Positions 1 through 64,000 of a DNA stretch of 64,000 nt are shown one piece after another. The notes under the pieces are model-generated. The model was given only the letters and a program-made list of their open reading frames with translations, had not been told where the DNA came from and made no database searches. A program made the translations under genes and the position numbers. Within the stretch, counting starts at the first letter, position 1. The number at the start of each line of letters is the position of its first letter. Origin of the DNA: Halanaerobium kushneri (GTDB lineage Bacteria > Bacillota > Halanaerobiia > Halanaerobiales > Halanaerobiaceae); assembly GCF_900156285.1 (NCBI RefSeq), contig NZ_FTNC01000001.1:62001-126000 (forward strand). Direction: 5' to 3'.

Positions 1-2
1 AT

Positions 3-1325
3 GGTAAGGTTTTTATAGATAAGGTCTGGCCGGGAAAATGTGCTTTTCCAGATTTTACTCAGTCAGAGGTAAGAGACTGGTGGGCCGGTCTGCAGAAAGA
101 TTATGTGGAATTAGGAATTAAGGGTATCTGGAATGACATGAATGAGCCAGCTGTCTTTAATAAAACTGATACTATGGATGTAAATGTAATGCATCAGAAT
201 GATGGAGATCCTGGAACTCACCGCAGGTTTCATAATCTTTATGGCTTTTTAGAGGATAAGGCTACTTTTGAAGGTTTAAAAGAAAGCCTTGAAAATGAAA
301 GACCATTTGTGCTAACCAGGTCAGGTTTTGCTGGTATTCAGCGTTATTCAGCTGTCTGGACTGGAGATAACCGAAGTTTCTGGGATCATATAAAAATTGC
401 GATGCCAATGCTGATGAATCTGGGCATGTCAGGGGTAAGTTTTTGTGGAACAGATGTTGGAGGTTTTACAGGCAACAGTAATGGGGAACTCTTAACCCGC
501 TGGACTCAGATGGGAGCTTTTGTTCCTTTCTTTAGAAATCATTGTGAGGTTAGAGCAATTTCTCAGGAGCCCTGGTCTTTTGGAGCAAAGCATGAAAAAA
601 TAATTAAAAAATATATTGAGCTGAGATATAAATTAATTACTCATCTTTATAATCTTTTCTATCAGGCTTCTCAAACTGGTATTCCTGTTATGAGACCTCT
701 AATAATGGAATTTCCAGAAGATCAAAAATGTGAAAATTTATCTGATCAGTTTATGATTGGAGAGAGTTTATTGGTAGCTCCAGTATATCAGCCGGATCAG
801 AAAAAAAGAATGCTTTATCTGCCGGAAGGAAAATGGATTGATTTCTGGACAAAGGAAATTTATCAGGGTGGAGACCATATTATAGTTGATGCACCATTAG
901 ATACTCTACCACTTTTTGTTAGAGCAGGAAGTATTATTCCGCTTAATAAAAAATTAAACTATGTTGAAGAAGAAAAAATTGAATCACTGAAATTAAATAT
1001 TTTCTTAACTGAAGATAATAATTTAGGTAATTACAGTCTATACGATGATGATGGTATCTCATATAACTATCAGGATGGTATCTATAATTTGACAGATTTT
1101 AATTATCAATATACTGATAATCAGATAATTTTTAATATAGAAAGAACAGAAGAAAACTATCAGCAGGAATTTAAAGATTATAAGTTGATTTTCAATAATT
1201 TAAATAAGGATCCTCAAAATATCTATGTTGATGGTAATAATTTAAATGAGTTTATTTACTCTGATAACACACTGGAATTTAAAGTTCCAGTTGTTATAAA
1301 TAAAATTACCATAGGATTAAGTTAA
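3..1325 (+). CDS. GH31 family alpha-glycosidase, C-terminal part (5' end outside window)
   Basis: Hydrolyses terminal alpha-linked glucose or xylose residues of oligosaccharides, probably in the cytoplasm. The reading frame is open from the left edge, so the gene begins outside the window; a GTG at 105 is internal. The GH31 nucleophile motif KGIWNDMNEPAVF lies near visible residue 46, and the general acid region is WTGDNRSFWDH. The C-terminal part is the usual beta-sandwich with APLDTLPLFVRAGSIIP. GH31 enzymes usually have 650-800 residues, so roughly the first half is missing. It lies 25 bases upstream of a sugar ABC transporter, which suggests that it processes the imported oligosaccharide. 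Exact substrate (maltose, isomaltose, xyloside) cannot be told. Confidence 0.93.
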   Translation, partial: GKVFIDKVWPGKCAFPDFTQSEVRDWWAGLQKDYVELGIKGIWNDMNEPAVFNKTDTMDVNVMHQNDGDPGTHRRFHNLYGFLEDKATFEGLKESLENERPFVLTRSGFAGIQRYSAVWTGDNRSFWDHIKIAMPMLMNLGMSGVSFCGTDVGGFTGNSNGELLTRWTQMGAFVPFFRNHCEVRAISQEPWSFGAKHEKIIKKYIELRYKLITHLYNLFYQASQTGIPVMRPLIMEFPEDQKCENLSDQFMIGESLLVAPVYQPDQKKRMLYLPEGKWIDFWTKEIYQGGDHIIVDAPLDTLPLFVRAGSIIPLNKKLNYVEEEKIESLKLNIFLTEDNNLGNYSLYDDDGISYNYQDGIYNLTDFNYQYTDNQIIFNIERTEENYQQEFKDYKLIFNNLNKDPQNIYVDGNNLNEFIYSDNTLEFKVPVVINKITIGLS

Positions 1326-1350
1326 AACAAATTAAAAGGAGGAATTATTA

Positions 1351-2625
1351 ATGAGAAAGTCAATTATCAAAGTTTCAATTTTAGTTTTAGCTTTAGCACT
1401 TATTTTTTCTGGAGGTGTTGCTGCTCAGCAGAATCTAGATAAAAAGGAAATTACTGATCAGGTAACACTAAAATTATGGGAAGCCGATGAAGAAAGAATT
1501 GATAATGAAATTTTAGATCCCTTAATCAAAAAATTTGAAAACAAATATCCAAATGTTACTGTAGAAAGAACTCATGCAGGTAGTGTTGAGGATCTCAGAC
1601 AGAACACCCAAACTGCTTATATGGGTGGACAGGGACCAGATCTTGTATTAAGCCCTTTTGATCATATTGGTCCATTTTCAATTATGGGACTTGCTCAGCC
1701 ATTAGATAAACTGATGAGTCAGGATATGAAAGATAAGTATATTGATGCTGCTCTGCCAGGTATGAGTTTACATGGTAAAACTTATGGTGTTCCTGTAACT
1801 ATGGGAAATCATTTAATGTTAATGTATAATAAAAAGATTGTAGATCAAGCCCCAGAAACCTGGTCTGAGTTAATTAAAGTTGCAAAAGCAAATACAGTTG
1901 ATGAAGATGGTGATGGTCTAGTTGATAAATATGGCTTAGCATATAATTTAAATGAGCCCTTCTGGTGGGCTGCTTTCCACGGTGGCTTTGGCGGCTGGGT
2001 TTTTGACGAAGATTATAAGCCAACATTAAATACAGAAGCTACTGTAGATTCTCTGCAGTTTGTTCACGACCTGAAGTTTGAATATGAAATTGTACCTAAA
2101 GAATCTGATTATGATCTGATGGATAGTCTCTTTAAAAAAGGCGATGTTGCCTTTATTATTAATGGAGACTGGTCAATTGAGGGTTATAAAAATGCCGATA
2201 ATATTGATTTAGGTGTAGCACCAATACCTAAATTCGATAAAACAGGTAAATATGGCCAGCCGATGACCAGTGGTAAAGGCTTTATTATGCTGTCAGATCT
2301 ACCTGAACAAAAACAGATTGCTGCAATTAAGTTTATTGATTTTATGACAAGTACTGCAGCTCAGGAGCTTTATGTTGATAATAATTTCCTACCAAGTAAT
2401 GATCATGCTTATGGATTACCACAGATTCAGAATGATCCAATTATGAAAGGTTCTGCAGAACAGTTAAGAAAAGGAAAGGCGATGCCAGTAGTACCGGAGA
2501 TGAGAGGTATCTGGGATGCTGTAAGACCAGCTCTGCAGAGTGTTATGAGTGGAGATTTATCTCCAGAAGCAGCTGCTGAACAAATGCAGAAAGAAGCAGA
2601 AGAAAATATTAAGAGCATGCAGTAA
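1351..2625 (+). CDS. Sugar ABC transporter substrate-binding protein (MalE-like)
   Basis: Extracytoplasmic binding protein that captures an oligosaccharide for the two permeases downstream. The N-terminus has a basic start and hydrophobic core ending in SGGVAAQQN, a signal peptide. No lipobox cysteine is visible, which is unusual for a Gram-positive-type binding protein. The mature part shows the family-1 extracellular solute-binding pattern, for example YGVPVTMGNHLMLMYNKK and KGFIMLSD. Length of 424 is normal. A strong AAAGGAGGAATT ribosome site precedes the ATG. A hairpin with a T-run follows, probably giving more binding protein than permease mRNA. No ATPase gene is present; a shared MsmX-type ATPase elsewhere is likely. 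Confidence 0.93.
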   Translation: MRKSIIKVSILVLALALIFSGGVAAQQNLDKKEITDQVTLKLWEADEERIDNEILDPLIKKFENKYPNVTVERTHAGSVEDLRQNTQTAYMGGQGPDLVLSPFDHIGPFSIMGLAQPLDKLMSQDMKDKYIDAALPGMSLHGKTYGVPVTMGNHLMLMYNKKIVDQAPETWSELIKVAKANTVDEDGDGLVDKYGLAYNLNEPFWWAAFHGGFGGWVFDEDYKPTLNTEATVDSLQFVHDLKFEYEIVPKESDYDLMDSLFKKGDVAFIINGDWSIEGYKNADNIDLGVAPIPKFDKTGKYGQPMTSGKGFIMLSDLPEQKQIAAIKFIDFMTSTAAQELYVDNNFLPSNDHAYGLPQIQNDPIMKGSAEQLRKGKAMPVVPEMRGIWDAVRPALQSVMSGDLSPEAAAEQMQKEAEENIKSMQ

Positions 2626-2645
2626 AAAAGTCATTTTACAACTAA

Positions 2646-2672
2646 AAAGGGGGGACTAATCCCCTCTTTTTC
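2646..2672 (+). terminator. Intra-operon hairpin terminator after the binding-protein gene
   Basis: A G-run and a C-run (GGGGACTAATCCCC core) form a short GC stem followed by CTTTTTCTTT. It sits between the binding protein and the first permease, where partial termination commonly sets the stoichiometry. Confidence 0.75.
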
Positions 2673-2696
2673 TTTATGAAAAAGGGAGGTAATTAA

Positions 2697-3638
2697 ATGA
2701 GCCAATCTGATGAAAACTTAAGGTTTACATCAGCCTTATCAAATTTTTCTATCAAAGATTTCTGGAGAGAACACAAATTTTCTTATATGATGTTGCTGCC
2801 GGCTTTTATAGTGGTTTTATTTGTTGTGATTTACCCATTTTTTTATAACTTTAGGCTTGCTTTTTCTAATCTCAATATGTATAACATGAGACAGTTTATT
2901 CAAAGTGATCAGCTTAGCTATATTGGGATTGACAATTTTATTCAGATTATAACTGAAAGTTCATTCTGGATTATTTTACTGAGAACTGTTGCCTGGACAG
3001 TTATTAATGTTGTAGCTCATGTAGGTTTTGGAATATTTTATGCCATTATACTTGATCGTGATTTAATGTTTAAATCAATTTATAGAACTTTATTAGTAAT
3101 TCCCTGGGCTATTCCTCAGTATATAGTAGTTTTAATCTGGAAGGGTATGTTTAATTTTCGTTATGGAGCAGTAAATTTACTTTTAAGGAAAATTGGTGTA
3201 CCGGGGGTGGCCTGGCTAAGTCAGGCAAGTACAGGTTTTTCGGCAGCCTTAATTGTTAATATCTGGCTTGGAATTCCATTTATGATGATGATTGCTCTTG
3301 GTGGTCTGCAGAGTATTGATCCTAATTTTTATGAGGCAGCAGAAATTGATGGAGCCAGTAACTGGCAGCAGATTAAACATATCACTCTACCTCTATTAAA
3401 ACCAGTTATGTTACCTGCTGTAATTTTGGGAGTTGTCTGGACTTTTAATAATTTAAGAGTTATTTATCTTTTAACTCAAAACACCTTAACAAATAAAATA
3501 GATATTCTGGTTACCCATGTTTATCGTTCTGCTTTTGAGTTTTATCGATATGGATATGCAGCAGCATTTTCATTAATTATTTTTGTTATTTTATTAGTCT
3601 GGGCAATTAGTTTTATTGACTATATAAATGAAGACTAA
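2697..3638 (+). CDS. Sugar ABC transporter permease, MalF-type
   Basis: Inner-membrane permease of a carbohydrate-uptake ABC transporter. The 313 residues show about six hydrophobic segments starting near residue 30 (FSYMMLLPAFIVVLFVVIYP). The EAA loop that contacts the ATPase reads YEAAEIDGASNWQQIKHITLPLLKP near residue 220. It follows the binding protein and lies 14 bases before the partner permease, so it is one operon. RBS GGGAGG precedes the ATG. The sugar cannot be deduced, but the GH31 neighbour suggests an alpha-glucoside. Confidence 0.93.
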   Translation: MSQSDENLRFTSALSNFSIKDFWREHKFSYMMLLPAFIVVLFVVIYPFFYNFRLAFSNLNMYNMRQFIQSDQLSYIGIDNFIQIITESSFWIILLRTVAWTVINVVAHVGFGIFYAIILDRDLMFKSIYRTLLVIPWAIPQYIVVLIWKGMFNFRYGAVNLLLRKIGVPGVAWLSQASTGFSAALIVNIWLGIPFMMMIALGGLQSIDPNFYEAAEIDGASNWQQIKHITLPLLKPVMLPAVILGVVWTFNNLRVIYLLTQNTLTNKIDILVTHVYRSAFEFYRYGYAAAFSLIIFVILLVWAISFIDYINED

Positions 3639-3652
3639 AGGGAGGTAATTAA

Positions 3653-4528
3653 ATGTCAGTAAAAAAAGATAGCAAATGGAAGCGAATAGTATTCCATATA
3701 ATATTACTTATTTCTGTGGTAATCGCAGTTTATCCGGCCTTAAGAGTTTTTGGTACTTCCTTAAGACCGGGAGATTCACTACATTCTACAAGCCTGGCTA
3801 TTATTCCTGATGATGCAACCTTTGATGCCTATAAAACTTTGATTTTTGATAAAGGTTTTTTAATCTGGTTGAGAAACTCACTGCTGGTGACTTTCTTTAC
3901 AGTGGTTATAGGAGTTTCTTTAGCATCAACAGCTGGCTATGTTTTTTCTCGCAAGAGATTTCCGGGGCGCAAATCCGGTCTAACATTTTTTCTGCTCACT
4001 CAGATGTTTCCTGCTACAATGCTTTTGCTGCCGATGTACATTCTGCTGGCCCAGTTTGGTTTAACTGATCAAACAGTTGTAGTTCCATTTTTGGGAATGG
4101 CTAAAGCTCACATAGGTTTAATTATCATGTATTCTTCGACAGCTCTACCTTTATGTGTCTGGCAGATGAAGGGATATTATGATACAATTCCGGAAAGTCT
4201 TGAAGAAGCAGCACTGGTTGATGGCTTAAATCAGTTCCAGGCATTTTATAAGATAATTTTGCCCCTGGCAAAACCGGCACTGGTAATTACAGCCTTATTT
4301 TCTTTTATGACAGCCTGGAATGAATATATGGTGGCCCGAGTGGTAATGACAGACAATAGTTTATATACTCTGCCAGTAGGGTTAACCAATCTGGCCGGTC
4401 AGTTTAACACTGCCTGGGCAGAATTTGCAGCTGCTTCTGTACTAATTATGCTACCTGTTATGGCAGTTTTCTTACTGTTATCCAGATTTTTAGTTGGTGG
4501 TCTGACTCTGGGTGGTGTAAAAGGTTAA
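3653..4528 (+). CDS. Sugar ABC transporter permease, MalG-type
   Basis: Second permease of the carbohydrate transporter, forming a heterodimer with the preceding MalF-type protein. Six hydrophobic segments can be drawn in 291 residues. The EAA motif is LEEAALVDGLNQFQAFYKI near residue 184, and the C-terminus LVGGLTLGGVKG is typical of MalG proteins. The start has the same GGGAGGTAATTAA leader as the gene before it. It is the last gene of the transport operon; the LacI-type regulator follows 135 bases later. Confidence 0.93.
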   Translation: MSVKKDSKWKRIVFHIILLISVVIAVYPALRVFGTSLRPGDSLHSTSLAIIPDDATFDAYKTLIFDKGFLIWLRNSLLVTFFTVVIGVSLASTAGYVFSRKRFPGRKSGLTFFLLTQMFPATMLLLPMYILLAQFGLTDQTVVVPFLGMAKAHIGLIIMYSSTALPLCVWQMKGYYDTIPESLEEAALVDGLNQFQAFYKIILPLAKPALVITALFSFMTAWNEYMVARVVMTDNSLYTLPVGLTNLAGQFNTAWAEFAAASVLIMLPVMAVFLLLSRFLVGGLTLGGVKG

Positions 4529-4663
4529 TTTTAAGTTTAAAAACCATTGATGAGCTTAAATTAGAATAATTGCCATATTATATTTAAATCTGAGTAAAAT
4601 TGTTATATAATATTGACAGAGATTTATTATCTATCTTAACTAAATTATAAGGATTGATCAAAT

Positions 4664-5683
4664 ATGCCTACTTTAAAAGATGTGGCAAAAAGAGCTGGTG
4701 TAGCGCCATCCACAGTATCTCGAGTCATTAATGACAGTTCTCGGATTAGTGAAGAAACTAAATTTAAGGTTAGAAAAATTATGGATGAAATAGGCTATCA
4801 TCCCAATATAAATGCCCGTAATCTGGTCAAACAGCGATCACATAATCTGGGACTTGTGATCCCTTATTCAACAGAAGAAGCTTTTGCTGACCCTTTTTAT
4901 TCAGAAATTTTACGCGGAATAGGTGTTCTGGCACATTCAAAGGGGTTTAATTTACTGTTACTAACCAGCAATGGAGAAGATGAAGAAAAAAAGACTGTTC
5001 TAAATGCTGTTAGGGGCAAACAGATTGATGGAGTTTTACTTCTGCGTGCCAAGAAAGAGGATGGTTTAATTGATGAGCTAACTAAAATAAATTTTCCTTT
5101 TGTAATTGTTGGTCGCCCGGAAGAACAGGATAAATATTACTGGGTTAATAATGATAATATAGCTGCCAGTGAAAGAGTTGTGGATTATTTAATTGCAAAT
5201 GGTCATCGAAATATTGCCATGATCGTTGGCGACGAAAATTATATAATGAATGAGGACCGTCTTCAGGGATATAAAAACTCTTTGCGTAAAAACAATTTAA
5301 AAATTAAGGATGAATTAATTGTTCAGTCCGAAAAAATTGATTATCAGAGTATTTATATGCTTTCTCAAAAAATGATCAAAGAATATCCAGAAATCACAGC
5401 TTTTTATGGGATGAGCGATACCATGGCTTATACAATTATGCAGGCTATGAATGATCTACAGATGAGTATACCAGAAGATATATCAATAGTTGGTTTTAAT
5501 AATAATCCAATGTCAAAAATTGTCTCTCCACCTTTAACAACAGTAGATATTAATATTTATTTACTCGGTAATAAAGCAACTGAGTTATTAATCGGAGTTA
5601 TTAATGGTCAGATTGACAAGTATCAGCATACAATTGTACCGGCTAAGATTATAGAAAGAAGCTCCTGTAAAAAATTAAATTAA
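4664..5683 (+). CDS. LacI-family transcriptional regulator
   Basis: DNA-binding repressor probably controlling the adjoining sugar transport and glycosidase genes. Residues 1-55 are a LacI helix-turn-helix and hinge (LKDVAKRAGVAPSTVSRVIN, then GYHPNINARNL). The rest is a periplasmic-binding-protein-like effector domain with SIVGFNNNPMS and PPLTTVDIN, as in MalR/CcpA relatives. Length of 339 is standard. It has its own upstream AT-rich region with TTGACA at 4613 but no convincing -10 at ideal spacing, so independent transcription is only likely. Ligand unknown. Confidence 0.92.
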   Translation: MPTLKDVAKRAGVAPSTVSRVINDSSRISEETKFKVRKIMDEIGYHPNINARNLVKQRSHNLGLVIPYSTEEAFADPFYSEILRGIGVLAHSKGFNLLLLTSNGEDEEKKTVLNAVRGKQIDGVLLLRAKKEDGLIDELTKINFPFVIVGRPEEQDKYYWVNNDNIAASERVVDYLIANGHRNIAMIVGDENYIMNEDRLQGYKNSLRKNNLKIKDELIVQSEKIDYQSIYMLSQKMIKEYPEITAFYGMSDTMAYTIMQAMNDLQMSIPEDISIVGFNNNPMSKIVSPPLTTVDINIYLLGNKATELLIGVINGQIDKYQHTIVPAKIIERSSCKKLN

Positions 5684-5697
5684 TTTACATTTTAGAT

Positions 5698-5727
5698 TCC
5701 GACAGATTATTTCTGTCGGATTTTTTC
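5698..5727 (+). terminator. Intrinsic terminator of the LacI-type gene
   Basis: Nine-base stem TCCGACAGA / TCTGTCGGA with a short loop, followed by TTTTTTCTT. It closes the regulator gene. Confidence 0.88.
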
Positions 5728-5875
5728 TTAAAAAATTTAACGAAATTTGTCAGATATCTTTTTTTACTTTCAGCTTTTCTTATAATATAATTGTTTTAGA
5801 GAAATTATATTAGGTATTTATATTTGAATTATTATGATTTAGTTAGATTATTAATTAATAGAAGGGAGAAATCAA

Positions 5876-6937
5876 ATGTCAGATAAAAAGAATTTTGTAG
5901 ATAAATATTTTAATATCAAAAATTCTCTTCTATATTTTGCTCTCTTTTTACTAATTTCAGCAGTTTCGCTGTATTATGTTAATAAAATATATTCTCAGGG
6001 GAGTAATTTAGATGTCTTATTTTCTTTTTCAACCAAGATTTTAATTTCCTTATTTACTCTGTTATTTTTCTATTTTATTTTTGATGGTTTAAGACTATAT
6101 TTTGTCTTAAAAACTTTGAATGCCGGCATTTCATTCTGGAATGTTTATAAATTAGTTTTTATAAATATCTTTATTTCGAATATTACCCCACTTGCAACCG
6201 GAGGAGGTTTTGCTCAGGTTTATTTTCTGCAAAAGAAAGGAATTCCTCTAGGTAAATCTTCAGCAGCTGTTTTAATCAGAACTTTATTGTCAGCGACAAT
6301 GTTATTTTTAAGTGTGCCACTGATTGTGTTTCGTAATCGCTCAATGCTCAATTTACTTCCAGGAGATTATATCTTTGTTTATCTGGGATTATTTCTGGCT
6401 TTATACATTCTGGTTTTTTATCTTTTGATTTTCAAACTAAGAACGATTATGAAAATAATTTATAAGTTTTTTTATTTTTTAAAGTCTAAACATCTGCTGA
6501 CCAAAAAGCGTTTTAGAAAAATTACCAGATATATTTTTAAAAATCTGGAACTCTTTTCTGAAGATCTGGCATTTTTTATTCAGGGGAAGAAAATATATGT
6601 TTTTCTGTCTTTTTTATTTACAGTTATTTTTCTGCTGGCAGAGTTTTCTTTTTCTTATCTTATTTTGAAGGGTCTTGGATATGAAATTCATTTTTTTAGA
6701 ATTTTAACTCTCCAGGTATTGGTTGTTTTTATTATGTACTTTGCTCCTACTCCAGGGGCAGCAGGAATTGCAGAAGGGGGTTATTCACTTCTGTTTTCCA
6801 AATTCGTTAATCAGAGTGATCTCTTTCCTCTATTATTTTATTGGAGATTTTTTAGCAAATATGTTGGTATTTTAATTGGAGTTTTTGTTTTTTTTCATTT
6901 AATTATTAGAGGGGGGATAGAAGTTGAAGAAGAGTAA
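5876..6937 (+). CDS. Flippase-like integral membrane protein (LPG synthase TM / UPF0104 family)
   Basis: A polytopic membrane protein of 353 residues with about eight hydrophobic segments. Family hallmarks are TPLATGGGFAQVYFL near residue 105 and APTPGAAGIAEGGYSLLF near residue 288, as in the transmembrane domain of lysylphosphatidylglycerol synthase and AglD-like proteins. Members are thought to move or modify lipid-linked molecules. No acyltransferase domain is fused, so it is not a full MprF. The next gene, a membrane glycosyltransferase, overlaps its 3' end by 14 bases, so the two probably act together on a glycolipid. RBS GAAGGGAG is good. Confidence 0.85.
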   Translation: MSDKKNFVDKYFNIKNSLLYFALFLLISAVSLYYVNKIYSQGSNLDVLFSFSTKILISLFTLLFFYFIFDGLRLYFVLKTLNAGISFWNVYKLVFINIFISNITPLATGGGFAQVYFLQKKGIPLGKSSAAVLIRTLLSATMLFLSVPLIVFRNRSMLNLLPGDYIFVYLGLFLALYILVFYLLIFKLRTIMKIIYKFFYFLKSKHLLTKKRFRKITRYIFKNLELFSEDLAFFIQGKKIYVFLSFLFTVIFLLAEFSFSYLILKGLGYEIHFFRILTLQVLVVFIMYFAPTPGAAGIAEGGYSLLFSKFVNQSDLFPLLFYWRFFSKYVGILIGVFVFFHLIIRGGIEVEEE

Positions 6938-9143
6938 AGTCTATATATTTATTTTGATAATAATTATCTTAATTTTATTTTCTTATAAAATCTATGTCCC
7001 TTATACAATTCAGGATTTTAATGCTGTAAATGTTAAGAATATGGATTTAATTAAAGATAATGTTGATCAAAAAAATTATTCTTTTGCTGTAGTTGGTAAT
7101 ATAGAAAATTCTATTTCTATTTTTGATAATCGAATTTTAGAAAAAATAAAGAAAGATAATGTGGATTTTATACTGTCAACTGGAAATAATTTGCGTGATG
7201 GAGATGAAACAAAATATAGAGTTTTTTATCGTACTCTGGGAAAAACAAATATTCCTTTTTTAACTGCAATTGGGAGCAGGGAAATGAGAGATGATGGGAA
7301 TGAAAACTTTTATAAGTATTTTGGTCCCTTTTATTTTTCTTTTCAAATTGATAATTCTTATTTTATCTTTTTAGATACAACGGAAAATACAAATTTAAGC
7401 TGGCAGCAGCAGTGGCTGCAGAGTCAACTTGAGCGAGCAGTAAGTTATGATAAAAAGTTTGTTATAATGAATAAAACTCCGGTTAAAATTGATAATGAAA
7501 TTCTTAAAGATGATGATGACTTTAAATATATTGAATCAGAAGATTTAAGGAATTTTTATCAGGATTTATTTAGTCGTTATAATGTGGACTCCGTTTTTTC
7601 TTCTAATATTGAAATATATCATCAGGAAGAAATTAAGGGGGTTGATTATTATATTAGTGGTGGTGCTGGTGGTGAGTTAATTTTTGATAATGATAATAGT
7701 TTTTATCACTACCTTTTAGTAAATGTATCAGATTCAGGAGTGGAAGTAAGTGTTGAGCGACTCGAAAATAACCCCAGTACTTTTTCGAAACTGCTTGTGA
7801 ATATCTGGGTTGCACTGCAGTCGTTTTTTTATGCTAATTATATTAATATTTTAATTGTATTATTTATTGCTTTGACTGTTTTTTATATTCTGCATCGGGA
7901 GATTAATAAAGAGGTAGATTATTATCGTGATTTTGCCTATTCTAATAAAAAAATTAAGGAACAGAAACTGAAAATTGCGATGTTTACCAATAATTATTTT
8001 CCGGTCATTGGCGGTGTTCCAATTTCAATACAGAGACTGGCAAAAGCTCTGAGAAATAGAGGCCATCAGGTTAAAATTTTTGCTCCAGAGTATAAGGAAC
8101 AGACTGAGGATGAAACCGATATAATTCGCTGTAATTCTATTTATTATTATGAAGAATCTGGGCTGGCTTTTCCAGTAACCAATATTTATTCACCTCAGAT
8201 AAAAAAAGATTTTAAAGCGGGAAATTTTGATCTTGTTCACGCTCATCATCCCTTCTGGTTGGGAAATAAAGGGCGCAAACTTGCCGAAAAATTTAATCTT
8301 CCGCTTGCCTTTACCTATCACACTCGACTGGAAAAATACTCACATTATGTACCAAATATTTTATTCATGCGTAAGTTTTTTAAAAACAGACTTTCGCATT
8401 TTCTGATCAGAAATTTTGCCAATAATACAGATGCTGTTTTTGCTCCAACAGAATCAACTAAGGAATATCTGCGTAATGTTGGGGTTAGCAGATTTATTAA
8501 AGTGATGCCAACTGGAATAGATTTTGATCATTATAATTGCCCGGATGAAGTGATTAATAAATTGAGAAAAAAATTAATTGGTGACGCGGAGCAGCTTTTA
8601 ATTTCAGTTTCCAGACTATCTAAAGAAAAGAATCTATATTTTCTTTTAAATGGTATTAAAACCTTAAAAGAAAAAAGTAATCTTAATTTTAAATTAATTA
8701 TTATTGGCAGTGGTTCAGAAAAAGATAATATAGAAAGTTTTATTGAGGAGAATCAGCTGGAAAATGAGATTGAGCTTATTGGAGCTGTTGACTTTAGAGA
8801 AATGGCTAAATATTATTTGGCTGCAGATTTATTTGTTTTTGCTTCGACTACGGAAACTCAGGGTATGGTTTTACTAGAAGCAATGGCCGGTTATAATCCT
8901 GTAGTTGCTGTTAAATCGAGTGGAATAGATGATGTTATTAAAAATGATTATAATGGCTATAAAACGGAGGAAGACACAGATCAGTGGAGCAGTCGAATTA
9001 TAGATATATTAAATAGTAATGATGATTTTGAAAAAACAGCTCAAAATGCAAGAGAAATGGCCGAAAGCTATTCTATTGATCAGATGGCTGAGACAGCAGA
9101 AGAACTTTATTGCAGAATCTTACAGCTAAAAAAATATCAGTGA
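6924..9143 (+). CDS. Membrane fusion protein: degenerate metallophosphoesterase-like domain plus GT4 glycosyltransferase
   Basis: TTG start after GAGGGGGG, overlapping the previous gene. Residues 5-27 are a membrane anchor. Residues about 50-290 resemble a calcineurin-type phosphoesterase, but the metal ligands are gone: VGNIEN stands where GDxH is expected, STGNNLRDGD where GDxxD is expected, and AIGSREM where GNHE is expected. A second membrane segment (about 302-325) follows. Residues about 347-735 are a GT4 (GT-B) transferase with NNYFPVIGGVPISIQRLAKAL, VHAHHPFW and the ExxxxxxxE motif ETQGMVLLEA. The expected layout is an external pseudo-phosphatase and a cytoplasmic transferase, probably making a glycolipid such as a diglucosyl-diacylglycerol. 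The family call for the transferase is firm; the first domain is an inference. Confidence 0.85.
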   Translation: MKKSKVYIFILIIIILILFSYKIYVPYTIQDFNAVNVKNMDLIKDNVDQKNYSFAVVGNIENSISIFDNRILEKIKKDNVDFILSTGNNLRDGDETKYRVFYRTLGKTNIPFLTAIGSREMRDDGNENFYKYFGPFYFSFQIDNSYFIFLDTTENTNLSWQQQWLQSQLERAVSYDKKFVIMNKTPVKIDNEILKDDDDFKYIESEDLRNFYQDLFSRYNVDSVFSSNIEIYHQEEIKGVDYYISGGAGGELIFDNDNSFYHYLLVNVSDSGVEVSVERLENNPSTFSKLLVNIWVALQSFFYANYINILIVLFIALTVFYILHREINKEVDYYRDFAYSNKKIKEQKLKIAMFTNNYFPVIGGVPISIQRLAKALRNRGHQVKIFAPEYKEQTEDETDIIRCNSIYYYEESGLAFPVTNIYSPQIKKDFKAGNFDLVHAHHPFWLGNKGRKLAEKFNLPLAFTYHTRLEKYSHYVPNILFMRKFFKNRLSHFLIRNFANNTDAVFAPTESTKEYLRNVGVSRFIKVMPTGIDFDHYNCPDEVINKLRKKLIGDAEQLLISVSRLSKEKNLYFLLNGIKTLKEKSNLNFKLIIIGSGSEKDNIESFIEENQLENEIELIGAVDFREMAKYYLAADLFVFASTTETQGMVLLEAMAGYNPVVAVKSSGIDDVIKNDYNGYKTEEDTDQWSSRIIDILNSNDDFEKTAQNAREMAESYSIDQMAETAEELYCRILQLKKYQ

Positions 9144-9205
9144 TTGTTACAATGAACTATACTAATTTAATCAAGCAGATTTAATCAAACAGGAGGTAAT
9201 ATGTG

Positions 9206-11392
9206 ATGATTGATTTTTTTAAAGATAAAAATATTTTTCATTTACAGAATAAAGAAATCAGTTATGTAATAAAAATATTAAAAAATGGTCAGCTGGGCCA
9301 TCTTTACTGGGGTAAAAAAATAAAAAAAGCAGAAAGACTGGAAAGATATAGTATCTCTCAACATCGTCCCTATGAGGCTTATGCAGTTAAAGAGGATACC
9401 GGTTTTATTCTGGAAAATATTGCACGGGAATATCCTTCTTTTGGTCAGTCAGATTTTAGAGAGCCTGCTTATCAAATTGAATCCGAATCTGGATCAATTA
9501 TTGCTGATTTAAAATATAAAGATCATCGGATTTATGCAGGGAAGAAAAAATTAACCGGTTTACCTGCAACTTATGTAGAAAATGATGCAGAAGCAGAGAG
9601 CCTGGAAATAACTCTTTATGATCAAGTTTTGGATTTAGAAGTTATTTTAACTTATACAATTTTTAGGGATTATCCAGTTATTACTCGTTCAGCTCGCTTT
9701 ATAAATAAAGGTAAGCAAAAAATTAATCTCAAAAGAGCTCTCTCGATGAGTATTGATTTTGAGAATAAAGATTTTGAGTTATTACAGCTATCCGGTGCCT
9801 GGGGCAGAGAAAGAGATATTATCCGCCGTCCACTAGAACAGGGGATAACCAGAGTTGACAGTAAAAGAGGAGGCAGCAGCCACCAGCAAAATCCTTTTGC
9901 TGCTTTAGTAGAACCAGCTGCTGATGAATACCAGGGTCAGGTTTATGGATTTAGTCTTGTATATTCTGCCAACTTTATTGCTCAGGCTGAAAGAAACCAT
10001 TATGGAAAAACAAGATTTAATATGGGGATAAATCCCTTTAATTTTAATTGGCTGCTGGAAAGTGGTCAGAGTTTCCAGACTCCTGAGGTTGTAATGAATT
10101 ATTCCGATCAGGGTTTAAATAAAATGTCACAGAATTATCATCAGCTTTTTAGGAGTCGCCTGGCCAGAGGTAAACACAGAGATAAAGAAAGGCCTGTATT
10201 AATCAATAACTGGGAGGGGACCTATTTTGATTTTGATGCTGCTAAAATCCTAGAAATGGCAGCAGCTGCTGCAGAAGTTGATATTGAACTTTTTGTGCTT
10301 GATGATGGCTGGTTTGGTAAGCGTAATGATGATACTTCTTCTCTGGGAGACTGGTATGTAAACAAAGAAAAGCTATCCGGTGGTCTCAAATATTTGGCAG
10401 CTGAAATCAATAAATTAGGAATGGATTTTGGTCTCTGGTTTGAACCGGAAATGATTTCTCCTGACAGTGATTTGTATCGTGAACATCCTGAATGGGCAAT
10501 TCAGGTTGAAAATAGAGAATCCTCACTTTCGAGACAGCAGTTAATCCTGGATTTAAGTAGACAAGATGTTCAGAACTATATAATAAAAAGAGTATCTGCC
10601 GTTTTAAATAAAGCAAATATCAGCTATGTTAAATGGGATATGAATAGACCAATGACCGAATATGGATCCTTAGAGCTTGCTGCTGAGCGTCAACGCGAGT
10701 TAAATCACCGCTATATTCTGGGTTTATACAGAGTTTTAGAGGAGCTTAGAGCTGAATTCCCTGAAATTTTATTTGAAAGCTGTGCCGGTGGTGGAGGTCG
10801 TTTTGACCCGGGAATGCTCTATTATATGCCTCAAACCTGGACCAGTGATGATACAGATGCAGTAGAAAGATTAAAGATCCAGTATGGGACTTCAATCGTT
10901 TATCCAGCATCAGCAATGGGAGCTCATGTTTCTGCAGTACCCAACCATCAGGTGGAACGCAGCACCTCACTTAAGATGCGATATGATGTAGCAAGTTTTG
11001 GGAACTTAGGCTATGAGCTTGATATTACAAAATTAAACAAAGAGGAAATGGAAGCAGTAAAAAAACAGGTCAATCATTATAAAGATATCAGACGGCTGGT
11101 CCAGTTCGGTGATTTTTATCGTTTGAAAAGTCCTTTTGAGGGTAATTTTACTGCCTGGTCTTATGTTGGGCAGGAGAAAAAAGAGGTTTTAGCTGGATTT
11201 TATCAGGTGCTTGCTGCTCCGAACCCAAAAGAACAGTTTATAAAATTGAAAGGATTAAATGCTGATCAGGATTATAAAGATTTAGATAGTGGTAAGGTGT
11301 ATGGTGGCGATGAATTAATGAATTATGGTCTTAAAATTCCATTTTTAAAATCGGATTTCACTTCTAAAATATGGAGATTTAAAGCTGTTTGA
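9206..11392 (+). CDS. Alpha-galactosidase, GH36 family
   Basis: Releases terminal alpha-galactose from oligosaccharides such as melibiose or raffinose. Length (728 from the ATG) matches bacterial GH36 enzymes with an N-terminal beta-sandwich, a TIM barrel and a C-terminal domain. The barrel carries VLDDGWFGKRNDD, then KWDMNRPM with the nucleophile Asp, then SCAGGGGRFDPGML and WTSDDTDA with the acid/base Asp. The in-frame GTG at 9203 is also possible; AGGAGG at 9191 fits the ATG at 9206 better. The ATG at 9201 is out of frame. It appears monocistronic. Confidence 0.95.
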   Translation: MIDFFKDKNIFHLQNKEISYVIKILKNGQLGHLYWGKKIKKAERLERYSISQHRPYEAYAVKEDTGFILENIAREYPSFGQSDFREPAYQIESESGSIIADLKYKDHRIYAGKKKLTGLPATYVENDAEAESLEITLYDQVLDLEVILTYTIFRDYPVITRSARFINKGKQKINLKRALSMSIDFENKDFELLQLSGAWGRERDIIRRPLEQGITRVDSKRGGSSHQQNPFAALVEPAADEYQGQVYGFSLVYSANFIAQAERNHYGKTRFNMGINPFNFNWLLESGQSFQTPEVVMNYSDQGLNKMSQNYHQLFRSRLARGKHRDKERPVLINNWEGTYFDFDAAKILEMAAAAAEVDIELFVLDDGWFGKRNDDTSSLGDWYVNKEKLSGGLKYLAAEINKLGMDFGLWFEPEMISPDSDLYREHPEWAIQVENRESSLSRQQLILDLSRQDVQNYIIKRVSAVLNKANISYVKWDMNRPMTEYGSLELAAERQRELNHRYILGLYRVLEELRAEFPEILFESCAGGGGRFDPGMLYYMPQTWTSDDTDAVERLKIQYGTSIVYPASAMGAHVSAVPNHQVERSTSLKMRYDVASFGNLGYELDITKLNKEEMEAVKKQVNHYKDIRRLVQFGDFYRLKSPFEGNFTAWSYVGQEKKEVLAGFYQVLAAPNPKEQFIKLKGLNADQDYKDLDSGKVYGGDELMNYGLKIPFLKSDFTSKIWRFKAV

Positions 11393-11414
11393 AAATTTAC
11401 TTTATAGTAAAAAA

Positions 11415-11455
11415 AAGAGATACTTTGATTGCACAATCAAAGTATCTCTTTAAAT
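11415..11455. terminator. Bidirectional terminator between convergent genes
   Basis: A perfect 17-base inverted repeat (AAGAGATACTTTGATTG and its complement, two-base loop) flanked by A-rich and T-rich ends. It serves both the alpha-galactosidase gene and the reverse-strand helicase gene. Confidence 0.93.
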
Positions 11456-11484
11456 AGTAAATGGTAATTAAATTATTTTTATAA

Positions 11485-13086
11485 TTATTTAGATCTTGCA
11501 GCCTCAATATTGATTTTTGTTCCCTTGATATAATTGTCTTTCATAATTTGTAATACTTCATGTCCTTTTTCTCTGGGAACTTCAACAAAGGTAAAATTGT
11601 CATAAATATCAATTGCTCCAATTAGACCACCTGGCATTCCTGTTTCTCCAGCGATAGCACCTACAATATGGCGGGGTGATACTTTATCTTTTTTACCAAT
11701 ATTAATAAACAATCTAACCATCCCCGGTTCCGCTCCTGTATCACCAAAGCTCTGACCTGAATTTTCATTCTGGTCTTCTTCGTCTTCTCTTTCCATCGAT
11801 TTTTTCATCAGGGCAGCAGCAATTTCTAGAGCAGAATACTGCTCGTCAATTAAGTCTTCAATTAATTCAATATATTTCCCTAAATCAGTTGAATCCATAT
11901 AAGTACCCAATTCATCACTAAATTGCTCAAATTGAGCTGCTTCAATATCAGATTGAGAAGGAATTTCAGATCTTTTAATTTTTGATTGGGTGAATTTTTG
12001 AATATCTCTTAGTTTATAAATATCTTTTCCAACTACAAAGTTGTGAGCTTCACCACTTTTACCGGCTCTACCTGTACGACCAATTCTGTGGACATAATAA
12101 TCAGTATCCTGTGGTAGATCATAATTAAATACTGCTTCCACATCATCTACATCGATTCCCCGGGCTGCGACATCAGTAGCTACCAGTATTTCAATAATTC
12201 CATTTCTAAATTTACCCATTACTCGATCACGCTGATTTTGATTTAAGCCACCATGAATAGCATCTGCAAGATATCCACGGGCCTGTAGTTTAATGTTTAA
12301 TTCATCCACCATTTTTCTGGTATTACAGAAGACAATGGCCAGCTCAGGATTGCTTAAATCGAGAATTCTGGTTAAAGCTTTTAGTTTATCATGTCTTCTT
12401 ATTTCATAATAATACTGGTCAATAGAAGGCACAGTTAATTTTTCGTGAGCAACTCTTAAAAATTCCGATTTTTTTTGATATTTTTTACTTAATCTCTTTA
12501 TAGATTTTGGAATAGTTGCAGAAAAGAAGAGAGTCTGTCTCTCTTCGGGAATATCCCTTAATATAGTCTCAATATCATCAATAAAGCCCATATCAAGCAT
12601 TACATCAGCCTCATCAAGGACAAAATAATCTATGTTATCAAGTTTTAAAGTTCCCCGACGAATGTGATCCATTACTCTTCCAGGTGTACCAATTACAATC
12701 TGAACCCCCTTATTTAAGGCTTTAATCTGACGGCCAATGGACTGCCCACCATAAACAGGGAGAGTATAAATTCTGTTTTTGTATTTTGCCAGTCTTTTTA
12801 ATTCTTCCGATACCTGTATAGCCAGTTCTCTTGTTGGACAGAGAATAATTGCCTGAGGATTTTTATTTTCAGCATCCATTTCCTCCAGGAGGGGAATACC
12901 AAAGGCAGCTGTTTTACCAGTCCCTGTCTGAGCCTGTCCTACAATATCTTTACCATCAAGAACAGCTGGAATAGCATTTGTCTGAATAGGAGTTGTTTCT
13001 TCAAAACCCATTTCTTCAACTGCTTTTAAAATCTCGTCTGATACATTCAATTCATTAAATTTAATCTTTTGCAAATTTACTTCCAC
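11485..13086 (-). CDS. DEAD-box ATP-dependent RNA helicase (DeaD/CshA type)
   Basis: Unwinds RNA duplexes in ribosome assembly or mRNA decay, often cold-induced. All helicase motifs are present: AQTGTGKTAA (Walker A), PTRELA, DEAD in FVLDEADVMLDMGF, SAT, ARGIDVDDV and HRIGRTGRAG. The last roughly 75 residues (MVRLFINIGKKDKVSPRHIV onward) form a DbpA-type RNA-binding domain, as in DeaD and DbpA, making 533 residues. The mRNA probably begins near 13274, leaving a leader of about 190 nucleotides with an intrinsic terminator inside it, so control by attenuation is likely. Confidence 0.95.
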   Translation of the reverse strand: MEVNLQKIKFNELNVSDEILKAVEEMGFEETTPIQTNAIPAVLDGKDIVGQAQTGTGKTAAFGIPLLEEMDAENKNPQAIILCPTRELAIQVSEELKRLAKYKNRIYTLPVYGGQSIGRQIKALNKGVQIVIGTPGRVMDHIRRGTLKLDNIDYFVLDEADVMLDMGFIDDIETILRDIPEERQTLFFSATIPKSIKRLSKKYQKKSEFLRVAHEKLTVPSIDQYYYEIRRHDKLKALTRILDLSNPELAIVFCNTRKMVDELNIKLQARGYLADAIHGGLNQNQRDRVMGKFRNGIIEILVATDVAARGIDVDDVEAVFNYDLPQDTDYYVHRIGRTGRAGKSGEAHNFVVGKDIYKLRDIQKFTQSKIKRSEIPSQSDIEAAQFEQFSDELGTYMDSTDLGKYIELIEDLIDEQYSALEIAAALMKKSMEREDEEDQNENSGQSFGDTGAEPGMVRLFINIGKKDKVSPRHIVGAIAGETGMPGGLIGAIDIYDNFTFVEVPREKGHEVLQIMKDNYIKGTKINIEAARSK

Positions 13087-13191
13087 TTCCTTTTTTAATT
13101 ATATTCTTATACTAAACCTACCAACTATGCCATTTTCTTAACAAATAATACTGCATCCGGTTGATAAATTTATTCTTATAGGTAGATACTA

Positions 13192-13222
13192 AAAAACCCC
13201 GACTACAAACATATAGTCAGGG
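13192..13222 (-). terminator. Attenuator-like terminator in the helicase leader
   Basis: On the reverse strand CCCTGACTA pairs with TAGTCGGGG (one G-U pair) and is followed directly by TTTTTT. It lies downstream of the promoter at 13281-13309 and upstream of the helicase start at 13086, the position of a leader attenuator. Confidence 0.7.
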
Positions 13223-13280
13223 CTTAGTTGCTATATTATCTATTAAGTTGTAAAACACTAATTTTTTAGTCAGCTTTCTT

Positions 13281-13309
13281 AGTATAACCCAGTCTGAAGC
13301 TAAAGTCAA
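13281..13309 (-). promoter_or_regulatory. Predicted sigma-A promoter of the DEAD-box helicase gene
   Basis: Reverse strand: TTGACT (-35), 17-base spacer, TATACT (-10). Transcription would start near 13274. The remaining part of the 362-base gap shows no gene. Confidence 0.65.
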
Positions 13310-13448
13310 ATTTTAAGTGATAGTATAAATTTTTTTCTGCTGCAGCCGGGATTAAAAATAATTCATATCAAATATAAAAATTTATAAGCAGGATTATTTA
13401 AAGTTTAGAATAATTATATTAATAAATAGTCTGAATAGGAGGATTTAT

Positions 13449-14249
13449 ATGGCACTTTTAGAAATGAACTTGTTTAGCGATAGTCTAGGTATGGCTTCTT
13501 CGGTTAATATAATTTTACCTGAGATCCTAAAAAAATCTATTAAATCAGAGCAAGATGAGAGAAGAGATTTTAAGACAGAATATCCTGTATTGTATTTATT
13601 ACACGGGCTTTCAGATGATCATACGAGCTGGATACGCAGAAGTTCTATTGAACGTTATGCAGAAAATGCCGGGCTGGCAGTTATTATGCCTGCGGTTCAC
13701 AGAAGCTTTTATACCGATATGGCACAGGGACAAGATTACTTTACTTATGTTAGTCAGGAACTTCCCAGAAAGTTAGAAAAAATATTTCCGCTGACAACTA
13801 AAAGAGAAGAGACTTTTATAGCAGGCCTCTCCATGGGGGGATATGGTGCTTTTAAACTGGCTTTGAATTTTCCAGAGAAATTTGCTGCTGCTGCCAGTTT
13901 ATCTGGTGCTTTAAATATCGGCGAACATGTTACCAGTAAAACTGAGGCAGGAGAACTTTACGAAGAATTCAAGTGGATTTTTGGAGATTTAGAGAAAGTT
14001 AAAAATTCAAAACACGATTTATTTTATCTTCTTAAAAGATTAAAAGGCAGACAGGCTGAGATTCCCGAATTATATCAGTGCTGTGGTACTGAAGATTTTT
14101 TATATCAGGATAATCTAAAATTCAAAAAATTCTGCAGTAAAAATAATATAAAATTAAAATATGAAGAAGAGAAAGCTGACCATGAATGGTGGTACTGGGA
14201 TAAAAAAATTAAATCGGTAATTGACTGGCTGCCTGTAAAAAGTAAATAG
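13449..14249 (+). CDS. Esterase of the esterase-D / tributyrin esterase family
   Basis: An alpha/beta hydrolase that cleaves short-chain acyl esters. The nucleophile elbow is GLSMGGYG near residue 127, the oxyanion region is YLLHGLSDDHTSW near residue 49, and the catalytic His is probably in DHEWWYWD near residue 240. The 266-residue length and the opening pattern MALLEMNLFSDSL match the EstA/YpeP-like group of Firmicutes. RBS AGGAGG. No operon partner is visible. Confidence 0.88.
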   Translation: MALLEMNLFSDSLGMASSVNIILPEILKKSIKSEQDERRDFKTEYPVLYLLHGLSDDHTSWIRRSSIERYAENAGLAVIMPAVHRSFYTDMAQGQDYFTYVSQELPRKLEKIFPLTTKREETFIAGLSMGGYGAFKLALNFPEKFAAAASLSGALNIGEHVTSKTEAGELYEEFKWIFGDLEKVKNSKHDLFYLLKRLKGRQAEIPELYQCCGTEDFLYQDNLKFKKFCSKNNIKLKYEEEKADHEWWYWDKKIKSVIDWLPVKSK

Positions 14250-14312
14250 TAAATTAAACTAAGTAGTAAATAAAGTATAAATTTAATGACAATTTTTAAT
14301 TTAGATATCAGT

Positions 14313-14341
14313 TTGACAGACTGGAGTTAGTTTGTTATTCT
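14313..14341 (+). promoter_or_regulatory. Predicted promoter of the betaine transporter operon
   Basis: TTGACA, 17-base spacer, TATTCT. It would start RNA near 14348, giving a structured leader of about 180 nucleotides before the ATPase gene. Confidence 0.65.
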
Positions 14342-14356
14342 TGTTAAGGAGTTGAG

Positions 14357-14414
14357 CAAGCGGGTTGAATTTATCCCGCCTTATTATCAGAGTTATTAGC
14401 TTGCTGATAATAAT
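14357..14414 (+). promoter_or_regulatory. Two leader hairpins upstream of the betaine transporter
   Basis: GCGGG pairs with CCCGC around a 12-base loop, followed by a second inverted repeat TTATTATCAG / CTGATAATAA. Together with the terminator at 14439 they make up a leader with several stems, a candidate regulatory RNA of no class I recognise. Confidence 0.5.
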
Positions 14415-14438
14415 AAATTAACATTAATTTAATTATAT

Positions 14439-14482
14439 GGTTTAGGATTTGTTCCCTGAGAACACTTTCTAAACCTTTTTTA
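14439..14482 (+). terminator. Attenuator-like terminator before the betaine transporter ATPase gene
   Basis: GGTTTAG pairs with CTAAACC, with an inner GTTC/GAAC stem, followed by seven T residues. It lies between a good promoter and the first gene of the operon, so it could regulate readthrough. It is far (about 190 bases) from the esterase stop codon. Confidence 0.65.
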
Positions 14483-14526
14483 ATGCCAGTAAATTTATGG
14501 CAAAAACAAATAAAGAGGTGAAAATA

Positions 14527-15705
14527 TTGAAGATAAAAGCGGAAAATCTCTATAAAATATTTGACGGTAAAGGTCAAAAAGAGATCGAAATGCTGAAATC
14601 GGGTAAAAGCAAAGATGATATTTTAGAAAAAACTGGGGCTACTGTTGGAATCAATAATGCCAGTTTTGAAGTAGAAGAAGGCGAAATATTTGTGATTATG
14701 GGACTTTCCGGTAGTGGTAAATCGACTCTATTGAGAACCTTAAACCGCCTGGTGGAGCCTACTGCCGGTAGTGTAGAAATTGATAATACAAATATTATGG
14801 ATTTAAATAAAGATCAATTACGTGAATTTAGAAAAGAAAAGTTTGGTATGGTTTTTCAAAACTTTGCTCTTTTTCCCTACCGTACTGTTTTAGAAAATGC
14901 AGAATTCGGTTTAGAAATACAGGGAATGGATAAAGATAAAAGAAGAGAGAAAGCAATGACTGCTCTTAAACAGGTCGGTCTGGAAGGGTACGAAGATCAA
15001 AAACCTGATCAGCTAAGTGGTGGAATGCAGCAAAGAGTTGGGCTTGCAAGAGCTCTAGCTGTTGATACAGATATTTTACTAATGGATGAGCCATTTAGTG
15101 CTTTAGATCCGCTGATCAAAAAAGATATGCAGGATAAACTTTTAGATTTATATGAACATATAGATAAAACCATTATTTTTATTACTCATGATCTTGATGA
15201 AGCATTAAAATTGGGAGATAGAATTGCGATTATGAAGGATGGAGAAATTGTTCAGGTTGGTAATCATGAAGAAATTTTAACCAATGCTGAAAATGATTAT
15301 GTAGCAGAATTTGTTCAGGATGTTAATCGTTCTCGAGTTCTGACAGCAGAAGATATTATGGACAAGCCAGAAGCTGTTCTCTATCAACAGGATGGCTTAA
15401 GGACTGCACTCCATAAAATGAGACATAACGAACTGGGTAGTATTTTTGTGCTTGGTAAAAATAGAAGATATAGAGGGATTGTTACGATAGAGGATGTTGT
15501 CGAGTCTTTAAATAAAGATAAAGAAAATCTTACGGAAATAATTAAAGAAGTTCCAATAGCACAACCTGAGGAAAGTGTTAATGACTTATTTTCAAAAATT
15601 GCTGATATAAATACACCTTTACCGGTCCTTGATGAAAATAAAAAGTTAAAAGGTATAATTGTAAAAACACATGTTGTAGCAAATCTAGCTGCAGAAAATG
15701 TTTAA
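14527..15705 (+). CDS. Glycine betaine/proline ABC transporter ATP-binding protein with CBS domains
   Basis: Energises uptake of compatible solutes during osmotic stress. TTG at 14527 after AAAGAGGTG is the better start; an ATG at 14497 in frame lacks a ribosome site. Walker A is GLSGSGKST, the signature is LSGGMQQRVGLARAL, Walker B is ILLMDEPFSALD. After residue about 280 two CBS domains follow, which in OpuA-type transporters sense ionic strength. The domain order and length of 392 match OpuAA/ProV. The next genes are the binding protein and a permease, in the order ATPase, binding protein, permease. Confidence 0.94.
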   Translation: MKIKAENLYKIFDGKGQKEIEMLKSGKSKDDILEKTGATVGINNASFEVEEGEIFVIMGLSGSGKSTLLRTLNRLVEPTAGSVEIDNTNIMDLNKDQLREFRKEKFGMVFQNFALFPYRTVLENAEFGLEIQGMDKDKRREKAMTALKQVGLEGYEDQKPDQLSGGMQQRVGLARALAVDTDILLMDEPFSALDPLIKKDMQDKLLDLYEHIDKTIIFITHDLDEALKLGDRIAIMKDGEIVQVGNHEEILTNAENDYVAEFVQDVNRSRVLTAEDIMDKPEAVLYQQDGLRTALHKMRHNELGSIFVLGKNRRYRGIVTIEDVVESLNKDKENLTEIIKEVPIAQPEESVNDLFSKIADINTPLPVLDENKKLKGIIVKTHVVANLAAENV

Positions 15706-15781
15706 ATTTAATTAAGTAAATTTTTATTATATAATTTTCTTTAAGTTAAATTAATTAAATAATATCTCTGGAGGGATATAA

Positions 15782-16720
15782 ATGTACAAGACAAAATTAA
15801 TTTCAACTTTACTAATCGTTCTACTAGGATTTGGAGTATTTGCTGCAGTACCACAGGTTCAGGCAGCTGAGGATACAATCGATTTTGGTTATGTTCAGTG
15901 GCCTGGAGTTACAGTAAAAACCCATGTCGCAGCAAAAGTTGCTGAGTACTTAGGTTATGATACTAAAATGACAGCAGCTCCAGAAACAGTTATCTTTAAG
16001 AGTTTAGAAAATAAAGATCTTGATGTGTTTTTAGGTAACTGGCTGCCCACAATGGAAAAAACTTATAGTGAATATCAGAAAAAAGGTGTAGTTCATAATG
16101 TTCGAGTTAATCTAGAGGATGTTGTCTATAGAACTGCTGTACCGGAATATGTTTATGAAGCAGGAGTTAAATCGTTAGCAGATTTAAAAGAGTATGCTGA
16201 TAAATTTGACAGTAAGATTTATGGTCTTGAACCAGGTAATGCCGGAAATATTGTAATTCAGGATGCCATTAAAAATAATAAATATGGTTTAAAAGACTGG
16301 ACTTTACAATCCAGTTCTACAGCTGGCATGCTTTCTGCAGTTCAGAGAGCAGTTAACAGTAAAGAGTGGATTGCTTTTAACGGTTGGAAACCTCATTATA
16401 TGAATTTGATGTTTGATATTAAATATCTCGAAGATCCCGAAGGTATCTGGGGAGAAAGTGACAGTGTTTATACTGTAGCACGAGAGGGATATCAGGATGA
16501 AAATCCGAATTTCTATAAGTTCTTAAAACAATTTACCGTAACAGCTCCTATTCAAAATAAGTGGATTGACGAATATCAAAATAAAGACCGAGATCCTGAA
16601 GCTGTAGCTGAAGACTGGATTGCCAATAATTTAGATATTGTCAATCAGTGGGTATTTGGAGTTAAGAGTACTGATGGAAGAATGGGCAGAAAAGCAATAG
16701 CTGAAATAGTAAATAATTAA
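15782..16720 (+). CDS. Glycine betaine/proline-binding protein (OpuAC/ProX family)
   Basis: Extracytoplasmic receptor for glycine betaine or a related quaternary amine. The first 29 residues are a signal peptide (LISTLLIVLLGFGVFAAVPQ, then VQAAED); there is no lipobox Cys. The mature protein keeps the family pattern: FGYVQWPGVTVKTHV, DVFLGNWLPTM and GWKPHYMNLMFDIKYLEDP, which include the aromatic-cage tryptophans. 312 residues, RBS TGGAGGGA. It lies between the ATPase and permease genes. Confidence 0.94.
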   Translation: MYKTKLISTLLIVLLGFGVFAAVPQVQAAEDTIDFGYVQWPGVTVKTHVAAKVAEYLGYDTKMTAAPETVIFKSLENKDLDVFLGNWLPTMEKTYSEYQKKGVVHNVRVNLEDVVYRTAVPEYVYEAGVKSLADLKEYADKFDSKIYGLEPGNAGNIVIQDAIKNNKYGLKDWTLQSSSTAGMLSAVQRAVNSKEWIAFNGWKPHYMNLMFDIKYLEDPEGIWGESDSVYTVAREGYQDENPNFYKFLKQFTVTAPIQNKWIDEYQNKDRDPEAVAEDWIANNLDIVNQWVFGVKSTDGRMGRKAIAEIVNN

Positions 16721-16749
16721 ATTAAATAAAAATGATTCTAATCTAAAAA

Positions 16750-16780
16750 ACTGGTGGTGTCATAATATGATGCCGCCAGT
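16750..16780 (+). promoter_or_regulatory. Intercistronic hairpin between binding-protein and permease genes
   Basis: A 14-base-pair stem (with several G-U pairs) from ACTGGTGGTGTCAT to ATGATGCCGCCAGT, with a three-base loop. No T-run follows, so it is more likely an mRNA-stabilising or processing hairpin than a terminator. Confidence 0.6.
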
Positions 16781-16796
16781 AAAAATTTAATAAAGG

Positions 16797-17645
16797 ATGG
16801 TGATTATTATTAACAGTATTATTGAACTCTTTACAACAAAAATTCCTCTGGGGAACTGGGTAGAAAATTTGGTTAATTTTTTAATAAATAATTTTAGTGG
16901 TCCTTTAAATACATTTTCATCATTAATTGAATCAATAGTAGGTGGAGTGGAAGTAGTGCTTGCTTTTCCTCATCCACTGGTTTTAATTGCAATTTTTGCT
17001 GCAGCAGCCTGGAAGCTTAAAGGGAAAAGACTGGCAGTGTTTGTAGCTTTAGGATTGGGTCTTGTATTGAATATAGAAATGTGGGATCCGCTGGTTATTA
17101 CTTTGGCTTCAATAATTACTTCTGTCTTGGTGGCTCTTGTAATTGGAATTCCAGTTGGAATAATTAAAGCTCATAATAAATGGGTGGATTTAATAACTCG
17201 CCCTATACTGGACTTTATGCAGACAATTCCACCTTTTGTTTATTTAATTCCTGCTCTAATGTTTTTTGGTCTTGGTAATGTATCAGGAGTAATTGCTACT
17301 GTAGTTTTTGCAATTGCACCTCCTATAAGATTAACCTATCTCGGGATAAAACAGGTAGATGAAGAATTAGAAGAAGCCGGTCATGCATTTGGGGCAAACT
17401 GGTGGCAGATTTTATTTAAAATTGAACTACCGGGGGCAATGCCATCAATAATGATGGGGATTAATCAGTGTATTATGCTCTCACTTTCAATGGTAGTTAT
17501 TGCAGCCATGATTGGAGCCGGTGGTCTGGGAAAACCAGTGTTAAGATCTCTTAATGTTGTTGATATTGGACTTGGTTTTGAAGCAGGTCTCGGAGTAGTA
17601 ATTATTGCTATGGTTCTGGATAGAATGTTTGGTAGGGACTCATAA
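16797..17645 (+). CDS. Glycine betaine/proline ABC transporter permease (ProW/OpuAB type)
   Basis: Membrane component of the betaine importer. 282 residues with about six hydrophobic segments; the permease signature near residue 195 is EELEEAGHAFGANWWQILFKIELPGAMPS in part (EEAGHAFGANWWQILF). The start is uncertain: ATG 16797 and GTG 16800 overlap the AAAGGATGGTG ribosome site, so translation may begin a few codons later. Last gene of the operon. Confidence 0.92.
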   Translation: MVIIINSIIELFTTKIPLGNWVENLVNFLINNFSGPLNTFSSLIESIVGGVEVVLAFPHPLVLIAIFAAAAWKLKGKRLAVFVALGLGLVLNIEMWDPLVITLASIITSVLVALVIGIPVGIIKAHNKWVDLITRPILDFMQTIPPFVYLIPALMFFGLGNVSGVIATVVFAIAPPIRLTYLGIKQVDEELEEAGHAFGANWWQILFKIELPGAMPSIMMGINQCIMLSLSMVVIAAMIGAGGLGKPVLRSLNVVDIGLGFEAGLGVVIIAMVLDRMFGRDS

Positions 17646-17726
17646 TCGAAGATAAGAAATGTTATTATAATTAAAATTATTACTTAGATAAATAATTATC
17701 AGCTTAATAATATAACATTAATAATA

Positions 17727-17769
17727 TTAAAATCCCGCTCCGGTTTTAAGTTTACGGGGCGGGATTTAA
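17727..17769. terminator. Bidirectional terminator between the betaine operon and gdhA
   Basis: AAATCCCGC pairs with GCGGGATTT around a 20-base loop, with A/T-rich flanks on both sides. It separates two convergent genes. Confidence 0.85.
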
Positions 17770-17811
17770 TATTTAATATTTCTTTATTAGTTTAAGATTT
17801 TAAAAACTAAA

Positions 17812-19164
<1,353 letters not shown>

Positions 19165-19252
19165 TCAAAATTTTTTTATATTATTAAACTATCACAAATT
19201 AATCTTAATATATATTTAATCTAAAATCAATTGATTTGACCAAGTTTTGTCT

Positions 19253-19266
19253 GTATACAAGTATAC
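19253..19266. promoter_or_regulatory. Candidate operator palindrome upstream of gdhA
   Basis: GTATAC-AA-GTATAC, two palindromic hexamers, about 90 bases upstream of the gdhA start. It looks like a dimeric repressor site, but the regulator is not known. Confidence 0.3.
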
Positions 19267-19343
19267 TTCTTTAGCCCTTTAACTTGATTAATTTACTTTA
19301 GTTTAATCAATCTCAGTGACAGATAAAATTTATCAGTTATTTC

Positions 19344-19372
19344 TTGACAACTTTTCTTCAATTATATATACT
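19344..19372 (+). promoter_or_regulatory. Promoter of the riboswitch-controlled lysine operon
   Basis: TTGACA, 17-base spacer, TATACT. The predicted start near 19379 precedes the riboswitch by about 45 bases. Confidence 0.75.
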
Positions 19373-19425
19373 TAAACAAAGTAAAAAGATAATAAATTTT
19401 AATAGGAAAATGCCTCATTGTTCTA

Positions 19426-19610
19426 ATGAGGTAGAGGCGCAAATTTTGATCAGTAATCTGCTTGCTTAAGGCTTAAACCGCTGCAGCAGAGGAAAGGCAA
19501 ATTTGCCGAAGTTTTCAGTCAGGGTTTAATGGCTGTTTGCTGGGTCTGTATATAATATATGCAGAACTGTCATTAAAAGTTTTCCAGGCTTTTAATGTTG
19601 AGCTATCTCA
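19426..19610 (+). ncRNA. Lysine riboswitch (L box)
   Basis: Conserved L-box segments occur in order: GAGGTAGAGGCGC, AGTAATCTGCTTGC, GAGGAAAGGCAAATTTGCCG, TGCTGGGTCTG, GCAGAACTGTCAT and GAGCTATCTC. P1 forms by GAGGTAG pairing with CTATCTC. It binds lysine and, with the terminator just downstream, should shut off the lysA-dap operon when lysine is abundant. Confidence 0.93.
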
Positions 19611-19646
19611 AAAGATGTAAGAGGTGATTTCTCTGATTAAGTATTT

Positions 19647-19675
19647 AACTCAGCGATTTCGCTGAGTTTTTGTTA
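19647..19675 (+). terminator. Riboswitch expression-platform terminator
   Basis: AACTCAGC pairs with GCTGAGTT, followed by TTTTTGTT, 40 bases after the aptamer. It is the regulated terminator of the lysine riboswitch. Confidence 0.9.
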
Positions 19676-19694
19676 TCTATAGATATTTTTTATT

Positions 19695-19722
19695 TTGACA
19701 TTGAATTATGATAAAATAATTT
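19695..19722 (+). promoter_or_regulatory. Possible second promoter after the riboswitch terminator
   Basis: TTGACA, 16-base spacer, TAATTT, 30 bases before lysA. If real it would give lysine-independent basal expression. The -10 is weak. Confidence 0.35.
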
Positions 19723-19752
19723 TAGACAATAATTTAAAAATGGAGTAGATTT

Positions 19753-20985
19753 ATGAAAACAATAACTATACCTGAATTAAAAATTAGAGAAATTGTTAAA
19801 GAATATGGAACGCCTTTTCATATTTATGATGAAAAGACAATTGTTGACCGTTTAAATAATTTGATTTCTTCTTTTGACTGGGTTGATTTTAAAGAATATT
19901 TTGCTATTAAAGCCAATCCAAATCCACATATTTTAAAAATAATGCAGGAAAATAATTGTGGTGTTGATGCTGCTACGGTTTCTGAGATTAAGCTGGCAGA
20001 AATGGCTGGCTTCAGCGGGGAAGAGATAATGTTTACTTCTAATCTGACCACTCTTGACGCCTATCAATATGCAGTTGAACGTGGTTGTATTATTAATATT
20101 GACTGGGCAGCAGATATTTATGAACTTTTGGAGGCAGAAATAATACCTGAGAATATCTGTTTTAGATTAAATCCAGGATCAATTGAAAATGAAATTATGG
20201 GGGATTCTAAGGAATCCAAATTTGGTTCTACTGCAGGGCAGATTAAAGAAGCGATTGCTTTTTTAGTTGAACAGGGAATTAAATCAATTGGACTGCATAC
20301 AATGGTTGTTTCGAATGAAAATGATCCTCAAATTTTTGGTGAATATACAGAAATGCTTTTTAACTTTGCCAGAGAAATAATTGAGGAATATCAAATTAAA
20401 ATCGATTTTATTAATATTGGAGGCGGAATTGGAATTCCCTATCAATCTGAGACAGAGGTTGATGTTGAAGCAATTGCAGGTGCAGTCAATGAATCGTATG
20501 ATAAAATTTTAAGAGAAAACGGACTGCAGCCTAAAATATTTATGGAATCTGGCCGCTATATTACAGGAGAGTCAGGTTATTTAGTGACCAGAGTAATCAA
20601 AGAAAAAGAAACATACAAAAAATATCTGGGAGTAGATGCTTCAATGTCAGATTTAATGAGACCTGCAATGTATAGAAGTTATCATTATATAACCAACCTT
20701 GATGCAGAGGTACGTGGAAAAAAGAAAATGATCGAATATGATGTTATCGGCTCCCTCTGTGAAAATAATGATAAATTTGCTATTGACCGTAAACTTCCCG
20801 AAAGTAAATTAGGGGATCTGCTGGTTGTTCATGACACAGGGGCCCATGGGCATGCAATGGGTTTTAATTATAATGGAATGCTCAGAAATGGAGAATTTTT
20901 ATATACAATTGATGGCGATATTAAACAGATCAGGCGTGATGAGACTTTTGAAGATTACACAAATACTGTAATAGGAGGCTATTAA
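19753..20985 (+). CDS. lysA: Diaminopimelate decarboxylase
   Basis: Last step of lysine synthesis: decarboxylates meso-diaminopimelate with PLP. The PLP lysine is in YFAIKANPNPHILKIM near residue 52; HTMV, GGGIGIPY and ESGRYITGESGY bind the cofactor phosphate and substrate; the C-terminal DTGAHGHAMGFNYNG is typical. 410 residues. It is unusual that the last-step enzyme is first in the operon. RBS TGGAG. One base separates it from dapA. Confidence 0.94.
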   Translation: MKTITIPELKIREIVKEYGTPFHIYDEKTIVDRLNNLISSFDWVDFKEYFAIKANPNPHILKIMQENNCGVDAATVSEIKLAEMAGFSGEEIMFTSNLTTLDAYQYAVERGCIINIDWAADIYELLEAEIIPENICFRLNPGSIENEIMGDSKESKFGSTAGQIKEAIAFLVEQGIKSIGLHTMVVSNENDPQIFGEYTEMLFNFAREIIEEYQIKIDFINIGGGIGIPYQSETEVDVEAIAGAVNESYDKILRENGLQPKIFMESGRYITGESGYLVTRVIKEKETYKKYLGVDASMSDLMRPAMYRSYHYITNLDAEVRGKKKMIEYDVIGSLCENNDKFAIDRKLPESKLGDLLVVHDTGAHGHAMGFNYNGMLRNGEFLYTIDGDIKQIRRDETFEDYTNTVIGGY

Positions 20986-20986
20986 T

Positions 20987-21865
20987 ATGTTTAAGGGTGT
21001 TGGTACTGCTTTAATTACTCCTTTTAAAGAAAATGGTGAAGTGGATTATAAAATGTTTGAGAAAATTTTGGATCACCAATTAGAAAATGAGATTGATGCT
21101 CTGGTGGTCCTGGGCACAACCGGTGAATCTCCAACTGTTCATTTAGAAGAAAGAAAATTACTTACTGAAATGGCTGTCAGTAAGGCTGATGGTGAGATTC
21201 CGGTAATTGTGGGCACTGGAACTAATGATACTTCCAAAGTTATAGAAATGAATGAGCTGGCAGCAGAACAGGGAGCAGATGGAGTTTTAATAGTTACTCC
21301 TTATTATAATAAAACAAGCCAGCAGGGTTTAGTTGACCACTATACTTATGTTGCCAGAAAAACTGAGCTGCCAATAATTGCCTATAATGTACCTTCCAGA
21401 ACTGGAGTCAATATTGAGCCAGAAACTTTTCAAAAAATGTCGAAAATGCAGGACAATATTGTGGCAATCAAAGAAGCCAGTGGGGATATGAGTCAGATTT
21501 TAAATGTAATTAAACTTACCAGAGAAAATAAAATTATACTATCGGGTAATGATGATCAGGCACTTCCCTTAATGATGTCAGGTGGAAGTGGTGTTATCTC
21601 CGTATTTTCTAATCTGCTGCCGGGGGTAATGAAAAAAATTACTTCCTATATTTTAGCTAACGATTATCAGTCAGCCAGAGATTTACATTATAAATACTTA
21701 AAATTGATGCGCTTAATTTTTGTTGATGTAAATCCAATTCCAATTAAGTTTGCTATGCAGCAGATTGGTCTGTCAAATAATAATTTGCGTCGACCTCTGG
21801 TTAATTTAAATAAAGAACATCAAAAATTAATTTTAACTGAAATGGAGGAGCTTGATATAGTATGA
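20987..21865 (+). CDS. dapA: 4-hydroxy-tetrahydrodipicolinate synthase
   Basis: Condenses pyruvate with aspartate semialdehyde, the first committed step to diaminopimelate and lysine. TIM-barrel aldolase with GTTGESPT, the tyrosine in VTPYYNKTSQQG and the Schiff-base lysine in VAIKEASGD near residue 161. 292 residues, standard length. Its stop overlaps the dapB start by four bases (ATGA-type coupling). Confidence 0.96.
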   Translation: MFKGVGTALITPFKENGEVDYKMFEKILDHQLENEIDALVVLGTTGESPTVHLEERKLLTEMAVSKADGEIPVIVGTGTNDTSKVIEMNELAAEQGADGVLIVTPYYNKTSQQGLVDHYTYVARKTELPIIAYNVPSRTGVNIEPETFQKMSKMQDNIVAIKEASGDMSQILNVIKLTRENKIILSGNDDQALPLMMSGGSGVISVFSNLLPGVMKKITSYILANDYQSARDLHYKYLKLMRLIFVDVNPIPIKFAMQQIGLSNNNLRRPLVNLNKEHQKLILTEMEELDIV

Positions 21866-22506
21866 AGTACGGAATTATAGGTTATTCAGGCAGAATGGGT
21901 CAGGCGATAGAAGAATTGTTTTCTGAAGCTGGCCATGAGTTAGTCTATCAGATGGATGAAAATGGTGAAAAAGAAATTGAGAAGCCAGAAGTAGTGATTG
22001 ATTTTTCTTTAAAAGAAGCCTTTGCTGATACAGTTAGAGTGATTAAGGAAAAAGAGGTACCTCTGGTTATTGGGACAACAGGACTTGACGATACTGACTT
22101 TGCTAAATTAGATGAGCTGGCAGAAAAAGTAGCAGTAATTCAGAGCTTTAATTTTTCGATTGGAATTAATATTCTATCTGAATTAATCAAAAAAGTTAAT
22201 AAGTATGTAGATCGGGATTGGGATATTGAAATTTCCGAAACTCACCACCGTTTTAAAAAAGATAAACCATCTGGAACAGCAATAATGTTGGGAGATCTTC
22301 TGGAGAGGGATGTTGAAATGCATTCCAAAAGACTGGGTTCAGAATTTGGAGAACATGAAGTTGACTTTGCCAGTATAGGTGAAGTGCTGACCTTAAAGCA
22401 TAGAGCTTACTCAAGAAAAGCTTTTACTCAGGGAGTGCTGTTAAGTGCAGAAAAAATTCTGGATTTAGAACCTGGATTTTATAGCTTTTCTGAGATTTTA
22501 AAATAA
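21862..22506 (+). CDS. dapB: 4-hydroxy-tetrahydrodipicolinate reductase, short form
   Basis: NAD(P)H-dependent reduction of the DapA product. The N-terminus has the dinucleotide motif GYSGRMGQAI, the middle has GTTGL, and the catalytic segment is SETHHRFKKDKPSGTA near residue 125. It has 214 residues rather than about 250-270, a compact form also seen in some thermophiles. It overlaps dapA and is followed by dapH. Confidence 0.94.
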   Translation: MKYGIIGYSGRMGQAIEELFSEAGHELVYQMDENGEKEIEKPEVVIDFSLKEAFADTVRVIKEKEVPLVIGTTGLDDTDFAKLDELAEKVAVIQSFNFSIGINILSELIKKVNKYVDRDWDIEISETHHRFKKDKPSGTAIMLGDLLERDVEMHSKRLGSEFGEHEVDFASIGEVLTLKHRAYSRKAFTQGVLLSAEKILDLEPGFYSFSEILK

Positions 22507-22564
22507 TAATTAAAATAAAATAATTGTTGAAGTTATCAAATAAACTATAATTGGAGGCCAAAAA

Positions 22565-23263
22565 ATGAATTCTTATGATTTAATTGATTATATTTCAAAT
22601 TCTACTAAAAAAACACCCGTTAAGTTTTATATTAAAGGTAAAGAATTAAAAGATTCTCTAAGTACTTACGAATATTATGGAGATGACAGTTCTGGAGTTG
22701 TTTTCTGTGAGTTGAAAGAGGCAGAAGCCTTAAAAAAAGAACTGGACGATAAATTAACCCAGTCTAGAATTGAGATGGATAGACTAAATTCTGCTATTCC
22801 TTTAGCTGATTACAGTCAGTATAACTGCCGGATTGAGCCTGGTGTTCATATTCGTGATCAGGTTGAAATTGGTGATGGCTGTGTCTTAATGATGGGAGCT
22901 GTAATTAATATTGGGGCCCAAATTGGCAAAAATACAATGATTGATATGAATACAGTGCTGGGAGGTAGAGCAACTGTTGGTGATAACTGCCATATTGGGG
23001 CAGGAACTGTACTGGCTGGAGTTATTGAACCTCCGAGTGCTGATCCGGTAGTTGTGGAAGATAATGTTTTAATCGGTGCCAATGCAGTTGTTTTAGAAGG
23101 AGTTCAGATTGGTGAAGGTGCTGTAATTGCTGCCGGCTCAATAGTAATTGATGATGTACCTGCAGGTGCTGTCTATGCTGGTGCTCCTGCTAAAAAGATT
23201 AAAGATGTAGATGACCAGACAAAACAGAAAACTGAGGTAATGGCCAGTCTGCGTCAGCTTTAA
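22565..23263 (+). CDS. dapH: Tetrahydrodipicolinate N-acetyltransferase
   Basis: Acetylates tetrahydrodipicolinate, committing the pathway to the acetylated branch of diaminopimelate synthesis. After an N-terminal helical domain of about 85 residues, the chain turns into hexapeptide repeats of a left-handed beta-helix ([40 protein letters not shown]). 232 residues fits DapH better than DapD. RBS TTGGAGG. The later N-acetyl-diaminopimelate deacetylase is not in this window. Confidence 0.92.
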
Positions 23264-23288
23264 AATAAAATTTAAAAAAATAAATTTT

Positions 23289-23324
23289 AAGCTGGCTGGA
23301 TTTTTATTCTGGCCAGCTTTTAAA
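23289..23324 (+). terminator. Terminator-like hairpin after dapH
   Basis: AAGCTGGC pairs with GCCAGCTT, loop about 15 bases, with only a short T tract. It may weaken transcription into the following aminotransferase gene. Confidence 0.6.
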
Positions 23325-23375
23325 ACAGGCAGGAATTAAATTTTCCCCAAATAATTTTAAAAAGGGTGTATTAAA

Positions 23376-24494
23376 ATGCGTTATTTAGAACTTTATAATA
23401 GTTATGATTTTACAATTGAGAAGGCAGAAGGAGTATATATTTTCGATACGGATGGTAATAAATATTTTGATACATTTTCCGGGATTGGAGTGCTGGCCCT
23501 GGGCCACAGCCATCCGGAGGTAGTACATGCAATTAGTGATAAACTGCATAAATATGCACATACATCAAATTACTTTTTGGATCAGGATACCGAAACAGTG
23601 GCTGAGTTAATTAGTGATCCAGGAGATAAAGTCTTTTTTGTTAATTCTGGAACTGAGGCAACAGAACTTGCTTTAAAAATTATCAAAAAGAAAATTGGAG
23701 CAGGTAAAATTTTATTTTTCAGCAATTCCTTTCACGGCAGAAGTCTGGGAGCTCTTTCGGTTAATGGTTTCCCCGGTATTAGGGATCAGTTTAAACCACT
23801 GCTGCCAGATACAATCGAAGCTGAGTTCAATGATATAGAAAGTCTAAGAGAAGCCGCAGCCAATAATCCTGATATCAAAGCTGTTTTCTTTGAACCTCTG
23901 CAGGGATCAGGTGGTGTCCAGCCTGCTTCTGAAGAATTTGTAGCTGAATTAAATCAATTAATTGATCAAAATAACTGGATTCTAGCTGTAGATGAAGTTC
24001 AGGCCGGACTGTACAGGACAGCAGAAAAATATTCATATCAGAATTTTGATTTAAGTCCTGATTTAATTACTGTTGCCAAAGCACTTGGTGGAGGTCTTCC
24101 GTTAGGTGGAGTAGTCATGAAAGGAGAAATGACAGGGGTTTTAGAACCCGGTGATCATGGCTCAACTTTTGCTCCTAATCCACTTGCTTTACGAGGAGCC
24201 AGAGTTGTAATGGAAAAATTAGAGAGTATGCAGGATTCTATTGCAGAAAGAGGAGAATACTTTTTAAAAAAATTAAAAGAACTGAAATCTGAAAAAATAA
24301 AAGAGGTTAGAGGAATTGGCTTAATGCTGGGAATTGAATTAAATGAAGAAATACCTGACTTGAGAGCTAAAGCTCAGGCAGAAGGAATTCTGCTGAATAT
24401 TGTTAAAGGCAAGGTGATTCGTTTTTTACCGGCTTTAAATATTACTAAAGATGAGATAGATCAGCTGCTAGAGAAGCTAAAAAAAATAATTTAA
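23376..24494 (+). CDS. Class-III aminotransferase, N-acetyl-diaminopimelate or acetylornithine type
   Basis: PLP enzyme of the acetylornithine aminotransferase family. Visible motifs are FSGIGVLALGHSHPEV, VNSGTEATELALK, SFHGRSLGAL, the cofactor Asp in VDEVQAGLYRT and the Schiff-base lysine in VAKALGGGLPLGG near residue 233. 372 residues. Its position after dapH argues that it makes N-acetyl-L,L-diaminopimelate, the step after acetylation, although ArgD activity cannot be excluded. Confidence 0.88.
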   Translation: MRYLELYNSYDFTIEKAEGVYIFDTDGNKYFDTFSGIGVLALGHSHPEVVHAISDKLHKYAHTSNYFLDQDTETVAELISDPGDKVFFVNSGTEATELALKIIKKKIGAGKILFFSNSFHGRSLGALSVNGFPGIRDQFKPLLPDTIEAEFNDIESLREAAANNPDIKAVFFEPLQGSGGVQPASEEFVAELNQLIDQNNWILAVDEVQAGLYRTAEKYSYQNFDLSPDLITVAKALGGGLPLGGVVMKGEMTGVLEPGDHGSTFAPNPLALRGARVVMEKLESMQDSIAERGEYFLKKLKELKSEKIKEVRGIGLMLGIELNEEIPDLRAKAQAEGILLNIVKGKVIRFLPALNITKDEIDQLLEKLKKII

Positions 24495-24512
24495 TGTTTT
24501 GTTAGATGATAC

Positions 24513-24549
24513 CGGGAACCTGGATTAATTTTTCAGGTTCCCGTTTTTT
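24513..24549 (+). terminator. Terminator of the lysine operon
   Basis: Perfect stem CGGGAACCTG / CAGGTTCCCG with an 11-base loop and six T residues. Confidence 0.93.
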
Positions 24550-24572
24550 GCGTCTCTTTATTTTATTAAGCT

Positions 24573-25511
24573 TTAAAAATCCGGCATTTCGTCAATGGCA
24601 TTTTTCTTTTCTTCGGTATCGACATGAGTATAAATCTGAGTTGTAGACAGATTGGCATGACCTAAAAGATCCTGCAGGACTTTAATATCCTTAGTCTGCC
24701 GATAAAGAGTAGAAGCAAAAGTATGGCGGAGTTTGTGGGGAGTTATTTTTTCAGCTCTACTCAAACCAGCATTTTTTGCATATTTTTTGACAAAAAGTTG
24801 AATTGTTCTGGGACTGATTCTCCTGCCGTGACGAGAGATAAAAACAGCCTGTCGGGCATCACTATCTTTAATTTTAATCGAATTTCTTTCTCTCATATAG
24901 CGTCTGATTGCTAAGATTACATCATTATGCAGCGGTACATAGCGCTCCTTTTTTCCCTTACCATAAAACTTGATCGAAGCATCTTCAAAATCAATATTAT
25001 CAAAATCTAAATTAACCAATTCTGAAATCCGGAGTCCAGCATAAAGGAAGAGTTTAACTATGGCCAGATCACGTAATCGGTTAATTCCACCATGTTCTTC
25101 GATGGCACTGATAAATTTCTGTGCCTCCTTAAGCTTTAAATAAATTGGTTCCAGCCGGTTATCAGTTTTACTGCTTTCTATTGCTTCTGCTGGATTTTTA
25201 GTCACAATCCCATAGTGGAGTAGATATTTATAAAAAGAGCGGACAGCAAAAAGTTTTCGATTTCTGGTAACCGCTTTATTATCATTAATAATTACTGCAT
25301 CAGCCAGAAATTCCGAAATATCAAGTCGATCAACCTCATCTGGTCTAAAACCTTCCTTAAAATCAAGTTCTTCTCGTAGATATTTATGTAATTGGTGTAG
25401 ATCACTATCATACTCCTTAATTGTCAGCTTAGAGTATCCCTTTTCCACATCAAGATATTTTTTAAATTTATTTAAAGCCTGTAAAAAATCAAGTTGAGAA
25501 ATTTTAATCAC
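24573..25511 (-). CDS. Xer-type tyrosine recombinase
   Basis: A 312-residue site-specific recombinase with a SAM-like N-terminal DNA-binding domain (FKKYLDVEKGYSKLTIKEYD) and a C-terminal catalytic domain. The catalytic set is visible: Arg in AGLRISELV, Lys in GKGKKERYVPL, His-x-x-Arg in THKLRHTFAS (HKLRH), His in LGHANLSTTQ and Tyr in IYTHV. This is the XerC/XerD/XerA layout for chromosome dimer resolution. Whether it is the XerC or XerD partner cannot be said. The start is a GTG that overlaps the ribosome site, so the true start may be two to four codons later. Confidence 0.9.
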   Translation of the reverse strand: MIKISQLDFLQALNKFKKYLDVEKGYSKLTIKEYDSDLHQLHKYLREELDFKEGFRPDEVDRLDISEFLADAVIINDNKAVTRNRKLFAVRSFYKYLLHYGIVTKNPAEAIESSKTDNRLEPIYLKLKEAQKFISAIEEHGGINRLRDLAIVKLFLYAGLRISELVNLDFDNIDFEDASIKFYGKGKKERYVPLHNDVILAIRRYMRERNSIKIKDSDARQAVFISRHGRRISPRTIQLFVKKYAKNAGLSRAEKITPHKLRHTFASTLYRQTKDIKVLQDLLGHANLSTTQIYTHVDTEEKKNAIDEMPDF

Positions 25512-25593
25512 TTCCTTTCATTTATTGGTACTGGGTGCCTGGTACCCTTACATTATTTATTCAATTAAAAACTTTAAAATCCTTTTTTTACTA

Positions 25594-25623
25594 CTTGACC
25601 TTCTCTGACCTTTGTACTATAAT
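25594..25623. promoter_or_regulatory. clpB promoter overlapped by a CtsR-like operator
   Basis: TTGACC (25595-25600), 17-base spacer, TATAAT (25618-25623). The reverse strand of 25594-25610 reads GGTCAGA-GAA-GGTCAAG, matching the CtsR heptad repeat (A/GGTCAAA with a three-base spacer) with two changes. Placing it over the -35 fits repression of heat-shock genes by CtsR; the ctsR gene itself is not in the window. Confidence 0.72.
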
Positions 25624-25678
25624 TAAACTAGATAATAAATTAAAATTGGATAAATTGTATTAAAGGAGGAAGATAAAA

Positions 25679-28270
25679 ATGGATATGGAAAAATTTACAC
25701 GGAAAGCACAGCAGAGCCTGGTAGAAGCACAAAATGTTGCTCAGGATTATCAGCATCAAGAAATCTTTCCTTCCCATCTATTTAAAGCCTTATTAAATCA
25801 GGATGATGGAATAGTCATCCCACTACTGCAGAAGGCAGAAGCAAATCTGCCAGAACTTAAGACAGAAAACGAAAAACTGCTCAAAAAATTACCACAGGTT
25901 TATTCAGAACAGAGCGGACAGGCATACATGTCTCATCAGCTCAATGATATTATGCGAGAAGCTGAAAAACAGGCAGATGCTTTAGATGATCAATATATAT
26001 CAACTGAACATTTTTTACTTGCTATTTTAAGAGATCGCAAAACTGAATTAGGAAAGATGCTTTACGAGAAAAATTTAAACTATAATGATCTTAAACAAAT
26101 CATTCAGGAAATGCGGGGAGGCAGCAAAATCGATTCCCAGCAGGGAGAAGAGGGTTTTAACGTTTTAGAAAAATATACAATTGATATTACAGAACAGGCA
26201 AAAGACGGAAAACTTGATCCGGTTATCGGCCGTGATAATTTAATTAGGAGAGTTATGCAGGTTCTATCTCGCCGCCGCAAAAACAATCCGGTTTTAATTG
26301 GCGAACCAGGTGTAGGTAAAACGGCAATTGTAGAAGGTTTGGCTCAGAGAATAATTAATGGTGATGTTCCAGAGGGTTTAAAAAATAAAAAAGTTATTTC
26401 TCTCGATATGGGTTCCTTAGTTGCAGGAACCAAATTTAGAGGTGAATTTGAAGAAAGATTGAAATCAGTTTTAAAAGAGATTAAAAAAGCCGAAGGCCAG
26501 ATTATACTCTTTATTGATGAAATGCATACTTTAGTTGGAGCAGGAGCTACAGAAGGATCAATGGATGCAGCTAACCTCTTAAAACCAGCTCTGGCACGCG
26601 GTGAACTACACTGTGTAGGAGCAACTACTTTAGCAGAGTACAAAAAGCATATCGAAAAGGATGCGGCTTTAGAGCGCAGATTCCAGCCGGTTCAGGTTTC
26701 GGAGCCTGATATCGATGACACAGTTTCAATCTTAAGAGGTTTAAAAGAAAAATATGAGATTCACCATGGAATAAAAATTACTGATAATGCAATTGTAGCT
26801 GCCGCTAAACTTTCTGACCGCTATCTAACTGAAAGGTTTCTACCTGATAAGGCAATTGACTTAATTGATGAGGCGGCTTCGAAAATTAGAATTGAAATTG
26901 ATTCTATGCCTTTAGAAATTGATGAACTTGACCGTAAAGTAAGGCGCCTGGAAACAGAAAGAGAGGCCTTAAAAAATGAAGATACTGAAGAGGCCCGGGA
27001 AAGACTCCACGAAATCGAAGAAAAGCTGCAGGAATTAAAGGATCGGCGTGATCCCCTGCGCTTAAAATGGAAAAATGAAAAAGATCAGCTGGCTAAAATG
27101 CAGGAATTGAAAGAAAAAATAGATCAGATTGAATATCGAGCTGAAGCTGCCGAAAGAGAGGCCAATTATGAGGAAGCAGCACGTCTTCGCTATGGTGAAC
27201 TGAATGAGCTTCGTAAAGAACTGGCAGAGGTAAGTAAGAGGGTAGAAGAATCTCAAAAAGATGCCAATCATCTGGTTAAAGAAGAGGTAACAGAAGAAGA
27301 TATTGCGGAAATTGTATCTCTCTGGACCGATATTCCACTGCAGAAGCTGATGGAAGCAGAAAAAGAAAAGCTGATTAACTTAGAAGATGAGTTAGAAAAA
27401 AGAGTTGTTGGTCAGCACGATGCAGTTAAGGCAGTAAGTAATGCAATTCGTCGCTCTCGCACAGGTCTCCAGGATGCAGATCGACCACTGGCTTCATTTA
27501 TGTTTATGGGACCAACTGGAGTCGGTAAGACGGAGCTGGCTAAGACACTGGCAGCTTATCTTTTTGATGATGAACGGGCTCTAACCAGAATCGATATGTC
27601 AGAATATATGGAACGCCATGCAGTTTCTAAACTGATTGGTTCACCCCCCGGTTATGTCGGGTTTGAGGAAGGTGGACAGCTAACAGAAAAAGTTAGACGC
27701 AATCCTTATTCTGTGATTTTATTTGATGAAATAGAAAAAGCTCATCCGGATGTATTTAATATCCTGCTGCAGATTCTTGATGATGGTGTTTTAACAGACA
27801 GTCAGGGTAAGGAAGTTGACTTTAGAAATACAGTTATTATTATGACTTCCAATGTCGGTTCCCAGTATATTCAGGATTTAGATGATGAAGCAAAGATTAA
27901 AGAAGAAATTGATGAAGCCCTAAAGGAACAGTTTAGACCTGAATTTTTAAACAGAATTGACGAAAAAATTATTTTCCATTCCTTAAGCAAAAATGATATC
28001 TTTAAAATTATTGATATTCAGGTTTCATATCTGCAGGATAACCTATCTGAACAGGATATTGAAATAGATTTAACTAGAGCGGCTAAAGAAGAGCTCTTAG
28101 AACTTGGATTTGATCCCGCTTATGGTGCTCGTCCGTTGAGAAGAGTTATTCAAAATCAGATTAAAGATGAGCTTGCCATGCTCCTACTGGAGGAAAAGAT
28201 TAAAGAAGGAGATACAGTAGAAGTTGATTTTGTAAATGGAGAATTTAGATTTAAAAATTATAACAATTAA
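25679..28270 (+). CDS. clpB: ATP-dependent disaggregase ClpB
   Basis: Heat-shock AAA+ chaperone that, with DnaK, extracts proteins from aggregates. The 863 residues comprise a Clp N domain (1-145), a first AAA+ module with GEPGVGKT near 207, a long coiled-coil M domain (about 400-525) and a second AAA+ module with GPTGVGKT near 610. The M domain length separates it from ClpC and ClpA. RBS AAAGGAGGAAG. A CtsR-like box covers its promoter. Confidence 0.97.
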
Positions 28271-28294
28271 GTATTATTAAAAAAAACATTTTTT

Positions 28295-28329
28295 AGGCAG
28301 ACCGGTAAAATTACTGGTCTGCTTTTTTA
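28295..28329 (+). terminator. clpB terminator
   Basis: GCAGACC / GGTCTGC stem extended by GGTAA/TTACT, followed by six T residues. Confidence 0.9.
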
Positions 28330-28423
28330 ATGAAGGAATATATTTATCTATCACGAAGTATATTTACTGTACATAAATTATTTATCAGATTAACCAATAT
28401 ATATAGAAATGAGAGGGTTTTAA

Positions 28424-29578
28424 ATGTCTAAAGAAAAGAATAATATACGTTTATTTATTTTTGTCACAGCTTTTTACTGGTTTTCCATGTATGCCTATAT
28501 TCCAACTTTTTCTCCCTACATAGAATCACTTGGTGCCTCACATAAGATGATTGGTTTGATTTTAGGCTCATATGGTTTTACACAGATGTTAATTCGAATT
28601 CCACTGGGTATTTATTCTGATAGGATTAATAGAAAAAAGATTTTTGTAAATATCGGAATTCTGCTCAGTCTAATTAGTACTACCGGGATGTGGTTTGCTG
28701 AGACTCCAGCTTTAATTTTGATTTTTCGTTCACTTGCAGGAGCTTCTGCAGCTACCTGGGTTAGTTTTACAGTCTTATTCTCTTCTTATTTTAAAAAGGA
28801 TGATACTGCCCATGCTATTGGTCTAATTAATGCATCTAATAAATCCGGTCAGGTCGCGGGTATGCTTTTAGGAGGAATAATTGCTCAGGCCCTGGGTCAG
28901 CAGTTTCCATTTTTACTGGCAGCAGCTGGGGCAGTAATAGGTTTTATTTTAAGTCTCAGTGTGGATGAAAAGAAAGATATCGATCACAGGGCAATTACTT
29001 TTCGCGAAATCTTGAAGGTTGCCAGAAATAAAAGTCTATTGACAGTTTCATTTTTGGCAATTTTAATGATGATGATTGCTCATTCTACCACTTTTGGCTT
29101 TATTCCGGTAGCAGCTAAAAATTTAGGAGCAACAAGTTTCCATTTAGGACTATTGACCACTATCACAACAATTCCGGGGATTCTTTCTTCCTATCTAAGC
29201 GGCAGCTATTTCAGTCAGCGACTTGGCGAAAAGACTACAGTAACAATTGGATTTATCTTACTAGCATTTTCCTGTTTAATGGTACCTTTTATTGATCATC
29301 TCTACATATTATATTTTAACCAGATGCTAAATGGCTTTGCTCAGGGGATGATTTTTCCTGTCTTAATGGGACTGAGCATCAAAAATGTAGAAGCAAACAA
29401 AAGGGGAACCGCGATGGGTTTTTTTCAGGCAATTTACGGATTGGGAATGTTTATCGGACCAATTTTTGTTGGCACGATAAGTGATTTTGCTGGATTGAAA
29501 ATGGGCTTCTGGATGATTGGGTTGGTAGGAATTTTGGGGGCGATTTTAAGCCGTTTTTATAAAAATGAAAGAGTTTAA
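28424..29578 (+). CDS. Major facilitator superfamily transporter
   Basis: A 384-residue protein with about twelve hydrophobic segments and the MFS loop motif LGIYSDRINRKKIF between segments 2 and 3. A similar break between halves occurs around residue 190 (ITFREILKVARNKSLL). Substrate unknown; drug or sugar efflux are both plausible. It appears to be its own transcription unit with RBS GAGAGGG. Confidence 0.88.
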   Translation: MSKEKNNIRLFIFVTAFYWFSMYAYIPTFSPYIESLGASHKMIGLILGSYGFTQMLIRIPLGIYSDRINRKKIFVNIGILLSLISTTGMWFAETPALILIFRSLAGASAATWVSFTVLFSSYFKKDDTAHAIGLINASNKSGQVAGMLLGGIIAQALGQQFPFLLAAAGAVIGFILSLSVDEKKDIDHRAITFREILKVARNKSLLTVSFLAILMMMIAHSTTFGFIPVAAKNLGATSFHLGLLTTITTIPGILSSYLSGSYFSQRLGEKTTVTIGFILLAFSCLMVPFIDHLYILYFNQMLNGFAQGMIFPVLMGLSIKNVEANKRGTAMGFFQAIYGLGMFIGPIFVGTISDFAGLKMGFWMIGLVGILGAILSRFYKNERV

Positions 29579-29636
29579 AAATTAGTCAATTGAAATTTAT
29601 TAGGTACTATAATTAATATAATGATAGGAGAGCAAG

Positions 29637-30386
29637 ATGAATCAAAAACAAATAATAAGGCAGTTAAGTAAAAGTAAAAATAAATATATAAGTTTGATTG
29701 GAGTTATAGAAAACTATGGGATAGAAAGCAGTTTTCAAGCTGGGGACTCACTTTTGATTACTGTCAAAACAGACCACTTATGGTGCTATCCGGCTGTCGA
29801 ATGTGAAAAAGATTTAAAAGAATTATTGGGAAAATTTCAATATCAGACACTTTATTTTGCTTCTTTAGAAGAGTGGATGCTTCCGATTATCGATCAGCAA
29901 AGAAAAATTGAATGGGAATTGAAGACTGAAAGACTAATACTGCCTGAAAAAATTGTAGTAAGTAATAATAACAGCCTTAGTGGAAATAAAAAATTTATGG
30001 AAAAAGACTTTAAAATCAGGGAGCTTAAAGCTGAAGATACCGATTTTATCTTTTCCCACTCTCACTACCAACAATTTACTTCAAAAGCATATATTAAAGA
30101 ACGGATTGCTGCAGACTGTTCAATTGGGATTTTTCTTGCAGATGAACTTGCTGGCTGGGGTTTGACTCATGATGATGGCGCATTAGGTTTTATTCATGTC
30201 AGAAAATCTTTTCGGAAAAAAGGTTTGGCCCACCTGATTATGGAGCAGTTAATTAGAGATAAAAGAAGTAATAAACGTAATATCTTTTTAAATGTAGAAC
30301 CGAATAATTCAAAGGCAAAAAAGTTATTTTATTCACTTGGCTTTAAGTTTGACAGAATGATTAGTTGGATAAAGTTAAAAGACTAA
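29637..30386 (+). CDS. GNAT-family N-acetyltransferase
   Basis: Residues about 120-249 form a GNAT domain: start FKIRELKAEDTDFIFSH, then the acetyl-CoA loop RKSFRKKGLAHLIMEQLI and the final NVEPNNSKAKKLFYSLGF. The N-terminal 115 residues look like a separate, degenerate acetyltransferase-like or substrate-binding half. The acceptor is unknown. RBS AGGAGAG. Confidence 0.82.
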   Translation: MNQKQIIRQLSKSKNKYISLIGVIENYGIESSFQAGDSLLITVKTDHLWCYPAVECEKDLKELLGKFQYQTLYFASLEEWMLPIIDQQRKIEWELKTERLILPEKIVVSNNNSLSGNKKFMEKDFKIRELKAEDTDFIFSHSHYQQFTSKAYIKERIAADCSIGIFLADELAGWGLTHDDGALGFIHVRKSFRKKGLAHLIMEQLIRDKRSNKRNIFLNVEPNNSKAKKLFYSLGFKFDRMISWIKLKD

Positions 30387-30451
30387 TTTTTTATTAAAGG
30401 CAAGAATAAATAATTCACGGTGGATTAATTAAATAATTGGAGGGAATAAAA

Positions 30452-31258
30452 ATGAAAGAAAAAGAAATTATTGAAAAGACCGACAGGCCAATAACAAAAA
30501 ATTCTTTGGTCAAAGATCTAAAAAAGCTTAATTTAGAAGGGGAGATAGTAATTGTCCATTCCGCCCTCAGTAAACTTGGCTGGGTCTGTGGAGGAGCGGT
30601 AGCTTTAATTGAAGCTCTGCAGGAAGCTGTTACTGATGCAGGAACTCTTATAATGCCTGCCCATAGTGGTGATTACTCAGAACCAAAATACTGGGGAAAC
30701 CCTCCTGTACCTGAGGAGTGGTATCAGATAATTAGAAATGAAATGCCTGCTTACAGGCCAGAAATAACTCCCACCCGAGGACTTGGTTTGACACCAGAAA
30801 TCTTCCGTAAATTTCCAGATGTCTTAAGAAGTGATCACCCCTGTCTTTCATTTTCAGCCTGGGGAAAGGAAGCAGAAAATATCACGGCAGATCATAAGCT
30901 GGATTATGCTCTGGGAGATAATTCGCCCCTGGCCAGAATTTATGAAAGAGAAGGTAAGATACTTTTAATTGGAGTCGGTCATGACAGCAATACCTCATTA
31001 CACCTGGCAGAATACCGGGCAGAACATGATCTTAAAATTAAAATATTTGGTTCTTCAATCTTAAAAGATGGGGAAAATGTATGGACAACATATCAGGACA
31101 TTGAATTTAATGATGATTTATTTACTGTAATTGGAAAAGAGTATGAGTCAAAATATAAATATAGTAGAGCAAAGGTGGGACTGGCAGAAGCAAAATTATT
31201 TAATCAGAAAGAAATGGTAGATTTTGCTGTTAACTGGTTGGAAAAACGAGAAGAATAG
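30452..31258 (+). CDS. Aminoglycoside 3-N-acetyltransferase family protein
   Basis: Member of the AAC(3)/Antibiotic_NAT fold (YokD-like). Typical segments are VIVHSALSKLGWVCGGAVAL, LIMPAHSGDYSEP, HPCLSFSAWGKEAE and LLIGVGHDSNTSLHLAEYR. ATG at 30452 after TTGGAGGGA is the start; a TTG at 30437 is part of the ribosome site. Family membership is clear, but chromosomal members often act on other amines, so antibiotic resistance should not be assumed. Confidence 0.88.
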   Translation: MKEKEIIEKTDRPITKNSLVKDLKKLNLEGEIVIVHSALSKLGWVCGGAVALIEALQEAVTDAGTLIMPAHSGDYSEPKYWGNPPVPEEWYQIIRNEMPAYRPEITPTRGLGLTPEIFRKFPDVLRSDHPCLSFSAWGKEAENITADHKLDYALGDNSPLARIYEREGKILLIGVGHDSNTSLHLAEYRAEHDLKIKIFGSSILKDGENVWTTYQDIEFNDDLFTVIGKEYESKYKYSRAKVGLAEAKLFNQKEMVDFAVNWLEKREE

Positions 31259-31299
31259 TTAATAATTTATTGATTTTAGGCATTTAAAAGGAGAAAATA

Positions 31300-31884
31300 A
31301 TGAAAGCATTAATTTTAAATGGTGAAGAACTGAATGACATTTCTTTGGATCAGGTTTCAAAAGAGATCAGAAAAGAGCTTCTGTTTAAAGATTTTGAAGT
31401 TAAAGAGATTCTATTAAAAGAGAAAGAGATTGCTGATTATCTGGGTTGTTTTAAGTGCTGGGTTAAAACACCTGGAATCTGTATAATTAATGACTATGGT
31501 AGAGAGGTTGCAGCTGAGCTAATCAATTCTGACCTTTTAATTTTTTTGACTCCAGTGGTTTTTGGAAGCTACTCTTATCAGCTGAAAAAAGCACTGGACA
31601 GAATGATTCCACTTATTTCTCCTTATTTTAAGAAAGTAAAAGGAGAAATTCATCATAAAAAACGTTATCCAAAGTATCTCTCACTTTTAGCTGTTGGAAT
31701 AATGAAAGAAACCAGCCAATTTCAGCGTAAAATCTTTAAAGAACTGGTAAAAAGAAACAGCCTCAATTTTCATTCCCCAGCTTCTGAAGTTGAAGTTTTT
31801 AATGCAGCTGATTTTGACAGTTTAAAGCTTAAAGATATTATAAAGAAATTTTCCGAAAAAGTAGGTGAAAGTAATGACAATTAA
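31300..31884 (+). CDS. Flavodoxin-fold NAD(P)H/FMN reductase-like protein with Cys motif
   Basis: 194 residues, NADPH-dependent FMN reductase / iron-sulfur flavoprotein type. The N-terminal half has CFKCWVKTPGICIINDYG, a CxxC...C pattern like that of iron-sulfur flavoproteins and multimeric flavodoxins, then LIFLTPVVFGSYSYQLKKALDR for flavin binding. It begins a three-gene run with overlapping or abutting ends. Physiological electron partner unknown. Confidence 0.78.
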   Translation: MKALILNGEELNDISLDQVSKEIRKELLFKDFEVKEILLKEKEIADYLGCFKCWVKTPGICIINDYGREVAAELINSDLLIFLTPVVFGSYSYQLKKALDRMIPLISPYFKKVKGEIHHKKRYPKYLSLLAVGIMKETSQFQRKIFKELVKRNSLNFHSPASEVEVFNAADFDSLKLKDIIKKFSEKVGESNDN

Positions 31885-32578
31885 AAAGGCCATTTTATTA
31901 ATTGGGAGTCCTAAAGGTATGGAAAGTTCATCTGCCAGTCTGGGGACTTATCTGCTTTCGAAAATTGAAGAATATGATATTATGACTGAAAAGGTACATC
32001 TTCATTCTGAAATAGCAACTGAAGCTAAAAGAATTATGTTTTTAGACAAAATTGAGGAAGCAGATTTTATAATCCTCGCGGCTCCACTTTATGTTGATAC
32101 TCTGCCGGCAAAAGTAATAAAAGCTTTAAGACTAATTGCTGAGAAAAGAAAAACCTTATATTTTGATGACATTAAGTCTGCAAAAAATCAGAGTTTTATT
32201 GCAGTAGTTAATTGTGGTTTTCCAGAAGCCGAACAGAATAAGACGGCACTTAAAATTTATCAGGAATTTGCCAGGGAGGCTAAACTTAAATATCTAGGTG
32301 GAATTGCAGTTGGCATGGGAGGTGCAGTTAGCGGTAAATCTCTTTCAGAAATGGGAGGAATGGCTAAAGATTTAGTTGCAGGTCTTGATCAGGCAGCAGA
32401 TGATATTGTGAGGAACCATCAGTTATCAGATTTTGTAGTTGAAAAAACTTCTAAACCTATGATTTCTCAGAAATGGCTTTATACTTTAGTTGGTAATTTT
32501 ACCTGGCGTTTTCAGGCTTTAAGGAACGGTGTCTACAGTAGAATGAAAGATAGGCCTTATCAAAAGGAGGAAGCTTAA
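31874..32578 (+). CDS. Flavodoxin-like NAD(P)H oxidoreductase
   Basis: 234 residues with the flavodoxin-like opening KKAILLIGSPKGMESSSASL and APLYVDTLPAKVIKAL, typical of NAD(P)H-dependent FMN reductases. The ATG at 31874 after AGGTGAAAG is preferred to the upstream GTG at 31865. It overlaps the end of the previous gene and shares one base with the start of the next. The three genes probably form one redox unit. Confidence 0.78.
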   Translation: MTIKKAILLIGSPKGMESSSASLGTYLLSKIEEYDIMTEKVHLHSEIATEAKRIMFLDKIEEADFIILAAPLYVDTLPAKVIKALRLIAEKRKTLYFDDIKSAKNQSFIAVVNCGFPEAEQNKTALKIYQEFAREAKLKYLGGIAVGMGGAVSGKSLSEMGGMAKDLVAGLDQAADDIVRNHQLSDFVVEKTSKPMISQKWLYTLVGNFTWRFQALRNGVYSRMKDRPYQKEEA

Positions 32579-33375
32579 TGATTAAGAATCTGGAATTAAA
32601 TAAAAAATTGTGGCTTATAACTGCAATTTTATCACTTCTAGTTTCTTTAACTGGTCTGATTAATCAGGATATCTATTCTAAAGTTGTCAGCAAGGAAATA
32701 CTACCGGGGGTTGTTTCTCAGGATTTGATTACGTTTATCATAAGTATTCTGTTGATCTATATTACCCTTAAGGTTACAAAGACAGCAATTAAACCTCAAA
32801 TAATTGCTTTAAGTTTTTTAGCCTATATATTTTATGCCTACAGCATTTATGTAATAGAACAGATCTATAACTCATTTTATTTATTCTATCTTTTACTGAG
32901 CTCACTTTCTTTCTGGTCAATAGTAGTGACTCTGACCAATTATGATAAAAGCTATTTTAAAGAATTGAAACTGAATAAATACCTTAAATACCTTACAATT
33001 ACCTTTTTAATTTTAATTCCCCTACTTTTTTGTTTTCTCTGGTCAAGTCAGCTTTTACCGTTAATGGCAGCAGGAGAAAAGAAAGAATTTACCTTTTCAA
33101 TCTACATTCTCGACCTGATTTTTGTGCTTCCTGCCATGATAATTACAGCTCTAATTTTAATAAAGGATAAAATTATTGGTTATTTGTTGGCTCCAGCTCT
33201 TTTTTTTAAAGCTTTTACTTTGCTTTTTTCTGTTGCCATTGGTAGTTTTTTGCGACCATTATACAATGTTAATTTCAGTGCAGAACAAGCATTTTTTTAT
33301 CTTATACTTTCACTTTCTTTTCTGGCCTTATCAATATTAAATTTTGTACAGCTTAAAATAACAACTAAAAAATAA
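32578..33375 (+). CDS. Hypothetical polytopic membrane protein
   Basis: 265 residues with about seven or eight hydrophobic stretches and no recognisable domain. The start overlaps the stop of the flavodoxin-like gene (TAATG), so it is translationally coupled and may be its membrane partner. RBS AAAGGAGGAAG. It is the last gene before the integron-like region. Confidence 0.7.
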   Translation: MIKNLELNKKLWLITAILSLLVSLTGLINQDIYSKVVSKEILPGVVSQDLITFIISILLIYITLKVTKTAIKPQIIALSFLAYIFYAYSIYVIEQIYNSFYLFYLLLSSLSFWSIVVTLTNYDKSYFKELKLNKYLKYLTITFLILIPLLFCFLWSSQLLPLMAAGEKKEFTFSIYILDLIFVLPAMIITALILIKDKIIGYLLAPALFFKAFTLLFSVAIGSFLRPLYNVNFSAEQAFFYLILSLSFLALSILNFVQLKITTKK

Positions 33376-33459
33376 ATTTATAAAAATAAAGGAAAAATAA
33401 GCCAGATAAAGAAATATAAGAATATGGAAACTAATAAGAGATAGGAGCTTATCTATTAA

Positions 33460-34545
33460 ATGAGATTAACGCTAAATCAAGGCAAAAATCTGATTTGTGT
33501 ACGTTTTGATTATGATGAAGTTGTAATTAGAAAAATGAATACAATCCCTGGTAGCCGCTGGAATCCAAAAAGAAAGTACTGGACTTTTGAAAATAATTAC
33601 AGCAATTTGGCCCTGTTTTTAGAAATGTTTAAGCATAAATATCTACTTTTTGAGTCAAGAATAAAAGATTTTACTGCGCCAGAATTAATAGCAAATTATT
33701 TTAATTCTTATTATTTACCACAATTTGAAAAGAAGTTGAAGTTAAAAGGTTATTCTCAAAATTCAATTAAAGCATATTTAAATCACAATAAGTCATTTAT
33801 TAAATATATTAAAAAAGATCTATTTAGAATAGAAATGTCTGATGTTAATGATTATGTATTATATTTACTGGAAGAATTAAATAATACTCATTCGTATGCC
33901 AACCAGTTTATCAGTGCTTTCAAAACTTTTAATAATTTAATTTTGGAATTGGATGGAATTAATAATAAATTGTTTCGGCCAAAAAAGAAAAAGAAATTAC
34001 CTAAAGTTTTAAATAAGACAGAGGTTAAGGATATTATTTCAGCGGTTGATAATCTAAAGCATCAGCTTATTTTAATTTTAACTTATTCTGCTGGTTTGAG
34101 AGTAAGTGAGGTAGTGAAATTAAAAATTTCTGATATTGATTCTAATAGAATGTTGATTTATATCCGTTCTGCGAAGGGGTATAAAGATAGGTATACTCTG
34201 CTATCTAAAAGTGCTTTAAACAAACTAAGACTATATTTAAAAGCTTTTCGGGTGCATAAATATGATGCTCAGTGGCTTTTTCCTGGTCAGGATAAGGATA
34301 AGCATCTGTCAAAGCGGAGTGCCCAGAAGATTTTTAAGCGCGCCTGCAGACAAGCTGGAATTAATAAAGAGGTCGGAATTCATTCGTTGAGACATTCTTT
34401 TGCTACCCATTTGCTGGAGCAGGGAGTTGATTTGAGGTATATACAAAATCTGCTGGGACATAAGAGTTCTACAACAACAGAAATTTACACTCATGTTAGC
34501 AATAAAAATCTAATTGAAATTACTAATCCTTTTGATAAGTTATAG
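33460..34545 (+). CDS. Tyrosine recombinase next to the cassette array, candidate integron-type integrase
   Basis: 361 residues. An extra N-terminal region (about 1-65, VRFDYDEVVIRKMNTIPGSR) resembles a HARP-like module found on some integrases. Then come a SAM-like domain (residues 75-170, KGYSQNSIKAYLNHNKSF) and a catalytic domain with Arg in AGLRVSEVV, Lys in SAKGYKDRYTLL, HSLRHSFATHL, LGHKSSTTTEIYTHV and a final TNPFDKL. The last segment resembles the IntI ending SPLD. The IntI-specific insertion before the second catalytic box is not visible: SALNKLRLYLKAFRVHKYD runs straight into QWLFPG. It reads towards the array, with its 3' end by the attI-like site. It is the only nearby candidate to move the cassettes, but function is inferred. 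Confidence 0.85.
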   Translation: MRLTLNQGKNLICVRFDYDEVVIRKMNTIPGSRWNPKRKYWTFENNYSNLALFLEMFKHKYLLFESRIKDFTAPELIANYFNSYYLPQFEKKLKLKGYSQNSIKAYLNHNKSFIKYIKKDLFRIEMSDVNDYVLYLLEELNNTHSYANQFISAFKTFNNLILELDGINNKLFRPKKKKKLPKVLNKTEVKDIISAVDNLKHQLILILTYSAGLRVSEVVKLKISDIDSNRMLIYIRSAKGYKDRYTLLSKSALNKLRLYLKAFRVHKYDAQWLFPGQDKDKHLSKRSAQKIFKRACRQAGINKEVGIHSLRHSFATHLLEQGVDLRYIQNLLGHKSSTTTEIYTHVSNKNLIEITNPFDKL

Positions 34546-34560
34546 AGATATACAGATTTT

Positions 34561-34634
34561 AACGAAATGACATTCGTGAAGATCCAAAAATAATGATTTT
34601 AATGAAATTTCATTCGCAAATAAGCAAGTTATAC
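34561..34634 (+). other. attI-like insertion site of the cassette array
   Basis: GTTATAC at 34628-34634 is the first R'-type core. Cassette 1 begins at its TT, because the bases from 34629 onward are complementary to the end of cassette 1 before 34965. Upstream lie two direct repeats, GAAATGACATTCG (34564) and GAAATTTCATTCG (34604), 40 bases apart, reminiscent of integrase-binding repeats in attI. No attC hairpin precedes this core. Confidence 0.65.
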
Positions 34635-34957
34635 GCAATAATGATTAAACAGCAGCAAATTAAGAAAAAAAGATAAGAGAAGGGTTGGGGCATCGCTAAC
34701 TGAAGCTAATTTACTCCCAACCGCTTAGAAATTAATAATTGTAAGTTTCTAGTGTTTAAACAATAAACCTGGGCAATTATAATTTAGCAAATTATTTGCA
34801 TATATCAAAGAGTAAATTAGTCACTGTTCGATCTTCACGAACTTCGTGAAGATGTAATATAGTACAGAATATACGAAGGCTTGTTGGTAAAGTGTTGATA
34901 TCATAAGTCAGCAAGTTGAAGAAAGATAAAATTTTTTATGCGGCAAATCATTACAGC
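34629..34957. other. Cassette 1: non-coding cassette, family 1
   Basis: No convincing gene on either strand. Contains AGAAGGGTTGGGGCATCGC near 34679 and a perfect hairpin ATCTTCACGA-ACT-TCGTGAAGAT at 34831-34853. The sequence is closely similar to cassette 16 (50158-50481) and more distantly to cassette 2. Conservation without coding suggests an RNA or regulatory role, or a dead cassette that duplicated. Confidence 0.7.
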
Positions 34958-35061
34958 GCATAACATGGGATTGAAGATTCCGCTGCGCTCCATCCAAATT
35001 CGTTCGGTAAGGGCAGTCGCCCTAGACCTCACGAACTTCTTAAATCCCAGTAACGTTATAT
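34958..35061 (+). repeat. attC 1 (type B)
   Basis: R'' GCATAAC 34958-34964; L'' TGGGATT; L' AATCCCA; R' GTTATAT 35055-35061. Closes non-coding cassette 1. Confidence 0.9.
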
Positions 35062-35394
35062 GCAATACTGATTTAGCAGCGCAGCAGCAATAAAGAGAGA
35101 AGAAAAAGGGTTGGATCATCGCAAGATGAAATTAATTTACTTTCTCCGGGGTAGGGAAATAGAAACTGAAAGTTTTCTAACTTACATAAGTGCTTTTAGA
35201 AAACCATAAGAGCAACTTTATGATAGGCAACAGCATCTATCTTCAAATTCCATGAGTATTGTTATTCAGGCACTTCATGAAGATGTAATATATTTAGATA
35301 TTTATGAAATGCTAGCTAGTTAAGGGAATCGATGAAAAAAGGTTAGCAATTTGAAGATAGAAGTAGTTTATCAGCTTCGATAAATCAGTACAGC
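35062..35394. other. Cassette 2: non-coding cassette, family 1 relative
   Basis: No convincing gene. Shares AAAGGGTTGGATCATCGC near 35104 and CACTTCATGAAGATGTAATAT near 35271 in diverged form with cassettes 1 and 16. Cassette ends are complementary: TTATATGCAATACTGATTTA at the start against AAATCAGTACAGCATATAAC at the end. Confidence 0.65.
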
Positions 35395-35522
35395 ATATAA
35401 CATGGGATTAACGGCATGCCCTCTGGCACAAAGTTAGCATTTAAACAATTACGGATATGATAGCTAACTTTGCACCAGGTCTGTGGACACCGGGCACACC
35501 GCGAATCCCAGTACCGTTATAC
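35395..35522 (+). repeat. attC 2 (type A variant)
   Basis: R'' ATATAAC 35395-35401; L'' TGGGATT; L' AATCCCA; R' GTTATAC 35516-35522. Inner arms GTTAGCATTT / TAGCTAACTT replace the usual AAGCTTGC arms. Confidence 0.88.
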
Positions 35523-35564
35523 GAAAGCGAGGCGAAAATCAAAATAATTATAAGGAGGACATAT

Positions 35565-36950
35565 ATGTCAATAAATTTTAAAAGAATATCAAGTGATGGG
35601 GAGGATTTTGAACTTTTGTGTAGAGATCTATTAGAGAGCAAAGGTATAGAAGTGATTTCTCAACCATCTCGTGGACCAGATCTAAAAAAAGATTTTATTA
35701 TTAAAATGAAGACAAAAGATAAAATAGGAAGAAAAGAAGAAATAACTTATTTAGTCCAGTGCAAGCATAAGGCTCATAGTGGTAAATCGGTTTACGAAAG
35801 TGAGATAGGTAATTTTCAAAGCGCATGCGATATACATAATACTGATGGTTATTTTTTAATAACTAGTAGTGTACCTTCTAAAACAGTTCAAGAGCAATTA
35901 GAAGCTTCAAATAAAAATAACAAATTAAAAACTTGTATTTGGGATAGAAAAAAGCTTGAATATGAAATAGAAAATAGTACAAATTTTAAATCCATAATTG
36001 AACGTTACAATTTAAAAGAGCCTTTAGAAACTATTTTTACATACATAAAGAGTTTCGCTTTACAGGAGCTATCTAATTTTTTCGATTTTAATAAAGAAGT
36101 TAGTAAGGATGATTTGAAAGGATTAATATTTACACAAATAATTTATAATGAAAATGGGCAGAAAAAAGAAGAAAATCATGGTTATTTTTGTACACTAAAT
36201 GAATGCACAGAAAGTTATATTAAAAAGTTAAAAAAACAATATAAACTTGAAAGTTTAATTATTGTAGATAATGATACTACTGGTGAAAACATTCTTGATA
36301 CAGAACAATTTTATGAACATATTCAAGAATATAAAGATAGTTGGTATCAATATAAAATATGGGAGCTATTTAAATATTGTGGTCCTGTAAATCCTAGTTG
36401 GATAAGGGTAATAGAAAAGATAATTAGACAATTACCATTTAAAGCTCAAAAAATAACTATAGAAAATTTAAAAAAATACGTCTCTTTTAATTCGAAACAA
36501 GTTAATATATTTCTTATAATTGAAGCGGCAAATGCGATTGCTCAATTAAACTTGCAAGAATTGAAAAGGGATGTTTTTAGGACCATTAAAAACATTCCAA
36601 ATTTAAAAACAAATAATGATACTACAATTTCATTATTGACTTCAAAATTAATATTTTCATTAATTAAATTAGAAGAAGAAAATTTAGAATTGAAAGAAGA
36701 ATTTATTCAACTTTTTAGAGAATCAGACAATGTGAAATTTAAATGTTATATTTTAGACTATTTTGCTATGTTTGAGATAGAAGAAATTTCTTCTGATGTC
36801 CTAGAAATGCGTAAAAGTTCAGGTGAAAAATATATTTCACTTAATCATGGAATTCATTATAATAACAAACAAATAAAAATTGTTAAAAATCATGCTAAAG
36901 TATCAATTTCAAAGCATACTGAAAAATATTTAAATAGAATTAATAAATGA
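35565..36950 (+). CDS. Mrr-like restriction endonuclease, cassette 3
   Basis: 461 residues from the ATG after AAGGAGGACATAT (the longer upstream frame has no ribosome site). Residues about 10-130 are a PD-(D/E)xK nuclease fold of the Mrr type: FELLCRDLLESKGIEV, then GPDLKKDFI, then YLVQCKHKAHSGK with the QxK motif. This fold commonly cleaves modified or foreign DNA. The remaining 320 residues are mostly helical and not recognised; they may sense the trigger. A single-gene cassette, so probably a stand-alone type IV-like defence protein. Confidence 0.8.
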   Translation: MSINFKRISSDGEDFELLCRDLLESKGIEVISQPSRGPDLKKDFIIKMKTKDKIGRKEEITYLVQCKHKAHSGKSVYESEIGNFQSACDIHNTDGYFLITSSVPSKTVQEQLEASNKNNKLKTCIWDRKKLEYEIENSTNFKSIIERYNLKEPLETIFTYIKSFALQELSNFFDFNKEVSKDDLKGLIFTQIIYNENGQKKEENHGYFCTLNECTESYIKKLKKQYKLESLIIVDNDTTGENILDTEQFYEHIQEYKDSWYQYKIWELFKYCGPVNPSWIRVIEKIIRQLPFKAQKITIENLKKYVSFNSKQVNIFLIIEAANAIAQLNLQELKRDVFRTIKNIPNLKTNNDTTISLLTSKLIFSLIKLEEENLELKEEFIQLFRESDNVKFKCYILDYFAMFEIEEISSDVLEMRKSSGEKYISLNHGIHYNNKQIKIVKNHAKVSISKHTEKYLNRINK

Positions 36951-36975
36951 TTATTAGTAAAAATGCCTCGCCATC

Positions 36976-37107
36976 GTATAACATGGGATTGGCGTCATGC
37001 CTTCTGTCATAAAGCTTGCAGGTTAACCAATAACGGATACGGAAAAGCAAGCTTTACGCCAGTTCCTACGGAACCAGGCACGAGCGCAAATCCCAGTAAC
37101 GTTATGT
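36976..37107 (+). repeat. attC 3 (type A)
   Basis: R'' GTATAAC 36976-36982; TGGGATTGGCG / CGCAAATCCCA inner boxes; R' GTTATGT 37101-37107. Outer boxes do not match each other because the TT side of R' belongs to cassette 4, a trace of recombination. Confidence 0.95.
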
Positions 37108-37224
37108 GACATAATGCCAAAGAATTTGTCATATGTTAGACATTGGTAAATATTCGTAAGGTTTTTGTAGTTAGTTTTTATACGAATATACATTTGATAG
37201 TTAAAATTAAGAAAGGGGGGGAGA

Positions 37225-37377
37225 ATGATGGCAGTAAAGCATATAAAAACTGGGATCGTACATAGTGGAGTAAAAGGCGGAAAAACTGGTTGTGGAATTG
37301 ATACTAGAAAAAAACCAAGTCATTGGGTAAATACCAGTTCTAAAATTACTTGTGATAAAGACGGCTGCAAAAACTAA
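37225..37377 (+). CDS. Small Cys-containing protein, cassette 4
   Basis: A 50-residue protein with RBS AAAGGGGGGGAG and two successive ATG codons (37225, 37228). Sequence is basic with GVKGGKTGCG near residue 15 and a C-terminal CDKDGCKN, three cysteines that could bind a metal. A terminator-like hairpin follows at once, so it looks like a real, separately ended gene. Function unknown. Confidence 0.6.
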   Translation: MMAVKHIKTGIVHSGVKGGKTGCGIDTRKKPSHWVNTSSKITCDKDGCKN

Positions 37378-37387
37378 TTATCATAAA

Positions 37388-37437
37388 ATCAAGTAACCGG
37401 CATCTATATTAGTAGGTGAACGGTTACTTGGTTTTGA
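37388..37437 (+). terminator. Terminator after the small cassette-4 gene
   Basis: CAAGTAACCG pairs perfectly with CGGTTACTTG around a 21-base loop, followed by GTTTTG. Confidence 0.7.
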
Positions 37438-37543
37438 TTGAGCTGGTTTATTGAAAAAATCTTTTAGCTTTGGGTTTGAATTGTGTATTTATCTGTGTAC
37501 GCATGTAAATTTCTTTCAGTAATGTTTATGGTGAGGGATAAAA

Positions 37544-38398
37544 ATGGAATTTGGTTTTTTAAATGAAAATAATAGTTATACTACTAAATTTATTGAAATA
37601 AGGCCGTTAAATGATATTAATAAAAAAATAAAATTTTTAAAAGATAATTTTTATATAAAAAACGGTTGGATATATCCACCTATAAAAACTGATATAAAAG
37701 GAAATTCTACTAGACCTGTGGTTTGGTATGGACTTCCTAGTTCACATAAATTAGTTTTAAAGATTTCAAATAATAAAGATTTACAGGATTTTATTCCAAT
37801 ATTTTTTGGATTTCTAAAGGGATTACATATGTTTCGTGACGGATGGGGACATTATTATAAAACTCCTATAAATGAAGGTAAATTAATTCGGTTTTATTGT
37901 ACAAAGGAAGAAATTTGTATAATTCTCGATAAGGTAATAAATTTGTATAAAAACGACTATGACATTTTTAAAAATTACTATGCTGCAATTCATTGGTTTT
38001 TGTTTGGACAAAGTTATTCTCATGTGTTTGAGAAATTTGATGCACAGTATCGAGTGTTAGATTGTTGCTATAAGATATCTACAGAGTTAAATCATATTAA
38101 TAGAGCAAGATATCATGCCGAAAGAATAGAAAAGTTATGCACTTATTATGATATCTTTTTACCCAATTGGGCAAAATCAAAGGATGGAAAGTCAACTTTA
38201 TCAGAATTAAGAAATAACTTAATACATGAAGCAAAATATGCTGGAGAACCAGTTGGTCTTAATTCTGATGACAAACAACTTTGGTTCAATTTAAAATTAA
38301 TAAATGAAAGAATTTTATTATCAATATTAGGAGTTAAATCTAAAATGTTTTCAAATAAATTAGTTAGGTCTCGTTATGCCTTAGATTGGATAAAGTAA
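37544..38398 (+). CDS. HEPN-motif protein, cassette 4 (paralogue of cassette 19)
   Basis: 284 residues, family not recognised. It aligns along its full length with the protein at 54991-55854 (shared FGFLNE opening, KFDAQYRVLDCCY, STLSELRNNLIHEA, the ending LDWIK). RNNLIH near residue 210 matches the R-x4-H motif of HEPN domains, many of which are toxin RNases in defence. Also shared are LKGLHMFRDGWGHYYKTPI and AIHWFLFGQSY. RNase activity is an inference. RBS GGTGAGGG. The cassette boundary sequences of both paralogues also match. Confidence 0.72.
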   Translation: MEFGFLNENNSYTTKFIEIRPLNDINKKIKFLKDNFYIKNGWIYPPIKTDIKGNSTRPVVWYGLPSSHKLVLKISNNKDLQDFIPIFFGFLKGLHMFRDGWGHYYKTPINEGKLIRFYCTKEEICIILDKVINLYKNDYDIFKNYYAAIHWFLFGQSYSHVFEKFDAQYRVLDCCYKISTELNHINRARYHAERIEKLCTYYDIFLPNWAKSKDGKSTLSELRNNLIHEAKYAGEPVGLNSDDKQLWFNLKLINERILLSILGVKSKMFSNKLVRSRYALDWIK

Positions 38399-38412
38399 TA
38401 AGGCATTACGTC

Positions 38413-38552
38413 GCATAACATGGTATTTCCGCAGACGGCAAAACCCAGCCTGCCCTTCGGGACATTGACTTTGTCATGATTAATGCAAAATTCGGCATAA
38501 ATCATGACAACCCTATGGGACGTCAACGTCGGAAATACCAGGGACGTTAGAC
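38413..38552 (+). repeat. attC 4 (covarying L boxes)
   Basis: R'' GCATAAC 38413-38419; L'' TGGTATTTCCG and L' CGGAAATACCA replace TGGGATT/AATCCCA with compensating changes; R' GTTAGAC 38546-38552. Inner arms GTCATGATT / AATCATGAC. Confidence 0.9.
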
Positions 38553-38592
38553 GAAATCTATTAAATTTATTAATTTTATAAGGAGGAATTAG

Positions 38593-39669
38593 ATGGCTGA
38601 TGTTCGTGATTTTATATATTTAGACCAAAGAAGAGTTTTATCATTTGGATCGCAATTACTTGGTGGACTAGCTGATACTATCATTACAAAAGAGAAAACT
38701 GAAAAAAATAGTGTTAAAAACATAGATGTCAAAGGGAAAATTAGTGGTGGTGCTAAGATAGGAGAGGAGTCTTTAGCATTAATACAAACTCTGATCAGTT
38801 GGATAGGACAAGCTAATATTGAAATTTCAGGCGAATTAAATCCACAATTTAGCAGTAAAAAAATTAATAATAATGAAAGAACGCAGTCGAAATTATTGGA
38901 TCACTTTCAATTTTCATTATTACATAATGCTTTAGTTGAGCAAAACTTACTAAAAAATTTAGATAATTATAAACCACATGAATGGAGTAAAGGAAAAGTA
39001 TCAAAAGATCTTAAACCTGGAGATTTTATAGAAATAACTTCAAGGGTTAGGATTTTTGATGTATCACATTTAGAAGGAATAGCTACTGGGTTGGAAAAGT
39101 TTGTAGAAGTGTTAGGACAAATATCCGCTTCTGAAAAAGTTAATACAATGATTAAAAATGGTACAAATCCTGATGAAGCGTTCGAATATTTAAATGAAAA
39201 TGCAATTGAAATTGGTTATAATGGTTTATTATCCGCATTTGGAAATGATACAAATCCTTTGGAATTAAATGCTATGATTGATTTGATGAAAGACATAGCT
39301 AATGGTGGATTTGCTAAAGTTCCTATGCATGTGATAGCAAGGCCTGTAGTAGCTTCAAGTAAAGATACTAGTTTTGTTGCTCCTATAAGGACAGAGCATT
39401 TATTGGATAATAAAGATGAGTTAATTTTTAAATATGGACATGAGCCAGAACAAGATTGGAAAGTATTAGGGCAAATTTGCAAAATACCTAAAATAAAAAG
39501 TAATAATAATTTTAATTTCAAAACCCCTGATTTCTCAAATGCTAATAAAATTAATGAATTTATAAAAGAAGTTACAAACATTTTTACAGAAATAGGTTCA
39601 CAAGTGGGAATTCAATCTTTTGTAGAGCACCCTAATATTTCTATTAATTTGATAGCATTATATAGATAA
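38593..39669 (+). CDS. Probable DUF6414-type protein, cassette 5
   Basis: 358 residues, opening MADVRDFIYLDQRRVLSFGS, a pattern I associate with DUF6414 proteins that often occur in defence islands; the assignment is from memory. No catalytic motif is visible; no signal peptide or membrane segment. RBS AAGGAGGAATT. Sole gene of its cassette; function unknown. Confidence 0.6.
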   Translation: MADVRDFIYLDQRRVLSFGSQLLGGLADTIITKEKTEKNSVKNIDVKGKISGGAKIGEESLALIQTLISWIGQANIEISGELNPQFSSKKINNNERTQSKLLDHFQFSLLHNALVEQNLLKNLDNYKPHEWSKGKVSKDLKPGDFIEITSRVRIFDVSHLEGIATGLEKFVEVLGQISASEKVNTMIKNGTNPDEAFEYLNENAIEIGYNGLLSAFGNDTNPLELNAMIDLMKDIANGGFAKVPMHVIARPVVASSKDTSFVAPIRTEHLLDNKDELIFKYGHEPEQDWKVLGQICKIPKIKSNNNFNFKTPDFSNANKINEFIKEVTNIFTEIGSQVGIQSFVEHPNISINLIALYR

Positions 39670-39680
39670 GAATAGACTTC

Positions 39681-39788
39681 GTCTAACAGCAAGGTTTACG
39701 GTTCCACTATCGTTCCACCCAAATTCAAGTGCCTAACATAAGAGCTATGTAAGGCCCTTGAACTTCGTAAACCTGCAGGACGTTAGAC
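39681..39788 (+). repeat. attC 5 (divergent inner boxes)
   Basis: R'' GTCTAAC 39681-39687; inner boxes AAGGTTTACG / CGTAAACCTG instead of TGGGATT/AATCCCA, still complementary; R' GTTAGAC 39782-39788. Confidence 0.85.
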
Positions 39789-39811
39789 GAAAGGCTAAGT
39801 AGGTGATTTAA

Positions 39812-40528
39812 ATCAAAACAATACTTAAATTTATAGAAAAAAATCTATATGCTTTTTCTTACTATGATGATTCATGGGATTCATATAATAATATGTATTT
39901 TTATGACTTTAATGGTCGACTATTATTCATTGATTCTGGTAAGAGCAAAAATAAAAATTTATTAATTAATACTTTTGATTTATTAGGACTTTCTACATCA
40001 GATATTGCTTGGTTTTTAGCCACTCATGGTCATAAAGATCATATAGGTGGAGCAAAGCTTTTCACCAATGCAGAAAAATTTATTCATAAGGATGACTTTG
40101 ATTTATTAAGTTCTGAATCTAAATTAGATTTTATAGATGTAAAAAAATTTAATAAAAAATTAAAGAAAAGTTATAAATATGAAATAATTCATTTAGGGCA
40201 TCATACAGAAGGCTCAATAGCAATATATGATAAAGAATTAAAAGCTTTATTTATTGGCGATCATATATGTTTTTTTGGTTTTCCAATACCTGATGATAAT
40301 CTCGTATATGAGGGTGAAGAATTAAGGGAAAAACAAAAATACTTAATTAAAGAAATTGTTGAAAAACCTAATTCATATAAAGAAAATAACTTAAAGAAAT
40401 TTTTTGAGGGTTTAAGAGAAATAAAAAAATATGATATCAAATATCTTTGTACAGGACATGGAGTTATATTAAAAGATAAAATTGATAAATTTATTGAAGA
40501 GCTTATTAGCCTGAATATATATAATTAA
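39812..40528 (+). CDS. Metallo-beta-lactamase-fold hydrolase, cassette 6
   Basis: Zinc hydrolase of the MBL superfamily: THGHKDHIGG (HxHxDH) near the middle, then LGHHTEGS, GDHICFFG and CTGHG supply the other metal ligands. The substrate is unknown. The first ATG is at 39893, but the frame is open back to 39812 and reads like protein (IKTILKFIEKNLYAFSYYDD), matching the N-terminal strand expected before FIDSG. A ribosome site AGTAGGTG ends six bases before ATC 39812, so a non-standard ATC start is suggested; a start at 39893 would be the conservative choice (211 residues). Confidence 0.8.
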   Translation: MKTILKFIEKNLYAFSYYDDSWDSYNNMYFYDFNGRLLFIDSGKSKNKNLLINTFDLLGLSTSDIAWFLATHGHKDHIGGAKLFTNAEKFIHKDDFDLLSSESKLDFIDVKKFNKKLKKSYKYEIIHLGHHTEGSIAIYDKELKALFIGDHICFFGFPIPDDNLVYEGEELREKQKYLIKEIVEKPNSYKENNLKKFFEGLREIKKYDIKYLCTGHGVILKDKIDKFIEELISLNIYN

Positions 40529-40547
40529 ACTATTATGTCCGCCCAAC

Positions 40548-40679
40548 GCATAACATGGGATTGGCGTCATGCCTTCTGTCATAAAGCTTGCAGATTACCC
40601 AATCACGGATATGGAAAAGCAAGCTTTACGCCAGTTCCTACGGAATCAGGCACGAGCGCAAATCCCAGTAACGTTAGAT
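40548..40679 (+). repeat. attC 6 (type A)
   Basis: R'' GCATAAC 40548-40554, preceded by a second R''-like GCCCAAC at 40541; TGGGATTGGCG / CGCAAATCCCA; R' GTTAGAT 40673-40679. Confidence 0.94.
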
Positions 40680-40724
40680 GAAATAAAAAAGCTTTAAATT
40701 TTTTAAATATGAAAGGTGAATATA

Positions 40725-41831
40725 GTGAATAAAGAAAAGAGTGATAATAAAAAACCTAATAATTCTTATTTGTTTGGGAAAATAACTGGAGGTATTTTAT
40801 TTTCAACTATAATTATAAATCATTTTGATTTGATACCAAAATATAGTTATATAATTGGATTAATTTTAAAATATATATTATTAGTACTGTTATTTGTATT
40901 TTTTATAAATGTATTTAGTTTATTAATAAGAAAAAATACTGTATTTTTTTCTTTAACGAATATATTCTTGTTTTATTCAGGAGTAATTTTTAGTCACGAA
41001 CTTTTAAAATTATTAATACAACTAACAAAATATTTTAAAACATTATTTGGTTTTCCTAAAAATATTTTCCTTGATATTTTATTTTTTCTTTTAAATATTG
41101 GAGCCTATATATGTATATTTAAAAGTAATAATATTTATTTATTATATTCATCTATTATTATTTTAATTTTTAATGTGTATATAACTTGTTATTTATTATT
41201 TACTTGGATAATGAATCCACTAGTATCAATGAAATGGGCAAATTATTATGGTAAAAAGCTTTGGGATTTAATTGTTAGAGGTATAAAAAATCAAAAAGAA
41301 AAACTTTATCCAGATCCTGCTTTTAAAAAGCTTTTAAATTACTTTGAAGAATCTATAATTAGGAAGCTTAATAATAAATATATTAATAAATTTTCAAAAG
41401 AAGTTAATTTAAAAAATAAATTAATTAGAAGTTTTTTAAGCTTGTTATTAACTTTTTTGATTCTTAATGTAATTAATTTTTCATTGAATTTCTATGCACT
41501 ATATAAAATAGAGGCTAATAATATAATTGGTATCAATAATAATTATTTTGATTTTTTACTTTTTAGTATAACTAATCTAATAAATTTTAATTTTGAATCT
41601 GTTATTATAAATTCATATTTAGCAAAATTCTTAGTTATTAGCGAAAAATATCTTTCAATATACTATTTAACAGTAATAATTTTTGTCTTCACATCAATTA
41701 CAGAAACTGCAGCAGAAATAAGGATAAAAGAAGCTCAAGAAACAATAACTAAAATAAAAAATCAACTAGAAGACATGAGAAAAAATTGTGAAGATTGGAT
41801 AGAAGATAATAAGAAGAATAATAAAAAATAA
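40725..41831 (+). CDS. Polytopic membrane protein with C-terminal coiled coil, cassette 7
   Basis: 368 residues from GTG 40725 (RBS GAAAGGTG; an upstream GTG at 40716 is part of it). About six to eight hydrophobic segments are spread through the chain, with a charged middle (about 180-240) and a C-terminal heptad-like tail, AEIRIKEAQETITKIKNQLED. No domain recognised. Membrane proteins with cytoplasmic coiled coils often act as effectors of abortive-infection systems; here that is only a suggestion from context. The gene is very AT-rich. Confidence 0.7.
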   Translation: MNKEKSDNKKPNNSYLFGKITGGILFSTIIINHFDLIPKYSYIIGLILKYILLVLLFVFFINVFSLLIRKNTVFFSLTNIFLFYSGVIFSHELLKLLIQLTKYFKTLFGFPKNIFLDILFFLLNIGAYICIFKSNNIYLLYSSIIILIFNVYITCYLLFTWIMNPLVSMKWANYYGKKLWDLIVRGIKNQKEKLYPDPAFKKLLNYFEESIIRKLNNKYINKFSKEVNLKNKLIRSFLSLLLTFLILNVINFSLNFYALYKIEANNIIGINNNYFDFLLFSITNLINFNFESVIINSYLAKFLVISEKYLSIYYLTVIIFVFTSITETAAEIRIKEAQETITKIKNQLEDMRKNCEDWIEDNKKNNKK

Positions 41832-41843
41832 CTTTTTTACTTC

Positions 41844-41947
41844 ATCTAACATGGGATTGAAGGTTCCGCTGCGCTCCACGCAAATTCATTCAGCAAGGGC
41901 GGTCGCCCTAAGCTTCATGAACTTCTTAAATCCCAATAACGTTAGAC
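41844..41947 (+). repeat. attC 7 (type B)
   Basis: R'' ATCTAAC 41844-41850; TGGGATT / AATCCCA; R' GTTAGAC 41941-41947. Confidence 0.93.
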
Positions 41948-41992
41948 GAAATGGTATAAGCTTTTAAAAATAGACCAGTTTTAGGAGGAAAA

Positions 41993-42886
41993 ATGAAGAT
42001 GAAATTAAATAATTGGACAATTATTAGTGGTGAGAATGGTCAAATAGATGATGGACAATTGATTTATGAACCAGAGGATGAAAAAGGAAATCCAGAAATG
42101 TGTTATTTTAAAAGTGATAAATATTTTAACGAAGGTGAAATTTCTTTTAAAGTAAAAGCTGAAACTTCCTGTACTAGTATAGGAATTCAACATAAGATCA
42201 GGGAAAATGGTGAAATAGTTAATATGAAAATCGGACATGCCTTTAAAAGTGAAGCTTTTGGTTTTGATATAGAGGGAATTGGAAATAAAAAAGGTTCTTT
42301 AAAACATTTTGATTTAAATAATGAATTATTCTTTAAAATCAAAGTAAAGGGTTCAAAAGTTAGATTATTAGTTAATAATATTGAAATAATTAATAGTACA
42401 GCAAATTTATTGGAAAATCAACTAACTTTTTTTATGAGATCTAAAAAGAGAGTAAAAATTCATGATGTTGAGGTTAACTCATATAAATTAAAAGCTTTTG
42501 TTGTAATGCAATTTTCGGAAGAATTTAACCAATTATATAAAGATGTTATTGCTCCAATATGTGAAAATAAAGATATTGAAAGTATAAGAGCTGATAATAT
42601 TTACTCAAGTACTCCGATACTTAAAGATATAACTGAAAATATTAAGGATTCTTCTCTAATTATTGCTGAAATTACTCCTAATAATCCGAATGTTTTTTAT
42701 GAAATCGGATATGCTCATGCAATTAATAAACCAACTATACTATTGTGTGAACGAAATAGTCGTGACAAATTACCTTTCGACCTTTCAGGATTTAGAGTCA
42801 TATTTTATGAAAATACAATTGCTGGAAAAAAGAGAATTGAAAATGAATTAGAAAGATTTCTTGATAATATATTCCGTAACGAATAA
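41993..42886 (+). CDS. Sensor plus TIR/NDT-like domain protein, cassette 8
   Basis: 297 residues. Residues 1-160 are a beta-rich, jelly-roll-like domain (KVKAETSCTSIGIQHK) resembling sugar- or ligand-binding modules. Residues about 167-290 match the TIR-like / nucleoside deoxyribosyltransferase-like fold: KAFVVMQFSEEFNQLYKDVI, IIAEITPNNPNVFYEIGYAH with a Glu in the usual active position, and NKPTILLCE. Such domains cut NAD or nucleotides in phage defence. Activity is inferred. RBS AGGAGGAAA. Single-gene cassette. Confidence 0.78.
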   Translation: MKMKLNNWTIISGENGQIDDGQLIYEPEDEKGNPEMCYFKSDKYFNEGEISFKVKAETSCTSIGIQHKIRENGEIVNMKIGHAFKSEAFGFDIEGIGNKKGSLKHFDLNNELFFKIKVKGSKVRLLVNNIEIINSTANLLENQLTFFMRSKKRVKIHDVEVNSYKLKAFVVMQFSEEFNQLYKDVIAPICENKDIESIRADNIYSSTPILKDITENIKDSSLIIAEITPNNPNVFYEIGYAHAINKPTILLCERNSRDKLPFDLSGFRVIFYENTIAGKKRIENELERFLDNIFRNE

Positions 42887-42934
42887 AAAGAGTTTTATTT
42901 AAAAACAATTTTAAAGTAATATAACAACCACTTC

Positions 42935-43038
42935 GTCTAACATGGGATTGAAGGTTCCGCTGCGCTCCACGCAAATTCATTCGGCAAGCCAGGTCTGGCT
43001 AAGCCTCATGAACTTCTTAAATCCCAGTAACGTTAGAC
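42935..43038 (+). repeat. attC 8 (type B)
   Basis: R'' GTCTAAC 42935-42941; TGGGATT / AATCCCA; R' GTTAGAC 43032-43038. Confidence 0.94.
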
Positions 43039-43102
43039 GACATAGACTTAGATAGTTAGCAAAGTGCATTTTCATAATAATATTGGAAAGGAAGAATATT
43101 TT

Positions 43103-44083
43103 ATGAATAAAAAGAGAGGACAGTTTTTTAAACTAGAACTAATATGGCCACAACTCTCAAATTTGGTCTTAGAAAGAATGAGTGGTAGTGATAATAGCAA
43201 TGAAATACAAAATATTCTCAATAATAGTTCTTTATACATGATTTGTCAAAAATCTGTTGGATATTTTGAAATAATTAATATTGATAGGAATAAGCATGAA
43301 ATTAAGTTGAATTATATAACTAAATATAAAAATAAAATAAAAAGTAAGTCATTTTTAAAAATTAATTATGCCGAATATTTTAAAAAATATGATTTAAAAA
43401 CTGAAAATATTGTATTAGTACCTGAACCTTTAGATGAAGGTGATATAAAAAATAATAAAGACATAATTAGAGCTATTCTATTTGTTGATCATTTAAATAA
43501 TGAAATAATTACAGCTATAAATCCTGAAACAGCTGTATATTCAGCTTCTACCAATGAGAATTGGATAGAATTTAAGGAATATAAACAATATATTACATTT
43601 GATCTTCACTATATAGGTATTTCAAATAATGGTTCATATGAACGTTTAATAAATAATCCCCATGGAAAAAGATTAACAATATTATCAAAAGAAACAAGAT
43701 ATGATACTCATGAGAACTTAACAAATGAATTATTTTTATTGTTTTTTAATTTAAAGCCTATTGTAGGCACTAATGAATTTAATTCTGAAAGTGAAATTTT
43801 AGAAAAAGATTTTGATTTTTCTTATGATAACACGAAACTTACTAGTGATGCAGAGAAAGCACTTATTTCTATTTTAAAACCTAAGTATAATAAAATAGAA
43901 TATTCTAAATATCCGATTTCTAAAGATGGTTTTTATAATTCTAATTTAAATACTGTATCATATTTAATAGCTAATGATATTATATTAGAAACTGAAGTTG
44001 GGAAAATACAAGGGAAGTATTCAACAGATAGTTACTCTTTAATATCTGATTCAAATATAGATATATTTTCGTTTCATTTTTAA
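43103..44083 (+). CDS. Hypothetical protein, cassette 9
   Basis: 326 residues from ATG 43103, which has GGAAAGGAAG upstream; the longer GTG frame from 43064 has none. Lys- and Asn-rich, no membrane segment, no motif I recognise. It contains IRAILFVDHLNNEIITAINP in the middle and a C-terminal part resembling a winged-helix-sized region (TSDAEKALISILKPKYNKIE). Alone in its cassette. Function unknown. Confidence 0.65.
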   Translation: MNKKRGQFFKLELIWPQLSNLVLERMSGSDNSNEIQNILNNSSLYMICQKSVGYFEIINIDRNKHEIKLNYITKYKNKIKSKSFLKINYAEYFKKYDLKTENIVLVPEPLDEGDIKNNKDIIRAILFVDHLNNEIITAINPETAVYSASTNENWIEFKEYKQYITFDLHYIGISNNGSYERLINNPHGKRLTILSKETRYDTHENLTNELFLLFFNLKPIVGTNEFNSESEILEKDFDFSYDNTKLTSDAEKALISILKPKYNKIEYSKYPISKDGFYNSNLNTVSYLIANDIILETEVGKIQGKYSTDSYSLISDSNIDIFSFHF

Positions 44084-44112
44084 ATTAATATATTAATAAA
44101 AAAGTCTACGTC

Positions 44113-44244
44113 GTCTAACATTGGATTGGCGTCATGCCTTCTGTCATAAAGCTTGCAGGCTAACCATAACGGATATGAAAAAGCAAGCTTTACGCCAGTT
44201 CCTAACGGAACCAGGCACGAGCGCAAATCCCAGTAACGTTATGT
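44113..44244 (+). repeat. attC 9 (type A)
   Basis: R'' GTCTAAC 44113-44119; TTGGATTGGCG / CGCAAATCCCA (one mismatch); R' GTTATGT 44238-44244. Confidence 0.93.
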
Positions 44245-44764
44245 GACATTAGGCTAACTAAGTTTTCTTCGGCTTGGGAGTGCCAAGATGGATTCGTAAA
44301 ATGCTATTGAAAAAATAAAAACCAATAATAATTAAATCTATAATTTCAAATCTAATAGTTAAGATCAAAATAAATTACAGTTGAATCGCTTATCAAAAGT
44401 CTCAGGTATAAAGTCTTAATGAACGAAAAATGTAAAAAGTTATTAAGCATTAAAAAATATTTTGAGTAAATCTTAATGAAGTAACTTTCGTGAAGATAGT
44501 AAAAGCAAATTATCAATGATAAGCACTGCAGCAGATACTATTAATTTAATAAAAAAGAAGAGAAGAGATCTTAATTAATAATAAAAATATTTTTGATTAA
44601 TCTTTAATGTGAATTGTTAATAAACTGAAAATATAAAAGCCTTATTGTCCATTATAAAAATTTAGTAAATCTATATGAAGTAAGTTTCGGGAAAATCTAG
44701 AATTTTAAGTATCAATGAGAAGTATAGCAGCAATAATAAATAATAAAAAAGTAAAGATTTTTAC

Positions 44765-44793
44765 GCCTAACAGTCACATTCGTGACATTAGGC
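44765..44793. repeat. Collapsed attC remnant 1
   Basis: GCCTAACAGTCAC-ATTC-GTGACATTAGGC: only the outermost stem of an attC, lacking the TGGGATT...AATCCCA core. The left arm equals the flank before attC 10 (45071-45083) and the right arm equals the start of cassette 10 (44243-44254). Confidence 0.75.
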
Positions 44794-44877
44794 TGGGTCA
44801 ATTATCTTTATCTCTTAGAAGTTCCGAGATGGATTTATAAAATGTTCGTAACTAATAAAGAAATAATTAATAATTAA

Positions 44878-44902
44878 ACCTGCAATTTTGCAGGTATTTT
44901 TT
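44878..44902 (+). terminator. Terminator-like hairpin in non-coding cassette 10
   Basis: ACCTGC pairs with GCAGGT around AATTTT, followed by ATTTTTT. Conserved in cassette 12 (47004-47029) and half-preserved at 59535. Confidence 0.75.
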
Positions 44903-45081
44903 GCTATTACAAGAATTATATTATTAATGTTATAGTTTTATAGAAATAATTATTAAGAGAAGAGAACGTTATAAAATAGTTTTAAGCTAATATAAAATTC
45001 AAAGCAGCAATGATAAGTATTAAAATAAAAGATCAGAAAAGAAAAACGTTGGGCGAGAATACTTATAACCGCCTAACAGTC

Positions 45082-45214
45082 ACATAACATGGGATTGGCG
45101 TCATGCCTTCTGTCATAAAGCTTGCAGGCTTACCAATTACGGATATGAAAACGCAAGCTTTATGCCAGTTCCTGACGGAACCAGGCACGAGCGCAAATCC
45201 CAGTAACGTTATCT
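45082..45214 (+). repeat. attC 10 (type A)
   Basis: R'' ACATAAC 45082-45088; TGGGATTGGCG / CGCAAATCCCA; R' GTTATCT 45208-45214. Confidence 0.95.
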
Positions 45215-45297
45215 GAAATACTAAGCCAATCATCTAATAATAATTTTTTTCATAGATTTTATTTATATCAATAAAAATGAATTGGGAGGGATATTTA

Positions 45298-45522
45298 ATG
45301 GAATTTTATGAAAAGGATAAAGTTAGAAATTGGAGAAACTATAATGGGTGCATTTTGGGCGAAAAAGTATGGGGTAGATTCCAAAATAATATTTTCATAC
45401 CCAATCATGGGGGATATGAAAAAGGTGAATTTCCAGTTGTTTGGTGTAATCATGACGAAAAGCCTTGCGATGTAGACTTAGAAGAATTGTGTGTAGTAAG
45501 AATTGATCATGAGGAAGAATAG
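45298..45522 (+). CDS. Small hypothetical protein, cassette 11
   Basis: 74 residues from the ATG that follows GGGAGGGATATTTA; an earlier in-frame ATG lies over the ribosome site. Acidic, aromatic-rich (NWRNYNGCILGEKVWGRF) with three Cys. No family recognised. First gene of a two-gene cassette; the AlbA-like gene follows 87 bases later. Confidence 0.6.
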   Translation: MEFYEKDKVRNWRNYNGCILGEKVWGRFQNNIFIPNHGGYEKGEFPVVWCNHDEKPCDVDLEELCVVRIDHEEE

Positions 45523-45609
45523 CATTTCTCATTATAAAATAATTAAAACTTGTTTTAAATAAATAATCATTATGCTAATACTGATATAAAATAAAAGGAA
45601 GGAGTTTTT

Positions 45610-46386
45610 ATGACTGATATAAGAAAAGGAATTAATGAAATACTTGCTCAATTTTTAGAAGACCCTAGCAGAGAAGATTTGAAAGAATTATTTATGTCTC
45701 ATTTAGGAGAAACCAATTCATTAGATTTCAAAGAGTCGTGGCCTGAAAAATCTAAAATGGCTAGACATGTACTAGCATTTGCAAACAGTGGTGGCGGTTG
45801 TATATTATTTGGGGTAACTGATGATTATGATAATATAGGTTTATCAGAATACAAAGATGAAGCCACTTTTAAAGATGAAGTTGAAGGATATGTTCCAAAT
45901 AGAGTTATAAGTAAAGATATAGTAATAATAAATTTTAATTTTGAAGATGCTGGATATCAAGAAATTGAAGGAGATAAATTCCAGGTTTTAATTATAGAAG
46001 ACGATCCAAATTATATCCCATTTATTTCTAAAGAAAATGGTAGCTCTATAAAGAAAAATGCTATTTATACTAGAAAAGGTACAACTTCCGTAGAATCGTC
46101 ATATGAAGATTTACAAGGTATGATATCAAGAAAAATCAAATCAGGATATACGACTAGTTTAGAATTAGATGACGAGATGAATCAGTTAAAACTTCTTTAT
46201 TCAAATATTGATGAGTATTATAGATATAATGTTCTTGAGAATTTATCTGATGTATTTACTAGTTCTGGATTAATTCAGCATAGACAAGAAAACCCACATT
46301 TTCCTGAAGAAAGTTTCGATGAATTTGTTTCTAGAATGATAGACGGAAAAAAGGAAAAAATAGAGAAGATGCTAGGTCTTAAATAA
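45610..46386 (+). CDS. AlbA_2 / Schlafen-like domain protein, cassette 11
   Basis: 258 residues. Residues about 25-175 show the AlbA_2 (Schlafen-type) pattern: GETNSLDFKESWP, then ARHVLAFANSGGGCILFGVTDD, and AIYTRKGTTS. Such domains occur in nucleases and putative regulators. The C-terminal 80 residues are helical and have no assigned fold. RBS AAAGGAAGGAG. It shares its cassette with the 74-residue protein, which may be a partner. Confidence 0.82.
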   Translation: MTDIRKGINEILAQFLEDPSREDLKELFMSHLGETNSLDFKESWPEKSKMARHVLAFANSGGGCILFGVTDDYDNIGLSEYKDEATFKDEVEGYVPNRVISKDIVIINFNFEDAGYQEIEGDKFQVLIIEDDPNYIPFISKENGSSIKKNAIYTRKGTTSVESSYEDLQGMISRKIKSGYTTSLELDDEMNQLKLLYSNIDEYYRYNVLENLSDVFTSSGLIQHRQENPHFPEESFDEFVSRMIDGKKEKIEKMLGLK

Positions 46387-46411
46387 TTAAAAATATAAAT
46401 TTTCGTACTTC

Positions 46412-46545
46412 AGATAACATGGGATTGGCGTCATGCCTTCTGTCATAAAGCTTGCAGGTTAACCAATCACGGATACGGAAAAAGCAAGCTTTCTGCCAGT
46501 TCCTAAAGGAACCAGGCACGAGCGCAAATCCCAGTAACGTTATAC
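46412..46545 (+). repeat. attC 11 (type A)
   Basis: R'' AGATAAC 46412-46418; TGGGATTGGCG / CGCAAATCCCA; R' GTTATAC 46539-46545. Confidence 0.95.
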
Positions 46546-46887
46546 GACATTAAACTCGGTGGGTGCGTTTCAGCGTAGAAAGAACGAGATGGATTTGTAA
46601 AACTCTCTAAGGTAATTGAAGAGCATTAATAAAAATTAAATCAATAATTTTAGATCTTATGGTTAAGATCAAAATAATTCTTGAACAAATCGCTTTTTAA
46701 AAGTGTCAGGTGTAAAGTCTTAATTAACGAAAAGTGTAAAAAGTTATTTGTCATTAAAATTTTCTGCTGTAAATCTTAATTAAATAAGTTTCATGAAGAT
46801 AGCAAATTCAATATATCAATGAGAGGTATTGCAGCAACTAATAATAAGTGAATTAATAAAAGAAAAGAGATAATAAAAAATTTATCC

Positions 46888-46916
46888 GCCTAACAGTCAC
46901 AGTTGTGACATTAGGC
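46888..46916. repeat. Collapsed attC remnant 2
   Basis: GCCTAACAGTCAC-AGTT-GTGACATTAGGC, same arms as the remnant at 44765 but a different four-base loop. Confidence 0.75.
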
Positions 46917-47003
46917 TGGGTCAAGTGTCTTTATTGCTTAGAAGTTTCGAGATGGATTGACAAGATGCGCTTTAGAAAATCAAAAAAGAGAAATAATAAT
47001 TAA

Positions 47004-47029
47004 ACCTGTTACTATGCAGGTATTTTTTT
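47004..47029 (+). terminator. Terminator-like hairpin in non-coding cassette 12
   Basis: ACCTG pairs with CAGGT around TTACTATG, followed by ATTTTTTT; equivalent of 44878-44902. Confidence 0.7.
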
Positions 47030-47318
47030 CTTTTACATGAAGTATATTAATAATAAATCGATTTCTGCAAGTAAAACTAAATTAATAGATTTTTATTCTG
47101 CAACTTTCGGGAATATTAATTGCAATCCTTTAAAGTTGGTAAAAATATTATGAACTTAACTTCGTGAAGATCTAATAATTTTAGTAAAAAAATAATTATT
47201 TTAATTAAACATACTCATTTAAGGCACTAATGAGTATGTTTAAGAGTTACTGAGTATATTTATTCAGGAACCAAAATAATAAAAGAGAAGAAATTAAAAG
47301 AGCTGTCGTTTAACAGTC

Positions 47319-47451
47319 GTATAACATGGGATTGGCGTCATGCCTTCTGTCATAAAGCTTGCAGATTAAACAATAACGGATATGAAAAAGCAAGCTTTAC
47401 GCCAGTTCCTAACGGAATCAGGCACGAGCGCAAATCCCAGGGACGTTAGAC
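47319..47451 (+). repeat. attC 12 (type A)
   Basis: R'' GTATAAC 47319-47325; TGGGATTGGCG / CGCAAATCCCA; R' GTTAGAC 47445-47451. Confidence 0.95.
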
Positions 47452-47483
47452 GAAATCCCTTGAAACCAATAAGGAGTGAAACT

Positions 47484-48335
47484 ATGAAGAAAAGTGATAT
47501 CAATATTGTTAAAAAAAGAGAAATGATTAATAAAGAATGCTTTTATGATAGTAATATAGATAATACATATTATTCGTTGGATATAAATGAGAAAAATCAG
47601 TTATATAGTTTTAATATTGACAATAAAGATTTGGGGAAAATCCTTTTAAAATTAAAAGGTCAAATAGAAATGACCTTGGGTTATGATAAACTGAAAGATT
47701 CTTGTGATGCAACAAAAGAAGAGCTAGATCAAATTGTAAATTATCATGTAAAAAATCACGAAAAATGTTCAACTTGTGATTTGAAATTTGATCATTGCTA
47801 TAAATGTGTATTTGATTATGAGACTCCTTTAGAAAAATATTTATTTAGAGAATATAAAAAAAGAAATATTGATGATAGAGATTTTAAAGAAGACTTAGAA
47901 AAAATAAAAGATGCTCATGAAAATTTTGAAAGCTGTCAAGGTTATTGTAAATTCCAAAATGAGAATTGTTATGATTGTATTTTAACCTGTCAGAGTCCCT
48001 TAGAGCAAATATTTTATCTTGAAGCTTTAAAAAGAGGGTTAGGATCAAAAATAAAATTACAAATGATAATAACTAAAGAAGGCAAAATTTATGATGATAT
48101 AGATAAAGTTAATAAAAATAATATATTAACAATTCCAGATTTTTATTTAGATAAAGAAGATCAAAAATTATGTTTATATACAGATGGATTTACATATCAT
48201 GAAAGAACTGAAAAACAAGCAATAAGAGATCGAAATATAGATAGGGAACTTCAAAAAATGGGGTTTGAAGTAATGAGATACACAACTAAAGAAGTTAGGA
48301 ATAATATTGAAGACATAATTTCTTCAATTATTTAG
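47484..48335 (+). CDS. Cys-cluster protein with PD-(D/E)xK-like nuclease domain, cassette 13
   Basis: 283 residues from ATG 47484 (RBS AAGGAGTG); upstream codons run through the attC and are not used. The middle carries two similar Cys clusters, CSTCDLKFDHCYKCVFDYET and CQGYCKFQNENCYDCILTCQ, both followed by P-LE, likely duplicated zinc-binding units. The C-terminal 70 residues (LCLYTDGFTYHERTEKQAIR, DRELQKMGFEVMRYT) match the DUF559/Vsr-like nuclease pattern. Probably a DNA-acting defence or repair protein. Confidence 0.7.
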   Translation: MKKSDINIVKKREMINKECFYDSNIDNTYYSLDINEKNQLYSFNIDNKDLGKILLKLKGQIEMTLGYDKLKDSCDATKEELDQIVNYHVKNHEKCSTCDLKFDHCYKCVFDYETPLEKYLFREYKKRNIDDRDFKEDLEKIKDAHENFESCQGYCKFQNENCYDCILTCQSPLEQIFYLEALKRGLGSKIKLQMIITKEGKIYDDIDKVNKNNILTIPDFYLDKEDQKLCLYTDGFTYHERTEKQAIRDRNIDRELQKMGFEVMRYTTKEVRNNIEDIISSII

Positions 48336-48361
48336 TACTTATTATAAAAAGACGGGACTTC

Positions 48362-48493
48362 GTCTAACATGGGATTGGCGTCATGCCTTCTGTCATAAAG
48401 CTTGCAGGTTAACCAATAACGGATATGAAAAAGCAAGCTTTACGCCAGTTCCTGCGGAATCAGTCACGAGCGCAAATCCCAGGGACGTTATAT
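48362..48493 (+). repeat. attC 13 (type A)
   Basis: R'' GTCTAAC 48362-48368; TGGGATTGGCG / CGCAAATCCCA; R' GTTATAT 48487-48493. Confidence 0.95.
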
Positions 48494-48549
48494 GCAATAA
48501 CAGCCTGGATTGCAAGTAAAGAACATCTCTAGCAGGAAGGATAAAACTT

Positions 48550-48915
48550 ATGAAACCCAAATTAGAATCTGCTTACATAGCTGTAGAAAATATTGATAGA
48601 GCAATAAATTTTTATGAATGGTTTTTAGAAAGATCAGCAACTAAGAAAGGGGAGAGTTTATATCTCTTTGATGTAGATGGATTTCGCCTTTTCTTGTTTG
48701 ATCATAATAATGAGAATGAAGAAGTAAAGTATGGAGATAACTGCTTATTAAGTTTTGAAGTTGATGATGCTAGAAAAACAAAAGAAAAGTTAGAAGACCG
48801 TAATTTAAAGATCGTTTTTCCGTTAACTAAAATCCAGGATAATTTAGTATTTGAGTTCGAAGATCCTGAAGGAAACCATATAGAGGTCTTTTCTAAGGTA
48901 TCAGCATCAAAATAA
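48550..48915 (+). CDS. Glyoxalase/VOC-fold protein, cassette 14
   Basis: 121 residues of the vicinal-oxygen-chelate fold: YIAVENIDRAINFYEWFLE start, FEFEDPEGNHIEVFSK end with the usual ExxDPxGN. Members include glyoxalases and fosfomycin or bleomycin resistance proteins; function is not specified by the sequence. A second, diverged copy begins at 63721. RBS AGGAAGGAT. Confidence 0.85.
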   Translation: MKPKLESAYIAVENIDRAINFYEWFLERSATKKGESLYLFDVDGFRLFLFDHNNENEEVKYGDNCLLSFEVDDARKTKEKLEDRNLKIVFPLTKIQDNLVFEFEDPEGNHIEVFSKVSASK

Positions 48916-48961
48916 AGTAATAATTAAGGAAAAGTTCATCGTGACTATCGGCTGTTACAGC

Positions 48962-49120
48962 ATATAACATGGGATTGCCGTTAGGCTAAAGAGCAAGCCT
49001 ACCCTTCGGGACATGCCTTCTGTCACAAAGCTTGCAATAATTGCAGCAAGATATCTGGAAGGCAAGCTTTCCGCCAGGCCTGAGGGCACAGGCACGTCGG
49101 AAATCCCAGTAACGTTATGT
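48962..49120 (+). repeat. attC 14 (type A with an extra inner segment)
   Basis: R'' ATATAAC 48962-48968; TGGGATTGCCG / CGGAAATCCCA; R' GTTATGT 49114-49120. It is about 27 bases longer than other type A sites: an extra CTAAAGAGCAAGCCTACCC segment lies near the left arm. Confidence 0.92.
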
Positions 49121-49164
49121 GAAATGCTAAGTTTAAAATTTTTGTGGACTTTTGGAGGAAATTT

Positions 49165-50007
49165 ATGAAATTAAAAGAAATTTTAAAAATAAAAAATTTA
49201 GACAAATATAGAATTAAAATCGTTAGACATACAACTGAACGTAAATATATTAAAGATTTGATTTTGCAAGATAATTTTGCTCTTTATCAATCGGTTCAAA
49301 AAAATGATGTTTTTAGTAAATATGATTATATTATAACTTTTAAAGCAATTGAAGGAACACATTCTTTGCTTCATCGGATGTATGAAATTAATGGATTTAA
49401 AAAAATTGATAGTTTACCAGAAAATTTATTATCAATAAAGGAACCCGAAAATTGGGGAGTAGGCCCTTTTTACAAGTATGATATGAAAAGAGTTAATAAA
49501 TTAAGCGATCTTGAAGAAAGATTAGTTATCGATTGGGGAAAATCAGCACTTTCATGGCATCAAAAAAAATTAGATAAAAAAGTAGTAGAAATATTACCAG
49601 AAAGTTTTGTTAAAATTTTTCCTGGTTATGAAGAGGTTATATTATCTTTTGAGGAATTATCAAAAATGATAAATAACCCAGTATCTAATAGGCAATGGAA
49701 AACAGCTCTATCAAGTGTTTACGGAGTATATTTAATATTAAATAAAAAGAATGGTATGCAATATGTAGGATCTGCATATGGTAACGAGGGTATTTGGGGG
49801 CGATGGTCAACTTATGTAAGAAATAAACATGGTAATAATAAGTTAATAAAAGAATTATTAAATTCTAATCCAAATCATTATAAACATTTTCAATTTAGCA
49901 TCTTAAATATAGTTCCTAATACTGCCATGAAAGAAGAAGTTCTTCGGCTTGAGGCAAAGAACAAAGAGAAATTAGGATCAAGAGTTTTTGGGCTAAATGA
50001 TAATTAA
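49165..50007 (+). CDS. GIY-YIG nuclease-domain protein, cassette 15
   Basis: 280 residues from ATG 49165 (RBS TTTGGAGGAAA). Residues about 185-280 are a GIY-YIG nuclease: YGVYLILNKKNGMQYVGSAY, then an Arg in GRWSTYV and a Glu in KEEVLRLEAKNKEKLGSR. The N-terminal 180 residues are not recognised and may recognise the target. Alone in its cassette; a restriction- or homing-type role is plausible. Confidence 0.83.
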   Translation: MKLKEILKIKNLDKYRIKIVRHTTERKYIKDLILQDNFALYQSVQKNDVFSKYDYIITFKAIEGTHSLLHRMYEINGFKKIDSLPENLLSIKEPENWGVGPFYKYDMKRVNKLSDLEERLVIDWGKSALSWHQKKLDKKVVEILPESFVKIFPGYEEVILSFEELSKMINNPVSNRQWKTALSSVYGVYLILNKKNGMQYVGSAYGNEGIWGRWSTYVRNKHGNNKLIKELLNSNPNHYKHFQFSILNIVPNTAMKEEVLRLEAKNKEKLGSRVFGLNDN

Positions 50008-50025
50008 TATAAAATTACGCACTTC

Positions 50026-50157
50026 ACATAACATGGGATTGGCGTCATGCCTTCTGTCATAAAGCTTGCAATATTAAGCAGCAAGAAATATTACGACAAG
50101 CTTTACGCCAGTTCCTGGCGGAACCAGGCACAAGCGCAAATCCCAGTAACGTTATAC
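50026..50157 (+). repeat. attC 15 (type A)
   Basis: R'' ACATAAC 50026-50032; TGGGATTGGCG / CGCAAATCCCA; R' GTTATAC 50151-50157. Confidence 0.95.
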
Positions 50158-50481
50158 GAAATAATAACTGAACATCGGCAAATAAGAGAAAAAGATAAAA
50201 GAAGGGTTGGATCATCGCTTACTGCTATGAACTAGCTCCTCCAAATGAAGAAAATAATCACTGCAGATTTCAAGTGGTTTTAACAATAGACTTGGACAAT
50301 TATAATTTACAAAATTATTTACATATATCAAAGAATAAATTAGTCACTGATTGATCTTCACGCACTTCGTGAAGATTTAATATAGTGCAGAATATACGAA
50401 GTACTAGCTGGTTAAGAGTTAATATCATTGTTCAGTAAGTTGAAGAAAGATAAAATATTTTACGCAGCCAGTTATTACAGC
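50158..50481. other. Cassette 16: non-coding cassette, family 1
   Basis: No convincing gene. Near copy of cassette 1: AGAAGGGTTGGATCATCGCT, ATTAGTCACTG, hairpin ATCTTCACGC-ACT-TCGTGAAGAT (50354-50376), AGAATATACGAAG and GTTGAAGAAAGATAAAA occur in the same order. Cassettes 1 and 16 also end in the same attC type. Confidence 0.72.
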
Positions 50482-50585
50482 GCATAACATGGGATTGAAG
50501 ATTTCGCTTCGCTCCATCCAAATTCGTTCGGTAAGGGCGGTCGCCCTAGACCTCACGAACTTCTTAAATCCCAGTAACGTTATCC
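50482..50585 (+). repeat. attC 16 (type B)
   Basis: R'' GCATAAC 50482-50488; TGGGATT / AATCCCA; R' GTTATCC 50579-50585. Confidence 0.94.
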
Positions 50586-50617
50586 GAAATAACTATAACC
50601 AAGAGAGGAGTTAAAAA

Positions 50618-52174
50618 GTGTATATTAAAGAAATAGCTATATCAGGTTATAAAACTTTAGTAGATTTTAAATTTGAAGAGATACAAGAAGGTTTAAATAT
50701 ATTAGTTGGAAAAAATAATGTAGGAAAAAGTAATATTTTAAAGGCTCTTGAAATTTTTTTTACTCGTCAAGGTACTTTAAGAAAAGATGAGATTGCAAAT
50801 TCTTTTGATTCATTTTTAAATAATAGAGATAACATTTATATGGAAATTGTTTTTGCTAATGCTTCCAATATGTTTAATAATAATGAAAATGAGGTAAGTT
50901 TAAAAATTGATTTGAATGAAAATAATAGAAAATATATGTTAAAAAAACAAGGCAAATATATAAATATGTCTAAAAATAGCTTTTTTAAAAATAATCCAAA
51001 ATATATTTATTTTGGTGATTTAAATGAAATTAATTTTAATTCAGATGATTTGCAGCAACTATATTCTATAAATAATTCAAATGAAAGAAGAAAAATTGAA
51101 ACTAATGCTTCTCAGTTTTTACAATTTATTTTAAATACAAACATTAATATTTCAATTAATATAAAAAATGATAATACCTATAGCATTGATGTAATTGATA
51201 GTTACGGAAATAGTAATTTATTATCGAATAAAAGTTCTGGTTTACAACAATTAGTTTACTTAGGATTAGTTTTTTCTTTTAATTTATTGAAAAAACCAGA
51301 AAATATTATTTTAGGTATTGAAGAACCTGAATCTAATTTACATACTTCATTACAAAAAAGACTTTTTAAAAGAATAAGGGAGATTTCTGAAGCATATTCT
51401 ATACAAATTTTTTTAACAACACATTCTCCAATTTTTATTGATAAATTTAATCATAAATCTGTCCATCATGTTAAAAGAAATAATAAAATGCATACAAAAG
51501 TATTAAAAGAAAGTTATAGAAATAATTGGTTTGACATAAGAAAGGACTTAGGTTTAGGTGTTAACGATTCGCTATTTGTAGGAGAATTTAATTTACTTGT
51601 TGAAGGACCTACTGAAAAAATTATATTCCCAAAAATAATAAAAATATTACATGATAAAGATTTAATTAGTTTTAGTGAAGAAGATATTAATTTGTTAAGT
51701 GCTCAGGGAGCTTCTAACTTACATTATTTTTCTAAATTAATATCTCAAATGGAATTACCAACTATTGTTTTAGTAGACAAAGATCAAGAAGGAAATAATG
51801 CAAAAGATAAAATTGAAGAAGATAATTTTTTTAACAAGTTAAGGGTTATCTCGTTAGATAAAGAAGAATATGAAGAATGTGAAATTGAAGATTTAATTAG
51901 TGATGATATATTATTAAAAAGTATAAATGAGTTATATAATAGCTCATTAAATAATGAAGATCTATTAAAAGCTCGAAAAAATGAACATCATGAAGAGGCA
52001 GGTTTAATAAAGTTTTCAAAGGCATTTAAGAAACTTGATCTAGAAAAAGATAGAGATTTATCTAAATTAAACCTTGCAACAAAAATAAAAAGCAATTTAG
52101 ATGAAGAATCTGATTTAAAATTAATTCAACAATTTTTTATAGAAATGGATAGTTTTTATAAAGAGTTTATGTAA
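50618..52174 (+). CDS. OLD-family ATP-dependent nuclease, cassette 17
   Basis: 518 residues: an SMC/RecF-like ATPase with Walker A VGKNNVGKSNILKAL near residue 35, Walker B GIEEPESNLH near residue 231, then a TOPRIM nuclease domain, NLLVEGPTEKIIFPKI and TIVLVDKDQEGNNA. GTG start after GAGAGGAG. The related GajA works with GajB in Gabija, and PARIS pairs another ATPase with a toxin. No such partner is in this cassette, so it may act alone like classical OLD. Likely anti-phage. Confidence 0.9.
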   Translation: MYIKEIAISGYKTLVDFKFEEIQEGLNILVGKNNVGKSNILKALEIFFTRQGTLRKDEIANSFDSFLNNRDNIYMEIVFANASNMFNNNENEVSLKIDLNENNRKYMLKKQGKYINMSKNSFFKNNPKYIYFGDLNEINFNSDDLQQLYSINNSNERRKIETNASQFLQFILNTNINISINIKNDNTYSIDVIDSYGNSNLLSNKSSGLQQLVYLGLVFSFNLLKKPENIILGIEEPESNLHTSLQKRLFKRIREISEAYSIQIFLTTHSPIFIDKFNHKSVHHVKRNNKMHTKVLKESYRNNWFDIRKDLGLGVNDSLFVGEFNLLVEGPTEKIIFPKIIKILHDKDLISFSEEDINLLSAQGASNLHYFSKLISQMELPTIVLVDKDQEGNNAKDKIEEDNFFNKLRVISLDKEEYEECEIEDLISDDILLKSINELYNSSLNNEDLLKARKNEHHEEAGLIKFSKAFKKLDLEKDRDLSKLNLATKIKSNLDEESDLKLIQQFFIEMDSFYKEFM

Positions 52175-52186
52175 TATAGTTACTTC

Positions 52187-52319
52187 GGATAACATGGGAT
52201 TAGCGTCATGCCTTCTGTCATAAAGCTTGCAGGCTAACCAATCACGGATATGAAAACGCAAGCTTTACGCCAGTTCCTAGCGGAACCAGGCACGAGCGCA
52301 AATCCCAGTAACGTTAGAC
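52187..52319 (+). repeat. attC 17 (type A)
   Basis: R'' GGATAAC 52187-52193; TGGGATTAGCG / CGCAAATCCCA; R' GTTAGAC 52313-52319. The following 130 bases (to 52451) are AT-rich with no further feature seen. Confidence 0.94.
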
Positions 52320-52451
52320 GAAATGCAAATGGTTATATATAAAATAAAATATAATGTTAAATAATCAAAATATGAAGGAATAATAAAGTTAATATAGAAA
52401 TAAAGATTAGAGAAGATAAAAATTAACATAAATATAGGAGGAATAATATTA

Positions 52452-53894
52452 ATGAAATATTGGCATGAAACGATAAAAATTCCAAACTTATTTATAAATA
52501 CTGAAAATCCTAGATTTGAAATTGCAGATAGTCAGAAAGAAGCTATTGAAAATATGATAGAAAATCAAAACCAAAAGTTATATAGGTTAGCTGTAGATAT
52601 TATTGAATCCGGTTTAAATCCTTCTGATCTTCCTATTGTAACTTCATTGGATGATTCTAAAAATCGATATAGAGTTTTAGAAGGAAATAGAAGGATAACT
52701 GCTTTAAAGTTATTATTAGAACCTAATATAGCGTCTTCCAAAAACAATAATTTAAAGAAAAAATTTAAAAGACTTAATAAACAATATGATATAAGTGGTT
52801 TTGAAGAAATAACTTGTGTGGCTTTTGAAGAAGAAGCCGACGCTATTCATTGGATTGAAATAAAACATTCCGGACAATTAGATGGTATTGGTACTGTTAC
52901 TTGGGATGCTACTTCTAAAAGAAGGTTCGAAAGAAGATTGGGGAAATCAACTAAATGTTTGCAGGTTTTAGAATTTATAAAAGAATCAGATATACTAAAT
53001 GAAGAAACAAAAAATAATTTTAATTCTATAGCAATTACAAATCTTGAAAGATTAATAAGTGATCCAGCTGTAAGAGAATTTTTAGGAATAGAATTCATTG
53101 ATGGTAATTTACATATAATTCATCCAAAAGAAGAAGTCTTTAAAGGACTTGCAAAAGTGATTAAAGATTTAGTTCATAAAAATATAATTGTAGATGATAT
53201 TTATTATAAAGATGATCGTGCAAATTACCTTGAAAATTTTGATGCTTCTCAAATACCTAATACAGAAGTAGTATATGAAAATCCAAAAGATGCATTTGAT
53301 GAAAACAAAGCATCTGATAAAACAGATGAAAATAATAATAATTCTAATAATAATTTAGATTCCAAGAGAAAAGATGCTGAGAAAAAAGAAAATAATAAAG
53401 AAAAAAATGAATCGAAAGAGAACAATGATGAAAAAAGGAAACCTAAATCTAAAAGAAGGTCTTTTTTTAGACACGGACTTATTCCAAGCAATTGTATTTT
53501 AGAAATAGAAGATAAAAGAATAAATAAGATTTATATGGAGCTGAAAAAAATTGAGGTTGAAAAGTTTCCTAATTTGACTGCTGTTTCATTTAGAGTCTTT
53601 CTTGAATTAAGTTTAGATCATTATATTGAAGAAAATAATTTAGAAAATATAAGTATTGATTCTAGGCTTTCTACTAAAGTTCAAAAAGTAGCAGAAGATT
53701 TGAAAGATAAAGATTTATTGACTGACCAAGAATTGAAACCAGTTAATGTATCAGTTTCTAATCCTGATAGTATAATTTCAATTAATACATTTAATGCATA
53801 TGTTCATAATAAAAATATGCAACCAATTGCTAAAGATTTAAAAATCAATTGGGAAAGATTAGAAAATTATTTTAAAGGAATATGGAATAACTAA
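52452..53894 (+). CDS. ParB-like domain protein, cassette 18
   Basis: 480 residues. Residues about 5-110 form a ParB/Srx-like N-terminal domain: IPNLFINTENPRFEI, LPIVTSLDDSKNRYRVLEGN with RRITALKLLL following, the nucleotide-binding region. Residues about 275-335 are an Asn/Lys/Glu low-complexity linker. The C-terminal part (about 340-480) is helical and unassigned. It is encoded 22 bases upstream of a DNA adenine methylase in the same cassette, suggesting a two-gene modification-linked system. RBS AGGAGGAAT. Confidence 0.78.
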   Translation: MKYWHETIKIPNLFINTENPRFEIADSQKEAIENMIENQNQKLYRLAVDIIESGLNPSDLPIVTSLDDSKNRYRVLEGNRRITALKLLLEPNIASSKNNNLKKKFKRLNKQYDISGFEEITCVAFEEEADAIHWIEIKHSGQLDGIGTVTWDATSKRRFERRLGKSTKCLQVLEFIKESDILNEETKNNFNSIAITNLERLISDPAVREFLGIEFIDGNLHIIHPKEEVFKGLAKVIKDLVHKNIIVDDIYYKDDRANYLENFDASQIPNTEVVYENPKDAFDENKASDKTDENNNNSNNNLDSKRKDAEKKENNKEKNESKENNDEKRKPKSKRRSFFRHGLIPSNCILEIEDKRINKIYMELKKIEVEKFPNLTAVSFRVFLELSLDHYIEENNLENISIDSRLSTKVQKVAEDLKDKDLLTDQELKPVNVSVSNPDSIISINTFNAYVHNKNMQPIAKDLKINWERLENYFKGIWNN

Positions 53895-53916
53895 ATAATA
53901 GGTATGGTGATTATAT

Positions 53917-54780
53917 ATGAGATTTTATTCTCCTTTGCGTTATCCTGGGGGAAAAGGAAAATTATCGGATTATATGAAATTAATAATTAGAAAAAATAAT
54001 TTATTAGATGGAACTTATGTAGAACCATTTGCTGGAGGGGGAGGAATTGCTCTATCTTTATTATGTAATGAATATGTATCAGATATTTTAATTAATGATT
54101 TAAGTAATTCAATTTATGCTTTTTGGTATTCTGTGTTAAATCATACCGATAAATTATGTGAGTTGATTTCTGAAACTTCAATAACTGTTGATGAATGGCA
54201 TAAACAAAAATCTATCCAAGAACAATTTAATAGTTCTATTTTAGAATTAGGATTTTCCACTTTTTTTCTTAATAGGACAAATAGATCAGGTATTTTACAA
54301 GGGGGGGTTATAGGAGGCCTTGAGCAAAATAGCAAATGGAAAATTAATGCTAGATTTAATAAAGAAAATTTAATTAAACGAATTAAAAAGATTTCTAGGT
54401 ATAAAGATAGAATTAGATTATATAATTTAGATGCTGCAAATTTAATAACAGATGTGATTCCTGATTTACCAAATAAGACTTTAGTTTATCTAGATCCTCC
54501 CTATTTTAATAAAGGAAAACATTTATATGAAAATTATTATAAAGAGGAAGATCATGCTGATTTAGCTGAGATAATAATTAATAAAATTGAACAACATTGG
54601 ATAGTCACCTATGATAATACTCCAGAAATAAGTAAATTATATAATGAATGTTACCAAAAAATTTATTCTCTTAGTTATAGTGCAGCTAAGAAATATAAAG
54701 GTTCTGAAATTATGGTGTTTAGTGATAAATTAGTTGTTCCTAAAATCGACACTCCAGTGAAATTCAATGTTAATGAATAG
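53917..54780 (+). CDS. DNA adenine methyltransferase, Dam/D12 class, cassette 18
   Basis: N6-adenine methylase of the D12 class. Motif X is LRYPGGKGKL near residue 6, motif I is VEPFAGGGGIALSLL, motif IV is LVYLDPPYFNKG near residue 192. 287 residues, standard. Target sequence unknown. It is coupled to the ParB-like gene in a single cassette. No restriction enzyme is adjacent in this cassette, but nucleases are encoded in other cassettes. Confidence 0.93.
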   Translation: MRFYSPLRYPGGKGKLSDYMKLIIRKNNLLDGTYVEPFAGGGGIALSLLCNEYVSDILINDLSNSIYAFWYSVLNHTDKLCELISETSITVDEWHKQKSIQEQFNSSILELGFSTFFLNRTNRSGILQGGVIGGLEQNSKWKINARFNKENLIKRIKKISRYKDRIRLYNLDAANLITDVIPDLPNKTLVYLDPPYFNKGKHLYENYYKEEDHADLAEIIINKIEQHWIVTYDNTPEISKLYNECYQKIYSLSYSAAKKYKGSEIMVFSDKLVVPKIDTPVKFNVNE

Positions 54781-54824
54781 ATATTATTTTATATTAGTAT
54801 TTTCTATATAAATACTTGCACTTC

Positions 54825-54957
54825 GTCTAACATGGTGTTAGCGACATCTAGTTGCAATATATAAAATTTAATTAGATATAATTTATGAAAGTCTGGGTAA
54901 TTAATACTCAGACTTTTAAATTTATACTAGACGTCGCGAACACTAGGAACGTTATAC
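54825..54957 (+). repeat. attC 18 (covarying L boxes)
   Basis: R'' GTCTAAC 54825-54831; L'' TGGTGTTAGCGACATCTAG pairs with L' CTAGACGTCGCGAACACTA, so GGTGTT/AACACT replaces GGGATT/AATCCC; R' GTTATAC 54951-54957. The inner hairpin AAGTCTGGGT...ACTCAGACTT is unrelated to type A. Confidence 0.9.
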
Positions 54958-54990
54958 GACATAATGCCAAAGTAAACTTTAGGGGGAAAT

Positions 54991-55854
54991 ATGATTGAAT
55001 TTGGTTTTTTAAATGAAAGCAAAATCTATTCAAGTGATTTGATGGAGATTATTCCTTTAGATGATATTACAGAAAAATATGAGTTCTTAAAAGAAAATTT
55101 TTATATAGAAAATAGTTGGTTATATCCACCTATTGGATATGATAAAAAAAATAAACCTACTAAGTGTGTAAGTTGGTTTGCACTTCCAAATTCACATAAA
55201 TTGTTATTGAAAAGTAAGTTTAAAAAAAATAATGAGTTACAAAAATTTATTCCTACTATATTTGGCTTCTTAAAAGGATTACAGATGTATCGCGATGGTT
55301 GGGGACACTATTATAAAACACCTATTAAAGAAGGAAAATTAATTAGTTTTTATTGTAACGATAAAGAATTATGTAAAATAATTGATAAAATAATTTTTTT
55401 ATATCAAAAAGATTCTAATATTTTCAAAAGTTATGCTGCAGCTATTCATTGGTTTTTGTTTGGTCAAAGTTATAAATATGAATTTGAAAAATTTGATGCA
55501 CAGTATAAGGTTTTAGATTGTTGCTACAATATTGCTACAAAGATAACAGATATTGATAAAGCAAAAACTCATGCCCAAAGAATAGAAAATTTATGCTTAT
55601 ATTATAATATTTATTTACCTGATTGGGCTAGAGTAAAAAATGGAAGATCAACTTTATCAGAATTAAGAAATAATTTAATACATGAAGCTAAATTTGCTGG
55701 GGAGCCAATTGGAGTTAGCTCAGACGAAGAAAATCTTTATTTTAATTTACAATTAATAAATGAGAGAATTTTATTATCAATACCAGGGGTAAGATCAGAA
55801 ATGTTTTCTACTGGATTGACTAGGTTTCCATATAGTTTAGACTGGATAAAGTAA
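54991..55854 (+). CDS. HEPN-motif protein, cassette 19 (paralogue of cassette 4)
   Basis: 287 residues, paralogous along the full length to 37544-38398. The R-x4-H motif RNNLIH lies in STLSELRNNLIHEAKFAGEP; other conserved stretches are RDGWGHYYKTPI, AIHWFLFGQSY and KFDAQYKVLDCCY. Same cassette start (ATAATGCCAAAG) and end (GGCATTACG) as cassette 4, so the whole cassette, not only the gene, was duplicated and then diverged. Function inferred as HEPN RNase or RNA-binding. Confidence 0.72.
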   Translation: MIEFGFLNESKIYSSDLMEIIPLDDITEKYEFLKENFYIENSWLYPPIGYDKKNKPTKCVSWFALPNSHKLLLKSKFKKNNELQKFIPTIFGFLKGLQMYRDGWGHYYKTPIKEGKLISFYCNDKELCKIIDKIIFLYQKDSNIFKSYAAAIHWFLFGQSYKYEFEKFDAQYKVLDCCYNIATKITDIDKAKTHAQRIENLCLYYNIYLPDWARVKNGRSTLSELRNNLIHEAKFAGEPIGVSSDEENLYFNLQLINERILLSIPGVRSEMFSTGLTRFPYSLDWIK

Positions 55855-55869
55855 ACTGGCATTACGATC

Positions 55870-56002
55870 GTATAACATGGGATTGTCGTGATGCCTTCAG
55901 TCATAAAGCTTGCTGGCTAGCCAATTACGGATATGAAAAGGCAAGCTTTAGGTCAGTTCCTGACGGAACCAGGCACAAGCACAAATACCAGGGATGTTAG
56001 GC
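55870..56002 (+). repeat. attC 19 (type A, diverged)
   Basis: R'' GTATAAC 55870-55876; TGGGATT against AATACCA gives a mismatched L stem; R' GTTAGGC 55996-56002. Several other substitutions suggest decay. Confidence 0.88.
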
Positions 56003-56107
56003 GACATAGTGTTATAATAGATTACTAATTGAAAAATACTATGTGGTTATAATAACTAAAATGAAAAATATATTCTATTATTTATTTTGATAAGGGGAGT
56101 ATTAGTT

Positions 56108-58630
56108 ATGGATAAATATATTGAAATTAACGGAGCTTGTGAAAACAATTTAAAAAATATTTCTTTAAGAATACCAAAGTATAAAATGGTTGTTTTAACT
56201 GGACTTTCAGGTTCAGGAAAGTCCTCTTTAGCAATGGATACCTTACAAAAAGAATGTCAAAGACAGTATATGGAATCCATGGGGAAAGTAACTGATTCTT
56301 TAAGCAAACCTAAAGTTGATTCTATAAAAGGACTGTCACCATCAATCAGTGTTGGACAATATAATAATAATAAAAATCCTCGCTCTACAGTAGGAACGGT
56401 TACTGAAATTTATACTTACATTAGAGTTTTATTTGCAAAATTAGGAGAGAGACCATGTCCTAATTGTGGTAAAATTATAAAACCTACTTTTGAACAAGAT
56501 GAAGAAGTAGAAATTTGGGATGATGAATTGGGAGATGAAAAAGTTGTCTGCTCTAACTGCAAGGAAGACTTGGAAAAGTTAACAATGGCTCATTTTTCAT
56601 TTAATAAGCAGAAAGGGGTTTGTCAAAAATGTAAAGGATTAGGACTTGTTACAGAAGTTGATTTAGATAGTATATTAGATGAAGAAAAAAATATTCTAGA
56701 AGGAGCAGTTAGTGAGTGGAAAGGATGGCAGATTGAATATAATGCAGATGTATTACAAGCAGCGGCTGAACATTATGGCTTTTCTTTTGACCCTAAAAAA
56801 GCTGTTAAAGACTATAATGAAGTACAACGTGATTTATTATTACATGGAGTTAAAAGTGAAGAATTTAAAGAACACTTTCCAGATATTAAAGCTCCTAAAA
56901 AAGTTGGGGATGGTAATTTTAAAGGGATAGTTACTAGAATATTAGAAAATTATTCTGAAAGTACTGATAATCCTAAAAAGCGTAAAAAACTTAAGAAAAA
57001 ATTAATACAAAAAGAATGCCCTAAATGTAAAGGAACTAAGTTGCGTGAAGAAAGCCGATTAGTAGAAGTTAATAATACTGTTATTACAAGTTTATTTAAA
57101 TTTTCTCTTAATGATCTTTTAAACTGGCTTAAAGAATTAGAAGATAATATTTCTAAAGCATCATTAGCTGTTGTAAGGCCAATCATTGATGATTTATTAG
57201 AAAGAATAAAAGGATTAATTGATGTAGGCTTAGATTATTTAAATATAGATAGACCAGCTGTATCATTGTCTGGCGGAGAAGCTCAAAGACTTAGATTGGC
57301 TTCGTTATTAGGTTCTGGACTTACTGGAGTTTTATATATATTAGATGAACCTACTGCTGGTTTACACCGCAGGGATACAGATAAATTGATCAAAGTTTTA
57401 AAGCAATTACGTAATCGTGGTAATACAATATTGGTTATTGAGCATGATATAGATTTTATTAAGAAAGCAGACTATATTATTGATATAGGACCTGAAGCAG
57501 GAGAAAATGGTGGAGAAGTTGTTGCTACTGGAAGTCTAGAAGAAGTAATTAAGAGTGAAAAATCTATTACTGCTTCTTATTTAACGGGAGATAAAAAGGC
57601 TAGATATATAAAAACTAATAGTAGAGCAATTAACAGAGATTGCTTAAGAATAGAAAAAGCATCTGAACATAATCTTAAAGAAATAACAGTTGATATTCCA
57701 CTAAATAATTTAGTATCTATCACAGGAGTTTCAGGATCAGGTAAGTCAACATTGGTTTTTGATATCTTAGATAAAGCAATCAGACGTAAATTTTATGATT
57801 CAAGTGAAATGCCTGGTAAGTATAATAAAATTAGTGGGATAGAAAAAATTAATAAAGTGATTACTGTTGATCAAAGTCAAATTGGCAGAATGTCAAGATC
57901 AAATATAGCAACTTATACTGACATTTTTACAACAATCAGAAAGCTTTTTTCTAATTTGGAACAAGCAAAGAATAAAGGCTTAAGCTCTAAACATTTTTCT
58001 TTTAATTCAAGTGGCGGTCGATGTAAAAAGTGTAAAGGTTTAGGAGTAATAAATCTTGATATGCATTTTTTGCCAGATGCTCAAGTTACTTGTCCAGTCT
58101 GTCATGGTAAGCGTTTTAAGAAGGATATATTAGAAGTGAAATATCGTGACTATAATATTTCTGAAATATTAAATCTTACTGTGAATCAGGCTATATCTAT
58201 ATTTGAAGATGAAAAAAAGATAATAGATAAATTATTACTGATGTCTGAAATTGGATTAGGTTATTTACGCTTAGGTCAGCCTACTACTACATTATCTGGA
58301 GGGGAAGCTCAAAGAATAAAGTTAACTAAGGAATTAGGTAAAAATAGTAATGGTAATACTTTATATTTACTTGATGAACCTACTACAGGTTTACATCCTC
58401 ACGATATAGATGAGCTATTTATCTTATTAAATAAATTAGTTAACAGAGGGAATACGGTAGTTGTTATAGAGCATAATCTAGATTTGATAGCTAGGTCTGA
58501 TTGGGTGATAGATTTAGGGCCAGAAGGTGGTAAAAATGGAGGATATATTGTGGCAGAAGGTACTCCTGAACAAGTAATGAAAAATAACCAAGGATATACT
58601 GGAAAATATCTTCAAGAAGTAATAAATTAG
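56108..58630 (+). CDS. UvrA paralogue (class II-type), cassette 20
   Basis: 840 residues from ATG 56108. Two ABC ATPase modules: Walker A GLSGSGKSSLA near residue 30 and GVSGSGKSTLVFD near 545, signature LSGGEAQRLRLAS and LSGGEAQRIKLTK, with CxxC pairs of zinc modules (CPNCGKII, CKKCKGLGVI). UvrA proper has about 940 residues; the roughly 100 missing residues suggest loss of the UvrB-binding domain, as in UvrA2/DrrC-type proteins linked to DNA damage or antibiotic tolerance. The cassette, at 2.8 kb, is the largest one not enlarged by an insertion sequence. Confidence 0.86.
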   Translation: MDKYIEINGACENNLKNISLRIPKYKMVVLTGLSGSGKSSLAMDTLQKECQRQYMESMGKVTDSLSKPKVDSIKGLSPSISVGQYNNNKNPRSTVGTVTEIYTYIRVLFAKLGERPCPNCGKIIKPTFEQDEEVEIWDDELGDEKVVCSNCKEDLEKLTMAHFSFNKQKGVCQKCKGLGLVTEVDLDSILDEEKNILEGAVSEWKGWQIEYNADVLQAAAEHYGFSFDPKKAVKDYNEVQRDLLLHGVKSEEFKEHFPDIKAPKKVGDGNFKGIVTRILENYSESTDNPKKRKKLKKKLIQKECPKCKGTKLREESRLVEVNNTVITSLFKFSLNDLLNWLKELEDNISKASLAVVRPIIDDLLERIKGLIDVGLDYLNIDRPAVSLSGGEAQRLRLASLLGSGLTGVLYILDEPTAGLHRRDTDKLIKVLKQLRNRGNTILVIEHDIDFIKKADYIIDIGPEAGENGGEVVATGSLEEVIKSEKSITASYLTGDKKARYIKTNSRAINRDCLRIEKASEHNLKEITVDIPLNNLVSITGVSGSGKSTLVFDILDKAIRRKFYDSSEMPGKYNKISGIEKINKVITVDQSQIGRMSRSNIATYTDIFTTIRKLFSNLEQAKNKGLSSKHFSFNSSGGRCKKCKGLGVINLDMHFLPDAQVTCPVCHGKRFKKDILEVKYRDYNISEILNLTVNQAISIFEDEKKIIDKLLLMSEIGLGYLRLGQPTTTLSGGEAQRIKLTKELGKNSNGNTLYLLDEPTTGLHPHDIDELFILLNKLVNRGNTVVVIEHNLDLIARSDWVIDLGPEGGKNGGYIVAEGTPEQVMKNNQGYTGKYLQEVIN

Positions 58631-58650
58631 CATAAAAGCCACACTACGTC

Positions 58651-58781
58651 GCCTAACATGGAGTTAGCAACATTCAGCTTGCTGGTTAAAAGTAGGACAA
58701 GTGGGGACTCATGAAATTCACCAGTTAGAGTGTAGATTCAGAGGGGTAGCGTGAACGTCGTGAACTCCAGGGACGTTATAC
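58651..58781 (+). repeat. attC 20 (covarying L boxes)
   Basis: R'' GCCTAAC 58651-58657; L'' TGGAGTT pairs with L' AACTCCA, replacing TGGGATT/AATCCCA; R' GTTATAC 58775-58781. Confidence 0.9.
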
Positions 58782-58790
58782 GACATTGGG

Positions 58791-59195
58791 CTAAGTAATT
58801 ACTGCTACTGGAACATCAATACTTTTAGCTGCTCTAATTAATTTTTTATCTAATGTTACTAAAGTAGCATTTTTACGCCTGCTTGTAACTAAATACATAG
58901 CGTCATAAGCAGGATTACTTATCTTGCATGAAAGTGGCAAAGCTTCTTCAAAAATATCTTTTGCATCAATAAATTGATCTACCATTTTATAAAGATATTC
59001 AATTTTTTTCATAATATCTTCTTTGCTATAATCTTGATATCCATGATATTTCCACAATGTATTACTAGCTTCATAAATAAAAAGAGAAGGAGCAATTACC
59101 CAGTCTGCGTCATTTAATATATTTACAATTTCTTGTTGTCTTTTACCACCCACCACTATTTCAACAGCTGCACTTACATCGAGTGTAATTCTCAT
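58791..59195 (-). CDS. vapC: PIN-domain toxin of a VapBC-type pair, cassette 21
   Basis: 134-residue PIN nuclease: ITLDVSAAVEIV with the first acidic residue, a middle Glu, and YDAMYLVTSRRKNATLVTLD with the late Asp residues. Expected to cleave tRNA or rRNA when not bound by its antitoxin. It is read against the cassette direction, overlaps the antitoxin by four bases (ATGA) and ends only about ten bases after the attC 20 R' box. Confidence 0.88.
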   Translation of the reverse strand: MRITLDVSAAVEIVVGGKRQQEIVNILNDADWVIAPSLFIYEASNTLWKYHGYQDYSKEDIMKKIEYLYKMVDQFIDAKDIFEEALPLSCKISNPAYDAMYLVTSRRKNATLVTLDKKLIRAAKSIDVPVAVIT

Positions 59196-59443
59196 CTTTC
59201 ACGGTCCTCTCTAACTAATTTTACAGGATCTAATATTTCTTTATCTTTCTTTTCTTGACTGGTTTCTTCTTGTATTTTATTTAAAAGTTGTTGACGACGT
59301 TTTTTGTTTTCTTTTTCTATATTTAAAGCTTTTTCTAATAATACTATTGTTTCCTGAGTAATACTTCTTCTGTCAGCTTCAGCTAATCGGACAATTTCTT
59401 GATAAAGATGTTCTGGTAAATCTCTAACTTGTAAAGATGGCAT
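59192..59443 (-). CDS. vapB: Antitoxin (RHH, FitA-like) of the VapBC-type pair
   Basis: 83 residues: MPSLQVRDLPEHLYQEIVRL then ADRRSITQETIVLLEKAL is the ribbon-helix-helix pattern of FitA/VapB antitoxins; the charged tail should wrap the toxin. It is first in the reverse-strand pair, with RBS AAAGGAG. Toxin-antitoxin cassettes are frequent in large chromosomal integrons and stabilise the array. Confidence 0.85.
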   Translation of the reverse strand: MPSLQVRDLPEHLYQEIVRLAEADRRSITQETIVLLEKALNIEKENKKRRQQLLNKIQEETSQEKKDKEILDPVKLVREDRER

Positions 59444-59569
59444 AACAAAAACTCCTTTCGTCTAATGGTTAATCTTTTAATCTGTTTATATTATATCACT
59501 TAACACTAATGCATGTATAATGGTTTTGATATTTATGCAGGTATTTATTTCTATTAAAAGAATTATATT

Positions 59570-59576
59570 ATTAATG
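59570..59576. repeat. Left target-site duplication of the IS21-like element
   Basis: ATTAATG directly before the element; the same seven bases follow it at 62081-62087. Confidence 0.8.
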
Positions 59577-59649
59577 TGTTTTTTGCAAGTTAAAATTCCC
59601 GGTTTTTGCAAAGTTTTTTTAGCAGCCACCCAATAGGGAAAAATTAAAG

Positions 59650-60399
59650 TTAATTTTGGGCTCCTTTCATCAGTGAATTTTTGATTCTATGACTGTCACC
59701 AGGAAATACAAGTAGGTGACTGTGGTGTACCAATCTATCAATTAAAGCAGCTGTCATCTGCTCATCATAAAAAATATTAGCCCATTTACTAAATTCAAGA
59801 TTAGTTGTGATTATCAGGCTCTTTTTCTCATAACAGTCTGAAATTATCTGGAACAGGAGCTGAGATCCCTCTCTGTCGAGAGGAATATAGCCCCATTCAT
59901 CACAAATTATTAAGTCTGCTTTTTCTATCTTTTTAAATAATTTGTCCAGTTTTCCTTCTTCTTTTGCCTTGCTTAATTGATTAACCAGGGTTGCTGTTCT
60001 AAAGAACAAAACTGATTTTCTCTGGCGGCAAACTTCCAGGCCAATCGCCGTTGCAAGATGAGATTTCCCGGTACCAGCGGCCCCATACAGTATTAAATTC
60101 TCTTTTTTCTCAATAAAGCTTCCTGTTTTTAGATCTTCAATTGATAGTGCAGAAGGTATTCTGATTTCATCAAACGAATAGCCTTCAAAGGTCTTAATAG
60201 TATAAAATTTAGCCTGTTTAATCAGTCTTTCTATCTTTTTGGCTTTACGGTATTCAACTTCATTTTGCAGTATTTCAAGTAGAAACTCATAACGATTTTC
60301 AGCTTCAATACTTTCAAAATTATCAGCTATGTTCTGACTTAATTTAAGAGTTTTGCAGCAGGCTGCAATCTGATCTTTAATCATTGGCTTCAACTCCAT
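59650..60399 (-). CDS. istB: IS21-family helper ATPase IstB
   Basis: 249-residue AAA+ ATPase that activates target DNA for the transposase: Walker A GAAGTGKSHLATAIG near residue 105, Walker B ADLIICDEWGYIPLDREG and sensor IITTNLEFSKW. It lies 42 bases after istA in the same direction. Length and motifs are intact, so the element may be active. Confidence 0.96.
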   Translation of the reverse strand: MELKPMIKDQIAACCKTLKLSQNIADNFESIEAENRYEFLLEILQNEVEYRKAKKIERLIKQAKFYTIKTFEGYSFDEIRIPSALSIEDLKTGSFIEKKENLILYGAAGTGKSHLATAIGLEVCRQRKSVLFFRTATLVNQLSKAKEEGKLDKLFKKIEKADLIICDEWGYIPLDREGSQLLFQIISDCYEKKSLIITTNLEFSKWANIFYDEQMTAALIDRLVHHSHLLVFPGDSHRIKNSLMKGAQN

Positions 60400-60441
60400 C
60401 TGCTACTGTATAGAAAGTATCATAAAAACTAATATCAGGTT

Positions 60442-61920
60442 TTATTCAGGTAATTCAGGTGCATTTTTAGCTGCTAAATGTCCATCAAGTTCCATAATCT
60501 TAGAGTTCTTTCTCTTAAATAGGACCTGGATGCTGTCAGTATCACTTGCTCCATGAGAGATAGCATCTAAGAGTGCATCTACTGCTGCCTCAAAATTTGT
60601 TTCTTCTGTCAGTGTATTTAGAGTTTTTAGTGTTGCTTTTAAGTTCTCGTAATCTAAAGTATCAAAATAATCTTTAGCTGCCTTAGGAAATAGATCATAA
60701 ATCCCAGTATATTTTAAAGCTGTTGGCCTTTTTGATATTTGACCTAAATAAAGAATCCAGTTAATTGATTCCTGTTTTAAGTCACCATAAAGCCTGTCAT
60801 GAGTCACAATTTCTTTAAGGTCCTGTTCTAAGATTATCACTTTCTCAGCTGTAAGTTTAACAAAAACATTGCTTTTAGCAAGACTTGGTTTAGTAGAATA
60901 TCTGTGTTTACCTTTATGAATAGTAATACAGGCATTGGCATCAGCTTTCTTGGAAACAACCAATGCTGGCTCAAATTTGAGCTCAGGCAGTGGTAATAAT
61001 GCTTTTAGATCAGCTTGAAACAACTCATGCTGAGTAGCATTTTTCCTGTAGTGTTCACGATACTGATCATCATCAAGTTCAGTAAGTAATGATTTATTGA
61101 ATTCATCTAAATTATCAAATTCTGGTGGTGGCACAAAATAGTTGCGTCTGTGATAGCCAACTTTACCCTCGACATTGCCTTTTTCATGCCCACTTGCTGG
61201 ATTACAAAATACAGCTTCAAATCTAAAATGGTTTTTAAACATCATAAAGTGTTCAGTCAGTTTTCGATATTTGTTTTTTCCGATATCTGAAATCATACTG
61301 GAAGCATTATCAAAAACTATTCTGGAGGGAACACCACCAAGATGATTAAATATGTTTATCATGCCCTGTTCTAAACACTGCAGATTTTCACCCTTAAATA
61401 GCTGGGCATAACCAGTATTACTCTGTGGAAAGCTAAGATTTAAATGGCGGCCTTCATAAAAAGTCCCATTTTCTCTAAAATCTGTTCTACCAAAGTCAAC
61501 CTGAGCTTCTCCAGGCAGATGTTTTAACGGTAAAAAGAATTTAGGCTCATCAGAAAATATTTCTTTCTTTTTGATTTTCACATATTCAGCTAACAATCGA
61601 TAAGAGCAGTCATATTTACTACCATAGATTTCAGTTAATCTGGTATGTATCCTTTTTGCAGTATGACGCTGTTTTCTCCAGACTTTTTTATCAGCTTCAA
61701 GCCACTCATCAATAGTTTTCTTAAATGGGTCCAACTTGGAGCCACGCTTGGATCTTTCAGGTGTTTCTAAAACTAGATTAAAATCAGTCATATCGAGGTA
61801 TTTATTAATTGTTTTGCGATCATGACCCGTTTTTCTCATTATTTCAGCCACATTTAAACCTTTCTTAAAGTACAGTTTTTTGATATCATTAATATCAGTC
61901 ATTGCTAATGTCATCTCCAT
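60442..61920 (-). CDS. istA: IS21-family transposase IstA
   Basis: 492 residues with an N-terminal helix-turn-helix (VAEIMRKTGHDRKTINKYLD), then a DDE/rve catalytic core: Asp in GEAQVDFGRTDF, Asp in RIVFDNASSMI and Glu in GHEKGNVEGKVGYHRRNYF. ATG at 61920 after GGGAGG. Full length and unbroken. Confidence 0.96.
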   Translation of the reverse strand: MEMTLAMTDINDIKKLYFKKGLNVAEIMRKTGHDRKTINKYLDMTDFNLVLETPERSKRGSKLDPFKKTIDEWLEADKKVWRKQRHTAKRIHTRLTEIYGSKYDCSYRLLAEYVKIKKKEIFSDEPKFFLPLKHLPGEAQVDFGRTDFRENGTFYEGRHLNLSFPQSNTGYAQLFKGENLQCLEQGMINIFNHLGGVPSRIVFDNASSMISDIGKNKYRKLTEHFMMFKNHFRFEAVFCNPASGHEKGNVEGKVGYHRRNYFVPPPEFDNLDEFNKSLLTELDDDQYREHYRKNATQHELFQADLKALLPLPELKFEPALVVSKKADANACITIHKGKHRYSTKPSLAKSNVFVKLTAEKVIILEQDLKEIVTHDRLYGDLKQESINWILYLGQISKRPTALKYTGIYDLFPKAAKDYFDTLDYENLKATLKTLNTLTEETNFEAAVDALLDAISHGASDTDSIQVLFKRKNSKIMELDGHLAAKNAPELPE

Positions 61921-62080
61921 TTTCCTCCCTTATATAAGTTGTGGTTGACTTAATATAAGGGTACGGTATTTTGGGGGTGACTGCAATGACTTTTTTATTC
62001 TGCAATAATAGGGAATTTTAGTTTGCAACTTCCGGGAATACTACTTTGCAATTCCCGGTAATTTTAGTATACAACAAATA

Positions 62081-62087
62081 ATTAATG
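62081..62087. repeat. Right target-site duplication of the IS21-like element
   Basis: ATTAATG, matching 59570-59576. It is followed by the remaining tail of the interrupted non-coding cassette, up to attC 21. Confidence 0.8.
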
Positions 62088-62124
62088 TTCTTAATTAATA
62101 AAGATAAGAGCAAAACCAACGGTC

Positions 62125-62258
62125 GTATAACATGTGATTGGAGTCATGCCTCCTGTCATAAAGCTTGCAGACTTGACCAATTACGGATATGAAAAAGCAA
62201 GCTTTAGGCCATTTCCTGACGGAATCAGGCACGAGCGCAAATCCCAGGAACGTTATAC
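62125..62258 (+). repeat. attC 21 (type A)
   Basis: R'' GTATAAC 62125-62131; L'' TGTGATT against L' AATCCCA (one mismatch); R' GTTATAC 62252-62258. It closes the cassette that holds vapBC and the interrupted non-coding segment. Confidence 0.92.
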
Positions 62259-62414
62259 GAAAGAGCTGGTTTACAAAAGTCTTTTAAAATAATATATAAA
62301 TTCTAAGCTAAAACACTTCTATAAATCAAAACTAAAAATATTACAATAGATTTTACATATAATTTAATTAAGATAATCATTTATGAAATATTTTAATTTA
62401 TGGAGGTGCCGATA

Positions 62415-62714
62415 ATGGTTACTTTAAGAATTGATAGAGAGCATATGGTCTCATCTTCTGAAATTGTTCGTAATTTTAGTAAAATGTTAGATAAAACAAA
62501 AGAAGGCCCGCTTTTTATTACCAGAAATAATGATATTGAAGGTATTATGATGGATATTGAAGAATATGAAATGTTACTAGAACAAATTGAATTTCTGGAA
62601 AATCAAATTGAAGATGTCCATATTGAAAAGATTATAGCCAAAAGAAAAGAAAACTTTGATCTTAAAGATGCAGTAAGCGAAAAAGAAATCATGGATTTAT
62701 TAGATAAAGAATAG
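62415..62714 (+). CDS. Phd/YefM-type antitoxin, cassette 22
   Basis: 99 residues from ATG 62415 (RBS ATGGAGGTG; ATG 62400 is within it). The pattern VSSSEIVRNFSKMLDKTKEG, then GPLFITRNNDIEGIMMDIEE with EYEMLLEQ following, is that of Phd/YefM antitoxins. No YoeB or Doc toxin follows before the attC, so it is an orphan antitoxin, possibly an addiction module remnant or an anti-addiction gene. Confidence 0.82.
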   Translation: MVTLRIDREHMVSSSEIVRNFSKMLDKTKEGPLFITRNNDIEGIMMDIEEYEMLLEQIEFLENQIEDVHIEKIIAKRKENFDLKDAVSEKEIMDLLDKE

Positions 62715-62793
62715 ATTTTAGGGGACTTAAAAAGGGGAGATAAGCCTTTTTAAATTTATGATAATTTCTAAAATTTATCAGAATAGCAAACCA

Positions 62794-62893
62794 CCTATGG
62801 GATTGAAGATTCCTTTACGCTCTACGAAAATTCATTCGGCATGGGCAGTCGCACTAAACCTCACGAACTTCTTAAATCCCAGGGACGTTATAT
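62794..62893 (+). repeat. attC 22 (type B, degenerate)
   Basis: R' GTTATAT 62887-62893 and TGGGATT / AATCCCA are present, but the R'' AAC is lost: ACCTATGGGATT stands where TAACATGGGATT is expected. Probably a poor substrate. It is the last site seen in the window. Confidence 0.8.
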
Positions 62894-62937
62894 GAATCTT
62901 AGCTAATGCTTTAATATTTTAAAACTTATAACATAAG

Positions 62938-62968
62938 AAAACAGTGCCGTTGAACCTTTAGCACTGTT
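62938..62968 (-). terminator. Terminator of the reverse-strand HTH gene
   Basis: AACAGTGC pairs with GCACTGTT around a 12-base loop; on the reverse strand it is followed by TTTTCTT. Confidence 0.8.
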
Positions 62969-63245
62969 AATTAAATCTAATTTCAAGTTTTTTACCAAGT
63001 GCATGAGCAACTTTATCAAGAAATTCAACACTCGGATTATAATCATCATTTTCTAGTCTGGAGATGGTAGACTGTTTAGTTCCTATTCTATCTGCTAATT
63101 CTTTCTGAGTTAAATCATTTTCTATTCTATACCTAATTATTTGTTTTTTTATTTCATACATAACATTCATTTTTTCATATTCTTCTTTAACTTCTTCAGA
63201 TTCAAAAAGTTCATTTTTAAGACTTTTATGATCAATAAAGGCCAC
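62967..63245 (-). CDS. XRE-type helix-turn-helix protein, HigA-antitoxin-like
   Basis: 92 residues with a C-terminal helix-turn-helix: LTQKELADRIGTKQSTISRL then NDDYNPSVEFLDKVAHALGK. The N-terminal 35 residues resemble the toxin-neutralising part of HigA antitoxins. HigB would usually be encoded just upstream; the next reverse gene does not look like a RelE/HigB fold. It may be an orphan antitoxin or regulator. RBS GAGGTGAAACA. Confidence 0.8.
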   Translation of the reverse strand: MAFIDHKSLKNELFESEEVKEEYEKMNVMYEIKKQIIRYRIENDLTQKELADRIGTKQSTISRLENDDYNPSVEFLDKVAHALGKKLEIRFN

Positions 63246-63354
63246 TTTGTTTCACCTCACTTGATAGAATTAAATATGGTTATTTTCAAAAAAGATATAT
63301 AATTTAACTAAAAAAATTTATGAAGTATTAGAATATGTGCTTATATTACATAAA

Positions 63355-63612
63355 TTATTCTTCAAGCTCTTTTCTAATCTTTTCTATAAGGTTATCATGA
63401 GAAGTACCAACCATATTATCTTTACTTTCGTTTTCAGCTTTCTCTAGTTCTCGGAATAATTCTAAAAGTTCTTCTTTTTTCTCATCATTTGTTATATTAT
63501 AAAATTTTTCACTATCACCTTCAGGATTGGCTAGTCTTTTTAATGCTTGATCATATTTTTTCTTTGTTCGTAAAAATGCTTTTAAACATTTTTCAAATTT
63601 CATTTTCATCAC
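63355..63612 (-). CDS. Small helical hypothetical protein
   Basis: 85 residues, highly charged and predicted helical (KCLKAFLRTKKKYDQALKRL, KKEELLELFRELEKAENESK). Translation probably starts at one of the clustered ATG codons (MMKMKF). It precedes the HTH gene by about 110 bases on the same strand. No family recognised. Confidence 0.5.
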   Translation of the reverse strand: MMKMKFEKCLKAFLRTKKKYDQALKRLANPEGDSEKFYNITNDEKKEELLELFRELEKAENESKDNMVGTSHDNLIEKIRKELEE

Positions 63613-63720
63613 CTATTAATATTATACTATTTGTATTATTTATAAAGCAAGTAAAAACTATATTTTTAAACTTCTAATTAACCAAAAATAAAAACCAATC
63701 TCTAGGAAGTATAATAACTT

Positions 63721-64000
63721 ATGAAACCTAAATTAGAATCTGCTTACATAGCTGCAGAAAATATTAAGAGAGCAATAAATTTTTATGAATGGTTTTTAGA
63801 AAGATCAGCAGCTAAGAAAAGGGAGAGTTTATATCTCTTTGATGTGGATGGATTCCGCCTTTTCCTGTTTGATCATAATAACGAGAATGAAGAAGTAAAG
63901 TATGGGGATAACTGTTTATTAAGTTTTGAAGTTGATAATGCTGAGAAAACAAAAGAAAAGATAGAAGTCCGGGGTTTAAATATCATTTTTCCTTTAACAA
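63721..64000 (+). CDS. Second VOC-fold protein copy, truncated by the window edge
   Basis: The ATG at 63721 opens a frame that runs to the right edge; the about 93 visible codons are close to the cassette-14 protein at 48550 (MKPKLESAYIAAENIKRAIN, LYLFDVDGFRLFLFDHNNEN). Upstream bases TCTAGGAAGTATAATAACTT also resemble the cassette-14 leader. It is probably another array cassette whose attC lies beyond the window. Confidence 0.85.
   Translation, partial: MKPKLESAYIAAENIKRAINFYEWFLERSAAKKRESLYLFDVDGFRLFLFDHNNENEEVKYGDNCLLSFEVDNAEKTKEKIEVRGLNIIFPLT

Follow-up and report, generated by a model that had tools for sequence, protein, structure and literature searches.

Halanaerobium bacteria live in salt, and the window analysed here, by which the whole stretch of 64,000 nucleotides is meant, carries the three genes of an opuA operon together with the leader that precedes them (Table 1). 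The five closest of the nine named records for opuAA belong to Halanaerobium species, with 84-95% identity, and the genus g1 of our sample was taken as Halanaerobium. The binding protein and the permease appear closest to choline systems, though both stay under the curated cut-offs. With regard to the start codon, a query beginning at the ATG at 14497 met one in-frame stop (five TAA, one TGA) in 6 of 10 other family matches; when the query began at the TTG at 14527, in-frame stops were found in none of the family matches, and TTG stands at the opuAA start position in 9 of 11 aligned upstream regions. One orthologue (L040, in G005) was matched in two pieces, residues 1-311 and 307-392, through an assembly error or a broken gene. 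A second OpuAC-type binding protein is encoded elsewhere in the window's own genome (L200:5649-6569, G000:C7), behind a leader without a clear terminator by eye.

Table 1. Features of the opuA locus, with positions in the window
Feature	Position	Strand	Basis or remark
Sigma-A-type promoter TTGACA-17-TATTCT, extended -10 (TGT)	14313-14341 (TTGACA 14313-14318; TG-T-TATTCT 14336-14341)	+	Motif scan; kept upstream of opuAA in the class
P1, inverted repeat GCGGG/CCCGC	14360-14364 / 14375-14379	+	Weakly kept in genus leaders
P2, second inverted repeat TTATTATCAG / CTGATAATAA	14381-14390 / 14404-14413 (core 14384-14410)		Candidate protein-binding site (DNA or RNA)
Intrinsic terminator hairpin with T6 (putative attenuator)	14439-14481 (GGTTTAGGA 14439-14447; TGTTC 14450-14454 / GAACA 14460-14464; TTCTAAACC 14467-14475; T6 14476-14481)	+	Folding energy, covariation
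Shine-Dalgarno AAAGAGGTG	14512-14520	+	Sequence; aligned in relatives
opuAA/proV-type ATPase with CBS domains, TTG start	14527-15705	+	TIGR01186 447 bits (cut-off 327); PF00005, PF00571
OpuAC/ChoX-type substrate-binding protein	15782-16720	+	PF04069 199 bits; TIGR03414 294 bits, under cut-off 379
Permease, ChoW/ProW type (opuAB)	16797-17645	+	TIGR03416 347 bits, under cut-off 363; PF00528
Neighbours: esterase; helicase; glutamate dehydrogenase			PF00756 (esterase); the other two named by reading

The initial annotation had described a promoter, a GCGGG/CCCGC repeat, a second inverted repeat and a T-run terminator ahead of the ribosome site, and all of these elements were located between 14313 and 14520. 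The promoter agrees with the consensus at 10 of 12 positions. The terminator hairpin, which a simple terminator scan missed because its stem has internal loops, folds with a dG of -16.1 (z -5.3; 0 of 200 shuffles as good), and the leader as a whole (14345-14530) gave a z of -3.1, with 2 of 200 shuffles as good. By DNA similarity search the leader is present once in its own genome. Promoter-like matches in the surrounding 3 kb numbered 13, against 12.5 expected; the promoter and the terminator are therefore credible because relatives keep them, and not because of the scan.

Conservation was followed in 59 genomes of the class, 35 of which have an opuAA orthologue at E <= 1e-120, and up to 350 nt upstream were taken from all 35. 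By using a script that asked for a sigma-70-like promoter and then a hairpin with T-run (dG <= -10) lying 15-110 nt before the start, the order promoter, terminator, opuAA was found in 29 of the 35, with an exact TTGACA in 27 of these calls. By reading, 32 of 35 show an exact TTGACA and, between it and the start, a hairpin with T-run; the reading adds L063, L065, L066 and L068 to the scripted calls and drops L073, which is without TTGACA. The other two failures by reading, L052 and L053, are without such a leader, and there opuAA comes directly after an opuAB-type frame. In 8 of the 29 scripted calls (L035, L046, L047, L056, L059, L062, L064 and L069) the hairpin of the script is larger than or different from the one read, and in L064 the promoter differs as well, which leaves 21 clean rows. 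Dinucleotide shuffles of the same 35 regions produced the layout in 6, 4, 4, 4, 1 and 6 cases, and in none with an exact TTGACA. Conservation, on which the initial annotation had made its leader depend, thus holds for the layout of promoter and terminator but not for the stretch that precedes the hairpin.

As a baseline, 380 kb of the window's own contig were scanned with slightly different cut-offs (dG <= -12, 20-100 nt). Among the 128 genes having 110 nt or more upstream, four show the layout, opuAA being one of them; this is a lower bound, as at least one further promoter-terminator leader, that of a helicase-type gene, lies just beyond the 100-nt limit. This DEAD-box helicase-type gene (named by reading; minus strand, start 13086) has its own leader at 13309-13086, with TTGACT-17-TATACT at 13309-13281 and a 14-pair terminator-like hairpin at 13225-13194 on the minus strand; a hairpin sequence similar to it can be read in the upstream region of one opuAA orthologue (L048). 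The baseline also includes promoter-terminator leaders at G000:C28:257522-257992 and 351018-352757, before genes read as rimP-like and ilvB-like. Outside the class, the layout was found in 1 of 20 orthologues, or in 1 of 19 by script: of 20 matches one, in G139, was without a locus, and L209 was added to the 19 scripted. L209 comes from a Candidatus Mcinerneyibacterium MAG; its opuAA shares 61% identity with that of the window, TTGACA lies close to the start, and no terminator was found in it. Horizontal transfer of this gene is possible.

For the hairpin itself, 21 leaders sharing a GGTTTAG-like lower stem were chosen by eye, 20 of them from families f1, f2, f4 and f7 and one from f5. Other hairpin-bearing leaders were excluded because their stems differ; in f10 and f11 different hairpin sequences occupy the same position. 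Over nine pairs, 97.4% of the cells are paired, G-U pairs occur and the loops are very variable. In the covariance check that had been proposed for the region upstream of opuAA, the hairpin covaries: both sides differ in five of its nine pairs, where shuffles give 2.7, and 15 cells show such changes, where shuffles give 4.3. These figures are to be read with the structure derived from the same 21 sequences, so that it tends to beat slid controls, and with shuffles that ignore relatedness. The covariation, the G-U pairs and the variable loops would suit an RNA better than a DNA operator, and the hairpin seems to be kept by selection as an RNA structure at opuAA. A hairpin that contains G-C pairs and runs straight into a T-run lies between the promoter and the start codon, as in an attenuator. 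The distance from the end of the T-run to the start is 32-82 nt in all of 33 leaders except L056, L063 and L069.

A search of the 59 genomes with a hairpin model, under strict filters able to lose weak matches, found no second strong copy, and the hairpin therefore looks like a cis element of the opuA operon. The best matches beyond the 21 training sites were in G044 (6.6e-4) and G004 (0.0015), beside mirror-strand matches at training sites. In G044 (L102:1380-1640) a GGTTCAG hairpin stands behind an FmdB-type gene with no opuA adjacent and TTGACA not intact, and the gene after it, in place of opuA, was read as DUF362/ferredoxin-like; this genome is 62% complete, so that loss of opuA is not certain. 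The f2 leader and f7 also have FmdB-type genes upstream (the name, and the case of L066, by reading). At these loci the terminator could serve both genes, and in f7 it may serve the upstream gene too. As for the possibility, raised with the initial annotation, that the terminator belongs to the esterase transcript only, such an esterase comes next upstream in no more than 4 of the 34 loci for which an upstream ORF was found, and the idea was rejected. The nearest upstream ORF runs on the same strand at 21 of the 34 loci and on the opposite strand at 13 (12 without L066, where a same-strand FmdB-type frame was read), and the hairpin is present in all of the latter.

The stretch between promoter and hairpin behaves differently. 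When transcription is assumed to start 7 nt after the -10 element, this stretch measures 26-115 nt in 17 of the 21 aligned leaders and about one base in the four f7 genomes. Across eight genus leaders P1 has 80% of its cells paired and two pairs changed on both sides, and it is mostly broken in G003 and G004; P1 and P2 taken together are hardly above shuffles. Both are absent in the ninth genus leader, G009, which was omitted from the genus alignment, and neither was seen in f4, f5 and f7, families that retain the terminator. Pairing of the leader with the 5' arm of the terminator, as an antiterminator would need, was no better than in mononucleotide shuffles in 16 of 17 leaders, L054 being the exception (11 of 300 shuffles). 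In the minimum free energy fold the 3' arm of P1 hides the Shine-Dalgarno, and this candidate was rejected because the complementary bases are not kept in relatives.

These observations lead us to prefer, with a probability of roughly 0.7, the reading that the leader is a transcription attenuator in which neither an aptamer nor an antiterminator can be recognised. RNA polymerase would start at the near-consensus promoter and meet the intrinsic terminator within about 45-180 nt, many transcripts would stop there as a short leader RNA, and opuAA-opuAC-opuAB would be made from the readthrough fraction. The order promoter, hairpin with T-run and Shine-Dalgarno, with its conservation and covariation, can be read from the DNA; we infer that the hairpin acts as a terminator in the cell and that the extent of readthrough is under regulation. 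Also judged from sequence, expression of opuAA should depend on readthrough, since 26 of 33 leaders have no promoter-like site of at least 9/12 on the 3' side of the terminator. The other seven have only weak 9/12 sites 3' of the T-run, and a second promoter after the terminator was rejected. The stretch preceding the hairpin is not conserved and shrinks to about one base in f7, and the hairpin sequence and the length and sequence of the leader change while promoter and terminator stay; for these reasons the control would be placed at the hairpin and the elongating polymerase rather than in an upstream aptamer. The decision could then fall to NusA/NusG-type factors, to an RNA- or polymerase-binding factor, or to the conditions of the cytoplasm. 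A factor acting on the hairpin or on the polymerase would make the antiterminator, which the leaders do not conserve, dispensable.

The alternatives are partly compatible with an attenuator, and they differ in how well they account for the same observations. A leaky terminator with no regulatory role, one that just reduces basal expression or shields the operon from transcripts arriving from upstream, is possible though doubtful: it would agree with the many same-strand upstream ORFs and with the G044 hairpin standing behind another gene, yet the same loci preserve a strong promoter 5' of the terminator, and the terminator persists also where the upstream gene runs the opposite way. The initial annotation had left the choice between riboswitch and attenuator. 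The attenuator is upheld by the position of the hairpin, which in most class orthologues follows a conserved promoter and precedes opuAA, whereas P1 and P2 as an aptamer for betaine, K+, Na+ or c-di-AMP that switches the terminator is very unlikely. The leader does fold better than shuffles, P1 has its two doubly changed pairs, and the terminator follows P1 and P2; against this, leader structure is not kept beyond the closest relatives, the leader shows no better pairing with the terminator arm than shuffles do, f7 leaves almost no room for an aptamer, and a conserved aptamer upstream of an expression platform was not seen in the leaders compared. Rfam gave no match in the leader (window at gathering, leader at E up to 10, 11 loci comprising ten relatives and the window's own), the search at E up to 10 returning three matches only, far below gathering scores; the remark that no known class is recognised agrees with this at the thresholds used. 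The c-di-AMP riboswitch of this genome (RF00379; L111, G000:C21:14947-15071) stands elsewhere, before a Ktr/Trk-type potassium transporter gene. The target of BusR is a betaine importer, so that BusR-type c-di-AMP repression of the opuA promoter would share with the present leader the control of an osmolyte importer. Such control acts on DNA, BusR being described in the source as a c-di-AMP-dependent repressor at GAC-N22-GTC sites, one of them over the -35/-10 elements (PMC8517857). It is extremely improbable here: of the 33 leaders scanned, only L075 contains GAC-N22-GTC, and the window's leader is without it, which led to rejection of a BusR operator. The own genome gives six RCK_C matches, four in frames read as KtrA/TrkA-type and two in one 648-aa frame.

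P2 deserves separate weighing, since it may be a protein site, at the level of DNA or RNA. In 8 of 9 genus leaders the dyad TTATCAG-N13-CTGATAA has invariant arms and a spacer of always 13 nt, whose mean identity over the eight is only 0.46, so that an inverted repeat with fixed spacing, conserved arms and a free spacer, the form expected of an operator, appears to be present. As an operator, P2 would let a dimeric protein bind about 35-65 bp after the assumed start and block RNA polymerase, with the terminator as a back-up. The half-sites lie 20 bp apart, about two helical turns, and variants of the same spacing occur in G022 (one mismatch), G013 (two) and G012 (three), although in G013 and G012 another spacing scores equally well. 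G000, G001, G005 and G007 each carry a single exact copy, always at opuA, and G009 carries none; a regulon was thus not found in the five genomes searched, and no regulator-like gene was seen beside the operon when the window neighbours were read. Among the matches listed, one-mismatch matches exceed those of a backwards-pattern control that is not matched in base content. Within two mismatches at N13 the dyad was not found in f4 and f5 leaders, and in f7 only L068 has such a match, upstream of its promoter. A dyad in f10 (L059 and L060, with two and three mismatches) was rejected as being at the level of chance in A+T-rich leaders. P2 may also form an RNA hairpin. The operator is judged unlikely, less so than the riboswitch; it could coexist with the attenuator, and a second layer of control, exerted by a protein at the N13 dyad, may be present in Halanaerobium.

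That the leader responds to osmotic or ionic conditions, as was supposed at the outset, is plausible from the identity of the genes. In salt-corrected folding the window hairpin went from -12.8 to -14.9 kcal/mol between 0.1 and 1 M, and the other four of the five hairpins modelled likewise became stronger. Melting of the hairpin by salt was therefore rejected, as the modelled stability rises with salt, and since the hairpins grow stronger the modelled effect has the wrong direction for a simple induction by salt. A bolder form of the attenuator, for which we see only a slim chance, would make the terminator and the elongating polymerase themselves the osmosensor, with no aptamer, antiterminator or dedicated factor; ionic conditions in the cytoplasm would change readthrough of a hairpin that can start with the very first transcribed bases.

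Among the matches listed from the titles and abstract starts of one open-access library, no paper on the opuAA leader was found. The nearest precedent is given by the ABC-leaders (PMC2965389), in which the leader of an ABC transporter operon likewise contains an intrinsic terminator. Four of the five that Figure 4 of that source shows resemble no known cis-regulator and all five can form an antiterminator, whereas in the opuAA leaders none is conserved and f7 is too short to hold one; the main text of that source contains none of the words betaine, opuA and Halothermothrix. The opuB motif (PMC11109978) and the proX motif (PMC8632094) are also structured leaders before compatible-solute ABC transporter genes. 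As their descriptions have it, the opuB riboswitch comprises five paired parts, with Shine-Dalgarno bases in its P1, and occurs mostly in Enterobacteriaceae, and the proX motif can hide the ribosome-binding site and belongs mainly to Spiribacter; compared on that ground, the opuAA leader differs by its transcription terminator, by having no conserved stem that hides the Shine-Dalgarno, and by the bacteria that carry it. The c-di-AMP riboswitch (RF00379) and the Na+ riboswitch (PMC9337991) likewise control transporters and osmotic-stress genes in relation to ions or osmolytes, in a tandem case described there by transcription termination, and they differ from the opuAA leader in that no Rfam model matches it. 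Within the window, a lysine riboswitch (RF00168, 105.9 bits) lies at 19424-19613, followed by a hairpin with T-run and by an ORF at 19753 that we take to encode a diaminopimelate decarboxylase.

What is new is a very small attenuator, as we read the leader, that is kept over the class. Were its readthrough to respond to salt, one could ask directly with this leader whether the ionic conditions of the cytoplasm can be sensed by intrinsic termination. Should readthrough prove not to respond to salt, the leader would be an ordinary attenuator or gate. If readthrough is salt-responsive, it would rank among the smallest control devices for osmolyte uptake, consisting of a promoter and a hairpin and kept over a class, and if terminator and polymerase do act as the osmosensor, a strong and constant promoter would thereby become salt-controlled.

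Follow-up and report, generated by a model that had tools for sequence, protein, structure and literature searches.

Can a tyrosine recombinase that lacks the hallmark of integron integrases still capture gene cassettes? Deletion of I2 abolishes IntI1 activity, and I2 has been stated to be necessary for cassette capture and, like single-strand recombination, exclusive to integron integrases (PMC7790495). An I2-less enzyme with the same job therefore contradicts current belief, and evolutionary intermediates are said to be lacking (PMC7790495; PMC9668308). The question is raised by a gene and the array behind it in a 64-kb stretch of Halanaerobium kushneri DNA (hereafter the window). We propose that its product serves a chromosomal integron as cassette integrase, belongs to a lineage parallel to IntI and captures folded cassettes without I2, a reading to which we give a probability of about 0.85. 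Integrons composed of attI, attC and a cassette array are known, also in reverse orientation; the novelty lies in an integrase lineage that does not pass the test by which IntI is defined. No earlier description of an I2-less integron lineage was found in the literature searched, most subscription papers and all preprints being outside its scope.

The window recombinase matches the Pfam profiles PF00589 (Phage_integrase, 144.8 bits) and SAM_4 (SAM-like arm-binding domain, 37 bits). All six catalytic residues are present (Table 1), as the initial annotation of this DNA had noticed, and they are near-invariant in an alignment of 107 relatives. That annotation had also seen no IntI insertion between the Lys box and the HxxR box, and the spacing, the alignment and the structural model agree with it. 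The K239–H308 spacing is 68 residues, compared with ~105 in IntI. Among ~190 relatives the Lys-to-HxxR spacing is bimodal (58–73 versus 102–114, the latter being the IntI group, mostly 105), and a few genes that are truncated or broken fall into neither group; the window recombinase belongs to the short-spacing group, and the IntI insertion is therefore absent from it. At the place of the insertion, VchIntIA (2a3v) has 58 residues opposite 20 of the window protein in a HMMER alignment to the crystal-structure sequence, and the AF2 model of the window protein (pLDDT 88) has no helix between H250–263 and H285–299. The curated cut-off of the IntI profile TIGR02249 is missed (196.3 versus 265 bits), the match consisting of two stretches that flank the gap where the insertion is missing. 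The cut-off of NF040815 (recomb_XerA_Arch, NCBIfam) is passed (230.4 versus 220 bits). The top Foldseek match is 2A3V (VchIntIA), while the best sequence match in the PDB is archaeal XerA. XerA, XerC and XerD (4A8E, 5HXY, 1A0P) have a core of equal length, likewise without the insertion. Unlike the Xer resolvases, the window protein is linked to attI and cassette arrays and carries an N-terminal module. A second tyrosine recombinase in the window (24612–25475, minus strand; 32% identical) is Xer-like and lacks this module.

The N-terminal module, described as HARP-like in the initial annotation, is real and conserved, whereas its identity as HARP is weak. PF07443 (HARP) matches the window protein at E=0.01 (15.8 bits), under the Pfam gathering score of 25; the best match of a relative has E=6e-4, and 3 of 18 relatives match at E ≤ 0.01. 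The predicted fold is beta-beta-alpha-beta-beta-alpha-beta, with five strands and two helices in the right order for HARP. The structural matches to UvsW, the XPB N-terminus and the SMARCAL1 HARP domain are weak (E ≥ 0.07, Z 4.3–6.4); a confident structural identity was not reached, and any role given to the module is therefore hypothetical. The module is kept throughout the lineage and duplicated in several members, and it is also found in two Treponema-type IntI with I2 (L149 and L176).

The recombinase gene, attI and the array follow in this order, all on the plus strand (Table 1), so that the 3' end of the gene faces attI and the gene reads into the array, as had been noted. Its orientation is indeed reversed relative to textbook integrons. 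This alone is not new, since intI is transcribed toward attI in Treponema integrons (PMC3607928), and orientation was dropped as the novelty of the locus. The Treponema integrons share both this orientation and the related module, but their IntI has the I2 insertion (spacing 105) and falls inside the IntI clade. The distance from the stop codon to the first G|TT, read from the sequence, is 85 bp in the window; it ranges from 59 to 88 bp within the genus and reaches ~210 bp in relatives further removed. In the relatives examined, a candidate attI immediately follows the recombinase gene, and its boxes are perfect palindromes in some of them. The 21 attC-like sites have a single orientation and reach 62.25 kb, and one degenerate site lies at 62.89 kb.

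Table 1. Coordinates of the recombinase gene, the attI region and the attC-like sites in the window.
Feature	Position	Strand	Basis
I2-less tyrosine recombinase, proposed cassette integrase (361 aa)	33460–34545	+	profiles, alignment, AF2 model, tree
N-terminal HARP-like module (aa 1–66)	33460–33657	+	
Catalytic codons R214 (34099), K239 (34174), H308 (34381), R311 (34390), H334 (34459), Y343 (34486)	34099–34488	+	
Place (aa 259–282) of the ~37–41-residue insertion of IntI with the I2 helix, absent in the window protein	34234–34305	+	
attI region: two imperfect inverted-repeat boxes (34556–34583, 34600–34619), crossover G|TT at 34628/34629	34546–34634	+	sequence only
attC-like site 1	34958–35061	+	
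attC-like site 2	35395–35522	+	
attC-like site 3	36976–37107	+	
attC-like site 4	38413–38552	+	
attC-like site 5	39681–39788	+	
attC-like site 6	40548–40679	+	
attC-like site 7	41844–41947	+	
attC-like site 8	42935–43038	+	
attC-like site 9	44113–44244	+	
attC-like site 10	45082–45214	+	
attC-like site 11	46412–46545	+	
attC-like site 12	47319–47451	+	
attC-like site 13	48362–48493	+	
attC-like site 14 (ends the cassette found at attI in a congener)	48962–49120	+	
attC-like site 15	50026–50157	+	
attC-like site 16	50482–50585	+	
attC-like site 17	52187–52319	+	
attC-like site 18	54825–54957	+	
attC-like site 19	55870–56002	+	
attC-like site 20	58651–58781	+	
attC-like site 21 (cassette interrupted by IS21-like element, 59650–61920)	62125–62258	+	
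Degenerate last site (R' at 62887 intact; R'' without AAC)	62793–62893	+	

Cassettes that form circles and insert at G|TT must each have an R'' box that pairs with the 5' end (TTRRRYG) of the same cassette, an end located at the previous site in the array. R'' is perfect against the cassette's own 5' end in 17 of 20 cases and against the adjacent R' in 3 of 20. The own-end matches cover 128 of 140 positions, compared with 118 in the best of 200,000 permutations. R'' thus tracks the 5' end of its own cassette rather than the adjacent R', which fits an exchange of cassettes at G|TT, and an array of chance repeats is ruled out by the permutation and by shuffles. Cassette 14 (48487–49114) recurs with 96% identity in a congener (G001), in the first position after attI. 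On the attI side, identity is 95% to the right of G|TT and 7% to the left; at the far end it is 97% up to the G and 63% beyond. A natural movement of a cassette between species at G|TT is visible in these junctions. As judged from the DNA, the locus qualifies as an integron by its cassette array in one orientation, its G|TT crossover rule, its attI adjoining the gene and its hairpin attC. The array, the adjacent attI, the crossover rule and the use of a tyrosine recombinase are shared with IntI systems (class 1 IntI1, VchIntIA/2A3V).

The cargo of the array is varied. Cassette 18 (52452–54780) encodes both PD-Lambda-5 defence proteins (E 2e-159 and 9e-127), cassette 17 (50618–52174) encodes an OLD/GajA-like protein, and Mrr-like, Schlafen AlbA_2, TIR-effector-like and GIY-YIG proteins are encoded on other cassettes. 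Cassettes 4 and 19 carry homologous genes whose family is unassigned (37544–38398 and 54991–55854; 284 and 287 aa; ~76% identical DNA). A VapC-like toxin gene (58791–59195, minus strand) and an IS21-like istA/istB pair (minus strand) inside the last intact cassette were recognised by eye. A non-coding cassette of ~427 nt is repeated (34629–35055 and 50152–50579) and occurs also at five other loci (L039, L041, L042, L045 and L047), with 1–4 copies per stretch read that are 73–85% identical. It contains a nearly invariant palindrome, ATCTTCACG[A/C/T]ACTTCGTGAAGAT, whose half-site CGTGAAGAT is also present in attI; this cassette might supply a promoter, encode an RNA or provide a site bound by the recombinase. 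An Rfam scan of the 64-kb window returned only a lysine riboswitch (RF00168, 19424–19613, plus strand, 105.9 bits).

Six attC-like sites folded as DNA gave z values of -2.1 to -7.6, and compensatory changes are found in the L stem, for example a GC pair replaced by TA or AT next to an AT pair replaced by GC. These strong hairpins and the covariation of R'' with the cassette's own 5' end suggest that the lineage uses folded single-strand sites. The R boxes are of the RYYYAAC/GTTRRRY type as in IntI attC, but the spacers between R and L are asymmetric (1/5 or 3/6 versus ~9/9). This geometry was measured in sites, detected with a scanner tuned on the window's own sites, that pass the cassette rule of own-end pairing and have a stem of ≥6 bp anywhere; a is the number of unpaired bases from AAC to the longest L stem and b that from the longest L stem to GTT. 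Insertion-less systems mostly have (a,b) = (1,5) in the window's class and (3,6) in Bacteroidota, whereas IntI sites centre on (9,9). The difference b-a is 3–4 nt in 39 of 44 insertion-less sites of the window's class and in 15 of 18 of Bacteroidota, and -1 to +1 in 31 of 36 IntI sites, a small sample from few contigs with both strands counted. Such co-occurrence of protein type and hairpin type is expected if I2 and the extrahelical geometry that it reads have a substitute.

In a tree built without the columns that are poorly filled owing to the insertion, IntI forms a single clade (100/100) with the window protein outside it. The window lineage, its Bacteroidota members and a few array-less side branches make up an insertion-less clade (95/91), in support of the distinct lineage that had been surmised. 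Both clades stand apart from the Xer rows (100/99), and the window protein does not group with E. coli XerC/D or with the archaeal rows. The branching among the IntI clade, the window's clade, Patescibacteria and other proteins has a support of 82/50, too low to make the window's clade the sister of IntI. Since the Xer and archaeal outgroups lack the insertion, a gain of I2 is most simply placed on the IntI stem, and absence would be the simpler ancestral state. A true intI elsewhere in the genome would have spoken against the proposal; no protein in this genome or among 59 genomes of the window's class exceeds the IntI cut-off, and the second-best match in the genome, on contig C38, is Xer-like and interrupted and has no array.

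The arrangement of gene, attI and array is repeated at orthologues in the genus and in further families of the window's class. A genome scan placed the lineage also in Bacteroidota, Spirochaetota, one Undinarchaeales MAG and others. Arrays lie 3' of its members in Flavobacteriaceae, Flavobacterium, Rufibacter, Algibacter and Zunongwangia, and on a Chryseobacterium plasmid. Among insertion-less loci with the N-terminal module and enough flank, cassette-rule sites are found downstream in 19 of 23 (1 of 23 after shuffling) and upstream in 0 of 34. The linkage sought in other genomes thus recurs in the window's class and in Bacteroidota, and the close homologues do carry arrays rather than consistently lacking them. 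Insertion-less loci with no detectable module have downstream links in 5 of 43 cases, and at least two of these five (L016 and L096) belong to the lineage, their module being truncated or low in score. The scanner was not tuned to IntI arrays, and the IntI rows of this analysis are therefore no fair comparison. No array was detected by the scanner at lineage members L027/L057, L092 and L125, and L023/L053 have cassette-rule links only further downstream. A Sphingobium-type branch inside the I2-less clade has neither module nor array. On a viral contig, an I2-less recombinase (L173) has a cassette-rule array upstream and not downstream. In a congener with a one-contig genome, a long array is kept beside a recombinase broken by a split reading frame (L047; G007:C1:1188391-1190730), which amounts to a natural knock-out.

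Cassettes might instead be recombined by this lineage as double-stranded DNA at the L'/R' core in the manner of Xer, with hairpins that are incidental or serve only for binding. The Xer-like fold without I2 speaks for this, as do the attI boxes, which are palindromic, of the double-strand type and perfect in some relatives. We consider it unlikely, because it would leave unexplained why R'', ~90–150 nt away, follows the R' half of the cassette to which it belongs, and why there are strong conserved hairpins with compensatory changes. The window recombinase could also be a derived IntI that has lost the insertion. The array logic and the G|TT crossover are alike, and the Treponema-type IntI have the module and the reverse orientation too (PMC3607928). 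Yet the lineage keeps its own branch, excluded from the IntI clade, when the insertion columns are dropped, and ancestral absence is simpler; loss of I2 from within IntI is not supported by the tree and seems improbable.

Still less probable is that the window gene is a bystander and that the array depends on another enzyme, either an IntI that escaped detection or the host XerC/D. The genome has other tyrosine recombinases and is in 53 contigs, both of which would accommodate this; against it stand the failure of any protein in 59 genomes of the class to reach the IntI cut-off, the recurrence across phyla of the downstream-only association and the candidate attI directly behind the gene. Other Xer-like host enzymes (L002 and others) could nevertheless act in trans on the array.

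For an integrase of the proposed kind, the recombinase would bind double-stranded attI just 3' of its own gene and would itself catalyse strand exchange at G|TT between attI and the folded attC hairpin of a cassette circle, a single-stranded substrate; by such exchange cassettes would enter beside attI and be excisable at attC. With I2 and its reading of extrahelical bases missing, the enzyme may recognise the hairpin and its polarity by the constant 3–4-nt asymmetric internal loop between the R and L boxes. The HARP-like module would perhaps be the junction-binding part. A tentative extension, to which we give somewhat less than even odds, is that the capture of folded attC cassettes predates I2 and that this lineage is a descendant or a parallel of the ancestral integron integrase with its own solution, namely the asymmetric attC loop and the N-terminal junction-binding module. 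As to the order of events, attC may have been used before I2, or the recombinase may have been swapped into existing arrays.

IntegronFinder calls an integrase by PF00589 together with an IntI-specific profile (PMC9668308), and loci of this lineage would therefore at best score as arrays without an integrase. By the published rule the present locus would be a CALIN (an attC cluster without integrase), if its attC sites were recognised, but unlike a CALIN it has a linked recombinase of another lineage. The lineage could thus explain some arrays scored as integrase-less and could change detection rules. Integrons have been called extremely rare in groups such as Firmicutes (PMC9024848), and the lineage could widen their distribution into such groups. 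It also bears on resistance, since plasmid pHH1107 (L247, 4046–6067) has one of its members immediately upstream of tet(X3): the TnpF ('xerD') gene, a recombinase fragment truncated at its 5' end, falls in the Bacteroidota branch. An attI-like stretch precedes tet(X3) on this plasmid, and no intact attC was found behind it there; an intact tet(X3) cassette is not supported, since the R''-like end of the gene mismatches its 5' end and other tet(X) contexts lose homology just past the gene. With a widespread I2-less lineage next to arrays, direct tests of how single-strand recombination originated would become possible, and as the lineage adjoins arrays in many bacteria, it would provide living material for testing the evolution of integrons.
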